Source: a virus. From it: a stretch of DNA of 46,126 nucleotides. The stretch lies in the IMG/VR virus record IMGVR_UViG_3300035670_000375, positions 1 through 46,126 of that record; one strand, written 5' to 3'. Below the pieces are notes generated by a model, which did not search any database, was not told the origin of the DNA, and saw nothing but the letters and a program-made list of their open reading frames with translations. This document shows, piece after piece, positions 1 to 46,126 of the stretch; position 1 is the stretch's first letter; the number at the start of each line of letters is the position of its first letter. The translations under genes and the position numbers were made by a program.

Positions 1-531
1 TCTATTGAGATGTGGTTGAAATACTTTGGTGAAGGCACTCAAGTTGTTGGCCTTGACATCAATCAAGAATGTTTGAAGTATGAATACAATGGTGATGTCA
101 AGATTGTGATGGGTGATCAAGGCGATCCTGCATTCTGGGATGAATTTCTCAAAACACAAAACAAATTTGATATTGTAATTGATGATGGCTCGCATGTAAT
201 GAATCATCAAATCACAACACTCAATAAAGTGTTTCCACATATCAAAGAAGGCGGTGTTTATATTTGTGAAGACACTCATACAAGTTATTGGCCACAGCCA
301 TGGGGTGGCGTGTTCCGTGGTGCTGGTACATTCTTAGAGCATACGAAACGTGCTACTGATATTTTGAATCAACAACACTTTCAGGGCACACCAATTTCTG
401 ACGAAGCATTGGCTGCGTATGATAATCTTTATTCAGTCGCATTCTATAACTCAATGGTCGTGATGGAAAAAGAAGAACTTAAATACTTTGGCATCACAGA
501 CAACAAAGCAAACGTAGGACGTGACCTATGA
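1..531 (+). CDS. Class I SAM-dependent O-methyltransferase, 5'-truncated by window edge
   Basis: The reading frame is open from the first base, so the true start lies upstream and the glycine-rich SAM motif I is probably missing. What remains shows the acidic post-motif I strand (VGLDINQE), the IVIDDGSH segment and GGVYICEDTHTSYW. These are typical of the CmcI/macrocin O-methyltransferase group, which methylates hydroxyls on sugars or antibiotics. It overlaps the next gene by 4 bases (ATGA) and sits in a run of glycan-type genes, so a sugar or cyclitol O-methyl transfer is the likely job. The substrate is unknown. Confidence 0.75.
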   Translation, partial: SIEMWLKYFGEGTQVVGLDINQECLKYEYNGDVKIVMGDQGDPAFWDEFLKTQNKFDIVIDDGSHVMNHQITTLNKVFPHIKEGGVYICEDTHTSYWPQPWGGVFRGAGTFLEHTKRATDILNQQHFQGTPISDEALAAYDNLYSVAFYNSMVVMEKEELKYFGITDNKANVGRDL

Positions 532-1241
532 AAATAGCATTATGCATTTCTGGTCAACCACGTATGTGGGAAAAGGGATATGAGTATCACTACGAAAATA
601 TTATCCGAGACAATGATGTAACTGTATTTTTACATTCGTGGGAAATGCCAGCGCAACAAATGCAAGCAATTTCTGCAAAGTATAATGCACACAGTTTCAT
701 TACATCACCAAATCCTACAGTTGATTTATCAAAGTATACAAACACACCACCACCATCACCAAACTGGAAAGTCAAAGATGGTCGCATGTCAACATATGCT
801 CAATTGCTTGCTATCAATGAATGTATGCGAACAAAACGTGAGTATGAAGAATACCACAACATGAAGTTTGATTGGGTTGTTAGGTCAAGATTTGATTTTG
901 CAATCAATGTTCGTATACCGTTTGAAGAACTTGACAACAGTAAGTTACATATTCCGAATTGTCGTATGACACCAAGTCGTGATTTTGGTAATGATCAATT
1001 TGCATTCTCTTCCTCTGAAAATATGAATAAGTATGCCGAAGCATATAATAATATTGACAATTTCTACAATTCTGGTGTACAATATATGATGGAAGATTTT
1101 ATGAGTGCTAATTGGATATTGCATGGACTAACTGGTGAGAATCTGGTTTATTGTGATATCAATCATCCATTTCCACCTGGTGAATATAACGGAACATGGC
1201 ACTCCTTGTTGAGAGAGGATATGAAAGAATGGCTGAAATAA
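528..1241 (+). CDS. Glycosyltransferase-like protein
   Basis: A 237-residue cytoplasmic protein with no signal peptide. The N-terminus MKIALCISGQPR is a Rossmann-like beta strand and turn seen in polysaccharide-cluster glycosyltransferase-like families. In the middle, WVVRSRFDF gives an RxRxD-type motif, followed by a conserved NDQFAFSSSENM segment that resembles acceptor or donor loops of capsule-type transferases. It is translationally coupled on both sides. I infer transfer of a sugar or cyclitol unit to a glycan; neither donor nor acceptor can be read from sequence. It could instead be a non-catalytic relative. Confidence 0.55.
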   Translation: MKIALCISGQPRMWEKGYEYHYENIIRDNDVTVFLHSWEMPAQQMQAISAKYNAHSFITSPNPTVDLSKYTNTPPPSPNWKVKDGRMSTYAQLLAINECMRTKREYEEYHNMKFDWVVRSRFDFAINVRIPFEELDNSKLHIPNCRMTPSRDFGNDQFAFSSSENMNKYAEAYNNIDNFYNSGVQYMMEDFMSANWILHGLTGENLVYCDINHPFPPGEYNGTWHSLLREDMKEWLK

Positions 1242-1960
1242 ATCTTGTTATCTGTATGGCGGGTTATAACACCCGCTTCCATGATGTTGGCTTTGATATT
1301 CCAAAATATTTGTTGCCCTGGAATGGCACAACAATCATTCATGAAATTCTAAAGAACTTAGGACCAACACGGCAAACTGTCCTCGTAGCAAATAACAGAG
1401 ACAGATATTTCAGCAATCAACTAATTGAGTCTATTGAACCTTTAGGTTTGAATGGTGAAAACGTCCTTTATATTGGCGACACAAAAGGTCAAGCGCATAC
1501 AGCAGCAATAGGCATGACACAAATTGAACACATGATGTTGCCTACGTTTGTTCACAATGCAGATACGATTCTTACTGGTCGTAAATTTGAGGAAATCGTC
1601 AAACAGATGGACGATTGGTATGATGTCTATGTTGATGTATTCGTAGGTAACTCACCAAAATATTCTTATGTTCGTGCTTATGAAGGAATAGTTACTGAGA
1701 TTGTAGAGAAGAAACAAATATCTCCGTATGCATCATCGGGTCTTTATGGTTTCACCTCTGCATCTTTATATTTGAATGAATATAATTCTGTTGTTCAGGA
1801 AAGAGATGAGTTATATATTTCAGACGTTATCCAGAGTATGTTGAAGAATGACATGCGAGGTTGCATGAATGGTCTTGGCAATTATCAAGAAACCATCGTG
1901 TTAGGTAGTCCACAAGAATATGGAATTGAAATAGCTAGACAGAAACTAGGTTCTAGATGA
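1229..1960 (+). CDS. Sugar-phosphate nucleotidyltransferase
   Basis: A 243-residue NTP-transferase-fold protein that activates a sugar-1-phosphate-like substrate to an NDP-sugar. The N-terminus LVICMAGYNTRF is the G-x-x-x-R-F nucleotide-binding loop, followed by DIPKYLLPWNGTTIIHEIL (the usual PKxLLP...I segment). VHNADTIL corresponds to the N/DxD metal-binding motif. The start chosen is the internal ATG behind GAGAGAGG, overlapping the previous gene by 13 bases; a longer frame would add 11 unrelated residues. Neighbours include a kinase-like and a cyclase-like gene, suggesting it activates the product of that kinase. The specific NTP and sugar are unknown. Confidence 0.75.
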   Translation: MAEINLVICMAGYNTRFHDVGFDIPKYLLPWNGTTIIHEILKNLGPTRQTVLVANNRDRYFSNQLIESIEPLGLNGENVLYIGDTKGQAHTAAIGMTQIEHMMLPTFVHNADTILTGRKFEEIVKQMDDWYDVYVDVFVGNSPKYSYVRAYEGIVTEIVEKKQISPYASSGLYGFTSASLYLNEYNSVVQERDELYISDVIQSMLKNDMRGCMNGLGNYQETIVLGSPQEYGIEIARQKLGSR

Positions 1961-2913
1961 GATCAATTAAGTTAAAGGGTGGCTCTCTCAGTTCAACTTA
2001 TTATCACGGCATAATAGGTGAAGAGTTTGTGCGTAAAAGCGTCAATCGTGATGTTAATCGTGAGTATGGTTATGTTCGTTGGTATTCACAATTGAAAAAA
2101 CTACAAAGATACAATACGCAATACCCGAATCTTTTTCCAAAAGTTCTTCGTGCGGGAATTGATGCATACACACCTTATTTTGATCTTGAATATCTTGAAG
2201 GATTTGAAGACATCAAAACAATTCTTGCAACAAAGAAACTTACTGAATATGAGATTGCAAATGTCAGTGAAGCTGTATGGAAAGGTCTTCATCAACTACA
2301 CAGTATCAAGCACAAATCTACAATTTACACAGGTAAACTTTACTTTGTAGAAGAGATTGAACAAAAGATAAACGATGCGTTAAAGCACAAAGAGTTTGAA
2401 GAGTTCTATGATATGGGAACTCATGCATACTTTGGCGGTATCGTGCATGGTCTGAGTAATTACATGAACGAACTAGAAAACTTTTTTAATGAAGTTGAAA
2501 TCATTGAAGAAGAAAACATTCACGGTAATCCTACACTTGAAAACATCATGTATTCGTTTGATGAGAATCGTGTAGTCTTTATTGATCCGTATGAAGAAAG
2601 TATTATAGACACGAAATATCTAGACTATGCACAAGTTCTACAATGTTCACGCAGCCACTATGGTCATATCAACGATAATGATGTAGTTATTGAAGGCGGT
2701 GGTGTGAGCCATTGTATTGCTATACCTAAAAACTTTCATACATTTAATCAACACTTTGAATCAAAACTTGACAATAATAAAATGTTGATTGATGTGTTAG
2801 AAGCAACTCAATTTATCCGTATGCTTCCGTTCAAGTGTTTGGCAGGCGACATAGATAAAGCAAAGTATTTTTATGTACATGCATGTTATTTGTTGAGTAA
2901 GGTGTTTAAATGA
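1957..2913 (+). CDS. APH/choline-kinase-fold small-molecule kinase
   Basis: A 318-residue protein of the aminoglycoside phosphotransferase/choline kinase fold. The catalytic loop reads IHGNPTLENIMY, the HGxPxxxN Brenner-type motif with Asn where many family members have Asp. VVFIDPYEES follows as the metal-binding IDP motif. The upstream region (residues about 60-120) carries the hinge-like FDLEYLEGF typical of this family. Related proteins phosphorylate sugars, cyclitols, choline or antibiotics. Position between a nucleotidyltransferase and a sugar-phosphate cyclase suggests it makes the phosphorylated intermediate for activation. The HGN instead of HGD is worth noting, because the Asp is usually the catalytic base. 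Confidence 0.65.
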   Translation: MRSIKLKGGSLSSTYYHGIIGEEFVRKSVNRDVNREYGYVRWYSQLKKLQRYNTQYPNLFPKVLRAGIDAYTPYFDLEYLEGFEDIKTILATKKLTEYEIANVSEAVWKGLHQLHSIKHKSTIYTGKLYFVEEIEQKINDALKHKEFEEFYDMGTHAYFGGIVHGLSNYMNELENFFNEVEIIEEENIHGNPTLENIMYSFDENRVVFIDPYEESIIDTKYLDYAQVLQCSRSHYGHINDNDVVIEGGGVSHCIAIPKNFHTFNQHFESKLDNNKMLIDVLEATQFIRMLPFKCLAGDIDKAKYFYVHACYLLSKVFK

Positions 2914-4046
2914 GTTTAGATTTTATGATGGACTATGATAAGTTCAAAAGAACTTGGTCAGTTAAGACAGAATTACCAGTAGAATTCAAGCTGACATATT
3001 CGGCTGATATATTCAATCCACAAAATAAAGATGTAGTCAATCTATCAAATAGCAATCGTAGAATTATTGTAATTGATAAAGAAGTATTTAATCTTTATCA
3101 TGATAAAATCAGCACATATTTTACTGATAATAAACTAGACCTCCATGTAATTTTTGTTGACTGTAAAGAAGAAAACAAAACTTGGGAAAATCTAAATCAT
3201 ATTTTACAACAATTTGAAGACATAGGAGTATTGCGCCGTGAAGAAATCATCGCAGTCGGTGGTGGTGTTTTGCTTGACATTGTTGGTTTTGCTTGCAGTA
3301 TTTACCGCCGTGGAATTCCATATATCAAAATCCCCACAACACTTTTGGCGATTGTTGACGCTTCAGTGGGTTCAAAAGTAGCAGTCAATCATTTCGGTCG
3401 TCGTAACAGAATCGGTGCATATTATCCACCAGTCGCAACATACATTGATAAGAAGTTTATCAAGACACAGAGTGAACGTGAAATTGTGAATGGTATTGCT
3501 GAGATATTCAAACTAGCAGTCATCAAAAGTCCTGAGTTGTTTCATCTATTAGAAGAAAATGCAGAGATACTTATTGAAGAAAAGTTTCAGTACGGTGCAG
3601 TACCAGTTCGTGTAATCAATCTAGCAATTACAGAAATGATTGCAGAACTTGGTCCAAATCTATGGGAAAAACGATTAGATCGTTGCGTTGATTTTGGGCA
3701 CACGTTTAGTCCTGTAATTGAAATGAATCACATGGACGAACTATTGCATGGTGAAGCAGTAGCATTAGATTGTTTGTATAGTACATGTATAGCATATAAT
3801 CGTGAGTATATTTCAGAAGACACCATCAGAAGAATTTTTGATGTCGCAAAGCGATTGAAACTAAAAACATTTCATCCTGGTTTCACAAACATGAAGTTGT
3901 TGACAGAAAGTTTGCGTGATGCAACAAAGCATCGTAATGGTAATCAGTATGCTCCACTTCCTATTGGTATTGGCAACTACAAAATTGTAAATGATATTAC
4001 TGAAGAAGAAATGAAAATGGCAATTGATATGTTTGAGGAGGTGTGA
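2910..4046 (+). CDS. Sugar-phosphate cyclase, EEVS-like (DHQ synthase superfamily)
   Basis: A 378-residue member of the 3-dehydroquinate synthase superfamily. NAD-binding GGGVLLDIVGFACSIYRRG, the PTTLLAIVDASVGSK loop and RRNRIGAYYPP are all present. AEIFKLAVIKSPELF and the zinc-site segment DFGHTFSPVIE...HGEAV follow. Genuine DHQ synthases read GHTFGHAIE at the last position; GHTFSPxxE is what I know from sedoheptulose 7-phosphate cyclases such as 2-epi-5-epi-valiolone synthase. I therefore prefer a C7-cyclitol synthase acting on sedoheptulose 7-phosphate, an inference from motifs. Alternatives are an unusual DHQ synthase or a deoxy-inosose synthase. It overlaps the kinase gene by 4 bases. 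Confidence 0.75.
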   Translation: MSLDFMMDYDKFKRTWSVKTELPVEFKLTYSADIFNPQNKDVVNLSNSNRRIIVIDKEVFNLYHDKISTYFTDNKLDLHVIFVDCKEENKTWENLNHILQQFEDIGVLRREEIIAVGGGVLLDIVGFACSIYRRGIPYIKIPTTLLAIVDASVGSKVAVNHFGRRNRIGAYYPPVATYIDKKFIKTQSEREIVNGIAEIFKLAVIKSPELFHLLEENAEILIEEKFQYGAVPVRVINLAITEMIAELGPNLWEKRLDRCVDFGHTFSPVIEMNHMDELLHGEAVALDCLYSTCIAYNREYISEDTIRRIFDVAKRLKLKTFHPGFTNMKLLTESLRDATKHRNGNQYAPLPIGIGNYKIVNDITEEEMKMAIDMFEEV

Positions 4047-4720
4047 TGCGTAAAGTTGCTGTTGTTACTGGTTGCAGCTATGGTCTAGGTCATGAAATAT
4101 CCAATAGATTAATTGACGAAGGATATTTTGTTTACGGTATTTCACGAACAGAACCACCAATGGACTTGTCATCATATCCCGATACGTTTGAATGGATAGA
4201 ATGTGATATATCAAATGCAACAGACGTTGAGATTGCGTTTAGAGATATCGGCACGTATATTGATGTTCTTGTAAATAATGCTGGTGTGTATGAATGGAAT
4301 ATCTTTCATAAAGATGCAACGTCCTCAATGATTGATAGAATTATTGATACGAATGTCAAAGGTACAATGTATGTAACACTACAAGCATTGAAACTAATGA
4401 AAGAAAAATCTGACATTTTCTTTATCAATTCCGTTGCGGGTCTTTCAGAAATTCAATATGAAGCTGTTTATGCTGCATCTAAACATGCACTCACGGCATT
4501 TGCTGGTATTTTAGGTCAAGAACTTAATAATCAACTTGAGAAGATTAGAGTTACAAGTATTCATCCTGGCGGTATGAATACACATATGCAAAAAGATCAT
4601 CCATATAAAGATAAGTTTATGGACCCAAAAGAAGTCGTTGATATGATGATGCATGTTCTGAAATCTAAATCAAGATATAAAACAATCAAAATGTTCCCGG
4701 AGTTTGAATGGCACGAATAA
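4046..4720 (+). CDS. Short-chain dehydrogenase/reductase (SDR)
   Basis: A 224-residue classical SDR. The cofactor loop TGCSYGLG sits at the N-terminus, DVLVNNAG around residue 75, the catalytic Ser in FFINSVAGLS and the YAASK catalytic Tyr/Lys pair downstream. IHPGGMNT follows the active site as usual. The ATG overlaps the stop of the cyclase gene (TGATG), so translation is coupled; a GTG one codon earlier is less likely. In C7-cyclitol pathways an SDR reduces a keto-cyclitol, which fits the neighbour. NAD(P) preference and substrate cannot be fixed from sequence. Confidence 0.85.
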   Translation: MRKVAVVTGCSYGLGHEISNRLIDEGYFVYGISRTEPPMDLSSYPDTFEWIECDISNATDVEIAFRDIGTYIDVLVNNAGVYEWNIFHKDATSSMIDRIIDTNVKGTMYVTLQALKLMKEKSDIFFINSVAGLSEIQYEAVYAASKHALTAFAGILGQELNNQLEKIRVTSIHPGGMNTHMQKDHPYKDKFMDPKEVVDMMMHVLKSKSRYKTIKMFPEFEWHE

Positions 4721-5418
4721 TACCAGATACGCCACTTTTTATTGTAACATCTGCGCTGAATCCTAATATGGGTGTCATCAATCGTGATGACAGGCTGCAA
4801 CAAACAATTGAGGGTCTGAAGTCTCTCCGTGAGAAGTGTCCTGATGCGATTGTTTTACTTGCGGATGGATCACCAGAAAAAGTTGAAGAAGATAAAATCA
4901 AAGCATTGGATGGACTAGTTCATCTTGTAGCAGATTTTTCTGGTGATAATGATATAACACAGTTTGCAGCAACAGGACGAAAGAGTGAAGCAGAGAATGT
5001 TCTCATGCTCAAAACTCTTTTGCTGCTGAAGCAAGATCCGGGTATGATGCGTTTGTTGCAAACAGTGAACAGAGTCTTCAAGCTATCAGCTAGAACAACA
5101 ATTGACGATAGTTTTGATATCTCAGAACACAATCACTTCGGCAAGTATGTTTTCAAGAAACGTATGCCTACTTGGATACAAGGTGAACGAGCAGAAGTTT
5201 TTACCGACTTGTTAATAACTCGGCTGTTTTCTTTCTGTCCAAGTTTGTTAGATGACTATTTCATTATGTGCAAACGTAATATCAATGTCATTATGGAGAC
5301 TGGAGTTGACACCGAACATGCACATTTCTTCAATATGAGTCAGGAAAATCTCATAGAACTAAATATAATTCACTGTCGTGGAATTATGGCTGGTACCGGT
5401 ACGCTTGAAATCTACTAA
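4708..5418 (+). CDS. Possible glycosyltransferase-like protein, last gene of the sugar cassette
   Basis: A 236-residue soluble protein that overlaps the SDR gene by 13 bases. The first half (RDDRLQQTIEGLKSLREKCPDAIVLLADGS) looks like the nucleotide-binding half of a GT-A fold. The middle segment FKLSARTTIDDSFDI and the later IMETGVDTEHAHFF resemble acceptor-side motifs of capsular sugar transferases. I do not recognise the family with certainty. Context (methyltransferase, nucleotidyltransferase, kinase, cyclase, SDR) favours a transferase that uses the activated product. The stop codon overlaps a tandem late-promoter-like motif. Confidence 0.4.
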   Translation: MARIIPDTPLFIVTSALNPNMGVINRDDRLQQTIEGLKSLREKCPDAIVLLADGSPEKVEEDKIKALDGLVHLVADFSGDNDITQFAATGRKSEAENVLMLKTLLLLKQDPGMMRLLQTVNRVFKLSARTTIDDSFDISEHNHFGKYVFKKRMPTWIQGERAEVFTDLLITRLFSFCPSLLDDYFIMCKRNINVIMETGVDTEHAHFFNMSQENLIELNIIHCRGIMAGTGTLEIY

Positions 5419-5428
5419 ATACTAAATA
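5414..5428 (+). promoter_or_regulatory. Tandem late-promoter-like octamers (ACTAAATA x2)
   Basis: Two copies of ACTAAATA share one base. They resemble the T4 late-promoter octamer TATAAATA and its relaxed forms in marine T4-like phages. The motif lies 36-50 bases before the first virion-protein gene, a sensible late-promoter position. AT-rich sequence makes chance matches possible. Confidence 0.45.
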
Positions 5429-5463
5429 GATTTATTGTAAATCAACTGCTGTAGAGGCGGAGA

Positions 5464-8103
5464 ATGAAATTTAGAGATTTTTTGCGTGAGCAAAAAGAAA
5501 AAAGTGCTGTTTTAGCTTTCGGGCGTATGAATCCGATCACAAACGGCCATGAAAAACTAGTCAATAAAGTCAAAAAAGTTGCCAAAGAAGCTGGCGCATC
5601 ACATCACATTGTCCTGTCACATTCACAGGATCCAAAGAAGAATCCTCTCTCAGCAGCACAAAAATTAAAACATGCCAAGAATGCGTTTCCTGGCACCAAT
5701 TTCGTAGCAGCATCCAAAAACTCACCCACATTTTTTGACCATGCAGAGAAGTTACACAAACAGGGTGTAACAGATTTTCACATGGTAGGTGGTTCAGATC
5801 GCACTGGTGAATTTGCTAGGCTGTTGAGAAAATATAACGGTACACACGAGGGTGCCCGTTTCAATTTCAAAACAATTACTGTACACACTGCTGGTGAACG
5901 TGATCCAGATGCAGAAGGTGTTGCAGGAATTTCTGCAAGCAAAATGCGTGAAGCAGCAAAAAATGGAGACTTTGATACTTTTAGGAAAGGTGCTCCGTCA
6001 AAAATGTCACAAGCACATGTCAAACAAATGTTCAATGATGTACGCAAAGGTATGAATCTTAAAGAAGAAGTAATAACTGAAGGCGTTCACGATAAAGGTA
6101 TCTTCAAGGCTGTTTTCTTAGGTGGTGGACCAGGCTCAGGCAAAGATTATGTTCTGAGTAATACACTAGATGGTCATGGTCTAACAGAAATCAATTCAGA
6201 TAAAGCATTAGAGTATCTGATGGACAAAGAAGACCTTGATATGAAAATGCCTGAGAATGAAGAAGAGCAACGTAATGCAGTTCGTAAACGTGCAAAAAAC
6301 ATTACAGAACTCCGTCAGCGTCTTGCACTTCATGGTCGTAATGGATTGATTATCAATGGCACTGGTGATGATCCAGAAAAATATAAAAAGATCAAAGAAA
6401 AACTAGAAGCTTTAGGTTACGAAACAAAGATGGTGATGGTCAACACAGCAGATGAAGTTTCTCGTCAACGAAACGTTGAGCGTGGACAGCGTGGTGGTCG
6501 TACTGTTCCTGAAGATATTCGTAAAGAAAAATGGGATGCAGTTCAAGCATCACGTGTTGAACACGCAAAAATATTTGGCGATAACTACGTTGAGTTTGAT
6601 AATTCAGAAGATTTGCGTTCAGCACCACCTGAAGTTGTTGATGCGAAAAATAAAGAAATGCAGGGCATCTTCAAAGATATACAAAAGTTTGTTGGTGCTG
6701 CACCTAAGAATGATCAGTCAAAACAATGGATTGCAAATGAATTAGGTAAAAAAGATACAGCACCAGTTGTAAAAGATGCACGACCACATGCAGATGCTGG
6801 ACATCAAGAAGAAGGAAACAAGCTAGGACTTGAATACTACGGATTTGGACGTTATGGTAAAGATGGTAAAGTAACACACCGCTCAGTTCATGGTAAGCTT
6901 GTAGAAATTCAACCAAAACAAAAAGAAACACCCGATTTACCTGTCATGGGCTCTGGTTCTGCAAGCACTAAAGAATTTCAATTGAGGGGCAAACAAAAAG
7001 AAAAACTAAAAGACATTCAGTCTAAGTCTAAACTTCCTAAAACGAAAAACGAAAGTATTAACGACAAGTTTGAAAACTTTTTATCTGAAGCAGTAACAGT
7101 CACAATTACTGGTGATACAGCAGAAGAAGTTTCTAAAACGTTCCGTCTCCTTCGTACAGATGATGAAGAGATGACTGAGCAAGAAGAAGTAAACACAATG
7201 TCGGATCCGGGTGCATACAATCTCCTTCGTTTAGGTATGCCACTTATCAAAGAAGATTTGCGTAACTGGTTTGATCCTAAACATCCAGAAGGTGGTTGGA
7301 AACGTATCAATAGCAAAGGTGAAGCAATTGGTCCTTGTGCAAGAGAACCTGGTGAAGCAAAGCCAAAATGCATGAGCAATGAGAAACGTGCATCACTGAG
7401 TAAAAAAGAAAGAGCGTCTGCTGTTGCTGCTAAACGCAAGCATGATCCAAATCCAGAACGTAAAGGTGAACCAATCAACGTATCAAGTTTTGGTAAGGGC
7501 AAGATAAGTGAAGAAACAGAAAAGAAACAAAAGCTATTAGCAGATAAAAATGGCAAGCCAAGAACATTCTTGCTCAGAGCATCAGCAGCAAAAGAAGCAC
7601 ATACAAAAAATGGTACAGTTCACAAAGTAGGAAGTAAGTACGTTGTCAAAATAAAAGAGGATAAAGATGAAGTTTATTCACCAACTCATAATGCAATTGA
7701 AGCAGCTTATGGACAGAATAGTTCCACGCCGTCAGCAAAACAACTTGGAAAAGTCAGAACCGATTCAGGAAGAACAGAAAAACCAAGACTTGACAAACCA
7801 GTTGCCGAAGAACGAAGAACAATCAGTCTCTCGTCCATCAAAGAGAACTTCCAAAAGAAAATCCAAGAATCAATTGACAAAGGAATAGAGCCTGGTATTT
7901 CTATGGCAGCAGCTGGTGAATCTCCTGCCCGTGATATGGGTGAAAAGCTAAGTAAAAAAGGTAAAGCAACACAAGTTGTTCCAAAGAATATTAGTGAACT
8001 CACTGGCGATGAAACAACAGCAAGCATTGGTGATCAGAAAGAAGATGAGTTGAAGAAAAAAGGCATCTCAATTACAACATTCAAAAAGAGAAACTACATA
8101 TGA
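5464..8103 (+). CDS. Virion-associated multidomain protein: nucleotidylyltransferase + P-loop kinase + acidic-motif tail
   Basis: An 879-residue fusion. Residues 14-165 form a cytidylyl/adenylyltransferase-like domain: FGRMNPITNGHEKL carries the T/HxGH loop and GISASKMR the ISSTxxR-like signature. Residues about 215-400 form a P-loop kinase of the zeta-toxin/AAA_33 type (FLGGGPGSGKDYV at 218-230, then an Arg-rich lid near RNVERGQRGG). Residues about 598-680 hold a basic Cys-containing segment (GWKRINSKGEAIGPCAREPG) shared with phage structural proteins. The rest is Lys/Glu-rich and probably disordered, with several EEV motifs. RBS GAGGCGGAG. Cargo or salvage role is unproven. Confidence 0.7.
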   Translation: MKFRDFLREQKEKSAVLAFGRMNPITNGHEKLVNKVKKVAKEAGASHHIVLSHSQDPKKNPLSAAQKLKHAKNAFPGTNFVAASKNSPTFFDHAEKLHKQGVTDFHMVGGSDRTGEFARLLRKYNGTHEGARFNFKTITVHTAGERDPDAEGVAGISASKMREAAKNGDFDTFRKGAPSKMSQAHVKQMFNDVRKGMNLKEEVITEGVHDKGIFKAVFLGGGPGSGKDYVLSNTLDGHGLTEINSDKALEYLMDKEDLDMKMPENEEEQRNAVRKRAKNITELRQRLALHGRNGLIINGTGDDPEKYKKIKEKLEALGYETKMVMVNTADEVSRQRNVERGQRGGRTVPEDIRKEKWDAVQASRVEHAKIFGDNYVEFDNSEDLRSAPPEVVDAKNKEMQGIFKDIQKFVGAAPKNDQSKQWIANELGKKDTAPVVKDARPHADAGHQEEGNKLGLEYYGFGRYGKDGKVTHRSVHGKLVEIQPKQKETPDLPVMGSGSASTKEFQLRGKQKEKLKDIQSKSKLPKTKNESINDKFENFLSEAVTVTITGDTAEEVSKTFRLLRTDDEEMTEQEEVNTMSDPGAYNLLRLGMPLIKEDLRNWFDPKHPEGGWKRINSKGEAIGPCAREPGEAKPKCMSNEKRASLSKKERASAVAAKRKHDPNPERKGEPINVSSFGKGKISEETEKKQKLLADKNGKPRTFLLRASAAKEAHTKNGTVHKVGSKYVVKIKEDKDEVYSPTHNAIEAAYGQNSSTPSAKQLGKVRTDSGRTEKPRLDKPVAEERRTISLSSIKENFQKKIQESIDKGIEPGISMAAAGESPARDMGEKLSKKGKATQVVPKNISELTGDETTASIGDQKEDELKKKGISITTFKKRNYI

Positions 8104-8633
8104 AATCGTTCAAACAACATTTAGAAGAAAGATGCTGGCCTGGTTATAAGCCAGTACCTGGTAAAAAGCCGTATTCTCTTGGCTCTTGTGTCAAAGAAGA
8201 AGTTGAAGAACTAGAAGAAGAGCGTCCTGGTTTGTGGGCAAATATTCGTGCAAAGAGAGCCAGAGGTGAAAAAATGAGAAAGTCTGGTTCAGAGGGCGCA
8301 CCGACTGATGCTCAAATCAAAGCAATCAGAGCAAGTGAAGAAGTTGAACATCTTGACGAAGACGGAGCATGGACACGTAAAGAGGGCCAATCCGAATCGG
8401 GTGGTTTGAATAGAAAAGGTATTGAATCATATCGTCGTGAAAACCCCGGTTCAAAACTTTCAATGGCTGTCACAACAAAGCCATCTAAATTAGATCCAGA
8501 TTCTAAAGCAGCAAAGCGCCGTAAATCATTTTGCGCCAGAATGGGCGGTCTCAAAAAAAGATTGACTTCATCCAAAACCGCAAATAATCCAGATTCTCGT
8601 GTAAATAAGGCGCTAAGAAAATGGAACTGCTAA
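8100..8633 (+). CDS. Small basic virion-type protein with acidic motifs
   Basis: A 177-residue protein coupled to the large fusion gene by ATGA. The N-terminal third contains two acidic motif copies (KEEVEELEEE and EEVEHLDED). The C-terminal 100 residues are very basic with conserved Cys and Gly (RRKSFCARMGGLKKR, then NPDSRVNKALRKWNC), a domain I associate with T4-like marine phage virion proteins. The basic tail could bind DNA inside the head. It has no recognisable enzymatic motif. The gene is followed by an HNH-type nuclease gene that starts inside its last codons. Confidence 0.65.
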   Translation: MKSFKQHLEERCWPGYKPVPGKKPYSLGSCVKEEVEELEEERPGLWANIRAKRARGEKMRKSGSEGAPTDAQIKAIRASEEVEHLDEDGAWTRKEGQSESGGLNRKGIESYRRENPGSKLSMAVTTKPSKLDPDSKAAKRRKSFCARMGGLKKRLTSSKTANNPDSRVNKALRKWNC

Positions 8634-9034
8634 GTAAATGTTGCACTCGTTGTAAAGAAGAAAAACCTTTAAACAACGAACATTTTCCACCACATAACAA
8701 AACTAAATCTGGATTTGACAGTTGGTGTCGTGTTTGTAGAAATAGCTATAAAAGAGACAAACTAGAAAAAAGATATTCTGACATGATATCAGAAGAGCAT
8801 TTAAAAGCAATTCGTGAAGAAGTGAAAGAGTGTGTTATTTGTGGCTCTACAGAAAAATTGGTTGTGGACCATGACCATAAAACAAATAAAATTCGTGGTA
8901 TGCTTTGTAATCATTGTAATAGGGGTTTAGGACATTTTAGAGATGATCCGATGCTTTTGGAATTTGCAGCACAATATCTTTATGCAAGTGCTGATACAAT
9001 TGAATGGGAAAATTATTTGAAAGAAAACGCATAA
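8621..9034 (+). CDS. Endonuclease VII-like HNH nuclease, likely a mobile gene
   Basis: A 137-residue recombination endonuclease VII-type protein. CTRC and CRVC pairs at the N-terminus form a zinc-ribbon, then CVICG...LVVDHDHKTNKIRGMLCNHCNRGLG gives the His-Asp-His core and zinc Cys residues of the Endo VII/HNH family. It is wedged between two virion-protein genes, overlapping the first by 13 bases and ending directly against the next ATG. This is the usual behaviour of free-standing homing nucleases. A genuine Holliday-junction resolvase role is possible, but the insertion context argues for a selfish gene. Confidence 0.8.
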   Translation: MELLSKCCTRCKEEKPLNNEHFPPHNKTKSGFDSWCRVCRNSYKRDKLEKRYSDMISEEHLKAIREEVKECVICGSTEKLVVDHDHKTNKIRGMLCNHCNRGLGHFRDDPMLLEFAAQYLYASADTIEWENYLKENA

Positions 9035-10342
9035 ATGGCACAGTTTAGGACCGATCTAAACAAGATAGATTCAGGACAAGTATTCACTCGGTATGAAGTG
9101 AATATGTTGTCTGATCGTCTTACACCATCTGGTACAATGACAGATGCGTTCGGTCGCTTACGTGTTGTTCAACCATTTACACTTTTTGATAGTACGCATA
9201 GATTCTCAGATAATGGTTTATGGACTACATCAAATACAGCAAGTAATAGTTCATATACATTTGTAGAAAATCAAAGCACAGTTGCTATGACTGTAGGCAC
9301 AACTGCAAATGCTGAAGTTCTTCGTGAAACCACTAAAATATTTTCATATCAACCAGGCAAATCATTGTTGATTATGAATACATTTGCGATGGAACCAAAA
9401 GCAAATGTTCGTCAAAGAGTTGGTTACTTCGGTGAAAGCAATGGTGTTTATTTTGAAAACGATAGCAATACAAATTATCTTGTAGTAAGAACAAACACAT
9501 CAAGCACAGTAACAGAAACAAGAGTAGCGCAGTCCGATTGGAATGTTGACAAGTTTGATGGCACAGGTTACTCAGCGCAAATTGGTGGTACTGAACATGC
9601 TGGCGGATTAGATGTGAGCAAAACGAATATTTTTTGGATGGACATTGAATGGTTGGGCGTCGGCGATGTTCGTTGTGGATTTGTTGTTGATGGTAGATTT
9701 ATACCTGCACACATATTTCATAACGACAATAGAAACACAGTGCCATATATGACTACGGCAAACTTGCCACTAAGATTAGAAATAAAAAACACAGACATAA
9801 CTGCAAGTAATACAACTCTAAGACAGATTTGTTCTTCTGTTGCATCAGAGGGCGGTTATGAATTATATGGTACACAACAAGCGATTGGAACAGCAATTAC
9901 TACTCCAGTAGACTTACCGACAGCAGGAACATATTATCCGGTTATTTCAATAAGATTGAAGCAGAATCGTTTAGATGCAATTGTTATTCTAACTGCACTA
10001 TCAATTTTAGGTATTTCAAACGCATATTATAATTGGCAAGTAAGAGCAAATGCAAACACAGCTGGCGGCGGAACATGGGTGTCTGCTGGAGATAACTCTG
10101 CTGTAGAATATAAACTAGACGGTGGTTCAGTTACGGGCGGCAGAGTATTAGCGTCTGGTTACACTGGCGCAACGAATCAAGCATCAGGACCGATTGATAT
10201 TTTAAAAGAAGCACTATTCAAATTCCAGTTAGAACGAGATGGTCTAACAAAAACGCCATATGAACTAACTCTTGTTGCAGCAGCAAGTTTCAATGGCGCC
10301 GACATATATGGTTCTATGGACTGGGAAGAAATCACAAGATAA
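9035..10342 (+). CDS. Putative virion structural protein
   Basis: A 435-residue Ser/Thr/Asn-rich protein without signal peptide, of the composition seen in fibre or head-decoration proteins. It has long beta-rich stretches (DAFGRLRVVQPFTLFDSTHRF, FSYQPGKSLLIMNTF, GVGDVRCGFVVDGRF) and a Gly/Thr-rich C-terminal half. I recognise the general type from marine T4-like phages but not the exact position in the particle. The start codon immediately follows the nuclease stop codon with no clear RBS, consistent with the upstream leader having been displaced by insertion of that nuclease gene. Confidence 0.6.
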   Translation: MAQFRTDLNKIDSGQVFTRYEVNMLSDRLTPSGTMTDAFGRLRVVQPFTLFDSTHRFSDNGLWTTSNTASNSSYTFVENQSTVAMTVGTTANAEVLRETTKIFSYQPGKSLLIMNTFAMEPKANVRQRVGYFGESNGVYFENDSNTNYLVVRTNTSSTVTETRVAQSDWNVDKFDGTGYSAQIGGTEHAGGLDVSKTNIFWMDIEWLGVGDVRCGFVVDGRFIPAHIFHNDNRNTVPYMTTANLPLRLEIKNTDITASNTTLRQICSSVASEGGYELYGTQQAIGTAITTPVDLPTAGTYYPVISIRLKQNRLDAIVILTALSILGISNAYYNWQVRANANTAGGGTWVSAGDNSAVEYKLDGGSVTGGRVLASGYTGATNQASGPIDILKEALFKFQLERDGLTKTPYELTLVAAASFNGADIYGSMDWEEITR

Positions 10343-10364
10343 CAAAAACTAATAGGAGATTCAA

Positions 10365-11372
10365 ATGTCAATTTTTAACGACAAAGCACTGAAAGGTGTA
10401 GCAGAAGCAGCAGCAAAGATTATGGATGAGCAGTTGAAAGGTAATCAGCATAAGATTGATGCCAACAAAAATGGCAAAGTTGATGCTCATGACTTTAAAC
10501 TTCTACGTGCTAAGAACGGCATGAAAGAAGAAACTGAACAAGTTGAAGAAGGATTTGGCAACCTAGTTAAGGGTGTAAAGCGTGTAATGGCAGGTAAAAA
10601 GAATCCAAGTGATGTTAGAGATACACATCTAGCTAAGTCTACATTCAGCAACGACCCAAAAGTTAAAGAGCGTGAAGGTCGTCGTTATGATAAAGTGCAA
10701 AGTGTTTTGAATAAAGAAGAGACCGAATTGGATGAAGCATTTCCAACGGTAGCAGATGCAAAGAAACGTATGGACGCTGGCAAAACAACAACAGGTTCAG
10801 TAACAAAGACTGCTACGGGTCTTGTTCATAAGCGTGATTACAAAGATGATGACAGCGCAGAAGATACACAAAAGAAGTCTACGGGTTATGGCGCTCGTCA
10901 AAACTACAAGCGTTCAACACGTGTAAATGAACAACTATCATTCACAGAAATGCTTGAACTATACAATGAACATGGTCTAAAAGTTTTAGCACCAATTGAA
11001 ACTGAAGAGATGGAAATTGACGGTACAACAATTGAAGTGATTGATGGTGATAAAGTAAACGGTTACGTTGAAACTACTGTTGAAGAAGAAGTAACCAACG
11101 ATGAATTCACAAAAGAATTCAAAGATCAGCAAGCAAGCTTTGAAGGTAAAAAGAAACAACCTAAAGTTGCTGCTGGCAAAACAATGGGTGTAAAAACTAT
11201 GCCAGAAGAAGTTGAACTTGATGAACGTACACTGACAAAAGATGAAGCAGGAAAGAAAGAAGACTATGTAAAAGGTATGAAGAAGAAACTTTCTGGTTTC
11301 AAAGAGCGTTATGGTGAACGTGCAAAAGAAGTTATGTATGCAACGGCTACCAAAATGGCAAAGAAGGACTAA
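10365..11372 (+). CDS. Acidic-motif virion protein with an EF-hand/dockerin-type loop
   Basis: A 335-residue, highly charged protein behind a good TAGGAG site. Residues 32-43 form a canonical 12-residue calcium loop (Asp32, Asn34, Asn36, Lys38, Asp40, Asp43). At least five acidic motif copies follow, such as KEETEQVEEG, KEETELDEA and PEEVELDER, separating short globular segments. The C-terminus (GERAKEVMYATATKMAKK) is a repeat-type module I associate with marine phage structural proteins. The architecture resembles a chain of small domains joined by processing-site-like linkers. A role as internal head protein or prohead scaffold component is inferred. Confidence 0.6.
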   Translation: MSIFNDKALKGVAEAAAKIMDEQLKGNQHKIDANKNGKVDAHDFKLLRAKNGMKEETEQVEEGFGNLVKGVKRVMAGKKNPSDVRDTHLAKSTFSNDPKVKEREGRRYDKVQSVLNKEETELDEAFPTVADAKKRMDAGKTTTGSVTKTATGLVHKRDYKDDDSAEDTQKKSTGYGARQNYKRSTRVNEQLSFTEMLELYNEHGLKVLAPIETEEMEIDGTTIEVIDGDKVNGYVETTVEEEVTNDEFTKEFKDQQASFEGKKKQPKVAAGKTMGVKTMPEEVELDERTLTKDEAGKKEDYVKGMKKKLSGFKERYGERAKEVMYATATKMAKKD

Positions 11373-11374
11373 TT

Positions 11375-13048
11375 ATGCCTGGCAAAATCAAAGTCAATTT
11401 CAAAATGCCGCCCGAAACGGCGGCTGAGAAATTATATCGCAAGCATCAAGAGTTACGTAAGAAATCTGGATTACCTGATCCAGAGCATTATAAAAAACTT
11501 GCTGCACAAAAGCAGAAAGAGATTGATGATCTAAGAAAAGAAGATGTTGAGATGCTTGATGAGATGCCAGAATCAAGTATGAAAACACGTGACGTTCATG
11601 CACACCTAAAAAAAGCTGGTTGGGCATTGAAACGTACTGGTGGTGGTCACGATGTTTACGCACATCCAAAATCAAAAGAACACATTGCTGTTCCTCGTCA
11701 TAAACAATTGAAAGCACCACTCATTCGTGGTATTCTCAAAGCTTCTAAAGTTTCTGAAGAAGCTGAGATTGATGAGCAATTACAACAGAAAGGAAAATTT
11801 GTGTCTGGTCCAGTCAAAAAACCATATAAATCTCCTACGGTAGTAACACCGATAAGAGAAGCAAAAGATCCACGTGAGTATGATTACGAAGGTGATATGG
11901 CAATGTCACAACTTCGTTCACTTGTTTTCAATGCTGAAGACATGATGGACATGATGGACGAGAACACCAATCTACCAGAGTGGGTACAATCAAAAGTTAC
12001 ACTTGCTGAAGATTATATTTCAACAGCAGCAAACTATCTACGTGGTGAGTTGACTGAAGAAGTTAAGCGATATGTTCCTTCTCCACATGGCACACCTGTT
12101 CCTAAGAAACCAAAAAGTGAGTATGAGAATAAGGTTGTCAAGTATTTGAAGAAAAAATACAACAAAGAAGAGGTTGAACTTGATGAGGGCATGCAACAAA
12201 CTCTTAGAAAAGTTGTTCCTGGTTATGCCAAGAAACAAATAAACGATAAAATGGATGCTGGAAAATTCGGCAAAACAGATGCCGACAAAGACGCAAATTA
12301 CTATCGTTATAAAAAAATTATGGATAAAGTAAAGAAAGAAGAACTTGAACTTCAAGAGGGTCGTCCATCACAACGCCATCCATTAGAGGGTCATGAGTAT
12401 CACAAAAAGTCTAATGAAGAATTGATTGGTATTGCTAAAGATGCACACAAAGCAGCCGAAGCAATGAAGAGTCACAATACACAAGCAGAAAACAAATATC
12501 GTGATCAAGCAAATGATTCTGCAACGGTGCGTTACTTCCGTCAAAAGAGTGGTATGCCTGACTGGTATAAAAAGAAATATGGTCATGTCAAAGAAGAAAC
12601 CGAGATTCAAGAATCTGATGCAGCTTGGGCAGCTTCTCAAGAAAAGCATAAAGAAAAAAAGTTGACACCCAACGATCAAGATAAACTTGGACAAGTCCGT
12701 GCTTTAATGGCTAGAGAAAAAGAAGCTAAAGCAAAGATGAAGAAAGAAGAAGTTGAGCTTGAAGAAGAAAACAAGCCAACAAATCCAGAACTTTGGTCTA
12801 AAGCAAAGTCACTAGCTAAATCCAAGTTTGATGTATATCCATCAGCATATGCAAATGGCTGGGCAGCTAAATGGTACAAATCTAAAGGAGGTGGATGGAA
12901 GTCTGTTTCTGAGGAAACTGAGAAGCCAGAATCACGCAAAGCAAGAATCGTGAGAGACCTCGTGAAAGATAAAAAGAATGCACAAGAAGAGACATCGGAC
13001 AAGTTTCAAAAAGATCCCGAAATCTCAAGTGAAATTCAAAAGAACTAA
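11375..13048 (+). CDS. Acidic-motif virion protein carrying an embedded HicA-like domain
   Basis: A 557-residue chain of small modules separated by acidic motifs (KEDVEMLDEM, SEEAEIDEQ, KEEVELDEG, KEELELQEG, KEETEIQES, KEEVELEEE). Residues about 69-126 match the HicA mRNA-interferase fold: HLKKAGW, then GGGHDVY with the candidate catalytic His92, IAVPRHKQLK and IRGILKAS. Other segments (AMSQLRSLVFNAEDMMDMM, FDVYPSAYANGWAAKWYK) are modules known from marine phage structural proteins. No HicB-like antitoxin lies next to it. It starts 2 bases after the previous stop. I infer a packaged multidomain protein that prohead proteolysis could release as pieces. Confidence 0.6.
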   Translation: MPGKIKVNFKMPPETAAEKLYRKHQELRKKSGLPDPEHYKKLAAQKQKEIDDLRKEDVEMLDEMPESSMKTRDVHAHLKKAGWALKRTGGGHDVYAHPKSKEHIAVPRHKQLKAPLIRGILKASKVSEEAEIDEQLQQKGKFVSGPVKKPYKSPTVVTPIREAKDPREYDYEGDMAMSQLRSLVFNAEDMMDMMDENTNLPEWVQSKVTLAEDYISTAANYLRGELTEEVKRYVPSPHGTPVPKKPKSEYENKVVKYLKKKYNKEEVELDEGMQQTLRKVVPGYAKKQINDKMDAGKFGKTDADKDANYYRYKKIMDKVKKEELELQEGRPSQRHPLEGHEYHKKSNEELIGIAKDAHKAAEAMKSHNTQAENKYRDQANDSATVRYFRQKSGMPDWYKKKYGHVKEETEIQESDAAWAASQEKHKEKKLTPNDQDKLGQVRALMAREKEAKAKMKKEEVELEEENKPTNPELWSKAKSLAKSKFDVYPSAYANGWAAKWYKSKGGGWKSVSEETEKPESRKARIVRDLVKDKKNAQEETSDKFQKDPEISSEIQKN

Positions 13049-13051
13049 TAA

Positions 13052-13059
13052 CATAAATA
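13052..13059 (+). promoter_or_regulatory. Late-promoter-like octamer CATAAATA
   Basis: It differs from the T4 late consensus TATAAATA at one base. It lies in the 41-base gap between two virion-protein genes, 30 bases before the next ATG and its TAGGAG ribosome site, as expected for a late promoter. Confidence 0.45.
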
Positions 13060-13089
13060 AACAATCAAATAGATTTATAGGAGAAAAAC

Positions 13090-13668
13090 ATGTCACTTTG
13101 GGGAAATGTAGATGCATCTAACAATGCTCCAAACTTTTCAGGTCTAACTGGCTACGACACATCAACTACTGGCGAAAGCTTGGCTAACTCACAGCCATCT
13201 TCAGTATTTGGTAACACATACATGAGCGCCACAAGAACTAATGTTGAGTTTGGCGTATTCGGTATTGATACAACAGAAGAAGGACTCATCACTGATGGTA
13301 CACCAACACACGCTGGTTGGGTAGCACGTACTAAAGGTTCAGGTCCTGTTGTAACAGTTACAGCAAACACAGACGCAGTTGGTCCAGCAGCATCAGCATG
13401 TACATACACACTTGTACTGTCTGGTGGTGGTACGAACAACACTTCAGCACAAGTTTCTGTAACAACTGCTGCTACTGGTAGAATTACAACAATTAGCGTA
13501 ACAGATGGTGGATTGTACACTGGTACACCAACAGCAAACACATTTGGTAACACAGCATTTACTTTCACAATGGGTGGTCGTAATGGTCGTACCACATTTG
13601 AAACGCTGGTTGCTATGGGTTCAATGACTGGTGATGCATCTGATGACGCAATTGCACCTGACGCTTAA
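13090..13668 (+). CDS. Putative virion structural protein (beta-rich, Gly/Thr-rich)
   Basis: A 192-residue protein starting MSLWGNVDASNNAPNFSG, a start style common in small T4-like marine phage structural proteins. The middle is rich in Thr, Ala, Val and Gly (VVTVTANTDAVGPAAS, then alternating beta-strand patterns) and ends GGRNGRTTFETLVAMG. There are no Cys-rich or enzymatic motifs. It has its own TAGGAG site and late-promoter-like octamer and is followed by a strong hairpin, so it probably forms a separately controlled late unit. A decoration or sheath-associated role is a guess. Confidence 0.6.
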   Translation: MSLWGNVDASNNAPNFSGLTGYDTSTTGESLANSQPSSVFGNTYMSATRTNVEFGVFGIDTTEEGLITDGTPTHAGWVARTKGSGPVVTVTANTDAVGPAASACTYTLVLSGGGTNNTSAQVSVTTAATGRITTISVTDGGLYTGTPTANTFGNTAFTFTMGGRNGRTTFETLVAMGSMTGDASDDAIAPDA

Positions 13669-13677
13669 ATGAAAGTA

Positions 13678-13699
13678 GCGGCTAACTTCGGTTAGCCGC
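13678..13699 (+). terminator. UUCG-tetraloop hairpin, probable terminator
   Basis: A perfect 9-bp stem (GCGGCTAAC/GTTAGCCGC) closed by a C(UUCG)G tetraloop, an unusually stable RNA hairpin, lies 9 bases after the structural gene stop. The following TTTATTAT is only a weak U-tract. The next start codon is 7 bases beyond the stem, so the hairpin may also protect the upstream message end or affect downstream initiation. Confidence 0.75.
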
Positions 13700-13706
13700 A
13701 TTTATT

Positions 13707-14099
13707 ATGTCATTTGAAAATATAACAGAAGATAATTTTTTATTATACGCAGCAAAGGCTTATGATAAGCCAAACTGTATCATGAGTGAGTTTAGTGAAG
13801 ATATGAAAAAGCTAAACTACCTCAAGAGATTATTTCACCGTTACCGAAAACGTGGTGAAATAAAAGAGAGATTAATATTAAATCATATTGTGATACTTAA
13901 CAATCTATTTGGACCAGAAGCAACCAGTAGATTGTTATTTTTTAGTATGAATGAGCAAGACTATTCAGCACTAAAAACTTTCTTATTGTTTTTAAATATT
14001 ATGCCCAATAGAATACGAGGCATAAATGGAAAAGATATCATCTCATCAAATATTTTGATTGATATGCAGGTAGCAGACAACCTAAGAAATCTAAAATGA
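13707..14099 (+). CDS. Conserved T4-like phage protein of unknown function
   Basis: A 130-residue, mostly helical soluble protein (MKKLNYLKRLFHRYRKRG, then ERLILNHIVILNNLFGPEATSRLLFF). I recognise this pattern as a small conserved protein in cyanophages and relatives (possibly DUF7207), with no assigned activity. It starts 7 bases after the UUCG hairpin with no clear Shine-Dalgarno sequence. It overlaps the following gene by ATGA, tying it to the small Cys-containing protein there. Confidence 0.6.
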   Translation: MSFENITEDNFLLYAAKAYDKPNCIMSEFSEDMKKLNYLKRLFHRYRKRGEIKERLILNHIVILNNLFGPEATSRLLFFSMNEQDYSALKTFLLFLNIMPNRIRGINGKDIISSNILIDMQVADNLRNLK

Positions 14100-14344
14100 A
14101 CAACGAATCTAAATATTGTCCAGCTTGTAGAAAGATGGAAAAACGTAATGAGTGTGGTTTTGGACCAGAGTATTGGGACAAATACGCAAAGAGTGTTAAA
14201 GAAGAAGATGCACCAGTAAACGCTGTCGGTGGTGGTGCCGTAGCAGGATTAGGCGTTGGTCCACAGGGTGAACCGGGTGTGAAGAAACGCAAGACTGCAA
14301 CATTCATCTCTTTTATAAAGAGAAAGTCAAATGTGGCTTCTTAG
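14096..14344 (+). CDS. Small CxxC protein with Gly-rich virion-type motif
   Basis: An 82-residue protein. The N-terminus has CPACRKMEKRNECGFG, a possible half zinc-ribbon. Residues about 40-62 carry APVNAVGGGAVAGLGVGPQG, a Gly-rich motif found in many T4-like phage structural proteins, followed by a basic tail. Function unknown; a virion-linked role is suggested by the motif and by being placed between structural and lysis genes. It overlaps the spanin-like gene by 14 bases. Confidence 0.6.
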   Translation: MNNESKYCPACRKMEKRNECGFGPEYWDKYAKSVKEEDAPVNAVGGGAVAGLGVGPQGEPGVKKRKTATFISFIKRKSNVAS

Positions 14345-14846
14345 TTTTTTACCAACAGGATTTCTAGAATTCATCATCAACGCTACACTTATCGGTAGCG
14401 TTACTGGTATTCTACTAGGATTTTTTGGTAGCAAATTACCAGTTGTTGGTACACATGCAACTATCATCAAATACGTTTCTATTGCTCTATTCTGCGTTGG
14501 TCTATACTGGAAAGGTGGCTTCAGTGTAGAAAAAGAATGGCGTGAAAGAGTAGAAGCAATGGAAATTAAAGTAAAGCAAGCAGAAGCACAAGCAAAAGAA
14601 GCAAACGAACATATTGAAACAAGAGTCGTTGAGAAAACAAAAGTTGTTCGTGAAAAAGGAAAAATACAGATTGAATATATCAATCGGTTAGTTGAAGGTA
14701 AAACTGTTGAGATTGTAAAAGATATGAGCGTAGAAGAAAGAGCAGTGTTTGAAAAGAAACAAAAAGAATTACAAGATGCTCTGAAGAATTGTCCTGTGCC
14801 TAGAATCATCATTGAAGAACATAACAAAGCGGCAGAGATAAAATGA
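14331..14846 (+). CDS. Inner-membrane spanin-like protein (Rz analogue)
   Basis: A 171-residue protein with two predicted N-terminal membrane helices (about residues 10-32 and 40-62). A long Glu/Lys/Ala coiled coil follows (residues about 65-150), ending NCPVPRIIIEEHNK. This is the architecture of an i-spanin, which spans the periplasm and fuses the membranes in the last lysis step. The next gene, overlapping by ATGA, encodes a small lipoprotein, the expected o-spanin partner. Classical Rz has one membrane helix, so the two-helix N-terminus is somewhat unusual. Confidence 0.65.
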   Translation: MWLLSFLPTGFLEFIINATLIGSVTGILLGFFGSKLPVVGTHATIIKYVSIALFCVGLYWKGGFSVEKEWRERVEAMEIKVKQAEAQAKEANEHIETRVVEKTKVVREKGKIQIEYINRLVEGKTVEIVKDMSVEERAVFEKKQKELQDALKNCPVPRIIIEEHNKAAEIK

Positions 14847-15109
14847 AACTATATGCACTTTTATTGATTGCGCTATTATCTGGTTGTTCAACCACAGTGC
14901 CTGTAGTTGCAAAGTTTCCTGATGCACCTAAATCTTTGACTGAAAAATGTTCGTCTTTGAAAAAGATTGAAGCTGAACCAGCAACTATTGTAGATTTTCA
15001 TAAAACTGTAGTTGAAAATTACACACTGTATCATGAGTGTGCTATTAAAGTTGAAGAATGGAATGAGTGGCATGTGAGACAAAAGAAGATTTTTGAAAGT
15101 GTAAAATAA
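14843..15109 (+). CDS. Outer-membrane lipoprotein, o-spanin-like (Rz1 analogue)
   Basis: An 88-residue lipoprotein precursor. A hydrophobic signal (LYALLLIALLSGC) ends in a lipobox with Cys15 as the lipidation site. The mature 73 residues are polar and helical with two further Cys residues. It is coupled by ATGA to the coiled-coil membrane protein and followed by the endolysin, the standard order of a lysis block. I infer it pairs with the preceding protein to join outer and inner membranes at lysis. Confidence 0.7.
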   Translation: MKLYALLLIALLSGCSTTVPVVAKFPDAPKSLTEKCSSLKKIEAEPATIVDFHKTVVENYTLYHECAIKVEEWNEWHVRQKKIFESVK

Positions 15110-15121
15110 TAAAGGAAAAGT

Positions 15122-15739
15122 ATGGAACTGACAAAACAACAATTAAAAGAATTGCTTCCAAAAAATCCCTATGTTGACCAGTGGCATAAAGCATTAAGTC
15201 AATTACTGCCGGATTACGAAATCAATACACCACAAAGAATCGCAGCGTTCATTGCACAATGCGCTCACGAATCTGGTGGTTTTATTTTTCTCACAGAGAA
15301 TCTAAACTACAAAGCAGAAAGCCTAATGAAAGTATTTCCAAAATACTTCAAAGATATGGCTACTGCAAAAGCATACGAAAAGAAACCAGAAAAGATTGCA
15401 AACAAAATCTATGCTGATCGTATGGGTAACGGCAACGAAGCATCTGGCGATGGTTACAAATATCGTGGTCGTGGTCTAATTCAACTTACTGGTAAAACAA
15501 ATTATACATGGTTTGCTGCATCACTAGAAATTACACCAGAAGAAGCAGCAGAGTATACACAAACATTTGAAGGTGCTGCACAGTCAGCATGTTGGTTCTG
15601 GGAAACAAACAAACTGAATCAATTTGCAGACACGGGCGATATTCTTACAATGACAAAGAGAATCAATGGTGGCACGATAGGACTTGAAGATCGCAAAAAA
15701 CATTATGCACATGCTCTTCACGTTCTAGGAGTTCACTGA
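15122..15739 (+). CDS. Endolysin, glycoside hydrolase family 19
   Basis: A 205-residue GH19 (chitinase-like) lysozyme that cleaves peptidoglycan glycan strands. Key segments are IAQCAHESGGF (candidate catalytic Glu50), YRGRGLIQLTGKTNY in the middle and SACWFWETNKLN towards the C-terminus. There is no signal peptide, so export depends on a holin. It is a single-domain enzyme of usual phage length. RBS AAAGGAAA precedes the ATG. It sits between the spanin genes and several small membrane-protein genes. Confidence 0.92.
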   Translation: MELTKQQLKELLPKNPYVDQWHKALSQLLPDYEINTPQRIAAFIAQCAHESGGFIFLTENLNYKAESLMKVFPKYFKDMATAKAYEKKPEKIANKIYADRMGNGNEASGDGYKYRGRGLIQLTGKTNYTWFAASLEITPEEAAEYTQTFEGAAQSACWFWETNKLNQFADTGDILTMTKRINGGTIGLEDRKKHYAHALHVLGVH

Positions 15740-15969
15740 TGAAATATCTATCACTATTGGTAGTGTTTCTTCTAGCATCATGTGGAGAAAACTATCGTTA
15801 TCCGTGCCAAGACCCAGAGAACTGGGAAACAAAACAATGTAAAAAACCATATTGTAGTGCAAACGGAACTTGCCCTGAAGATTTGACACATTACGAGAAA
15901 AATAAAAACGGTCAACCTGTTCAGCCAATGCAATTACCACAAGTTCCAAGTAAAGGAGAATGCAAATGA
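15739..15969 (+). CDS. Small lipoprotein in the lysis block
   Basis: A 76-residue lipoprotein precursor. The signal LSLLVVFLLASC gives a lipobox with Cys15. The mature part has several Cys residues (PCQDPENW, KQCKKPYC, GTCPED) and a Pro/Gln-rich tail, so it may be disulphide-linked in the periplasm. It starts within the endolysin stop codon (TGATG). A second o-spanin-like or antiholin-like role is possible; sequence alone does not decide. Confidence 0.65.
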   Translation: MKYLSLLVVFLLASCGENYRYPCQDPENWETKQCKKPYCSANGTCPEDLTHYEKNKNGQPVQPMQLPQVPSKGECK

Positions 15970-16442
15970 TTAAAGATTTATGGGAAGGACCAAGATATAC
16001 AAACGATGAGTTGATGGCACGATTGAAGTTTTTCATTGGTGTTATTCTAGGACTTACTTTATTTGGTATTGTTTTTGTAGTATTGTATAGTCTTATTTTT
16101 GTTACTCAGCCAATGAATGGTATGAGTCCCGTTGATAATAAGTTTTTTGAGTTGATTATTCCGATCGCTACGTTCTTGACCGGTACACTATCGGGGATTA
16201 TGTTAGCAGGTGATGACAAAGAATTGAGAGCAAAAGCACTTGATGCTGCAAACAAACCTTACACACCACCGCCAGAACCATCATCAGTAGCAAAAGCATC
16301 GTCAGTGCCAGTTGGTACTGCGGGTGGTTTTATGACTACAACAGCATCATCTTTTGAACCAGTAGCATCATTTGTTGCAGCAGAAGTATCTGGCTTTGGT
16401 GGCAAACCAGCACCAGCACAACCACAACATCCAGAACTATGA
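15966..16442 (+). CDS. Two-helix membrane protein with Ala/Pro-rich tail
   Basis: A 158-residue protein with two hydrophobic segments (about residues 20-45 and 62-83) and a disordered Pro/Ala/Ser tail. I chose the second ATG because the GGAG site is 7 bases before it; the first ATG has only 1 base of spacing. The gene lies between a lipoprotein and another small two-helix protein. It may be a holin accessory or pinholin-like protein. No conserved catalytic residues are visible. Confidence 0.6.
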   Translation: MIKDLWEGPRYTNDELMARLKFFIGVILGLTLFGIVFVVLYSLIFVTQPMNGMSPVDNKFFELIIPIATFLTGTLSGIMLAGDDKELRAKALDAANKPYTPPPEPSSVAKASSVPVGTAGGFMTTTASSFEPVASFVAAEVSGFGGKPAPAQPQHPEL

Positions 16443-16669
16443 AAAACTTCATCGTAAAGATGTTGTCTGGTGAAGGTGAAGAAAATCCAAGCAGCAAGAG
16501 AACAATAACCTTTCTTGCTTTCTTGCTGCTTGCAACTGGTGTAATTGCTGAATTATTTTTTGAGAAAAAATTGAATCCACAAACACTTGATGTTATAATG
16601 TACATTGTGCTAGGTGGTTTGGGTTTTACTGCATCTGAAAAATTTACAAGTAAAAAGGAACAGTCATGA
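16439..16669 (+). CDS. Candidate holin (two transmembrane helices)
   Basis: A 76-residue protein. Following an N-terminal polar stretch (MLSGEGEENPSSKRT) are two membrane helices (TFLAFLLLATGVIAELFF and LDVIMYIVLGGLGF) joined by a short polar loop, then a basic tail. This is the size and topology of class II holins. Its place directly after endolysin and lipoprotein genes supports the call. Three neighbouring small membrane proteins are competing candidates, so which one triggers lysis is uncertain. Confidence 0.6.
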   Translation: MKNFIVKMLSGEGEENPSSKRTITFLAFLLLATGVIAELFFEKKLNPQTLDVIMYIVLGGLGFTASEKFTSKKEQS

Positions 16670-16866
16670 AAAAAGAAATCGCACTGGCATCAATGATCCT
16701 AGCACTACTTTTCGTACCGTTAGCAAATGGCGCATTTGCTGCTGAAGTAAAGAAAGTTTGCGTCAAAGAGTTTGACAACAAAACTAAAAAAGAAAAACAA
16801 GTGTGCAAAACTATCAAGGTCCACAAGAAGTTAGAAGGCACAAAGATTCCTGAAAAGAAGAAGTAA
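16666..16866 (+). CDS. Small exported Lys-rich protein
   Basis: A 66-residue precursor with a clear signal peptide (ALASMILALLFVPLANGAFA, cleavage likely after AFA). The mature product is about 40 residues, very basic, with two Cys (VCVKEF and QVCKTI). It would be periplasmic. It overlaps the holin-like gene by ATGA. A lysis accessory or envelope-binding peptide is possible; I do not recognise a family. Confidence 0.6.
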   Translation: MKKEIALASMILALLFVPLANGAFAAEVKKVCVKEFDNKTKKEKQVCKTIKVHKKLEGTKIPEKKK

Positions 16867-16867
16867 A

Positions 16868-17296
16868 ATGGACGGAGAAGTAGCACTCAAAGTAGAAGTT
16901 GGAGTCCTCAAAGAAAAGGTAAACACTATTGCCGATCTTTGTGAAAAGATGGATCGTGTTATTGAAAAGCTTGCGGACAATAACACGAACATGATCAATC
17001 AGATTTACAAAGATATGGACAAAAGAAAAGAAGATACCGTGAGCGATATTAAAGAACTTCATTCACGAATTACTACTGTAGATAGAAATCTTTCGGATAA
17101 GATTGAGCTTACCGAACGCAGAATCATGGATGAAATCAAGTCATTGCGTGATCATATTACCGAACACAATCAAAAAGAAGACGATGACATGAAGTCTATG
17201 CTTCAGTGGCGTTGGATGATTGCCGGTGGTGTGGTTGTATTTGCGTGGATTATCTCAAACGTTAAGTTAGAGTTTTTGGCAAAGTTTTTAAATTGA
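16868..17296 (+). CDS. Coiled-coil protein with C-terminal membrane anchor
   Basis: A 142-residue protein. Residues 5-110 form a long charged coiled coil (heptads in KVEVGVLKEKVNTIADLCEK and onwards). Residues 115-133 (WRWMIAGGVVVFAWIISNV) form a single membrane helix. This topology resembles XhlA-type haemolysin/holin-associated proteins. It is the last gene before the promoter of the replication block, so it closes the lysis unit. A function in lysis timing is inferred from place and topology only. Confidence 0.6.
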   Translation: MDGEVALKVEVGVLKEKVNTIADLCEKMDRVIEKLADNNTNMINQIYKDMDKRKEDTVSDIKELHSRITTVDRNLSDKIELTERRIMDEIKSLRDHITEHNQKEDDDMKSMLQWRWMIAGGVVVFAWIISNVKLEFLAKFLN

Positions 17297-17325
17297 TTGA
17301 CACATGTGAGGAGTATTGATATAAT
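17297..17325 (+). promoter_or_regulatory. Sigma70-like promoter before the primase gene
   Basis: Perfect -35 TTGACA (17297-17302), a 17-base spacer and perfect -10 TATAAT (17320-17325). The primase ATG begins exactly 7 bases after the -10, where transcription should start. The message may therefore be leaderless. Confidence 0.85.
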
Positions 17326-17331
17326 GATTAC

Positions 17332-18375
17332 ATGGCTCTCTATACTGACACAAAATATATAAGACTTGTTTCTTCACGCTTGCGTAATTTCAAGCAGAAG
17401 AATGATAATCTTTGGAATTTCTCATGCCCATATTGTGGTGATTCCAAAACAAACTTACTCAAAGCCCGAGGCTACATGTATGCTAAGGGCAATGATCTTT
17501 TCTATCGTTGTCATAACTGCGGAGTAGGAACAAATGTCGCCAATTTCCTCAAACACATTGACCCAACAATACATGATGAATATGTATTTGAGAAATACAA
17601 ATCAGGAGCAACATCCAACACGCATCACAGAACGAGTAGTCCAGCACCAAGAATCATCACCAACCCACCCAAATTTGGTCACATCAAAAAGCGCAGTATA
17701 TTTGAACATGGGATATGGATCAACGATCTACCAAGTGGACATTTTTGTCTAAACTACGTAGAGAATAGACTCATACCTAAAGAACATTATGATAAGTTGC
17801 TGTTCACTTCAAACTACAAAGCATTTTGTGATGCGTTAATTCCTGATCACGGAAAAGAATTAGTTGAAGATGCAAGATTGGTTATTCCATACTTCAACTA
17901 TCAGAATGAATTGATTGCAGTATCTGGTCGTGCATTAGAGACTAGTAGTTACAAACTTCGTTATGTTACGTTGCGAACAAATGAATCAACAAATAAACTA
18001 ATCTTTGGTACAGATAGAGTTGATCTAACTAAACGTGTTTATCTTGTTGAAGGTCCACTTGACTCTTTGTTTCTGGATAATTGTGTAGCAAGTGGTGATG
18101 CAAATCTTGCTTTAACGGTGAAAAATATTCAAGCAAAAAATACCACGCTTGTTTTTGACAATGAACCACGTAATAAAGAAGTCTGCAAGTTGATTGAAAA
18201 TGCAATCAAATCAAATCACGATGTCGTAATTTGGCCTGATGGTATAGAGGGCAAAGATATTAATGAGATGATATTGAATGGTTTTTCGGCTAGTGAGATT
18301 CAAGAAATTATACATACTAATACCTTTTACGGTTTAGAAGCGATAGCTAAATTTACATTTTGGAAAAAATTATGA
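17332..18375 (+). CDS. DNA primase (T4 gp61-like)
   Basis: A 347-residue primase that makes RNA primers on the lagging strand. The N-terminal zinc-binding domain shows FSCPYCGDSKTN and FYRCHNCGVG (CxxC pairs at roughly residues 31-34 and 60-63). A TOPRIM-like segment (VYLVEGPLDSLF, then TLVFDNEPRNKE) lies near residues 235-290. It heads the replication/nucleotide block and overlaps thyX by ATGA. The only nearby GAGGAG is 18 bases before the ATG, too far for normal use, matching the possible leaderless start. A helicase partner is not in this window. Confidence 0.85.
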   Translation: MALYTDTKYIRLVSSRLRNFKQKNDNLWNFSCPYCGDSKTNLLKARGYMYAKGNDLFYRCHNCGVGTNVANFLKHIDPTIHDEYVFEKYKSGATSNTHHRTSSPAPRIITNPPKFGHIKKRSIFEHGIWINDLPSGHFCLNYVENRLIPKEHYDKLLFTSNYKAFCDALIPDHGKELVEDARLVIPYFNYQNELIAVSGRALETSSYKLRYVTLRTNESTNKLIFGTDRVDLTKRVYLVEGPLDSLFLDNCVASGDANLALTVKNIQAKNTTLVFDNEPRNKEVCKLIENAIKSNHDVVIWPDGIEGKDINEMILNGFSASEIQEIIHTNTFYGLEAIAKFTFWKKL

Positions 18376-19025
18376 AAGTGAAATTGATTGGTGTCACTGC
18401 GCCATTTGCAGGGCACAATTCTGCTGAAGATATGATTGTGTACATGGCACGTGTGTCAAATCCTAGCAATCAAGATATGACACGAGGTGATGAGAAGCTT
18501 ATTCGTTATCTCATCAAAAATCAACACTGGTCTCCCATGGAGATGATAAATGTCGTTATGGAAATAAGTACAACCAGGGACATCGCAAGGCAAATCTTGC
18601 GACATAGGAGTTTTTCTTTTCAGGAATTTAGTCAGCGTTATGCTGACCCAACAAAAGATTTAGGTTTTGATTTACGTGAAGCAAGATTACAAGATACAAA
18701 GAATCGCCAGAATAGTATTGAAACTGAAAATGTTGGATTGAAACATGAGTGGATGATAAAACAGATGGATGTTGTTGCTGAAGCAAAAAAAGCATATGAG
18801 TGGGCGATTGAAAACGGCATTGCAAAAGAACAAGCACGTGCAGTTCTACCAGAAGGTAACACACAATCACGCATGTACATGAATGGCACGTTACGTTCAT
18901 GGATTCATTACTGTCAGTTGCGTATGGCAAATGGCACACAAAAAGAACACATGGAAGTAGCAACAGAATGTTGGAATATTATTGCAGATAAATTTCCAAA
19001 TGTAGTAGCAGCGATAGAACAATAA
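18372..19025 (+). CDS. thyX: FAD-dependent thymidylate synthase ThyX
   Basis: A 217-residue flavin-dependent enzyme that methylates dUMP to dTMP using methylenetetrahydrofolate and NADPH. The diagnostic RHRx7S motif is present (R77-H78-R79 and S87 in ILRHRSFSFQEFSQRY). C-terminal GNTQSRMYMNGTLRSW is the second conserved block. I start at the ATG that overlaps the primase stop; an upstream in-frame ATG would add 4 residues. It is followed by nrdA, so dTMP and dNTP supply are co-expressed. Confidence 0.95.
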   Translation: MKVKLIGVTAPFAGHNSAEDMIVYMARVSNPSNQDMTRGDEKLIRYLIKNQHWSPMEMINVVMEISTTRDIARQILRHRSFSFQEFSQRYADPTKDLGFDLREARLQDTKNRQNSIETENVGLKHEWMIKQMDVVAEAKKAYEWAIENGIAKEQARAVLPEGNTQSRMYMNGTLRSWIHYCQLRMANGTQKEHMEVATECWNIIADKFPNVVAAIEQ

Positions 19026-19038
19026 TAACGGAGAAGAG

Positions 19039-20853
19039 ATGGTAGATATTAGCAGCGTTAAAATAGACCTAGAAAGAGATAAATTATTTGATGAACTCGG
19101 AATCAAAAGACTTAAAGAATCATACATGCGAGAAACTGAATCAAGTCCTCAAGAAAGATTTGCATTTGTATCCGCTGCATTTGCAAGTAATGATGCTCAT
19201 GCTCAGAGGCTTTATGATTACAGTAGTAGGCATTGGCTTTCTTATTCTACTCCTATTTTATCTTTTGGCCGTAGCAAGCGTGGCCTTCCTATATCTTGTT
19301 TCCTTCCTTATCTTGATGATAGTGCAGAGGGTTTGGTCAATACGCTTGCGGAAGTAAATTGGCTTTCAATGTTAGGAGGTGGAGTTGGAATTGGACTTGG
19401 TATACGATCCGCTGACGATAAAAGTGTTGGCATCATGCCTCACTTGCGTACTTACGATGCTAGTAGCTTGGCTTATAGACAAGGGAGAACACGCCGTGGC
19501 TCCTATGCTGCTTACCTTGATGTGTCTCATCCCGATATTCTTATCTTCTTAGAGATGCGTAAGCCGACGGGCGACCAGAATATGCGCTGTTTGAATTTAC
19601 ATCATGGAATCAACATTACAGATGATTTCATGCAAATAATTCAAACATGCATGGAAGACCATAATGCTGATGATACATGGGAGCTGAAAGATCCACACAG
19701 TGGAGAAGTGAGAGAAAAGGTAAGCGCACGTGAATTGTGGCAGCGTATTCTTGAAACAAGAATGTTGACTGGCGAACCATACATTCACTTTATTGATACA
19801 AGCAACAAAATGATGCCAGAGTTTCAAAAGCAAAAAGGTCTGAGTATCAAACAATCAAATCTATGCAGTGAGATTATTTTACCTACAGATAAAGAGAGAA
19901 CAGCAGTCTGTTGTCTTTCGTCTGTCAATTTGGAGTATTATGATGAATGGAAAGATGACAAACTTTTTCTTCGGGACATGGCGGAGATGCTTGATAACGT
20001 ACTTCAGCACTTTATTGACAATGCTCCTGATGCTATCAGCAGAGCCAGGTTCTCTGCTATCCAAGAGCGCAGCATTGGCGTGGGGGCTCTTGGTTTCCAT
20101 GCTTATCTACAAAAAAATAACATACCATTTGAGTCGGCGTTAGCAACAAGCGCAAACAATAAATTATTTAAACATATCAGAGAGAAATTAGATGAAGCGA
20201 ATTTGCAGTTGGGTTCAGAACGCGGTGAAGCGCCAGATACTAGAGGGTTCGGATACCGTTTCAGTCATCTTATGGCCATTGCTCCTAATGCTTCTAGCTC
20301 TATTATCATGGGTAATACTAGCCCTTCTGTTGAGCCTTATCGTGCAAATGCCTATAGACAAGATACTCTTTCTGGAGCCCACTTAAACAAGAATAAATTC
20401 TTGGATAAAATTATTATGAAATATTTGTCTCCTGACGATTCACCACTAACACCGAAAGGCGAAGATGAATATCAACAAATATGGTCAAGTATCATTGCAA
20501 ACGACGGTTCCGTCCAGCATTTGGAATTCTTGGATGAATGGACCAAAGATGTCTACAAAACTAGTATGGAAATTGACCAACGATGGGTTGTGGACCACGC
20601 AGCTAACAGACAAAATTACATTGACCAGGCACAATCCATTAACCTCTTTTTTAGACCTGATGTAAACATCAAGTATCTTCATGCAGTACATTTTCAGGCA
20701 TGGAAACAAGGATTGAAAACGTTATATTATTGCCGTAGTGAAAAACTTGCAAAAGCAGATAAAGTGTCTAAAAAGATTGAACGTGAAATCATTCAAGAAA
20801 TTGATCTGAAACAATTGATCAATGAAGATGTTTGCATTGCATGTGAAGGATAA
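19039..20853 (+). CDS. nrdA: Ribonucleotide reductase class I, alpha subunit
   Basis: A 604-residue catalytic subunit reducing ribonucleoside diphosphates. It lacks the N-terminal ATP-cone (activity-site) domain, so dATP feedback is probably absent, as in several phage enzymes. Active-site elements seen are the first redox Cys in PISCFLPY (about residue 87), NLCSEI with the radical Cys (about 276) and Glu, and the partner Cys in AVCCLSSVN (291/292). LYYCR near the C-terminus carries the radical-transfer Tyr pair, and the terminal CIAC is the thioredoxin-reducible pair. RBS GGAGAAGAG. The beta subunit and a thioredoxin lie downstream. Confidence 0.95.
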   Translation: MVDISSVKIDLERDKLFDELGIKRLKESYMRETESSPQERFAFVSAAFASNDAHAQRLYDYSSRHWLSYSTPILSFGRSKRGLPISCFLPYLDDSAEGLVNTLAEVNWLSMLGGGVGIGLGIRSADDKSVGIMPHLRTYDASSLAYRQGRTRRGSYAAYLDVSHPDILIFLEMRKPTGDQNMRCLNLHHGINITDDFMQIIQTCMEDHNADDTWELKDPHSGEVREKVSARELWQRILETRMLTGEPYIHFIDTSNKMMPEFQKQKGLSIKQSNLCSEIILPTDKERTAVCCLSSVNLEYYDEWKDDKLFLRDMAEMLDNVLQHFIDNAPDAISRARFSAIQERSIGVGALGFHAYLQKNNIPFESALATSANNKLFKHIREKLDEANLQLGSERGEAPDTRGFGYRFSHLMAIAPNASSSIIMGNTSPSVEPYRANAYRQDTLSGAHLNKNKFLDKIIMKYLSPDDSPLTPKGEDEYQQIWSSIIANDGSVQHLEFLDEWTKDVYKTSMEIDQRWVVDHAANRQNYIDQAQSINLFFRPDVNIKYLHAVHFQAWKQGLKTLYYCRSEKLAKADKVSKKIEREIIQEIDLKQLINEDVCIACEG

Positions 20854-20864
20854 CGTGTGATTAA

Positions 20865-21503
20865 ATGAAAACCATTGCGTTGTTTGTTCAACATCCTAAA
20901 TGCTCAGTACAATCGTGCAATGGCGTAATCAAAGCACTCGGTTCAGATTACACATATAAATTATTTACTAAACATGAAATTGAAGACGACTTTTTTGATT
21001 CTGTGGACCTCGTATGTTTCCCTGGTGGTGTCGGTGATAGTGATGCTTATGACACATACTTTAAGTCTCATGGGCATCTTATCACCAACTACATCAAAAA
21101 TGGTGGAAGATATCTTGGTATCTGTATGGGTGCCTATTGGGCTGGGCCTGATTACTTTAATCTTTTATACGGAATGCAAACAGTCCAGTATATCAAACGA
21201 CCAAACACTTGCACAAGAAGGTCTTATTCAAAAGCAATTGAATGTAACTGGAACGGCAAAACAGATAGATTCTTCTTTTACGATGGACCTGCATTTGTCG
21301 GAAATCCAGAATACTATGAAGTTGTCGCACGATACACAAACGGTGATGCAGCAGCAGTGATACAAGGAAACATAGGACTCATTGGTCCACATTTAGAAGC
21401 AGAAGAATATTGGTATAGTAAACCTTATTTGCACAGACATTGGAATAACAATCAACATCACAATTTGTTAAAAGAATTCGTTGACAGAATGCTGGAGAGA
21501 TAA
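20865..21503 (+). CDS. Class I glutamine-amidotransferase-like protein (BPL_N type)
   Basis: A 212-residue protein of the DJ-1/class I amidotransferase fold. The nucleophile elbow is GGRYLGICMGAYWAG (Cys at about residue 88), and LIGPHLEAEEYW near residue 170 supplies the His/Glu partners. This arrangement matches the N-terminal domain family of eukaryotic biotin ligase (BPL_N), found stand-alone in bacteria and phages. The substrate is unknown. Being between nrdA and small membrane-protein genes suggests a metabolic rather than virion role. Confidence 0.7.
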   Translation: MKTIALFVQHPKCSVQSCNGVIKALGSDYTYKLFTKHEIEDDFFDSVDLVCFPGGVGDSDAYDTYFKSHGHLITNYIKNGGRYLGICMGAYWAGPDYFNLLYGMQTVQYIKRPNTCTRRSYSKAIECNWNGKTDRFFFYDGPAFVGNPEYYEVVARYTNGDAAAVIQGNIGLIGPHLEAEEYWYSKPYLHRHWNNNQHHNLLKEFVDRMLER

Positions 21504-21504
21504 T

Positions 21505-21684
21505 ATGATAGGTGAAATATTAGTGTGGGGATTCTTTTCAGCGATAGGTTGGATGACTGCAAATTGGACAGTTGATAAGATTATGCCCGAAAAAACAGAA
21601 ACACAAGTTTGTTCTGAATGGAAAGAAGAACGCAAAGAAGACGGTACGATTCAGAGAACACGAACTTGTGAGCCAAAGAAATAG
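21505..21684 (+). CDS. Small membrane protein with Cys-rich C-terminus
   Basis: A 59-residue protein. One N-terminal membrane helix (EILVWGFFSAIGWMTANW) is followed by a charged tail with two Cys (QVCSEWKEER and TRTCEPKK). The start chosen is the ATG behind GGAGAG, 1 base after the previous stop. Similar tails occur in small cyanophage membrane proteins. Function unknown. Confidence 0.6.
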   Translation: MIGEILVWGFFSAIGWMTANWTVDKIMPEKTETQVCSEWKEERKEDGTIQRTRTCEPKK

Positions 21685-21685
21685 T

Positions 21686-21940
21686 ATGTGGGCATATATA
21701 TTTACATTCTTGAGCATGTTTGTTACAGATATTGTTTACACACAATTACTCAAATCGGTCCAGAATGATCGTCCTCTTGCATCAAGCATATGGGCATCAT
21801 TGATAACATTTCTTGGTGGTGTAGCAATCATTAATTACACCAGCAATAACATGATGATTATACCTGCAATACTAGGAGCATTTTGTGGTACATATGTCGG
21901 AATGAAATTTCACTTACATGAGAAAAAATGGCACATTTAG
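21686..21940 (+). CDS. Three-helix membrane protein
   Basis: An 84-residue hydrophobic protein with three predicted helices (WAYIFTFLSMFVTDIVY, SLITFLGGVAIINY and MMIIPAILGAFCGTYVGM). It starts 1 base after the previous stop. A longer in-frame version would run out of the upstream gene in the wrong frame, so the MWAYIF start is preferred. Unknown function, perhaps remodelling of the host inner membrane. Confidence 0.6.
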   Translation: MWAYIFTFLSMFVTDIVYTQLLKSVQNDRPLASSIWASLITFLGGVAIINYTSNNMMIIPAILGAFCGTYVGMKFHLHEKKWHI

Positions 21941-22569
21941 TCGCAAACATACCACCAGTACACTGTTACATTCGTAAAGAATTTCTTTATGATTTTCAAA
22001 AAGGTCACGGAGAATATGAACCCTGTATATGGGTGTCAATTAAAAGTATTCGTGGTCAAGCATTTAGAATAGAAAGTTACTTACCAAACTATGGCGCAGT
22101 TTATGACAAACTACCTCTCCATGCGTTTGTATCACGCACAGAGAATCTTGACCCTAAGAAGTTTTTACCTCTAGATACACTACAAATTTGGGATTGCTTT
22201 AGTTATGATTTTACAGTAATACAAAAAGCATTTCTTCGTAATCTATCTGCAAAGTTTTATGCCAAAGATAAAAACTTTTATCAAGGTAATTATTTGTTTA
22301 CGGTGGACCATTCTGCACCAGATTTAAATATAATTGATACGAGTTATGCAGAATGGCCAGAAGATCATAAGAGTTTCAATTTTATTGAATTAGATAACGG
22401 TCAATACGCAGCACAGCCAAACAATCGTTGTTTGTTCTTAGATGCTGCAAGTAATCCAAAAGAATTAAAGTTTCCTGACTTCAAGGTTTGTACAAAAAAA
22501 TACGTTGTTGAACAAAACCCAAAATGGGCATTAGGTGATACAGACACCGTAATGTATGAGAAAGAATAA
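21928..22569 (+). CDS. Conserved phage protein of unknown function
   Basis: A 213-residue soluble protein rich in aromatic residues (HCYIRKEFLYDFQKGHGEYE, then DTLQIWDCFSYDF). It overlaps the membrane-protein gene by 13 bases. I recall this type of protein from marine T4-like phages but know no function. No nucleotide-binding loop or nuclease triad is apparent. Confidence 0.6.
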   Translation: MAHLVANIPPVHCYIRKEFLYDFQKGHGEYEPCIWVSIKSIRGQAFRIESYLPNYGAVYDKLPLHAFVSRTENLDPKKFLPLDTLQIWDCFSYDFTVIQKAFLRNLSAKFYAKDKNFYQGNYLFTVDHSAPDLNIIDTSYAEWPEDHKSFNFIELDNGQYAAQPNNRCLFLDAASNPKELKFPDFKVCTKKYVVEQNPKWALGDTDTVMYEKE

Positions 22570-22570
22570 A

Positions 22571-22804
22571 ATGAAACTATTCATAAACATCATTGCTTTC
22601 TGGATACTCATGACGTATTCAATATCAATTGGTGATCCAGTAGCTATTGTTTTATGTTTAGTCGGGTTTTTAGTTATGATGGTGATTATTGAAGAAATAG
22701 AAGGAAGTGAAAATAATATAAAGGAGACAGTATGGCAAAACAAAGAGGAGATTCAGCCAACAACCACAAATCGGTTGAAAAAAGGACGAAGCAAGGCGGG
22801 TTGA
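22571..22804 (+). CDS. Small membrane protein
   Basis: A 77-residue protein with two adjacent hydrophobic stretches (FINIIAFWILMTYSI and AIVLCLVGFLVMMVII) and a polar, basic tail. It starts 1 base after the previous stop. Its last 73 bases overlap a small basic gene in another frame, which has the better ribosome site, so the tail residues may be under weak constraint. Confidence 0.5.
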   Translation: MKLFINIIAFWILMTYSISIGDPVAIVLCLVGFLVMMVIIEEIEGSENNIKETVWQNKEEIQPTTTNRLKKGRSKAG

Positions 22805-22872
22805 TTAGAACTGGCACTATGAATAAGAATGAGAAAAGAAATTTCAAGCAATATAGAGGACAGGGCAGATGA
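22732..22872 (+). CDS. Small basic protein (46 residues)
   Basis: A short frame starting MAKQRGDSANNHKS and ending in a Gln/Arg/Gly-rich tail (KQYRGQGR). AAGGAG lies 5 bases before the ATG. Its stop overlaps the thioredoxin ATG (ATGA), the linkage used by real genes here. It is rich in Lys, Arg, Asn and Gln and could bind nucleic acid. No family recognised. Confidence 0.6.
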   Translation: MAKQRGDSANNHKSVEKRTKQGGLIRTGTMNKNEKRNFKQYRGQGR

Positions 22873-23117
22873 AAAGAATACTTAGATTTACAGCATCATG
22901 GTGTGGACCATGTAAATCACTAGCATCTAATCTAGCAGAAGTGGATGCAAAATATCCTGTTGAAGTGATAGATATTGACACTCATCCAGACGTTGCAACA
23001 GAATATGGTATACGTAGTGTACCAACTCTTGTCATGCTAAATGAAAACATAGAAGTAAAAAGAATAATCGGAAATAAAACAACAAGAGAACTTAAGGAGT
23101 GGATCTACAATGATTAA
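22869..23117 (+). CDS. Thioredoxin-like protein
   Basis: An 82-residue thioredoxin-fold protein with the redox motif WCGPC (residues 11-15) and the cis-Pro segment SVPTLV around residue 52. It is shorter than classical thioredoxin (about 105 residues), as is usual for phage forms that serve ribonucleotide reductase. It lies between nrdA and nrdB and overlaps nrdB by 8 bases. It most likely re-reduces the C-terminal CIAC pair of NrdA. Confidence 0.9.
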   Translation: MKRILRFTASWCGPCKSLASNLAEVDAKYPVEVIDIDTHPDVATEYGIRSVPTLVMLNENIEVKRIIGNKTTRELKEWIYND

Positions 23118-24102
23118 AAAGCAGCAAGCAAGATTAACCGATGAACGAACATCTTTCAAACCCTTTGCATATCCGTGGGCATACGAAAGATGGCTTCAGC
23201 ACGAACAAAGTCACTGGTTACATACCGAAGTTCCGATGCTTGAAGATGTGAAAGATTGGAAAAACAAATTAACACAAGAAGAAAAAAACTTTCTGACGCA
23301 CATTTTTCGTTTCTTTACACAGGGTGATATTGATGTTGCTGGTGGTTATGTCAAAAACTATTTGCCATATTTTCCACAACCAGAAGTTCGTATGATGTTG
23401 TTAGGTTTTGCTGCACGTGAAGCATTACACATTGCAGCGTATTCACATTTGATTGAAACACTAGGTATGCCAGATACCACTTATTCGGAGTTTATGGAAT
23501 ATGAAGCCATGCGTGAAAAACATGATTATGTACGTGATATTAGCTCACAGAATGGTGATGCTGCTTCTACTGCTACTCACATTGCAGTTTTTAGTGCTTT
23601 CACCGAAGGAATGCAGCTATTCAGTTCCTTTATCATGCTACTTAACTTTGCAAGACAGGGCAAAATGAAGGGCATGGGACAAATCATTACTTGGTCAATC
23701 GTTGATGAAACACAACATGCTGAGTCTATGATCAAATTGTTCCGTTCATACATTGAAGAGAATAAAGAAATCTGGAATGATGACCTCAAATCAAGAATCT
23801 ATACCATTGCAGAAAGAATGGTAGAACTTGAAGATAAGTTTATTGATCTTGCATTCAATATGGGCGGAATCAATGGCCTATCATCTGAAGATGTGAAGAC
23901 ATATATTCGCTATATTGCTGATCGTCGTTTGATTTCTTTAGGTCTGAAGGGTGTATTCAAAGTCAAAAAGAATCCATTACCATGGGTTGAAGAGATGATC
24001 AATGCACCAACACACACCAATTTCTTTGAGAATCGTGCTACAGATTACTCAAAGGGTGCGTTGTCTGGTAATTGGGAAACGGTTTGGGGCAAAGCAGCGT
24101 AG
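23110..24102 (+). CDS. nrdB: Ribonucleotide reductase class I, beta subunit
   Basis: A 330-residue radical-generating subunit of the ferritin-like fold. Metal ligands are recognisable: Glu in LHTEVPML or the following helix, the EALHIAAYSH segment (Glu, His and the radical Tyr in E. coli-like spacing) and the later helix with VDETQHAESM (Glu and His). The tyrosyl radical position is therefore conserved. The C-terminus should dock onto NrdA. It ends the dNTP block; the next gene starts after a 100-base gap holding a late-promoter-like octamer. Confidence 0.95.
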   Translation: MIKKQQARLTDERTSFKPFAYPWAYERWLQHEQSHWLHTEVPMLEDVKDWKNKLTQEEKNFLTHIFRFFTQGDIDVAGGYVKNYLPYFPQPEVRMMLLGFAAREALHIAAYSHLIETLGMPDTTYSEFMEYEAMREKHDYVRDISSQNGDAASTATHIAVFSAFTEGMQLFSSFIMLLNFARQGKMKGMGQIITWSIVDETQHAESMIKLFRSYIEENKEIWNDDLKSRIYTIAERMVELEDKFIDLAFNMGGINGLSSEDVKTYIRYIADRRLISLGLKGVFKVKKNPLPWVEEMINAPTHTNFFENRATDYSKGALSGNWETVWGKAA

Positions 24103-24132
24103 TATTACAATTCCGTTTCAGTTGTCTCTATT

Positions 24133-24140
24133 TCTAAATA
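24133..24140 (+). promoter_or_regulatory. Late-promoter-like octamer TCTAAATA
   Basis: A match to relaxed T4-type late octamers in the only sizeable gap between nrdB and the phosphoesterase gene, 64 bases before the preferred ATG. No sigma70-like -35/-10 pair is visible in this gap. Confidence 0.35.
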
Positions 24141-24203
24141 CTGGAAAAGAGAAAAATCGGTCACAAAGATAGGGTGACTCTGGATTCCGTAACCAGAACT
24201 TCT

Positions 24204-25034
24204 ATGAATAAAACTTATCGCAGTATCTTCATATCAGACGTTCACCTTGGCACGAAAGATTGCAAGGCTGAAGCACTCAATAACTTTCTCAAACATAATA
24301 CATGTGAGACATTATATCTTGTGGGTGATATAATTGATGCATGGAAAATCAAACAGAATAAATGGCGTTGGAAACAAAGCCACACAAATGTTGTCCGTAG
24401 AATCTTAGGACACGCAAAAAGAGGAACACGTGTAGTTTACGTTTTAGGTAATCACGATGAGTTTCTCCGTCCTTATTTGCAGTACGGACTTGGCTTTGGA
24501 ATGCTTGAAATCACGAATCAGTGCGAACATATAGGTGCAGATGGTAAACACTATCTTGTCACACACGGTGATCTATTTGATGGTATCACACGTTTGGCAC
24601 CTTGGTTATCTTTTCTAGGAGATAAAGCATATGATTTTGTGTTATCCCTCAATTCTAGATTTAATTGGTTACGTCATCGGCTTGGCTTTGGTTATTGGAG
24701 TTTGTCTTCATTTCTTAAACAAAAGGTTAAACGAGCCATAGACTTTATGTTTCAGTTTGAAAAAAATCTTTCTGGTTATTGTAAAAAAAGAGGCTTTGAT
24801 GGTGTAATTTGTGGGCACATACACAAAGCAGAAATAAAAGAAATTGATGGTGTTGTTTATATGAATGATGGTGATTGGGTAGAGAGTATGACTGCATTAG
24901 TTGAGCATCATGATGGCCGATGGGAAATAGTAACATGGACACAGGAGAACGACAATGTGGTTGATGATATTGATAGCGGTACACCTAAACGATCCAAACG
25001 ACATACCGGGAAAAGTAACACTGGAATTTCCTGA
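24204..25034 (+). CDS. plcP: PlcP-like metallophosphoesterase (phospholipase C for lipid remodelling)
   Basis: A 276-residue calcineurin-like phosphoesterase. Metal-site motifs are FISDVHLGT, LVGDIIDAWK, VLGNHDEF, VTHGDLFDG and VICGHIHKAE, then MNDGDWVES. This group is often annotated LpxH-like, but the WYWPQ-like WRWKQSH and the GYWSL helix region match what I know of PlcP. PlcP removes phospho head groups from phospholipids during phosphate starvation and is encoded next to the glycosyltransferase Agt in marine bacteria. An Agt-like gene lies downstream here. An alternative GTG start adds 10 residues. LpxH activity remains the main alternative. Confidence 0.7.
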   Translation: MNKTYRSIFISDVHLGTKDCKAEALNNFLKHNTCETLYLVGDIIDAWKIKQNKWRWKQSHTNVVRRILGHAKRGTRVVYVLGNHDEFLRPYLQYGLGFGMLEITNQCEHIGADGKHYLVTHGDLFDGITRLAPWLSFLGDKAYDFVLSLNSRFNWLRHRLGFGYWSLSSFLKQKVKRAIDFMFQFEKNLSGYCKKRGFDGVICGHIHKAEIKEIDGVVYMNDGDWVESMTALVEHHDGRWEIVTWTQENDNVVDDIDSGTPKRSKRHTGKSNTGIS

Positions 25035-25128
25035 TCAACAAACTTGTGAACACGCAAAATCGTCAATGACATATTGGTTGAAGTTTAAAAATTTTAAAGT
25101 GGAATCAACATGTACAAAAAAATATTGA
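24955..25128 (+). CDS. 57-residue protein overlapping plcP and agt ends
   Basis: A short frame with AGGAG 7 bases before its ATG, a better site than that of the next gene. The N-terminus is hydrophobic (MWLMILIAVHLNDPND), followed by a compact polar part with two Cys. It overlaps the plcP-like gene by 80 bases and the agt-like gene by 19. It resembles other small membrane-targeted phage proteins in form but I recognise no family. It could be a bridging gene that couples translation of the two enzymes. Confidence 0.5.
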   Translation: MWLMILIAVHLNDPNDIPGKVTLEFPDQQTCEHAKSSMTYWLKFKNFKVESTCTKKY

Positions 25129-26105
25129 TCATCACAGACAATCTTCAGGACCAAATAAATGGCGTTGTCACAACTTTCAAAAATCTGGAGAAACACGCAG
25201 TTCTGGATGATTATAGGATCATATACCTTGATCCCGGGCAGTTCGTACATTTTAGTTGCCCTGGCTACCCTGAAGTTAAACTTAGCATTCCTTGGCTCAT
25301 GGGCAAAAAAATTAAGGAGATATCTCCGGATTATATACACATCGCCACAGAGGGTCCTATTGGTCTTGCTGCTAGACTTTGGCTTGACATGCGCGGCTGG
25401 CGGTATAACACTTCTTACCATACTAAATTTCCTGAATTTATAAAAGAAATTTATCACATACCTAAAGTTTTTACTTGGTCTTATCTACGTTGGTTTCACA
25501 AGCACTCTGGTAGAGTTCTGGTAACTACAGAAACCATAAAAAATTCATTGATTGAAAGAAAATTTAAAAGCGATATAATAACGTGGACAAGAGGCGTTGA
25601 CAGAGAAGCATTAGAAGCAAATCAAACATTTGAACGTAAAAATCCACCTACTGTATTGTACGTCGGAAGAATTTCAAAAGAAAAAAATCTAGATGATCTT
25701 TGCGTACTGCAAGACAAATACAATATTGAGATAGTTGGTGACGGACCATACAGACAGCATTTAGAATCCAAATATACAAAAGTATCTTTTCTCGGATATC
25801 AGCAAGGAACCGAACTGGCAAACAGTTATGCACGTGCTGATGTTTTTTGTTTTCCTAGTAAGAATGATACATTTGGCATTGTCATCATTGAAGCCATGAG
25901 TTTAGGTACACCAGTGGCAGCATATCCAATAGATGGTCCCATTGATATTATTGAACCAGACACTGGCCATATGAGTAATGATCTAGACAAAAGCATCCAA
26001 GAATGTATGAAATTGAATAGAGAAACAGTACGTGAGAAGTCTAAGAAATGGACATGGAAAGAGTGCTGGAAAATCTTTAAATGTAATCTAATTGAAATAA
26101 TCTAA
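25110..26105 (+). CDS. agt: Agt-like glycosyltransferase family 4 (diacylglycerol glycosyltransferase candidate)
   Basis: A 331-residue GT-B enzyme. The N-terminal acceptor half has NGVVTTFKNLE, and HIATEGPIGLAARLW followed by TSYHTKFPEF is a signature I associate with Agt/GtrB-type lipid glucosyltransferases. The C-terminal donor half shows VLYVGRISKEKN, VGDGPYRQHLE and the E-x7-E motif in FPSKNDTFGIVIIEAMSLG. In phosphate-starved marine bacteria Agt adds sugar to the diacylglycerol made by PlcP, giving glycolipids. Immediate linkage to a PlcP-like gene supports that role here. Sugar donor (UDP-Glc or UDP-GlcA) is unknown. Confidence 0.7.
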   Translation: MYKKILIITDNLQDQINGVVTTFKNLEKHAVLDDYRIIYLDPGQFVHFSCPGYPEVKLSIPWLMGKKIKEISPDYIHIATEGPIGLAARLWLDMRGWRYNTSYHTKFPEFIKEIYHIPKVFTWSYLRWFHKHSGRVLVTTETIKNSLIERKFKSDIITWTRGVDREALEANQTFERKNPPTVLYVGRISKEKNLDDLCVLQDKYNIEIVGDGPYRQHLESKYTKVSFLGYQQGTELANSYARADVFCFPSKNDTFGIVIIEAMSLGTPVAAYPIDGPIDIIEPDTGHMSNDLDKSIQECMKLNRETVREKSKKWTWKECWKIFKCNLIEII

Positions 26106-26108
26106 ATA
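26101..26108 (+). promoter_or_regulatory. Late-promoter-like octamer TCTAAATA
   Basis: It spans the agt-like stop codon and lies 28 bases before the next ATG, which has an excellent AAGGAGG site. Position fits a late promoter for the exported-protein genes, although the match is to a relaxed consensus. Confidence 0.4.
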
Positions 26109-26136
26109 AGTGTTTCAACTACCCAAGGAGGGTATC

Positions 26137-26592
26137 ATGAAGCGCCTACTCGTATTTGTAATGGCAGCACTCTTGTTCTTTCCAGCTTTTGCTGAAAACA
26201 ATCAATTTCAATTAAATCTTCAGAACAATAAAATAATCCACGACAATTCTGACTGGGAATTTTTGATGCATGAATACACCTATGATTTTTCGGTCAGTAA
26301 AAAGATTCATGCGCTGGACAACGACAATTTTGTAGTACATTCTTACATTCAATTTGATGTACCATACACCTACTCCACATTTAACGAGCCTACACACAAA
26401 ATATATACAATGGGTGTTCTAAGTTGCTCAAGAAAAGCGATAATGCTTCTGCGTCAGGTGTATGTAAAGGAAAATAGTGAAGTTCAAGCAATTCAAAATA
26501 TTCCGCCAAATGAGTATGTCTCTGAAGTTGAGATGCCGGGAACAGCAAGAAATCAGATGTATTTAAAAATATGTTCAGGAGAGATTGTATGA
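26137..26592 (+). CDS. Exported protein, possibly adhesin E-like
   Basis: A 151-residue secreted protein with a signal peptide (LLVFVMAALLFFPAFA, cleavage after AFA). The mature part is beta-rich with two Cys (VLSCSRK and KICSG) that could form a disulphide. The layout (short beta protein with YMGVLSC-like centre and a final Cys) loosely recalls the surface-adhesin protein E family; this is weak. Start chosen by the strong AAGGAGG site. Overlaps the thermonuclease gene. Confidence 0.6.
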   Translation: MKRLLVFVMAALLFFPAFAENNQFQLNLQNNKIIHDNSDWEFLMHEYTYDFSVSKKIHALDNDNFVVHSYIQFDVPYTYSTFNEPTHKIYTMGVLSCSRKAIMLLRQVYVKENSEVQAIQNIPPNEYVSEVEMPGTARNQMYLKICSGEIV

Positions 26593-27035
26593 AAAAGTTT
26601 TATGCTGTAGTAGGATTTTTGTTTCTTTGTTTATTTTTACCAGCACATGCACAAAAAGCACCTCAGGGTGTAATGTATGATGCACAAATTTTACGTGTAA
26701 GTGATGGTGATACTGTTGTTATTGCAGCCACATTTTTACCAGCACCATTGAAGCCAGAACTTGCAGTTCGTATCTATGGCGTTGATACACCAGAAAAAGG
26801 TCATCGTGCCCAATGTCCGCAAGAAAACGAAAGAGGTTTACTTGCATCTAAATTCACAAACAATGCAGTTGCTAAATCAACCAAGCGTCAAGTTGTTCTG
26901 TATGGTTGGGATAAATTTGGTGGTCGTGTGTTAGGTGACATTATACTTGATGGCCACAGTCTTCGTGGTATGCTTATTCAGAATGGCTTTGCCCGTGAAT
27001 ATTTTGGTGAAGCAAAACAATCATGGTGTAACTAA
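26589..27035 (+). CDS. Secreted thermonuclease (staphylococcal nuclease-like)
   Basis: A 148-residue SNase-fold protein with an N-terminal signal peptide (VVGFLFLCLFLPAHA). Catalytic features: RVSDGDTVVI (metal-binding Asp), RIYGVDTPEKG (Arg and Asp-Thr-Pro) and the later Glu/Arg in QENERGLLASKF and WDKFGGRVLGDI. Export to the periplasm or medium is expected, where it would cut DNA or RNA without calling on host cytoplasm. Such an enzyme could degrade DNA of superinfecting phages or scavenge nucleotides. Start preceded by GGAG. Confidence 0.85.
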   Translation: MKKFYAVVGFLFLCLFLPAHAQKAPQGVMYDAQILRVSDGDTVVIAATFLPAPLKPELAVRIYGVDTPEKGHRAQCPQENERGLLASKFTNNAVAKSTKRQVVLYGWDKFGGRVLGDIILDGHSLRGMLIQNGFAREYFGEAKQSWCN

Positions 27036-27208
27036 TGAATATTAAACATACTTGTTCCGCATGTGCATCTGAATTTAGTATTTCTTATGACGAAATGCAT
27101 ACCGAATCTGATCCTAATTTTTGTCCATTCTGTGGTGAGTATTTGATTCTTGATGAAGACGATTTTGATGAAAACTTACATGACGATGAAGATGAAGAGC
27201 CTCTATGA
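27035..27208 (+). CDS. Small zinc-ribbon protein
   Basis: A 57-residue protein whose ATG overlaps the thermonuclease stop (TAATG). It has two CxxC pairs (TCSAC and FCPFC) about 22 residues apart, forming a likely zinc ribbon. The C-terminus is strongly acidic (Asp/Glu runs). Small acidic zinc proteins of this kind can bind host transcription factors, but no partner is known. Confidence 0.6.
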   Translation: MNIKHTCSACASEFSISYDEMHTESDPNFCPFCGEYLILDEDDFDENLHDDEDEEPL

Positions 27209-27606
27209 CATGGTACTATGATGGTGTGCCATTTGATGACGATGGCACATCATTTGGTTTTGTATATCTAATTGAGAATTTGATCACAGGTAAAAAATAC
27301 ATTGGACGCAAATACTTTAGCAAAGCTGGTTACAAGCAAGTCAACGGCAAAAGAAAAAAAGTCAGAAAAACTTCCGACTGGGAAAACTATTACGGTTCCA
27401 ATGAAGCACTTAAAAGAGAAGTTGCTGAAATAGGCACACACAATTTCCGTAGAACAATTCTTCACTTATGTAAAAATAGATCAGAGTGTTCGTATTGGGA
27501 AACAAAGGAGATATTTGCTAGAGATGCTCTTTTGTCTGAAGATTATTATAATTCTTGGGTAACATGTAAAATTACAAAAGCACACTTGATTGGAAAAATA
27601 AAATGA
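27205..27606 (+). CDS. GIY-YIG-like nuclease domain protein
   Basis: A 133-residue protein with a GIY-YIG-type start of domain: FVYLIENLITGKKYIGRKYF gives the paired strands (VYL...YIGRK). Downstream Arg and Glu/Asn residues (SECSYWETKEIF) could complete the site. Similar single-domain proteins are frequent in T4-like phages, as Seg-like homing nucleases or repair nucleases. The gene overlaps its neighbours by 4 bases on both sides, so it looks integrated in the operon rather than freshly inserted. Confidence 0.7.
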   Translation: MTWYYDGVPFDDDGTSFGFVYLIENLITGKKYIGRKYFSKAGYKQVNGKRKKVRKTSDWENYYGSNEALKREVAEIGTHNFRRTILHLCKNRSECSYWETKEIFARDALLSEDYYNSWVTCKITKAHLIGKIK

Positions 27607-27869
27607 ATATCTTTGTTCCCATATTATGGATTTGTATCAATTCTAATTGCGTATTCATGCAACAAAGCACATATTTTTTGGAAGAAGCTCAGTGTAGAGA
27701 ATCTATGCAAGAGCAGAAAAAAAAGATACGGTTCATGGCTAAAAAAAATAAAGGAACTGTCAAGCAGTTGGAGGGCATGTGTGTGAGTGTGGATACAGAT
27801 CAATTACCAACAAAAACTTTACCCACAAAAATGCTGCAACCGCACATAAATAAAGTTGACGGTGCCTAA
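27603..27869 (+). CDS. Small exported or membrane-anchored Cys protein
   Basis: An 88-residue protein. The N-terminus (MNIFVPILWICINSNCVFM) is hydrophobic with two Cys and may be a signal or anchor. Two more Cys follow (EAQCRES, EGMCVSV). The tail is Pro/Thr/Lys-rich. The end of the gene holds a late-promoter-like octamer and part of a hairpin serving the next gene. Function unknown. Confidence 0.5.
   Translation: MNIFVPILWICINSNCVFMQQSTYFLEEAQCRESMQEQKKKIRFMAKKNKGTVKQLEGMCVSVDTDQLPTKTLPTKMLQPHINKVDGA
27845..27852 (+). promoter_or_regulatory. Late-promoter-like octamer CATAAATA
   Basis: One mismatch to TATAAATA, located inside the 3' end of a gene and 49 bases before a TTG-started small gene. 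It directly abuts a hairpin, suggesting a combined control element. Confidence 0.4.
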
Positions 27870-27887
27870 TAGGACCGTATAACTTTA
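27851..27887 (+). promoter_or_regulatory. Hairpin upstream of the TTG-started small gene
   Basis: Inverted repeat with outer arms TAAAGTT/AACTTTA and inner arms CGGT/ACCG plus a CC/GG pair around a short TAATA loop. It covers the preceding stop codon and ends 2 bases before the AGGAG ribosome site. It could be a terminator-like processing site or a translational control element. There is no U-tract. Confidence 0.5.
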
Positions 27888-27900
27888 TAGGAGAGCAGTC

Positions 27901-28047
27901 TTGTTCAAAAAAATAGTTGAGTGGCTCACAAGGCCTCAAATGACGGAGATTGAGTATTACATCGCCTCAAAAGATCCGAAAACACCCGCCGATGTAGAAC
28001 AGCTTATCAAAGAGTTCAACCAAAAAAGGAAATTACAATGTTTTTAA
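27901..28047 (+). CDS. Small conserved protein with TTG start
   Basis: A 48-residue protein (MFKKIVEWLTRPQMTEIEYY...) opened by TTG, with AGGAG exactly 7 bases upstream. The pattern hydrophobic/basic head, EIEYYIASK and ADVEQLIKEF resembles a tiny helical family (DUF3563-like) seen in cyanophages and proteobacteria. The next gene begins inside its last codons. TTG start plus hairpin suggests low, controlled expression. Confidence 0.65.
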   Translation: MFKKIVEWLTRPQMTEIEYYIASKDPKTPADVEQLIKEFNQKRKLQCF

Positions 28048-28298
28048 ATCAACCACAATTCCCAACATTCTATACCTGGAATGACATTCAGCGCAAATCT
28101 GAATCAATTGCCATCAAAACTGTTGACTTCAACAAGAGTTTAGTAGATAATACTCTTAACTTCATTGATGATATTACAGAAAAGAACTTTACTACATATA
28201 CGAAGAAAGCACTAAACTTCAATCAAAATGTAGCGGAAGATGCGAAAAAAATCATCAAGTCAGAGTCAGTCTCAGAAAATAAAGGAACTAAGTCTTGA
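28038..28298 (+). CDS. Helical, possibly phasin-like protein
   Basis: An 86-residue amphipathic helical protein (ESIAIKTVDFNKSLVDNTLN, then TYTKKALNFNQNVAEDAKK). Spacing of aromatic and Asn residues recalls short phasins, proteins that coat polyhydroxyalkanoate granules; the resemblance is weak. It overlaps the previous gene by 10 bases. A simple coiled-coil adaptor is an equally good guess. Confidence 0.5.
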   Translation: MFLNQPQFPTFYTWNDIQRKSESIAIKTVDFNKSLVDNTLNFIDDITEKNFTTYTKKALNFNQNVAEDAKKIIKSESVSENKGTKS

Positions 28299-28512
28299 TA
28301 TTGAACACAAGACCAAGTTCTGGCAACCAGTAGTAAAGAACGGTTGGTGGATGAAATTCTCCACCTACCGTGATCATTACATATTATTGACAGTGGTATC
28401 AACGTACACATGTCAAACTATTATACGTTATTATGAAGATGAGCAAGAAGCAGTTCAGTTTATAAATTTCATCACCGCATGTGATTCTCAATCAATCTTT
28501 CAATCGGCATAA
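28240..28512 (+). CDS. Small unknown protein, start uncertain
   Basis: A frame of up to 90 residues; the first 20 or so overlap the previous gene. An AAAGGAA site lies after the first ATG but has no ATG, GTG or TTG in this frame at proper spacing; the next in-frame ATG (28351) leaves 53 residues. The C-terminal part (YRDHYILLTVVS, YYEDEQEAVQFINFIT) looks folded. Function unknown. Confidence 0.45.
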   Translation: MRKKSSSQSQSQKIKELSLDIEHKTKFWQPVVKNGWWMKFSTYRDHYILLTVVSTYTCQTIIRYYEDEQEAVQFINFITACDSQSIFQSA

Positions 28513-28515
28513 ATT

Positions 28516-29142
28516 ATGGATAAGTTACTTATGATCAAGTCTTTGACGGACACAAAAAATCTTATAGAGGCGCTCATTGAAAATAGAACACAGATGTTTG
28601 CAACGACTGAGGTACCAAAGCCATTAGATCAATTAGTCGGAGCAGCAAATGCATGTGTGAATGCACTTCAAAACGGTAACAAAATATTCTTCATGGGTAA
28701 CGGTGGTTCAGCAGCAGAAGCACAGCACCTGGCTGGTGAATTAGTTTCATATTTCATGAGACAAAGTAAACCATATGCAGCAATTGCATTGAATACTGAT
28801 ACGTCGGTGATGACGGCGATTGCAAATGATTTGGGTTATGAACATGTATTCTCACGCCAACTTCAAGCACTATCTAAACCTGGTGATGTGGCAGTTTATT
28901 TGTCAACATCGGGTCTATCAAAAAACATCTTAAACGCAATGGAATATGGTAAAGAAAATGGTGTAGTAAACATTGCATTCACTGGCATGAAGACACGATA
29001 CATGCACCAACATTCCGATTACTACATTGCAATTCCTTCCACATCAACGCCACATATTCAAGAAATGCATTTGATTTTGGGACATCTTCTTTGTCAATTC
29101 ATTGAAGAAAAATTACAACCTAAAGTAAAAGATGACTTCTAA
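28516..29142 (+). CDS. gmhA: Phosphoheptose isomerase-like SIS protein
   Basis: A 208-residue SIS-domain isomerase. FFMGNGGSAAEAQHLAGELV and STSGLSKNIL are the two phosphosugar-binding loops, and STSTPHIQEMHLILGHLLC carries the conserved Glu and His of GmhA. GmhA converts sedoheptulose 7-phosphate to D-glycero-D-manno-heptose 7-phosphate, the first step to LPS heptose. The same substrate is used by the EEVS-like cyclase at the start of the window. Length is typical of the family. Its product may feed glycan modification. Confidence 0.88.
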   Translation: MDKLLMIKSLTDTKNLIEALIENRTQMFATTEVPKPLDQLVGAANACVNALQNGNKIFFMGNGGSAAEAQHLAGELVSYFMRQSKPYAAIALNTDTSVMTAIANDLGYEHVFSRQLQALSKPGDVAVYLSTSGLSKNILNAMEYGKENGVVNIAFTGMKTRYMHQHSDYYIAIPSTSTPHIQEMHLILGHLLCQFIEEKLQPKVKDDF

Positions 29143-29456
29143 TGCCTAAAGAAAAGTCTTGCCCACGTTGCGGTACTACACACAAGAAACGTGGTCCATA
29201 CTGTTCAATGTCATGTGCAAATGTCAGAGAACATTCGGAAGAAGACAAAGCCATTAGACGCAAAAAACTCATTGAATATCATCAAACACCTGAGGGTGCA
29301 GCAACAAGAGCAAAGTCTTCCGAAATTACCTCTGCCATACGAAGAGGTGAAGAATGGACCAAGGTAGAAATGGAAGATTACGCGGTAGATATCCCTGATG
29401 TTACTGATTATGCAGCAGAATATGATGATACATGGTCAAGAGCAGAAAAATGGTAA
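29142..29456 (+). CDS. Zinc-finger-like conserved phage protein
   Basis: A 104-residue protein. The N-terminus CPRCGTTHKKRGPYCSMSC has a four-Cys zinc site. A basic helix and an acidic C-terminal region (YAVDIPDVTDYAAEYDD) follow. The ATG overlaps the gmhA-like stop (TAATG). Similar proteins occur near GmhA-type or HNH genes in T4-like phages. It may bind DNA but lacks an HNH motif. Confidence 0.6.
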   Translation: MPKEKSCPRCGTTHKKRGPYCSMSCANVREHSEEDKAIRRKKLIEYHQTPEGAATRAKSSEITSAIRRGEEWTKVEMEDYAVDIPDVTDYAAEYDDTWSRAEKW

Positions 29457-29466
29457 TAAAATGCTC

Positions 29467-29495
29467 TTGACAGCAGATAAATAGTACATTACAAT
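29467..29495 (+). promoter_or_regulatory. Sigma70-like promoter
   Basis: Perfect -35 TTGACA (29467-29472), 17-base spacer and -10 TACAAT (29490-29495). The next ATG begins exactly 7 bases past the -10, as at the primase gene, so a leaderless message is possible. A GATAAATA octamer in the spacer may be coincidental. Confidence 0.75.
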
Positions 29496-29501
29496 ATATC
29501 T

Positions 29502-29669
29502 ATGGCTGACATATATACATTTACACCGAAATCAATCCCTAAGCAGACAATTGAACTTGATCGGCTTAAGGCTAAACTTATGGAGTTACATGAAGCCAGA
29601 GATGCGCTCAATAAAGAAATTAGATATACAAAAGATGCAATCACTTTGCTTGAAAAGGGTGAAAAATGA
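29502..29669 (+). CDS. Small coiled-coil protein
   Basis: A 55-residue protein (MADIYTFTPKSIPKQ start) that is mostly one charged helix (heptad-like LDRLKAKLMELHEARDALNK). No ribosome site precedes the ATG, which coincides with the predicted transcription start. It overlaps the next gene by ATGA. Function unknown. Confidence 0.6.
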   Translation: MADIYTFTPKSIPKQTIELDRLKAKLMELHEARDALNKEIRYTKDAITLLEKGEK

Positions 29670-29908
29670 TTGATGACGATGACGAAATGCATGATGATGA
29701 AATTGAAAGCATTACCGTTATTGATAAGTTAGATATTTTGATAGGTCTAATCAAAAGAGGCAATCCAGAAAAACAAGTGGCGATTCTTTCGTTGCTTGAA
29801 GAAACCAAGTTTCACCTGTTTCATGCATGGAACGAAGCACAATATTATCGTGAATTATGTGAGAGTTATGAAACCGCCATCAACAAAGCAATCAGTGGAC
29901 TAAGATAA
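29666..29908 (+). CDS. Small acidic helical protein
   Basis: An 80-residue protein with an Asp/Glu-rich N-terminus (MIDDDDEMHDDEIES) and a helical remainder (VIDKLDILIGLIKRGN, then two further helices). Coupled by ATGA to the preceding coiled-coil gene. No recognised family. Its 3' end contributes one arm of a hairpin. Confidence 0.55.
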   Translation: MIDDDDEMHDDEIESITVIDKLDILIGLIKRGNPEKQVAILSLLEETKFHLFHAWNEAQYYRELCESYETAINKAISGLR

Positions 29909-29924
29909 TTTATAGAGTCCACTG
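29893..29924 (+). promoter_or_regulatory. Inverted repeat across a stop codon
   Basis: A perfect 9-bp inverted repeat, CAGTGGACT and AGTCCACTG, with a 14-base loop. It spans the end of one gene and stops 3 bases before AAGGAG of the next. No U-tract follows. It could stabilise the message or regulate the small membrane protein downstream. Confidence 0.55.
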
Positions 29925-29938
29925 TCAAGGAGACAGAT

Positions 29939-30031
29939 ATGGACTTTGTATACAAACAAATTTTAGCTTACGTTTTACTTTTGTTTCTCGTACTTCTTTT
30001 ACCAACCTTTTTTACACTGTTTACTCAATGA
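29939..30031 (+). CDS. Tiny single-helix membrane protein (30 residues)
   Basis: A 30-residue protein, nearly all hydrophobic after MDFVYKQ (AYVLLLFLVLLLPTFF). AAGGAG is well spaced, and the stop overlaps the next ATG (ATGA). It would be a single transmembrane peptide, perhaps partnering the membrane-anchored carboxypeptidase that follows. Confidence 0.6.
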   Translation: MDFVYKQILAYVLLLFLVLLLPTFFTLFTQ

Positions 30032-30906
30032 AAGATAGTAGACCATATAAACATTTTACTATTGTTGAATGGATTGTTGTATTCAGCATTCTGTTCTTTT
30101 TGGTTTTTGCATCTGCTGAAGCAAAGAATAAACACAAAAAACATAAAGTCTATAATATTCCTCAGAAAAATCTATCCGTAATGACTACGGATGTGACTGA
30201 GCATAAAGTTTTGTGTGCAACAAATGCTGAAGAGGTTCGTGCATTAGCCAGCATTACTAAGCTAATGACTGCAATGGTTGCATTGGACTATGATGATGAT
30301 ATGGACCATAAAATAATGTTGAACAGAAAATCTGGTTCACATTTACCACCACGTGAATATACACGTGGAGAGTTGTTTCATGCACTATTGGTAAAGAGTG
30401 ATAATGGTGCAGCAGAATCGTTTGCACATGATTATCCTGGTGGTCGTGATGCATTTTTACTAGAGATGAATGTGCGGGCTAAAGCATTAGGAATGAAAGA
30501 TACTCATTTTGATGATCCATCTGGTCTGAGTAGCAAGAACGTAAGCACTGCACACGATGTTACGATAATGGTTATGGCAGCGTCCTACTATGAACAGATT
30601 GGAGAAATATCAACAAAAAAATCTGCGTACATTACAACAGAGAGTAAAAAAAAACACAGAGTGATTGTACTGAATAATACTAATGGACTTATATTATCGC
30701 AGGTGAATGGTGTTCAGTTGGGTAAAACTGGCTATACAAATCCAGCTGGCTTTTGTGTAGCAATTATGGTTGAAAAGGTAATCAACAACGAAAAACATTA
30801 TCAGGTGTATGTTGTTATGGGTGCCAAGAATCCAAGACAGAGAGCAAATGAAGTGAAGAGGTTGATCTATACAAAATATGGAGAATCAAATTATGATGCA
30901 GGATGA
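30028..30906 (+). CDS. D-alanyl-D-alanine carboxypeptidase (peptidase S11)
   Basis: A 292-residue PBP5-like protein that trims the terminal D-Ala of peptidoglycan stem peptides. Catalytic motifs are SITK (Ser-x-x-Lys in ALASITKLMTAM), SDN (KSDNGAAES) and KTG (QLGKTGYTNPAG). An N-terminal hydrophobic segment (VEWIVVFSILFFLVFASAEA) acts as signal or anchor. It lacks the C-terminal beta domain and amphipathic helix of full PBP5. It is an unusual phage gene and may alter the host wall during infection or assist timed lysis. Confidence 0.85.
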   Translation: MKDSRPYKHFTIVEWIVVFSILFFLVFASAEAKNKHKKHKVYNIPQKNLSVMTTDVTEHKVLCATNAEEVRALASITKLMTAMVALDYDDDMDHKIMLNRKSGSHLPPREYTRGELFHALLVKSDNGAAESFAHDYPGGRDAFLLEMNVRAKALGMKDTHFDDPSGLSSKNVSTAHDVTIMVMAASYYEQIGEISTKKSAYITTESKKKHRVIVLNNTNGLILSQVNGVQLGKTGYTNPAGFCVAIMVEKVINNEKHYQVYVVMGAKNPRQRANEVKRLIYTKYGESNYDAG

Positions 30907-31108
30907 ATTCAATACAATTATGAATCGCATTAAACATCTAACAGAGTATGAGATTGAAGTAAATGTGCCTGATGATTTTGAATTTTATGGTGAAGTGCCA
31001 TATGACATGAGTATAGCAGGAGATAAAGCATGGGTAAAAGTGATAGCAGAAACAATGGAAGAAGCAAAGATAAAAGCAAATGAATACTTTGAAGGCAAAT
31101 ACAAATAA
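30893..31108 (+). CDS. Small protein of unknown function
   Basis: A 71-residue protein. I chose the first ATG of an ATGATG pair, 9 bases after GGAGA, overlapping the carboxypeptidase end by 14 bases. It has an acidic beta/helix pattern (EYEIEVNVPDDFEFYG, then MEEAKIKANEYFEGKY), like small host-interaction proteins. No family recognised. Confidence 0.5.
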   Translation: MMQDEFNTIMNRIKHLTEYEIEVNVPDDFEFYGEVPYDMSIAGDKAWVKVIAETMEEAKIKANEYFEGKYK

Positions 31109-31229
31109 ACCCTGGATGTCGTCCGAATACGATATACCCGTATTGGATAACGAAGAGATGTGGTCGCAAGAAGTAATTGATACGACTGCACGATATCTTT
31201 GGCTTGAAAAAGATAGAGAAGAAAAATAA
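31080..31229 (+). CDS. Small acidic protein, start uncertain
   Basis: A 49-residue frame; a second in-frame ATG (31116) gives 37 residues starting MSSEYDIPVLDNEEMW. Neither start has a strong ribosome site. The shorter form avoids the overlap with the preceding gene and is the better-looking protein. Function unknown. Confidence 0.45.
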   Translation: MNTLKANTNKPWMSSEYDIPVLDNEEMWSQEVIDTTARYLWLEKDREEK

Positions 31230-31236
31230 TTTTTTT

Positions 31237-31244
31237 TATAAATA
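31237..31244 (+). promoter_or_regulatory. T4-type late-promoter octamer TATAAATA
   Basis: An exact match to the T4 late consensus, preceded by a T-run and 31 bases before the HNH gene start. It is the best such match in an intergenic gap of this window. Confidence 0.55.
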
Positions 31245-31274
31245 GACACATCAGATAGTAAAAAGGATATGTCT

Positions 31275-31727
31275 ATGAAAAGAATTAAAGCAACAGACCA
31301 AGAAATTATTGAAGCAACAAAAACTTCTCAGTCAGCAAGACAAGCGGCGCAGAAATTAGGAATACAATATGGCACGTATCGTGTTCATGCTTTGAGATTG
31401 GGCATATTTGTGCCCAACATGGGAGGCAAAGGTACATCAAAACCCAAAAAAGATGGTATTGGTAAAATACCATTAAAAGATATTTTGGATGGTAAACATC
31501 CGGAATATCAAACGAACAAATTGAGAAAAAGATTGTTCATTGAGGGTTATAAAGAAAAAAAGTGTGAGTCGTGTGGTATAACTGAATGGAATGGGAAAGA
31601 ATTGTCGTTTCAGCTTGAACATATTGACGGAAACAGTTATAATCATTCATTGAATAATTTAATGATTATTTGTCCTAACTGTCATTCACAGACGGACACA
31701 TATTGTGGTAGAAATAAAACGAAATAA
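31275..31727 (+). CDS. HNH endonuclease with N-terminal HTH, homing-type
   Basis: A 150-residue nuclease. The N-terminus (DQEIIEATKTSQSARQAAQ, then GIQYGTYRVHALRLG) is a DNA-binding helix-turn-helix of the kind found in phage HNH enzymes. The C-terminus has CESCG...LEHIDGNSYNHSLNNLMIICPNCHSQ, with zinc Cys pairs and the His/Asn/His nuclease core. I use the second ATG, 7 bases after AAGGA. The stop codon is 1 base before tRNA-Leu, a typical homing site next to a tRNA gene. Confidence 0.88.
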   Translation: MKRIKATDQEIIEATKTSQSARQAAQKLGIQYGTYRVHALRLGIFVPNMGGKGTSKPKKDGIGKIPLKDILDGKHPEYQTNKLRKRLFIEGYKEKKCESCGITEWNGKELSFQLEHIDGNSYNHSLNNLMIICPNCHSQTDTYCGRNKTK

Positions 31728-31728
31728 T

Positions 31729-31812
31729 GCGAGTGTGGTGGAATGGTATACACATCGGGCTTAAAACCCGCCGCCTTCGGGATTGAGGGTTCAAGTCCCT
31801 CCGCTCGTACCA
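31729..31812 (+). tRNA. tRNA-Leu (anticodon TAA)
   Basis: An 84-base class II tRNA. The acceptor arm GCGAGTG pairs with CGCTCGT before the discriminator A and an encoded CCA. Anticodon loop CTTAAAA gives TAA, reading UUA. It has the long variable arm expected of tRNA-Leu and a perfect T stem (GAGGG/CCCTC) around TTCAAGT. UUA codons are common in the AT-rich genes here. Confidence 0.93.
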
Positions 31813-31823
31813 AACAATGATAC

Positions 31824-31852
31824 TTGACAAAGTTTTTGCTTTGTGCTAGTAT
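31824..31852 (+). promoter_or_regulatory. Sigma70-like promoter before tRNA-Arg
   Basis: TTGACA at 31824-31829, 17-base spacer and TAGTAT at 31847-31852. It lies between the two tRNA genes, 14 bases before tRNA-Arg, and shares the ACTTGACAAAG context with the early-region promoters. Confidence 0.7.
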
Positions 31853-31866
31853 ATTCAAAATAGCAA

Positions 31867-31941
31867 CTGGCGTTCGTATAATGGATAATACAACGGTCTT
31901 CTACACCGTGAATATGGGTTCGATTCCTGTACGCCGGGCCA
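31867..31941 (+). tRNA. tRNA-Arg (anticodon TCT)
   Basis: A 75-base tRNA. Acceptor CTGGCGT pairs with ACGCCGG (one G-T pair), discriminator G and encoded CCA. D stem GTAT/ATAC, anticodon stem ACGGT/ACCGT around CTTCTAC (anticodon TCT, reading AGA), and T loop TTCGATT. It has its own promoter. AGA is frequent in the phage genes. Confidence 0.92.
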
Positions 31942-31955
31942 ACTAATTTTATATT

Positions 31956-32507
31956 ATGTTTAGTGAATCTGAAAAAAAACTCGTTGAAACAGTAAAATGT
32001 GAGATTGAAGAGTTGCTAGAGGAAACTCTGGCCCACATGGACATTGATGTTCATCGTTACGTCCATCTAAATGGTATCGTCACTGGCGGCATATCTGCAT
32101 CACTTTTTCATAACGAAGAAATCAACGACATTGATATTTACTTGTCTGACCAGAATGCAATTGACACATTCAAAGAATGGGCAACGCAGGAAAAAAATCT
32201 GGAACAAGTTGAAGATATCAATCCTAAATACATGGTGCAGACTGACATTGAAGGTAAATTAATTACAGCAAATGCTGTTACATTCAAAAACAAAATTCAA
32301 ATCATTACATGTGCAACAAAAGATTCTAGAAAATATTTTGACTTTGTGCATTGTATGCCATACTATGATATCGCAACAAAAACATACTACATTTCCAAAA
32401 AACAGTATAATTGTATCGTCAACAAAAAGTTAGTGGTGAATGATTTTGCAAGTACGCCATCAGCTTGGCGTTGGAAAAAATTTGAAGAGAGAGGATGGAC
32501 AACATGA
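31956..32507 (+). CDS. Nucleotidyltransferase-fold protein
   Basis: A 183-residue protein with the minimal nucleotidyltransferase signature: GIVTGGISASLFHNEEINDIDIYL, a GG...S loop followed by DxD metal ligands. The C-terminal half (SKKQYNCIVNKKLVVNDF, SAWRWKKFEERGW) resembles small conserved cyanophage proteins of this type. It might modify RNA or protein; the target is unknown. It starts 14 bases after tRNA-Arg and is coupled to the next gene by ATGA. Confidence 0.65.
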   Translation: MFSESEKKLVETVKCEIEELLEETLAHMDIDVHRYVHLNGIVTGGISASLFHNEEINDIDIYLSDQNAIDTFKEWATQEKNLEQVEDINPKYMVQTDIEGKLITANAVTFKNKIQIITCATKDSRKYFDFVHCMPYYDIATKTYYISKKQYNCIVNKKLVVNDFASTPSAWRWKKFEERGWTT

Positions 32508-32866
32508 ATGAAGGAATGAATGCTATTGAAGGACCTTGTAGAGAAAAATATTGGTGGGAATATTATCCACTCCATCAAATATGGTGCAACGATATTTGTC
32601 CTCTTGTTCCTCGGTTTCAGTATCGTCCTGGTGATGAATACAATGCAAACAATTGGTCATTGCACTGGCTACTAATTCATATGTGGTCAATGGAACATTT
32701 TGCAATTGGTGTTGATGCTGAAATTGCACCACATGATGGCATCTATGTCGGATGCATTCTTCCTTATCTCAGAATCACAATAGGCATTCGTCACACATGG
32801 TACGAATGGCAATCAAAATTGGCTAATGTACTACGCCGTAAACCTGCAATTAAAAAGGAGACCTAA
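32504..32866 (+). CDS. Trp/His-rich conserved unknown protein
   Basis: A 120-residue soluble protein unusually rich in Trp, His and Tyr (KYWWEYYPLHQIWCND, WSLHWLLIHMWSMEHF). The ATG overlapping the previous stop is preferred; an upstream ATG adds 3 residues. His/Cys placement might bind metal. No family recognised. It is followed by PhoH with a 1-base overlap. Confidence 0.6.
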   Translation: MNEGMNAIEGPCREKYWWEYYPLHQIWCNDICPLVPRFQYRPGDEYNANNWSLHWLLIHMWSMEHFAIGVDAEIAPHDGIYVGCILPYLRITIGIRHTWYEWQSKLANVLRRKPAIKKET

Positions 32867-33642
32867 TGTCAAGAAGAAACTCTGTAGACCTGCAAATAGT
32901 TGAGAGTGACAATTCAACAAAACAAACAAAAACAAAGACAGGCACACATGTACTCAAAGTTAAGATTGACGATTTAAAAACTTTTGAGCCGTTGACAGAT
33001 AATCAAAAAAAATTCTTTGATGCATACAAAAGACAAGATTATTTTATAGCATTACATGGTGTAGCAGGTACAGGGAAAACATTTTGTGCGTTATACAAAG
33101 CACTTGAAGAAGTTTTAGATAGAAACAATCCTTTTCAAAAAATTATTGTTGTTCGGTCAGCAGTACAATCAAGAGAGATTGGTCATCTACCAGGTGATGT
33201 GAGTGATAAGATGGAAATCTATCAGCAGCCATACAGACAAATTTGCGAAACATTATTTGGTCGGAAAGATGCATGGGATAGATTAGAAGAGCAAGGTCAT
33301 ATTGAGTTTATCAGCACCAGTTTCATACGAGGAATGTCCTTTGATAATGCAATCATTATTGTAGATGAAATGCAAAATTTGTCCTTTGAAGAAATTGATA
33401 CTGTAATGACCCGAGTTGGCTACCGTTCAAAGATTATATGGTGTGGTGATTATCGTCAAACCGATTTGAACAAAAGAAAAAATGATGTAACTGGCATTCT
33501 AAAATTCTTTGAAATTGCACACCACATGGATGCATTTACTAGAATTGAATTTAGTGTTGATGATATTGTGAGAAGTAGCTTAGTGAAAGATTATATTATA
33601 GCAAAACTCAAGGTTGATGACTTCATAGGAGAAAAGAAATGA
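32866..33642 (+). CDS. phoH: PhoH-like ATPase
   Basis: A 258-residue P-loop ATPase. Walker A is GVAGTGKTF (about residue 66), Walker B IIIVDEMQNL (about 167), with the family GDVSDK segment between them and the CGDYRQTDL sensor region after. PhoH is widespread in marine phages and part of the Pho regulon in many hosts; it is linked to RNA metabolism. Together with the PlcP/Agt-like pair it gives this phage a phosphate-stress flavour. Confidence 0.93.
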   Translation: MSRRNSVDLQIVESDNSTKQTKTKTGTHVLKVKIDDLKTFEPLTDNQKKFFDAYKRQDYFIALHGVAGTGKTFCALYKALEEVLDRNNPFQKIIVVRSAVQSREIGHLPGDVSDKMEIYQQPYRQICETLFGRKDAWDRLEEQGHIEFISTSFIRGMSFDNAIIIVDEMQNLSFEEIDTVMTRVGYRSKIIWCGDYRQTDLNKRKNDVTGILKFFEIAHHMDAFTRIEFSVDDIVRSSLVKDYIIAKLKVDDFIGEKK

Positions 33643-34145
33643 GTTTAGTTAGTTATGCAGAAAGTGAATTAGACCGCATTGGTATGACCGATGATGGTGA
33701 TATGAATGGCATGATGCGAAAGCATTTGCTACACATGGTCAAAGAGTTTGCAGATGAAGGACATACTGGTTTCTCTGCCAATTATGCATTGCAGTGCCTT
33801 GAAAAATTAATGCGATTCAAACCACTATCGCCATTGACGGGTGAAGATGATGAATGGACAGAAGTTACTCGTATCAGTGGGTTTCCTCATTTTCAAAACA
33901 AACGATGTAGTTCAATCTTCAAAGAGGGTGACACCGGAGAAGTTTATGATATTGATGGCAAAGTGTTCTGGGAGTGGCTTCGTGATGAAGAAACTGGTGA
34001 ACAATTCAAATCATACTATACAAGCAGAGATAGTCGGGTGCCTGTAACTTTTCCTTATACCGTACCCGATGAACCTATCTACGAATATCGGAAGTCTGAT
34101 GCAGAGCCAGCATCACCACCACAAAATGAGAAGGGATTATTGTAA
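33639..34145 (+). CDS. Conserved phage protein following phoH
   Basis: A 168-residue acidic protein, coupled to phoH by ATGA. Residues about 20-60 form helices (MNGMMRKHLLHMVKEFAD), and LEKLMRFKPLSPLTGEDDEW, NKRCSSIFKE and DIDGKVFWEW are blocks I recognise from many tailed-phage unknown proteins. No catalytic motif is apparent. The wide distribution suggests a basic takeover function. Confidence 0.65.
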   Translation: MSLVSYAESELDRIGMTDDGDMNGMMRKHLLHMVKEFADEGHTGFSANYALQCLEKLMRFKPLSPLTGEDDEWTEVTRISGFPHFQNKRCSSIFKEGDTGEVYDIDGKVFWEWLRDEETGEQFKSYYTSRDSRVPVTFPYTVPDEPIYEYRKSDAEPASPPQNEKGLL

Positions 34146-34549
34146 TGAGTAATTCAGGCACATTTACTGGAAGAGGTTTGCAGACTGTGACGGGTATTAC
34201 GGGTATAAGTACACACAGTCCTTGGATTAAAGATGACACACATTCAATTAGTGCTGTACATAATAATGTAACTGTTACGCCACCAAAAACAATTCAAGGC
34301 AAATGCATTCAAGCACAAAAAATAATTTCGTCACATGACATATTATCTGCGACTGCTACCATTGATACTGAAGAGATGATAAAAAAAGAACTGGTACGTC
34401 AATTGGCTGAGGAAATGATGCGGTCAAATTGTGTTGATTTTACAAAACAGAATAATCTGACAATAGGTGGCTGTGTTTTTCGTGCTAGAATTTTTGTGAC
34501 ACCTGATGACCAGGTCCGGTTACTCAGGCAAGCAAATGTTATCAAATAA
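34145..34549 (+). CDS. Unknown protein
   Basis: A 134-residue protein whose ATG overlaps the previous stop (TAATG). The Gly/Thr/Ser-rich N-terminal part looks flexible, and the C-terminal part is helical and beta (EEMIKKELVRQLAEEMMRSN, IGGCVFRARIFV). It resembles small structural or assembly proteins but I recognise no family. It closes the phoH operon before a sigma70-like promoter. Confidence 0.55.
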   Translation: MSNSGTFTGRGLQTVTGITGISTHSPWIKDDTHSISAVHNNVTVTPPKTIQGKCIQAQKIISSHDILSATATIDTEEMIKKELVRQLAEEMMRSNCVDFTKQNNLTIGGCVFRARIFVTPDDQVRLLRQANVIK

Positions 34550-34569
34550 ACAATAAGAAAGTTGCTAAA

Positions 34570-34632
34570 ATGGAACAAAAAGTTGTCAAAAAGAAATCAT
34601 TATGGAGAAAAAGGCAGGCACCTAGTAGATAA
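34570..34632 (+). CDS. Possible 20-residue basic peptide
   Basis: A very short frame (MEQKVVKKKSLWRKRQAPSR) ending just before a promoter. It has no clear ribosome site. Composition is strongly basic. It may be chance. Confidence 0.25.
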   Translation: MEQKVVKKKSLWRKRQAPSR

Positions 34633-34635
34633 TGC

Positions 34636-34664
34636 TTGACAATCTTACCGCTCTTTGATACTAT
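34636..34664 (+). promoter_or_regulatory. Sigma70-like early promoter
   Basis: TTGACA at 34636-34641, 17-base spacer and TACTAT at 34659-34664. Seven bases on, the predicted start reads GTGATGAGA, a sequence shared with another early promoter (44132). It opens the small-gene region. Confidence 0.8.
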
Positions 34665-34694
34665 ATCAATGTGATGAGAAAGAGAGAAAAAGAG

Positions 34695-34967
34695 ATGAGT
34701 AAGAAAGTTAGCAAATTTGATATAAGTGAGTTGTGTGGCTGGGTTGGTATGGTGTTGATTCATGCTGCTACTCTTCCTACTAGTATTGGTGTGATTCTAG
34801 GGTATAACGATAGACTACCTCCTGTGAGTATGGTTTTGATGGTATGGGCTGGTTTGTTTTTGTTTCTGGTTCGTGCATTAGGTCGTAACGATAAATTATA
34901 CATAATAAGTAACGCTGTTGGTTTCTTCTTTAACAGTGTATTGTTGGCTTTGATTGTGTTTAAGTGA
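34695..34967 (+). CDS. Membrane protein, first gene of the early region
   Basis: A 90-residue protein with three hydrophobic segments (WVGMVLIHAATLPTSIGVIL, VLMVWAGLFLFLVRAL and AVGFFFNSVLLALIVF). FDISELCGWVGM and HAATLPT are blocks I have seen in cyanophage small membrane proteins. The ATG after a purine-rich leader is preferred; GTG/ATG codons 7-8 codons upstream are in frame and coincide with the predicted transcription start. Confidence 0.6.
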   Translation: MSKKVSKFDISELCGWVGMVLIHAATLPTSIGVILGYNDRLPPVSMVLMVWAGLFLFLVRALGRNDKLYIISNAVGFFFNSVLLALIVFK

Positions 34968-34979
34968 TTGGAGATTATG

Positions 34980-35210
34980 ATGAAAAGCATTGAGTGGGAA
35001 ATTCAAGCTTACGGTTCACCTAAAGCCGATATTCTTGAGTCAATTACTGATTCAATTACATTCAAACTATCTGGTCCTGGTATGGTTGCTGCAAGCTATC
35101 TGTCGGATGCACAAGAGGTGTTAGAGTATAGTCCCGATACGGCTAGGAAGTATATCAATATCGCCAAGATGATTATGTTTGAATACGAACTAGGATTCAA
35201 TCAACGATGA
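34980..35210 (+). CDS. Small unknown protein
   Basis: A 76-residue soluble protein (MKSIEWEIQAYGSPKADILE). The second ATG of an ATGATG pair is 6 bases from GGAG and is preferred. Mixed beta/helix pattern. It overlaps the next gene by ATGA. No family recognised. Confidence 0.55.
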   Translation: MKSIEWEIQAYGSPKADILESITDSITFKLSGPGMVAASYLSDAQEVLEYSPDTARKYINIAKMIMFEYELGFNQR

Positions 35211-35452
35211 AAACAGAACCATTCTATATCGTAGCGGGTAACAGAGATCAGTTTGATAACTTTGTTATTCGCAAACGCATACTCGGTTTCAATTATGATT
35301 TTCGGTATGTATGGAATGCTGATGTGTTGCGTGGGCTGAATAAGATTCGTGGTTTCTATGTTGGTGATTATGAAAGCCATCCTGAATGGCCAAATATCAA
35401 AGTGATGATTCAAATTATTAAGATGAAAGAGAAAGGTGCTAGTGATGTTTGA
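35207..35452 (+). CDS. Small unknown protein
   Basis: An 81-residue protein with FYIVAGNRDQFDNFVI and YVWNADVLRGL segments, a pattern I recognise from T4-like phage small proteins (name unknown to me). It overlaps the following gene by 8 bases. Confidence 0.6.
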   Translation: MKTEPFYIVAGNRDQFDNFVIRKRILGFNYDFRYVWNADVLRGLNKIRGFYVGDYESHPEWPNIKVMIQIIKMKEKGASDV

Positions 35453-35618
35453 GAATGAGATAAATGAATTGTGCCGTGATATTGCTGAGGCTACATTGAC
35501 CGACTGGACTGAAGACGAGTATGAAAAAGTTCTAGATGAAATGTTTGCCGAGCATCAGGCGTTGATGTATGCAGCCCAATCATATGATAACGATGCAATT
35601 GCATATGGAATGAACTAG
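35445..35618 (+). CDS. Small acidic helical protein
   Basis: A 57-residue protein (MFENEINELCRDIAEATL). The internal ATG after GAAAGG is preferred to an upstream in-frame GTG. Acidic and helical, no membrane segment. Function unknown. Confidence 0.55.
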   Translation: MFENEINELCRDIAEATLTDWTEDEYEKVLDEMFAEHQALMYAAQSYDNDAIAYGMN

Positions 35619-35837
35619 ATGGCATTAAAGTTGTGCAAAGACTGTAAAAACTTTTCAGAGGGTCCCGAAGCGGACCCTGTTTGTACTCATTCTCATGCAT
35701 CAAAGTATGATGATTTGGTGTATGGCAATCATAGTAAACGGACATGCAGTGAGATGCGCCAAAACAAAACTCTCTGCGGGAAGTTTGGTAAACTCTATGC
35801 TGCAAAGCCTGGCTTTATACCAATGGTAATTGAATGA
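35619..35837 (+). CDS. Small Cys-rich, zinc-binding-type protein
   Basis: A 72-residue protein with five Cys: LCKDCKNF, DPVCTH, RTCSEM and TLCGKF, a plausible zinc site. It starts directly after the previous stop and overlaps the next gene by ATGA. A GGGTCC/GGACCC repeat lies within the coding sequence and is probably incidental. Confidence 0.6.
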   Translation: MALKLCKDCKNFSEGPEADPVCTHSHASKYDDLVYGNHSKRTCSEMRQNKTLCGKFGKLYAAKPGFIPMVIE

Positions 35838-36091
35838 AACAATTACTAGAAATTCTACCAAAGATTCTTGGGCTGATGCCTGAGATTGTCAAGTATATCA
35901 AATATATCCCTGTCATTATGATTCTTGGTGGTCTAGGATATGGTGCATACTATTTTGCAATGAACTACCGTGATCCCTACAAATGCTATAACAATCAGTT
36001 ATTCAAACAAAAATCCATAGATTCAAACGTTTATATTTTTATTGGTGAGACTTGTATAGATGGCAATGAAAAACCTGTTCCTGAAGAGTAA
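35834..36091 (+). CDS. Single-helix membrane protein
   Basis: An 85-residue protein with a membrane segment near residues 23-43 (YIPVIMILGGLGYGAYYFAM) and two Cys in the C-terminal, probably periplasmic, part (YKCYNNQ and ETCIDG). Coupled by ATGA. Function unknown. Confidence 0.55.
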   Translation: MKQLLEILPKILGLMPEIVKYIKYIPVIMILGGLGYGAYYFAMNYRDPYKCYNNQLFKQKSIDSNVYIFIGETCIDGNEKPVPEE

Positions 36092-36107
36092 TTTTCATCC
36101 CGAAAAG

Positions 36108-36290
36108 ATGATATTGGTGACCGCGTATGTCATCCTGATTTTTTCAATTCTTACGATGGAAAGTATTCTCAGTGAGAAAAGAAAGATAGCCGAAGACTTT
36201 TGCTCTGGTAAAAAGGGCGTACTGATCCAGGATAAGAGGAGCCAATTCTATTGCATAAAAGGCAAGTCTCTGGTTTTGTTGCCAGAATAA
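36108..36290 (+). CDS. Small membrane-anchored protein
   Basis: A 60-residue protein with an N-terminal membrane helix (MILVTAYVILIFSILTM) and a basic Cys-containing tail (DFCSGKKGV, FYCIKGK). In-frame ATGs up to 48 bases upstream would overlap the previous gene; none has a clear ribosome site. The topology mirrors the preceding gene, with two Cys after one helix. Confidence 0.5.
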   Translation: MILVTAYVILIFSILTMESILSEKRKIAEDFCSGKKGVLIQDKRSQFYCIKGKSLVLLPE

Positions 36291-36296
36291 CACCAC

Positions 36297-36325
36297 TTGA
36301 CAAAGTTTCCGATATCTGAGATAAT
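36297..36325 (+). promoter_or_regulatory. Sigma70-like early promoter
   Basis: TTGACA at 36297-36302, 17-base spacer and GATAAT at 36320-36325. An ATG sits exactly 7 bases past the -10, but the gene has a better ATG with AAGGAG 24 bases further on, so the first ATG probably marks the RNA start. Confidence 0.8.
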
Positions 36326-36355
36326 GTATACATGTTGAGAGATAAGGAGATTGTG

Positions 36356-36568
36356 ATGTATTCAAATTTACTGGCTGAGGCGAAAGTGATTCAAGACGCA
36401 TGGGGCTACGGGCTTCTGGAAGCGATTGAATATATTATTGAATTAGAAGATGAGTATCCTTCTGAGGTGCGCCGAGAGTTGAAACAATTCTTGCGTGATG
36501 GTGCCCGTATGTTTGCACCTAAAGTTGAGATGGTATTGGTAAATTCTGATGGAGAGGAAATAGTATGA
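36356..36568 (+). CDS. Small helical protein
   Basis: A 70-residue protein (MYSNLLAEAKVIQDAWGYG) behind AAGGAG. An in-frame ATG 24 bases earlier coincides with the predicted transcription start and would add 8 residues. Helical, acidic, with ARMFAPKVEMVLV at the end. It overlaps the next gene by ATGA. Confidence 0.6.
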   Translation: MYSNLLAEAKVIQDAWGYGLLEAIEYIIELEDEYPSEVRRELKQFLRDGARMFAPKVEMVLVNSDGEEIV

Positions 36569-36771
36569 TTGGCGAAACTTTTCTGGATGGTCAGCGTGTA
36601 ATTGGTATGTATATGGGTGACATTGCTGTATCGGGTGTGGTACGTGTGTCACGGGTTACTTATGGTGGTAATATGTCGCATCATGTAACATTAGATAATC
36701 CCATCAATGTGTTTGGTGCGGTGCGGGATAGCGTGATTCTTGAGGCTGAATGTGTGAAAGGAGTGTTGTAA
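36565..36771 (+). CDS. Small beta-rich unknown protein
   Basis: A 68-residue protein, beta-rich (GQRVIGMYMGDIAVSGVVRV, HHVTLDNPINVFG). It reads like a tiny SH3/OB-type barrel. It is coupled on both sides by overlapping codons. Function unknown. Confidence 0.55.
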   Translation: MIGETFLDGQRVIGMYMGDIAVSGVVRVSRVTYGGNMSHHVTLDNPINVFGAVRDSVILEAECVKGVL

Positions 36772-36986
36772 TGTATAAAGTTGATTTTGGTGATGTTCGG
36801 ATTGTCTCTGATGGTAGTCCGTTTGATGTAGCATATGATGTTCGAGTTGAGTGGCTACGTGATGGTGAGTGGGAACTGTACAAGGGTATCAATAGTCTGA
36901 GTGATGATTATGCCATGACTAATGCACGTGAAGCTGCTGGTCGTGCAAAAGCAAAGCTGGCTGCTAATGCTGCGGCTCTAGCATAA
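36771..36986 (+). CDS. Small unknown protein
   Basis: A 71-residue protein (MYKVDFGDVRIVSDGSP) with an Ala-rich C-terminal helix (NAREAAGRAKAKLAANAA). The ATG overlaps the previous stop and has AAAGGAG at good spacing. A longer in-frame start is less likely. Confidence 0.55.
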   Translation: MYKVDFGDVRIVSDGSPFDVAYDVRVEWLRDGEWELYKGINSLSDDYAMTNAREAAGRAKAKLAANAAALA

Positions 36987-37558
36987 TGTTCATGTTTGAT
37001 GTTGAAACGCTAGGCGTAGAATCCAACTCTGTGATTCTATCCCTAGCCTGTATCTATTTCAATCCCGACGATAAACCAACGTACAAAGAATTAGTTGATT
37101 CTGCATTTTTTGTCAAGTTCAATGTTCGTGACCAAGTGGAAAACTATGGACGAAAGATAGATAAGGGTACTTTAGACTGGTGGGAAAAACAGTGTGAAAT
37201 AGTACGAAAAAAATCATTTTTGCCCTCAAAAGACGATAGAAATCTGAAAACCGGGGTTGAATCCTTTCATAATTGGGTCGCATCAAAAAACGATAAGAAA
37301 TGTTGGGTTTGGGCACGTGGATCATTGGATGATACTCTATTGCATTCTATTGAACGCCAATTAAAAGTTGAAACACTGCTGCCCTATAATCGTTGGCGTG
37401 ATGTCCGTACTGCGGTAGACTTTCTGACAGGTGGCAACAATGGTTATTGTGAGGTGGACCATATTGACTTTTTATATGAGCGTGATATAATAAAACATGA
37501 TCCTGTGATTGATTGTGCGTTGGATATAATGATGCTGATATATGGCAAACCTAAATGA
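36986..37558 (+). CDS. DEDD-family 3'-5' exonuclease (DexA-like)
   Basis: A 190-residue RNase H-fold exonuclease. MFDVETLG carries the first DxE pair (Asp5 and Glu7), SLDDTLLHS the middle Asp, and HDPVIDCALD the final His-x4-Asp, giving the DEDDh set. It resembles T4 exonuclease A (DexA) and Rv2179c-type exoribonucleases. In T4, DexA helps degrade nucleic acid early in infection. It lies among early small genes, which supports that timing. Confidence 0.75.
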   Translation: MFMFDVETLGVESNSVILSLACIYFNPDDKPTYKELVDSAFFVKFNVRDQVENYGRKIDKGTLDWWEKQCEIVRKKSFLPSKDDRNLKTGVESFHNWVASKNDKKCWVWARGSLDDTLLHSIERQLKVETLLPYNRWRDVRTAVDFLTGGNNGYCEVDHIDFLYERDIIKHDPVIDCALDIMMLIYGKPK

Positions 37559-37839
37559 TTGATATATTTCGTCCTACTATAGAATGGATTCGTGATGACT
37601 GGAATAGTAATCGGACTCGGTTTGTTGCCGAGCTTTTTGCTTGGAGTCTTAGTATTGGCTGTGCTATTACAATGGCACTTACCGTACCAACTCCTCCCCT
37701 ATTGGTACTTTATCCTGTGTGGATTACTGGTTGTGCTATCTATGCTTGGGCTGCTTATAGTAGGAAATCATTTGGCATGTTGGCTAATTATCTTCTGTTG
37801 ACTACCATTGACAGTGTAGGTTTGTTGAGAATGTTATGA
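37555..37839 (+). CDS. Three-helix membrane protein (PnuC-like region)
   Basis: A 94-residue hydrophobic protein (LFAWSLSIGCAITMALTVPT, LLVLYPVWITGCAIYAWAAY, FGMLANYLLLTTIDSVG). The YAWAAYSRKSFGMLANY pattern recalls nicotinamide-riboside transporter (PnuC) fragments and small cyanophage membrane proteins. It is too short for a transporter alone. Coupled by ATGA on both sides. Confidence 0.6.
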   Translation: MIDIFRPTIEWIRDDWNSNRTRFVAELFAWSLSIGCAITMALTVPTPPLLVLYPVWITGCAIYAWAAYSRKSFGMLANYLLLTTIDSVGLLRML

Positions 37840-38087
37840 ACGATAAGTTGATTCAAATTGGTCTTGATTCTGGCATGTTGAATTACGTAGACAATGAGAC
37901 ACCACGCCAATATTTTATTGCATCATGGGCTGATGAAGAGTGCCTGGCTCAATATACTGAGATGATTATACGTGAATGCATTGGTATAATTCATGAGCAA
38001 GAAAGAATACCTCAGGGCTTTCTTTATCCTAAAAATGCAGTTACACTTTCATATGCTATACAAAACCACTTTGGACTGACGGAATAA
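37836..38087 (+). CDS. MNDRI-family small protein (divergent member)
   Basis: An 83-residue protein starting MNDKLIQIGLDSGM, with YTEMIIRECIGI in the middle. This matches, in a looser form, the MN(D/E)RI...FAELIVREC pattern of three other genes in the window. The C-terminus (TLSYAIQNHFGL) also resembles theirs. Function unknown. Confidence 0.6.
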   Translation: MNDKLIQIGLDSGMLNYVDNETPRQYFIASWADEECLAQYTEMIIRECIGIIHEQERIPQGFLYPKNAVTLSYAIQNHFGLTE

Positions 38088-38323
38088 TGCGATACTGGAC
38101 AATTGTATATCCCGACCAAAATACTCTGGGTGAAGATTATGTGCATTGGGAAACACTATCAGAAGATGATATATTGAATCATTACTGGGACTATTGGTGT
38201 GAGCGTATGCATGAAGTGAATTTGAGTGATTATATCTCAAAAGAAAAATGTATTGAAGATTGGTGCATCGTTTACTGGGCACAAAGAAATTATTGGCGTG
38301 AAATGAAAGAGTGTATACAATGA
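38087..38323 (+). CDS. Conserved small Trp-rich protein
   Basis: A 78-residue protein rich in Trp/Tyr (MRYWTIVYPDQNTLGED, LNHYWDYWCERM, CIEDWCIVYWA). The TLSEDDIL...CIEDWCIVYWA pattern is one I recognise from many phages as an unnamed family. The ATG overlaps the previous stop. Confidence 0.65.
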   Translation: MRYWTIVYPDQNTLGEDYVHWETLSEDDILNHYWDYWCERMHEVNLSDYISKEKCIEDWCIVYWAQRNYWREMKECIQ

Positions 38324-38724
38324 TTGAATGTTTAATTGTAGGTGATAGTATTGCTGTTGGTGTGAGCCAAGTTCGCCGTGAGTGTCAATCAATCGCAAAG
38401 AGTGGTATCAATTCATCCAACTGGAATAAACTTCATTTGAATAAATTGGTGCCTACCAAAACATTAATTATCAGCCTGGGTGCGAATGACCTGGGTATTG
38501 ATACTGAAGCCAATATTCGGAAGTTGCGTGAAAAAGCACAAGCGCAAAGAGTATTCTGGCTGCTGCCTAGCCAACGGCTCAAGCCCGACCAAGTTCGTGC
38601 TGTGAAGTTTGTTGCGATTGAATATGGTGACACTGTAATACCACGCCCAGAAAAAGATATATCTGCTGATGGTGTGCATCCTACATACAAAGGATATAAA
38701 GCCTTAGGATACCTAACACAATGA
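38320..38724 (+). CDS. SGNH/GDSL-type hydrolase
   Basis: A 134-residue minimal SGNH hydrolase. Block I is CLIVGDSIAVG (Ser nucleophile), block III SLGANDLG (Asn) and block V SADGVHPTYKGY (Asp and His). The Gly block II appears as KSGIN. Such enzymes cleave ester bonds, for example O-acetyl groups or lysophospholipids. Early-region position suggests action on a host component. The ATG overlapping the previous stop is preferred over an upstream one. Confidence 0.75.
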   Translation: MIECLIVGDSIAVGVSQVRRECQSIAKSGINSSNWNKLHLNKLVPTKTLIISLGANDLGIDTEANIRKLREKAQAQRVFWLLPSQRLKPDQVRAVKFVAIEYGDTVIPRPEKDISADGVHPTYKGYKALGYLTQ

Positions 38725-38969
38725 GAGAATTTAAATGGGAACGCATGGGTGAAAAGTATTATTATCATGACGTAGCAACAGGCAAGATTGTTGGTGCAGT
38801 GAATAAGATTGCATTACAAGAAGTATGGATATCTGTGGTATACACTGGTGAATATAGTTTCACAATCAATGATGAAAAACACCTGGGACAATATATTACA
38901 GTTGATTTTGCAAAAGAAGCCACGCAAAGATTTTGGGACATTCAATCACGAACACTGATAGGAAATTAA
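38721..38969 (+). CDS. Small beta-rich conserved protein
   Basis: An 82-residue protein (MREFKWERMGEKYYYHDVAT) with alternating beta pattern (KIVGAVNKIALQEVWISVVY) and a final helix (VDFAKEATQRFWDIQ). I have seen this type in T4-like phages as an unnamed family. Coupled by ATGA to the hydrolase gene. Confidence 0.6.
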   Translation: MREFKWERMGEKYYYHDVATGKIVGAVNKIALQEVWISVVYTGEYSFTINDEKHLGQYITVDFAKEATQRFWDIQSRTLIGN

Positions 38970-39146
38970 ATGATAATCTATCCTACGACACATCGTGAAC
39001 TACAAGAAGCCATTGACAAAGCCACACATTTTCTTTTAGAAGCAAAGAAGGTTGGCACAGGATATGGCGGTGCGTTGACCGAAAAACATTTAGAAAACTT
39101 ATATAAAATCCAAGTTGCGCTGATGGGTAGAATTGAATCAAAATGA
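38970..39146 (+). CDS. Small helical protein (58 residues)
   Basis: MIIYPTTHRELQEAIDKATH start, helical throughout (LLEAKKVGTGYGGAL, EKHLENLYKIQVALMG). It begins right after the previous stop with AGGAAA upstream, and its stop overlaps the next ATG. Confidence 0.55.
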   Translation: MIIYPTTHRELQEAIDKATHFLLEAKKVGTGYGGALTEKHLENLYKIQVALMGRIESK

Positions 39147-39355
39147 AAGCGCCATATAAAGCATTTGGTCAAACACGATTGGTTGAAGTTGAAGTATATA
39201 CCAATGCCGACGGTAAAATTGAATCTACTGAATGGGACGAAGAATTGTGGATTGAACGTGGTGAGGATTGGTATGCTATGATGAGCCCACAATTGAGAAA
39301 TAAAAAAGTCCGTATTATCCGCCGTGAGGAATGGCTTAGAAGCAAGGTGATATAA
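39143..39355 (+). CDS. Small charged unknown protein
   Basis: A 70-residue protein (MKAPYKAFGQTRLVEVEVYT) with a WDEELWIERGEDWYAMM centre and a basic end (VRIIRREEWLRSK). Coupled by ATGA and TAATG overlaps. No family recognised. Confidence 0.55.
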   Translation: MKAPYKAFGQTRLVEVEVYTNADGKIESTEWDEELWIERGEDWYAMMSPQLRNKKVRIIRREEWLRSKVI

Positions 39356-39540
39356 TGCTGCCCGATACTGCCATAGAATTCCAAGTGTGTGAATATTACG
39401 ACCCAGAAACAAAAAAGATTTGGTCAGTCCAGTTGGAACAACGGCGTGTGGTCAAAGACCAATATGGTACGTCAATATATGCTACACCCTGGATAAAAGT
39501 GAATCGTATAAGAATTGATAGACCAGAAGGTATGTTATAA
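39355..39540 (+). CDS. Small unknown protein
   Basis: A 61-residue beta-type protein (MLPDTAIEFQVCEYYDPETK, WIKVNRIRIDR). The ATG overlaps the previous stop, and the stop overlaps the next ATG. Function unknown. Confidence 0.55.
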   Translation: MLPDTAIEFQVCEYYDPETKKIWSVQLEQRRVVKDQYGTSIYATPWIKVNRIRIDRPEGML

Positions 39541-39857
39541 TGCACCGTAGCGAACTTGATATTGTATTTGTCCAAAGGTTTTACGATATTCCATTGTCTG
39601 GTCTTTGTCGGTATAATGGTAAGATAGAACGATTTGAAACAGATTATGATACCGAAGAATCTACGATACATTTTTTAACTCCATTGCAAAGAGCAAAAGA
39701 GTTGTTCAATAAAAAAATGTTTGAGATTTGCGTGGGTACGCATCAAACCTATAAAGAAGGCAAACGTCACCATTATTTTTATTGGAGAAAGCCTGCGTTT
39801 TTACACGTGGCACTTTATAAACTATATTATTGGTATGCAAGGAAAAAATATGGATGA
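39540..39857 (+). CDS. Unknown protein with aromatic C-terminus
   Basis: A 105-residue protein. The first half (DIVFVQRFYDIPLSGLC, RYNGKIERFETDYD) is beta-rich and the second half Tyr/Trp/His-rich (GKRHHYFYWRKPAFLHVALY), resembling a small enzyme-inhibitor type fold. No family recognised. It overlaps the following gene by 8 bases. Confidence 0.55.
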   Translation: MHRSELDIVFVQRFYDIPLSGLCRYNGKIERFETDYDTEESTIHFLTPLQRAKELFNKKMFEICVGTHQTYKEGKRHHYFYWRKPAFLHVALYKLYYWYARKKYG

Positions 39858-40056
39858 TGAAAGCCATTTACCGGTATCTGAACAGAGTTTGGTATACCGT
39901 CTGCGAAAACGTGCCGAGATTCGGCGAAATATATCAGAGCGGAAAAGCGTCCAAGAAAATCAGCCCGACCGCATAGCCGACCTATTAGAAGAGGCTGCAA
40001 ATGAAATTGACAGGCTCAAAGAGTTTGAATGGATGTATAAGGACCTAGAAAAATGA
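39850..40056 (+). CDS. Small helical protein with conserved C-terminal motif
   Basis: A 68-residue protein. The C-terminal motif DRIADLLEEAANEIDRLK recurs widely in small phage proteins. The N-terminus is basic (LVYRLRKRAEIRRNISERK). Start chosen by an AGGA site and the short overlap; a longer frame upstream is out of keeping with neighbours. Confidence 0.6.
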   Translation: MDDESHLPVSEQSLVYRLRKRAEIRRNISERKSVQENQPDRIADLLEEAANEIDRLKEFEWMYKDLEK

Positions 40057-40253
40057 CCGAAGAGCGTGAACACATTGGCTATACTGAACGTGAAGAGGGT
40101 TATTATAAATTGTATGCACCCGAAAAAGGTTCAATAGTAACACAGGCATTTATTCTGTGCAAGTATTGTAACGGTGCAATTTACACTTGCATGGGACCAC
40201 GGTATGATGCTATTTGTTTTAAATGTTATGAAAAAGAACCGGAGTTACGATGA
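40053..40253 (+). CDS. Small zinc-ribbon protein
   Basis: A 66-residue protein with two CxxC pairs (LCKYCNG and ICFKCYE) flanking YTCMGPRYD. A zinc ribbon is likely. Coupled by ATGA at both ends. Candidate host-factor binder, not established. Confidence 0.6.
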   Translation: MTEEREHIGYTEREEGYYKLYAPEKGSIVTQAFILCKYCNGAIYTCMGPRYDAICFKCYEKEPELR

Positions 40254-40441
40254 CTCAAGAACAAAAATATGATGTTGTGCTAGATGTCCTACAGAAACAC
40301 CGAGATAAACTTTGGGACATGACAAAAGGTAATAGTGAATGGGGCATCATGGACCAGATTCGACTACGGCAAATGGAAGAATTACAAGATGCCATGGATA
40401 TTTGGGTAAAGTATAAACCAAAGAATGACGATGATGAATGA
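40250..40441 (+). CDS. Small helical protein
   Basis: A 63-residue protein (MTQEQKYDVVLDVLQKHRDK) that is entirely helical, ending in an acidic tail. Its end overlaps the next gene by 8 bases. Function unknown. Confidence 0.55.
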   Translation: MTQEQKYDVVLDVLQKHRDKLWDMTKGNSEWGIMDQIRLRQMEELQDAMDIWVKYKPKNDDDE

Positions 40442-40685
40442 ACGAATTACTGAACTAATGATAGAGGCTGGTAAAACTATGCCAGGCGACAAACACATTG
40501 ACGCTGACTTTTGTAATAAATTTGCCGAGTTGATTGTGTGGGAATGCTGTAAGATATGCGACACGATTGGTCGTGAAGCCCGCAAACAGTGGAAAGCCAA
40601 ATATCATCCACATGATGATGGGCGAAGTGATGGTGCATGGCAATGTGAAGAGCAGATTAAAGAACACTTTGGATGGAGAGACTAA
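40434..40685 (+). CDS. MNERI-family small protein
   Basis: An 83-residue member of the local paralogous family: MNERITELMIEAG at the start and KFAELIVWECC in the middle, followed by a variable part ending EHFGWRD. I use the third ATG of a cluster because the family begins there. Similar genes lie at three other places in this window. Function unknown. Confidence 0.65.
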   Translation: MNERITELMIEAGKTMPGDKHIDADFCNKFAELIVWECCKICDTIGREARKQWKAKYHPHDDGRSDGAWQCEEQIKEHFGWRD

Positions 40686-40792
40686 TGACTGAATATCAAA
40701 TGGAAATGTGGTGGGTAGGTCTATTTACGATTGGTAAAGGCCTGACTTATATACTGGCTATTGCATCAATGATAAAATATCTTTGGAGTTGA
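40685..40792 (+). CDS. Tiny membrane protein (35 residues)
   Basis: MTEYQMEMWWVGLFTIGKGL start and a hydrophobic helix (TYILAIASMIKYLW). ATG overlaps the previous stop. A single transmembrane peptide of unknown role. Confidence 0.5.
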   Translation: MTEYQMEMWWVGLFTIGKGLTYILAIASMIKYLWS

Positions 40793-40795
40793 ATA

Positions 40796-40966
40796 ATGGA
40801 CGATAAAATTACTTTTGGTTTTATGTTTTTCTTTGCATTTATTGGTGGTTTATTTGGCTATCAATTTGGTCAAAGTGAAGCAAAACAAGCTATTGAAGAG
40901 TGCCAAAAAGAATTGCCACGCAATATAAACTGCAAAGTGATTGCAGTGCCCGTAGACAAAAACTAA
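40796..40966 (+). CDS. Small membrane protein with Cys tail
   Basis: A 56-residue protein with one membrane helix (FGFMFFFAFIGGLFGYQF) and a tail ECQKELPRNINCKVIAVP. The E-C-x-K-x-L-P-R-N-x-x-C pattern is one I recognise from small proteins in several phage groups. It lies upstream of a promoter. Function unknown. Confidence 0.6.
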   Translation: MDDKITFGFMFFFAFIGGLFGYQFGQSEAKQAIEECQKELPRNINCKVIAVPVDKN

Positions 40967-41002
40967 TCCCATCCGTTGTCAAAAAGACAACAAAATCCCC
41001 AC

Positions 41003-41031
41003 TTGACAATTTCACCGAGTTCGGCTATACT
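41003..41031 (+). promoter_or_regulatory. Sigma70-like early promoter
   Basis: TTGACA at 41003-41008, 17-base spacer and TATACT at 41026-41031. AAAATCCCCA just upstream and an 18-base leader downstream are shared with the promoter near 44100. Confidence 0.8.
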
Positions 41032-41042
41032 ATGAGTGTAGA

Positions 41043-41060
41043 AGATGAATTGGAGAACGA
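41043..41060 (+). repeat. Leader repeat, copy 1 (18 bases)
   Basis: AGATGAATTGGAGAACGA, identical to a second copy at 44138-44155. It contains the GGAG ribosome site and ends 1 base before the ATG, so both genes share the same translational leader. Confidence 0.85.
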
Positions 41061-41061
41061 A

Positions 41062-41214
41062 ATGCAAGTATCAGAATTGATTGCCATATTAGAAACAATG
41101 CGTCCAGAAGCGATTGTGTCGTTTTGTACAGAAACACGTGAAATAGTTGTAGCGCCAGAAATGGTCGTTCAGGAAGTCTATGGTACACAATCTTTCGTTA
41201 CAATAGCTGAATAA
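41062..41214 (+). CDS. Small unknown protein
   Basis: A 50-residue protein (MQVSELIAILETMRPEAIVS) using the leader-repeat ribosome site. The predicted transcript starts about 24 bases upstream, so a longer in-frame start is unlikely to be used. Mixed helix/beta, function unknown. Confidence 0.6.
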   Translation: MQVSELIAILETMRPEAIVSFCTETREIVVAPEMVVQEVYGTQSFVTIAE

Positions 41215-41228
41215 TCGGGAGTTATCAA

Positions 41229-41411
41229 ATGATTAAAGTAATTACTAATAGCAATGGTTCTGGTGATTGGGTACGCATCATCGATTCGAACAATGAATTG
41301 GTCCATGATGCCCATCGAATTACACCTTTTGATTTGGTTATGATATTACAAAATCTTGGTATTCAGGCAGAATTGGTTGAAGTGAATGATGAGCAAATGG
41401 AGGAAATGTGA
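41229..41411 (+). CDS. Small unknown protein
   Basis: A 60-residue protein (MIKVITNSNGSGDWVRIIDS), beta followed by helix (FDLVMILQNLGIQAELVEV). GGGAG precedes the ATG. Its stop overlaps the next ATG. Confidence 0.55.
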   Translation: MIKVITNSNGSGDWVRIIDSNNELVHDAHRITPFDLVMILQNLGIQAELVEVNDEQMEEM

Positions 41412-41566
41412 TGAACAAAGTCTTTATTGTGGTTGATTGTACGATTGGTGAATATACCGTTCTGCGTGTATTTGCGACAAACAGCATGGCTATAGCATAC
41501 GGTGAAGCTATGGTAGCCGAAGGGTCTATCGAAGAGTTTGATGTATATGAGCGTGAGGTATACTAA
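41411..41566 (+). CDS. Small unknown protein
   Basis: A 51-residue protein (MNKVFIVVDCTIGEYTVLRV) with a beta-beta-helix-beta pattern. Both ends are coupled to neighbours by overlapping codons, which supports it as a real gene despite its length. Confidence 0.5.
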   Translation: MNKVFIVVDCTIGEYTVLRVFATNSMAIAYGEAMVAEGSIEEFDVYEREVY

Positions 41567-41622
41567 TGTTCTGGTTTATGATAACACTGGTGATTATTGT
41601 TTGGATACTGAACCGAAGATAG
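41566..41622 (+). CDS. Tiny membrane peptide (18 residues)
   Basis: MFWFMITLVIIVWILNRR: one hydrophobic helix with a basic end. Its ATG overlaps the previous stop (TAATG), and the next gene's ribosome site begins at its stop. The coupling supports translation; it could also be chance. Confidence 0.4.
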   Translation: MFWFMITLVIIVWILNRR

Positions 41623-41631
41623 GAGATTATC

Positions 41632-41826
41632 ATGGCTGAAGTGAGACTGAATACACCACTATACAAAGTAACGATGACTGAATACGAGCGTGGATATGGT
41701 CAGCGTCCTATGGGTGAACGATTCTTTGATACTGAAGTGGACGCTAAAGCATTCTGTACCGAATACAATAGCGATCCAGGCGATCCAGATTGCTTTTATC
41801 GTGCAAGCTATACAAGGGTAGCATAA
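41632..41826 (+). CDS. Small conserved protein
   Basis: A 64-residue protein (MAEVRLNTPLYKVTMTEYER) behind TAGGAG. The pattern YKVT...RFFDTEVDAKAFCTEYN is one I recognise from early genes of T4-like phages. Function unknown. Confidence 0.6.
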   Translation: MAEVRLNTPLYKVTMTEYERGYGQRPMGERFFDTEVDAKAFCTEYNSDPGDPDCFYRASYTRVA

Positions 41827-42134
41827 TGAAAACATATTATTATATTCCAAATATATTTGACGGTGAAACACCGGACATTGAAAATGCATATGAATTTCGT
41901 TCTGAGCGTGATATTCATGCGACCGACGGTGGCTATGATAGATGGGAAGTGGAATGGCTAGTTGAAGAAACGGCGAGTGATTATGTGGATAATCATGATG
42001 GTTGGGAGATTGCCAACAGATGGTGTGGTTATGAACGAACCTTTGTATTGTGGGATGAGAATAAAAATCTAGTTGGTGAATTTGATGTATTGTTAGAATA
42101 CGAACCAATATTTCGGGCAAACAGAAAAAAATGA
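41826..42134 (+). CDS. Acidic unknown protein
   Basis: A 102-residue acidic protein (MKTYYYIPNIFDGETPDIEN) with aromatic clusters (DRWEVEWLVEETASDYV, GWEIANRWCGYERTF). The ATG overlapping the previous stop is preferred to an upstream frame. It could be a DNA mimic or host-protein binder by charge, but no evidence supports either. Confidence 0.55.
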   Translation: MKTYYYIPNIFDGETPDIENAYEFRSERDIHATDGGYDRWEVEWLVEETASDYVDNHDGWEIANRWCGYERTFVLWDENKNLVGEFDVLLEYEPIFRANRKK

Positions 42135-42325
42135 GTAAAGAACAAATGTGGGAAGACCCAAGGTTCCAGCTCCTTGCTGACCTAGACCGGCTATTCAATA
42201 GTAGCAAAGTATGGGGTGGTATGGAATGGGTGTATCATCCAATTCATCCTGTCAAGTATCGGCCCATGGCTGAAAAAGTCCGAGCAGAATTGAAAAAACT
42301 TTATCAAGAATATGGAGTTGAATAA
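42131..42325 (+). CDS. Small helical protein
   Basis: A 64-residue protein (MSKEQMWEDPRFQLLADLDR), helical with a Pro-rich middle (YHPIHPVKYRP). Overlaps neighbours at both ends. Function unknown. Confidence 0.55.
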   Translation: MSKEQMWEDPRFQLLADLDRLFNSSKVWGGMEWVYHPIHPVKYRPMAEKVRAELKKLYQEYGVE

Positions 42326-42492
42326 TGGGATCTGGTAAAAAGTTTCGTATTGGCTTGATGCCGTACAATATTGTATCAATCGGTGTGTCAGTTGGACGTA
42401 AGTGCGAACACGAGTGGTCGATTCATATCGAGTTGCTGGTAGTTCGAATCTATATTGGTTTTGGTAAGGGTTATGAGGAGTTTGACCGATGA
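42325..42492 (+). CDS. Small beta-rich protein
   Basis: A 55-residue protein (MGSGKKFRIGLMPYNIVSIG) with strong beta pattern (HEWSIHIELLVVRIYIGF). ATG overlaps the previous stop and its stop overlaps the next ATG. Function unknown. Confidence 0.55.
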   Translation: MGSGKKFRIGLMPYNIVSIGVSVGRKCEHEWSIHIELLVVRIYIGFGKGYEEFDR

Positions 42493-42668
42493 ACGAACAC
42501 TTCGCAAAACAGATTGAACAAGGTGCTACAGAAATGTTTTTTTATGCTATTGAGCGTGAAGGTAACTTAACCATTCAACGGCATCGTGGTACAATTGATA
42601 CTTTTCCCAATTTAGAATATGTTCGGCACCTAACTGATGGTGTACCACTTTTTAAGGAACCACAATGA
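42489..42668 (+). CDS. Small unknown protein
   Basis: A 59-residue protein (MNEHFAKQIEQGATEMFFYA) with NLTIQRHRGTIDTFP in the centre. ATGA overlaps at both ends. Function unknown. Confidence 0.5.
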   Translation: MNEHFAKQIEQGATEMFFYAIEREGNLTIQRHRGTIDTFPNLEYVRHLTDGVPLFKEPQ

Positions 42669-42892
42669 ATGAGCGTATAAAAGAACTGGCTGAACAGGCT
42701 GGCTCCACACACAAACAGAATCTTGGTGTGTATCAATTCTATTCAGATGAATTGGAAAAGTTCGCCGAGTTGATTGTGCGAGAGTGTGCTGACTATATGT
42801 ACACGAATTATCCAAATAGTCGTTATGAAGTAAATTACATGCGTAAGCATATGGGCGACCCAGATTGGAATAAACCAATAGGAGTGAAATAA
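42665..42892 (+). CDS. MNERI-family small protein
   Basis: A 75-residue member of the local family: MNERIKELAEQAG, then EKFAELIVRECADYM in the middle and a variable C-terminus. This copy best matches the family seen in many T4-like and other phages. Function unknown. Confidence 0.7.
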   Translation: MNERIKELAEQAGSTHKQNLGVYQFYSDELEKFAELIVRECADYMYTNYPNSRYEVNYMRKHMGDPDWNKPIGVK

Positions 42893-43035
42893 TGCCTAAG
42901 TTTATTGTTGATTTATGGCTAGATGGATATGAGACTGAAGAAGAAATGGAAGTGGCATGTGAAGAGTTTATCTACGAGCAACTAAACATGACAGCCAGTT
43001 CTGTAACGATTGAGAGAATAGAGGATACAGAATGA
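42892..43035 (+). CDS. Small acidic protein
   Basis: A 47-residue protein (MPKFIVDLWLDGYETEEEME) with beta-helix-beta pattern, resembling small ferredoxin-like subunits without Cys clusters. Coupled on both sides to MN(D/E)RI-family genes. Function unknown. Confidence 0.5.
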   Translation: MPKFIVDLWLDGYETEEEMEVACEEFIYEQLNMTASSVTIERIEDTE

Positions 43036-43244
43036 ACGACCGAATCCAAGACCTAATGAATCAGACTGGCGTTCCTGTATCAATGCCCTTTGATAAATGG
43101 TGTGAAAAATTTGCTGAATTAATTGTCCAAGAAACAGTCCTAGAAGTCTGGATCCAGTTATTCAATCATGGTATAGACCTATCAGAGAATACATTATTCC
43201 TTGAAGCGATGAAAAAGACAAAAGAAAAATTTGGAGTAGAATAA
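43032..43244 (+). CDS. MNDRI-family small protein
   Basis: A 70-residue member: MNDRIQDLMNQTG, EKFAELIVQETV and a C-terminal KTKEKFGVE, the last part similar to the ends of other members. It follows another member by one gene, suggesting local duplication. Function unknown. Confidence 0.7.
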   Translation: MNDRIQDLMNQTGVPVSMPFDKWCEKFAELIVQETVLEVWIQLFNHGIDLSENTLFLEAMKKTKEKFGVE

Positions 43245-43420
43245 TGACTGTAGAACTGAGCATCAAGAGTATTAAACCCATATCCAATCCTAGTGGTATT
43301 CTGGAGTATGCTGAAGAAAATTTTCTGCAAATGCAAATACCTTATGACTTGGAACTTATCTACAAAATATCCAATGCCGTAGCACAAGAGATTATCAATC
43401 ATTATAATAAATCGGAGTAA
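43244..43420 (+). CDS. Small unknown protein
   Basis: A 58-residue protein (MTVELSIKSIKPISNPSGIL) with a helical C-terminal half (ELIYKISNAVAQEIINHY). ATG overlaps the previous stop. Function unknown. Confidence 0.5.
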   Translation: MTVELSIKSIKPISNPSGILEYAEENFLQMQIPYDLELIYKISNAVAQEIINHYNKSE

Positions 43421-43424
43421 CTCA

Positions 43425-43631
43425 ATGACATATACACTTATCGTATGGAGTCTAATTGCCATATCTCCTACAGAATGGCAGGGTCCTAATATTCGTAAAC
43501 AATACTATGAATGGCGTCCTCTCCTTACAGTAGACAATAATGGTGGTATGGATGCACAATCAAATTGTCATGCTATAGCACAAAACCTCAGTATACCCAA
43601 AGACAAGTATCGGTGTATCAGGACAAAGTGA
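43425..43631 (+). CDS. Small exported-type protein
   Basis: A 68-residue protein with a short hydrophobic N-terminus (MTYTLIVWSLIAISPTEW), possibly a signal or anchor, and two Cys (QSNCHAIA and YRCIRTK). The ending NCHAIAQNL...YRCIRTK resembles small periplasmic phage proteins in which two Cys form a disulphide. Function unknown. Confidence 0.55.
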   Translation: MTYTLIVWSLIAISPTEWQGPNIRKQYYEWRPLLTVDNNGGMDAQSNCHAIAQNLSIPKDKYRCIRTK

Positions 43632-43795
43632 TGAGCATAATTAAACACATATATTGGGCAATCCGGTACGGCTCCTGGGATTGGGGATGGGAACACTACG
43701 AAGGCAAGCCTATGTTGAGTGTGTTTCATTTTTGGTATGATGGACACTGGACAGGTTTCCATCTTTACAAGTTATGGGTATCGGTGCATTACTAA
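43631..43795 (+). CDS. Small Trp-rich protein
   Basis: A 54-residue protein rich in Trp, His and Tyr (MSIIKHIYWAIRYGSWDWGW, FHFWYDGHWTGFHLYKLW). The internal ATG overlapping the previous stop is preferred. This aromatic pattern is seen in some early T4-like proteins. Function unknown. Confidence 0.5.
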   Translation: MSIIKHIYWAIRYGSWDWGWEHYEGKPMLSVFHFWYDGHWTGFHLYKLWVSVHY

Positions 43796-43806
43796 GGATT
43801 GCTATA

Positions 43807-43932
43807 ATGACCAGAGAAGCCACATTATCAGAATGCTATCATGCACTGAGGTATAATGGCGTTGATGTAATCGGTGCCACATTCTTTGCTTTTGTGCTAT
43901 ACATGAGAAAAACAAAGATTGCCATAGTGTAA
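43807..43932 (+). CDS. Tiny protein with hydrophobic segment (41 residues)
   Basis: MTREATLSECYHALRYNGVD start, then VIGATFFAFVLYM as a possible membrane helix and a basic end. It is the last gene before a 224-base noncoding stretch. Low information. Confidence 0.45.
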   Translation: MTREATLSECYHALRYNGVDVIGATFFAFVLYMRKTKIAIV

Positions 43933-43994
43933 AATAGTGGGGGAAAGTGTCAAATTGTGTCATGCAACCGCACTACATTGGAGACCCTATTTAT

Positions 43995-44049
43995 ACGACT
44001 ACTATCCCTAGTGCTGGCGTTCGGCTCCGGAACTAGGCCTAGTAGTTGT
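43995..44049 (+). ncRNA. Long imperfect hairpin, possible structured RNA or terminator
   Basis: Outer arms ACGACTACTA/TAGTAGTTGT (10 pairs with one G-T) and inner arms CCTAGT/ACTAGG, separated by a 2x2 internal loop, close a 19-base loop. Within the loop GTTC/GAAC could form an alternative stem that competes with the inner arm. No U-tract follows. Candidate terminator, regulatory RNA or protein-binding site. Confidence 0.5.
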
Positions 44050-44096
44050 CAGACAAGCAAGCCCAGGCGCCGCAGTGAAAATCCCCAAAATAATAC

Positions 44097-44125
44097 TTGA
44101 CAAAGGTTGCCGTTCCTCTTATACT
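44097..44125 (+). promoter_or_regulatory. Sigma70-like early promoter
   Basis: TTGACA at 44097-44102, 17-base spacer and TATACT at 44120-44125. The predicted RNA start reads GTGATGAGATGA, itself a three-codon reading frame (start, Met, Arg, stop). AAAATCCCCA lies upstream as at the 41003 promoter. Confidence 0.85.
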
Positions 44126-44137
44126 GGCCTTGTGATG

Positions 44138-44155
44138 AGATGAATTGGAGAACGA
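44138..44155 (+). repeat. Leader repeat, copy 2 (18 bases)
   Basis: Identical to the copy at 41043-41060, including the GGAG site, and placed identically relative to the ATG. It implies duplication of a promoter-leader unit. Confidence 0.85.
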
Positions 44156-44156
44156 G

Positions 44157-44237
44157 ATGATTGCGATTTTGATACTGTTTGCGGTGCTGGTGGTGTGGGG
44201 TGTTCTGGCCCACGGTACTGTTACTACTCTGGGATAA
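44157..44237 (+). CDS. Tiny membrane peptide (26 residues)
   Basis: MIAILILFAVLVVWGVLAHG and a short polar tail: one membrane helix. It has a strong promoter and the leader-repeat ribosome site, so it is very probably expressed despite its size. A small membrane-acting early peptide is the natural guess. Confidence 0.6.
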   Translation: MIAILILFAVLVVWGVLAHGTVTTLG

Positions 44238-44241
44238 TCAA

Positions 44242-44334
44242 ATGGACCTGATTGAAATAATTTTCTGTATTGCGGCTATACCAGTGGGTATCCTGATTGT
44301 TGTGGACGCTATGATTGACCGAGGTGAACTATGA
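44242..44334 (+). CDS. Tiny membrane peptide (30 residues)
   Basis: MDLIEIIFCIAAIPVGILIV then a short charged end: a second single-helix peptide directly after the first. Its stop overlaps the next ATG (ATGA). Confidence 0.55.
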   Translation: MDLIEIIFCIAAIPVGILIVVDAMIDRGEL

Positions 44335-44591
44335 GAACGAAGACTCTGATTCCTGGAATGAAAAATTCCGATAATGTCCGTATCCTGTTTAGTGATTCTG
44401 GTATTGCCGTCTATATGACTGTAAAGCAGGCTATGAATGGTTTTGGTAAAGTGTCACAATGTATAGCAGTGGAGATGGCACTTCGGGCGTTGGGTAAAGC
44501 ACGATTAGACCCAGGTGTTGCTGGTGCAGCATGTGTGGGTTTGTGTGGTACCTGGGAAGGTCTGAATGTGCAAGTTGACTTTTACAAGTAA
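44331..44591 (+). CDS. Small unknown protein
   Basis: An 86-residue protein (MRTKTLIPGMKNSDNVRILF) with a helical centre (QCIAVEMALRALGKARL) and a Gly/Cys-rich end (GAACVGLCGTWEG). Soluble. Function unknown. Confidence 0.55.
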   Translation: MRTKTLIPGMKNSDNVRILFSDSGIAVYMTVKQAMNGFGKVSQCIAVEMALRALGKARLDPGVAGAACVGLCGTWEGLNVQVDFYK

Positions 44592-44600
44592 GGAATTACA

Positions 44601-44801
44601 ATGGAAATCCTATATGAGACTAAAGACTTTTTTGTATATCAAGCGGAATCCTGGGAACTGCAAGCTTTTGAGGGTGATACCTTTATAGTGGCTTCGGATG
44701 TGGATGGTGAAGTGGACGTTATTGCAGAATTTGAAACCCTGGAAGAAGCCGAGGAATGTGCATATGAATTGCAAGAGGAATTGGAAAATGATGTTTACTG
44801 A
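44601..44801 (+). CDS. Small acidic protein
   Basis: A 66-residue, strongly acidic protein (MEILYETKDFFVYQAESWEL, ending EEAEECAYELQEELE). GGAA lies before the ATG. High negative charge could suit DNA mimicry or binding of a basic host protein; not shown. Confidence 0.55.
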   Translation: MEILYETKDFFVYQAESWELQAFEGDTFIVASDVDGEVDVIAEFETLEEAEECAYELQEELENDVY

Positions 44802-44982
44802 TGCTGAACTGGCTGCGGCTTATCAAAATTACAAGGGACCGGTGGCTGTTGGAAAAATGGCAAAACCGCGCCCTAATGAAAAGACTTTCCGAAATAACAA
44901 GTATTCCGTCTTTAATCAAGGTCGTCTGGCCAGTAACTTCGGACGCGGCGGTACCTTCATTTTTACCGACAAAAAAGCTTGA
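44791..44982 (+). CDS. Small basic protein
   Basis: A 63-residue basic protein (MFTDAELAAAYQNYKGPVAV, then KPRPNEKTFRNNKYSVF). I use the ATG overlapping the previous gene's end. Its last 4 bases carry the start of the next promoter's -35. Function unknown. Confidence 0.5.
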   Translation: MFTDAELAAAYQNYKGPVAVGKMAKPRPNEKTFRNNKYSVFNQGRLASNFGRGGTFIFTDKKA

Positions 44983-45007
44983 CAAAGGTCCTGCACCTGA
45001 TTATAAT
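44979..45007 (+). promoter_or_regulatory. Sigma70-like early promoter
   Basis: TTGACA at 44979-44984, 17-base spacer and perfect TATAAT at 45002-45007. GTGATGAAA begins 7 bases past the -10. Confidence 0.85.
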
Positions 45008-45013
45008 GGTTTT

Positions 45014-45040
45014 GTGATGAAAAAGAAGGAGACTTTATAA
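45014..45040 (+). CDS. Possible 8-residue leader peptide
   Basis: A GTG at the predicted RNA start opens a frame MMKKKETL whose TAA overlaps the next ATG (TAATG). Overlap of this type usually couples translation. It also contains the AAGAAGGAG ribosome site of the downstream gene, so it may simply be that leader. Confidence 0.35.
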   Translation: MMKKKETL

Positions 45041-45204
45041 TGTATGCCGTCGGTGACAGAAAATTCAAGCGTTTGGCTGCTGCTGTAGAGTATGCCAAAA
45101 AAGAGTTCGTAAAGACTGGTGTTGTGTTAGGTATTGAGCCAGTTGTTGTGTTGAACAAGAACCCAGGTTATGTTGATTATCTTGCTAAAGGAATGACATT
45201 GTGA
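45040..45204 (+). CDS. Small unknown protein (54 residues)
   Basis: MYAVGDRKFKRLAAAVEYAK start, helix followed by beta (VVLGIEPVVVLNKN). AAGGAG lies 8 bases upstream. It overlaps the next gene by GTGA. Function unknown; the strong promoter implies high early expression. Confidence 0.6.
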   Translation: MYAVGDRKFKRLAAAVEYAKKEFVKTGVVLGIEPVVVLNKNPGYVDYLAKGMTL

Positions 45205-45335
45205 TTACCCAACGTGAAACATTGAATGCTATTTCCACTCTGCTGTACCAAGGTCGCACCACTGGTCAGATTGCATGGGCACTAGGTCTAGCACTGAGTG
45301 ATGTAAAGGCAGCCATCTCTGCATGGAAACTCTAA
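45201..45335 (+). CDS. Small helix-turn-helix protein (GTG start)
   Basis: A 44-residue protein (MITQRETLNAISTLLYQGRT) starting at a GTG that overlaps the previous stop. GQIAWALGLALSDVKAAISA has helix-turn-helix spacing, like sigma region 4 or small phage regulators. It may bind DNA as a dimer. No target known. Confidence 0.55.
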   Translation: MITQRETLNAISTLLYQGRTTGQIAWALGLALSDVKAAISAWKL

Positions 45336-45345
45336 GGAATATAAC

Positions 45346-45528
45346 ATGAAATATCCAACAGCACAATTTACAAGTAAAGATGTAGCAGAGGCCACAGAGG
45401 GTCTTGGTGCTACAGTGTTAAAGCCACGCAAGGCACCACGTGCAGTGGCCCGTGTGAAACAGAGCAAGGGTTTTGTTCGGGGCAGCAATGGCTTTGCAGT
45501 CGGGTACCCAGGAAAGGTGTTCGTGTGA
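45346..45528 (+). CDS. Small basic protein
   Basis: A 60-residue basic, Gly/Lys/Arg-rich protein (MKYPTAQFTSKDVAEATEGL, then KPRKAPRAVARVKQSKG). The sequence TSKDVAEATEGLGATVLKPRK recalls small nucleic-acid-binding proteins. It overlaps the next gene by GTGA. AAGGAA site upstream. Confidence 0.55.
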   Translation: MKYPTAQFTSKDVAEATEGLGATVLKPRKAPRAVARVKQSKGFVRGSNGFAVGYPGKVFV

Positions 45529-45722
45529 GTAAAGCAAAGTTTAACGCACAAGATGTAGAGTTGGCCCTGGCACAGTTCTTGGCCAGCACCACACCAGCAG
45601 AGGTACCTGGTCTAGGGTACAACGGTGACATTACAGTATACAAAGGAAAGAGTGATGGGCAGAGTAAAGGACCTATTGATGGATATCTTGAAGATGTACA
45701 ACCAGGGCTGGACAGTGAGTGA
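45525..45722 (+). CDS. Small unknown protein (GTG start)
   Basis: A 65-residue protein (MSKAKFNAQDVELALAQFLA) opened by GTG overlapping the previous stop. Its FNAQDVELALAQFL helix resembles the TSKDVAEAT segment of the preceding protein, so the two may be distant copies. The last 68 bases overlap the next gene. Confidence 0.5.
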   Translation: MSKAKFNAQDVELALAQFLASTTPAEVPGLGYNGDITVYKGKSDGQSKGPIDGYLEDVQPGLDSE

Positions 45723-45792
45723 GATATCGTCGTATACAGGCGTGTCGGCAGTAGAGGTGGAACGCCTGCTGATTGCACAAGGTGTAGTATAG
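45655..45792 (+). CDS. Small helix-turn-helix protein
   Basis: A 45-residue protein (MGRVKDLLMDILKMYNQGWT) with TVSEISSYTGVSAVEVERLL, a clear helix-turn-helix of a very common small phage family (K-x-L-L-x-D-I...M-Y-x-x-G). AAAGGAAAG precedes the ATG. It overlaps the previous gene in another frame. A role as early regulator is inferred. Confidence 0.65.
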   Translation: MGRVKDLLMDILKMYNQGWTVSEISSYTGVSAVEVERLLIAQGVV

Positions 45793-46000
45793 AGAGGTAG
45801 GGGCAGTGTCCAGGGCAGCGTTTGTGTAATATAAGCGCCGAAATAAAAGCTGATATACGCCCAAAAAGCTACAATCAAAGGAACATGCTATTTCAAAGCA
45901 ACCTTTTTGAGGTATTACACGGCTTTATCCTGGCGAATATCTGGCACTTCTCGGATTCACCTAAGCACTTTCACCAAAATTTTTTTTCTGGCCAAAAATC
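45793..46000 (+). other. Noncoding stretch before the last gene
   Basis: No convincing gene. It ends with a T8 run that could be the tail of a terminator, but I find no good stem before it. Confidence 0.5.
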
Positions 46001-46126
46001 ATGTCTAAACATTACATATCAGAACGGTCTCTCCAGAGAATAGCAGAGAAACGGGCTGAGAGGTCTGCTGGTATACCAAGAAATAAAAGCACATACGAAA
46101 AAGGTCATGGTGTCATTTACATTATA
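46001..46126 (+). CDS. N-terminus of a gene running off the window, possibly GIY-YIG type
   Basis: An ATG-started frame open to the last base (42 codons). It starts MSKHYISERSLQRIAEKRAE and ends TYEKGHGVIYII. The final GVIYII resembles the first strand of a GIY-YIG nuclease domain, which would fit a homing-type gene after a noncoding gap, but the diagnostic YIG half lies outside. No strong ribosome site is seen. Confidence 0.4.
   Translation, partial: MSKHYISERSLQRIAEKRAERSAGIPRNKSTYEKGHGVIYII

Follow-up and report, generated by a model that had tools for sequence, protein, structure and literature searches.

A gene module of aquatic T4-like phages that appears to produce a nucleotide-activated carbasugar

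The window analyzed in this study is a whole IMG/VR virus record of 46,126 bases (IMGVR_UViG_3300035670_000375), a fragment of a T4-like phage that carries a T4-like virion protein (58% to cyanophage S-RIM8), ribonucleotide reductase, primase, and PhoH. Its first 5.4 kb hold seven genes on the + strand, each overlapping the next, and a preliminary description of the sequence had listed the same seven genes. They encode, in order, a methyltransferase (MT, 1–531), a putative glycosyltransferase-like protein (GTa, 528–1241), a sugar-1-phosphate nucleotidyltransferase-like protein (NT, 1196–1960, with a likely start at 1229), an APH-fold kinase (APH, 1957–2913), a cyclase (SPC, 2910–4046), a short-chain dehydrogenase/reductase (SDR, 4043–4720), and a probable glycosyltransferase of GT-A fold by structure prediction (GTb, 4708–5418). 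A marine cyanophage host was not supported by psbA, which was absent from 15 carrier records, although gp23 is nearest to cyanophages at about 64%.

The MT gene is cut at its 5′ end by the start of the window, and only the C-terminal 176 aa are present, a point that the preliminary description had missed. A complete homologue of 230 aa is found at positions 4933–5625 of a related locus (L008), and most relatives have an eighth gene upstream, encoding a 280-aa protein that we call GTu. A phmmer search showed that the MT is nearest to the sugar O-methyltransferase MycE (3ssm, E=5e-21), followed by the demethylmacrocin O-MT 8ia9 (E=2e-13), with a weak Methyltransf_24 match. GTa was matched by DUF7796 at 27.2 bits, just over the cut-off of 27, and by phrog_13607 (E=5e-25). 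A distant homologue is annotated as capsular polysaccharide biosynthesis in cyanophage S-SM2, and another homologue lies beside the module in a Balneolaceae locus (L045). GTb gave no Pfam, NCBIfam, or PHROG hit and was placed as a GT-A fold only by structure prediction: the AlphaFold model (pLDDT 88.3) matched glycogenin and alpha-1,3-GalT in Foldseek with E about 1e-6, and VIA-align gave Z of 13–14 to GlcAT-S and GT6 enzymes. The family support of GTa and GTu is weak or absent.

The cyclase is not a dehydroquinate synthase (DHQS), although automatic annotation would give it that name, since Pfam PF01761 (E=5e-36) and DHQS_C match it and TIGR01357 scores 218 bits. The latter value is below the cut-off of 305 bits. 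The best PDB match was ValA (4p53), the EEVS of validamycin synthesis, with 286 bits and about 40% identity, followed by 5tpr with 218 bits, which is deposited as a DHQS but is probably the Anabaena DDGS, while the DHQS entries reached at most 136 bits and DOIS 99 bits. The sequence contains the motifs GHTFSPVIE and RRNRIGAYYPP; in DFGHTFSP, the residues that appear to correspond to Asn268 and His275 of the A. nidulans DHQS are Asp and Pro. The metal ligands of ValA (Glu213, His284, and His300) are conserved in all phage sequences tested. It was reported that two positions distinguish EEVS from DDGS (PMC4426668), which probably correspond to Asp281 and His360 of ValA. Asp and His were found at these positions in 18 of 18 phage sequences, in all 21 of a later set, and in 9 of 9 module bacteria, while the DDGS reference has Ala and Thr and the DHQS references have Asn and Ser/Val. 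In two trees, the DHQS references split off first (100/100), the DDGS reference fell outside the phage/module clade, and the phage proteins formed one clade (98/94) next to Prochlorococcus (94/91) and the other module-bearing cells. The protein is thus on the EEVS side of trees that included no EVS reference. Only these two sites, the metal ligands, and a few others were compared, not all 14 sites of the fingerprint. That the product is exactly EEV remains a residue-based prediction. No other shikimate-pathway gene is in the cassette, and a phage DHQS boosting aromatic synthesis is already contradicted and very improbable. The preliminary description had proposed that its C7-cyclitol reading would be refuted if the cyclase grouped inside true DHQS with all DHQS substrate residues, and this test failed to refute it.

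NT was matched by PF00483 (E=6e-12) and PDB 4evw (E=7e-14), and the SDR by PF00106 (E=7e-38), with TGxxxGxG and YAASK motifs in its translation. The kinase had no Pfam hit, and a phmmer search of the PDB gave nothing, but its AlphaFold model (pLDDT 92.9) matched APH(4)-Ia with Z 19.6 and rmsd 3.0 over 258 residues, as well as LicA, FN3K, and other kinases. Interestingly, its catalytic Asp is replaced by Asn (HGNPTLEN). HGNxTLEN is found in all the cyclase-linked homologues aligned, and N191 is invariant in 23 phage and bacterial homologues. It suggested that either another residue serves as the base or the activity is unusual, and kinase activity is therefore not certain.

In 80 viral loci, NT-APH-SPC-SDR is in order in all 71 where the four genes were found, and GTa to GTb are in order in all 60 with the six genes. 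APH lies within 39 bases of SPC and SDR within 21. In three loci (L187 to L189), the NT-like gene is 1.7–2.2 kb away and only 24% identical. The dN/dS values were mostly 0.04–0.2, indicating purifying selection. No close relative of the cyclase or kinase was found among 50,697 deposited phage records, where the cyclase hits were DHQS-like at 22.8–31.1% identity.

Homologous modules were also found in cells. Nine cellular loci carry the kinase beside the cyclase: six as APH-SPC-SDR-NT (Woesearchaeota, two Myxococcales, Polynucleobacter, Balneolaceae, and Fibrobacteria), two Prochlorococcus as NT-APH-SPC, and one Holophagaceae as APH-SPC. In one Prochlorococcus locus (L042), the next gene encodes an aldo/keto reductase, so the reduction step seems to be done there by an unrelated enzyme in place of the SDR. 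Where the flanks were annotated, the Polynucleobacter locus (L043) lies near Wzz and GT9 genes and the Woesearchaeota locus (L040) beside a Polysacc_synt flippase. The kinase family was found only in the seed genome itself in samples of 194 cyanobacterial-class genomes (at strong E-value, with four weak partial hits), 398 Pseudomonadota genomes, 247 Balneolaceae-phylum genomes, and 101 genomes each of the two genera. It is rare and patchy, as serotype-like surface genes are. The real unit is the NT-kinase-cyclase-reductase core, also found in cells.

A scan anchored on the nearby virion gene revealed sister phages (loci L191 to L193, L214, L222, and L209) that keep GTu, GTa, GTb, and the g8 and virion genes. 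Between GTa and GTb they carry, instead of our module, another APH-family kinase and a nucleotidyltransferase-like protein, followed in L191 by an NAD-dependent epimerase. The kinases of this alternative module keep HGD. Constant transferases with an exchanged kinase/NT set is what a swappable sugar-donor module predicts.

Taken together, the data support, with fair confidence although no enzyme was assayed, the idea that these genes form a self-contained module that makes a nucleotide-activated C7-cyclitol and passes it to transferases that build or cap a glycan. The preliminary description had proposed an NDP-cyclitol built from sedoheptulose 7-phosphate to decorate a virion, DNA, or host glycan, and its reading of the donor pathway is supported. 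In the inferred route, host sedoheptulose 7-phosphate is cyclised by the SPC to 2-epi-5-epi-valiolone or a close isomer, the SDR reduces the ring ketone to an alcohol, the APH-fold kinase phosphorylates the resulting "anomeric-like" hydroxyl to give a cyclitol 1-phosphate, and the NT couples it to an NTP. GTa, GTb, and the upstream GTu would then transfer it or neighboring sugars, and the MycE-like enzyme would O-methylate the product. No transaldolase was found in 12 records, so a phage supply of sedoheptulose 7-phosphate was not supported. The production of a free small molecule, such as a pseudo-sugar inhibitor or signal, could also be considered because ValA, the closest characterized cyclase, works in antibiotic synthesis. 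However, an NT and several transferase-like proteins are co-conserved, the cellular homologues with annotated flanks lie near surface-polysaccharide genes, the slot in sister phages holds another kinase/NT set, and the cassette has no aminotransferase, ROK kinase, or exporter; we regard this possibility as unlikely.

The acceptor is not determined by these data, and we judge a virion glycoprotein a little more likely than host LPS/O-chain, and DNA less likely. Mycobacteriophages glycosylate capsid and tail tube with their own enzymes (PMC12363180, citing Freeman 2023). No cassette protein shows a clear transmembrane segment, the one hydrophobic stretch lying in the conserved core of the cyclase, and there is no flippase, polymerase, or lipid-linked transferase in the cassette. 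This slightly favors the virion or another cytoplasmic acceptor, although host genes could supply these parts. A late-promoter motif of the TATAAATA type was not found close upstream of GTu in 57 of 60 loci, which gave no support for a virion role. The transfer of the glycan onto the O-chain or capsule of the infected host, to block superinfection or mimic the host, remains a tentative alternative, as cellular homologues lie near polysaccharide genes and the hypervariable islands of pelagimyophages, rich in glycosyltransferases, were interpreted in this way (PMC7029224). Glycosylation of phage DNA, as in T4 glucosylation of hydroxymethylcytosine, is improbable. The phage is T4-like, and some divergent carriers (genomes G1056 to G1058 and G1060) encode a thymidylate synthase-like protein, but no PF00303 (thymidylate synthase/hydroxymethylase) was found in the window or in the 133–172 kb contigs of the main carrier lineage, and the MT resembles sugar O-methyltransferases of the MycE type.

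C7-cyclitol pathways, known so far mainly from antibiotic-making bacteria, and phage glycan islands are each known, but we could not find their combination, or a four-enzyme NDP-cyclitol module in cellular surface-glycan contexts, in the literature searched, which did not cover key subscription papers on the cyclase family, so that a mention there cannot be excluded. It is somewhat more likely than not that phages, and rarely bacteria and archaea, build surface or virion glycans containing a C7 carbasugar by this minimal pathway. Such a residue would be a ring without a glycosidic oxygen and so resist glycosidases. C7-cyclitols such as the acarbose core inhibit glycosidases because they mimic sugars but cannot be hydrolysed like them, and a phage glycan with such units may not be cut by host or phage depolymerases. 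If so, the module would also offer a new route to carbasugar donors for chemistry, place a family scored automatically as DHQS among phage and microbial surface-glycan enzymes, and point to a kinase family that may work without the usual catalytic Asp.

The ValA/AcbC enzymes of the validamycin and acarbose pathways share with the phage cyclase the superfamily and branch, the metal ligands, and the two discriminating residues, but the phage enzyme sits in a phage or surface-glycan cassette instead of an antibiotic cluster. Acarbose synthesis uses AcbC, AcbM, AcbO, AcbL, and AcbN before activation (PMC7081202), and the phage cassette follows the same logic of cyclase, reductase, kinase, nucleotidyltransferase, and transferase. 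However, no 7-kinase (AcbM/ValC type), epimerase, or aminotransferase is present in the cassette, nor is a dehydration gene, so the product should be a simpler NDP-C7-cyclitol; the kinase is APH-fold, while ValC-type 7-kinases seem to belong to the ROK family. The islands of T4-like cyano- and pelagimyophages are likewise exchangeable and glycosyltransferase-rich among conserved phage genes, but rfaE and UDP-glucose dehydrogenase are the sugar-synthesis genes named there, the word "dehydroquinate" does not occur in that report, and no cyclitol pathway was seen in the parts examined (PMC7029224). The Ebo operon also contains an uncharacterised sugar phosphate cyclase, EboD, in a conserved multi-gene operon (PMC5133447), but it was rejected as the bacterial counterpart because its partners are a UbiA prenyltransferase, hydrolases, and an isomerase-like protein, without a kinase/NT/GT set. 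The mycobacteriophages that glycosylate their virions with soluble glycosyltransferases have no cyclitol module, but distant homologues of this MT occur in mycobacteriophages.

The kinases linked to the EEVS-type cyclase, including the one encoded at positions 1957-2913 of the window, in which the residue concerned is N191, all read HGNxTLEN. On the other hand, the homologous kinases of the alternative donor module, found in sister phages such as that of locus L191 (L191:2818-3561), read HGDLTLEN. There is thus a clean Asp/Asn split that follows the partner enzyme. In another sister phage, locus L194, the slot carries a fusion of a nucleotidyltransferase with a RpiB/LacAB isomerase domain (L194:5302-6459), plus a separate NAD-epimerase gene.

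The SDR encoded at L035:9128-9802, in locus L035, was found to be only 56% identical to that of the window (4043-4720), although the flanking cassette genes are mostly 89-95% identical. It suggests gene-level recombination inside the cassette. In the divergent carrier phage of locus L188, a gene located just after the SDR (L188:9841-11364) looks, by eye, like that of a NodU-type carbamoyltransferase, which possibly decorates the cyclitol further. Moreover, similar-looking proteins of 385-388 aa flank the module in Woesearchaeota (L040:11500-12657) and Fibrobacteria (L046:6786-7952), and we regard them as a candidate cyclitol transferase. The Woesearchaeota protein has no Pfam hit.

Next to the island, an 879-aa protein (window positions 5464-8103) that joins a CTP_transf_like domain and a zeta-toxin/AAA kinase-like domain is conserved, and its N-terminus, MKFxDFLxEQ, recurs in variants across relatives. 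A further glycosyltransferase-like gene (phrog_2170) lies away from the cassette, at positions 25110-26105 of the window.
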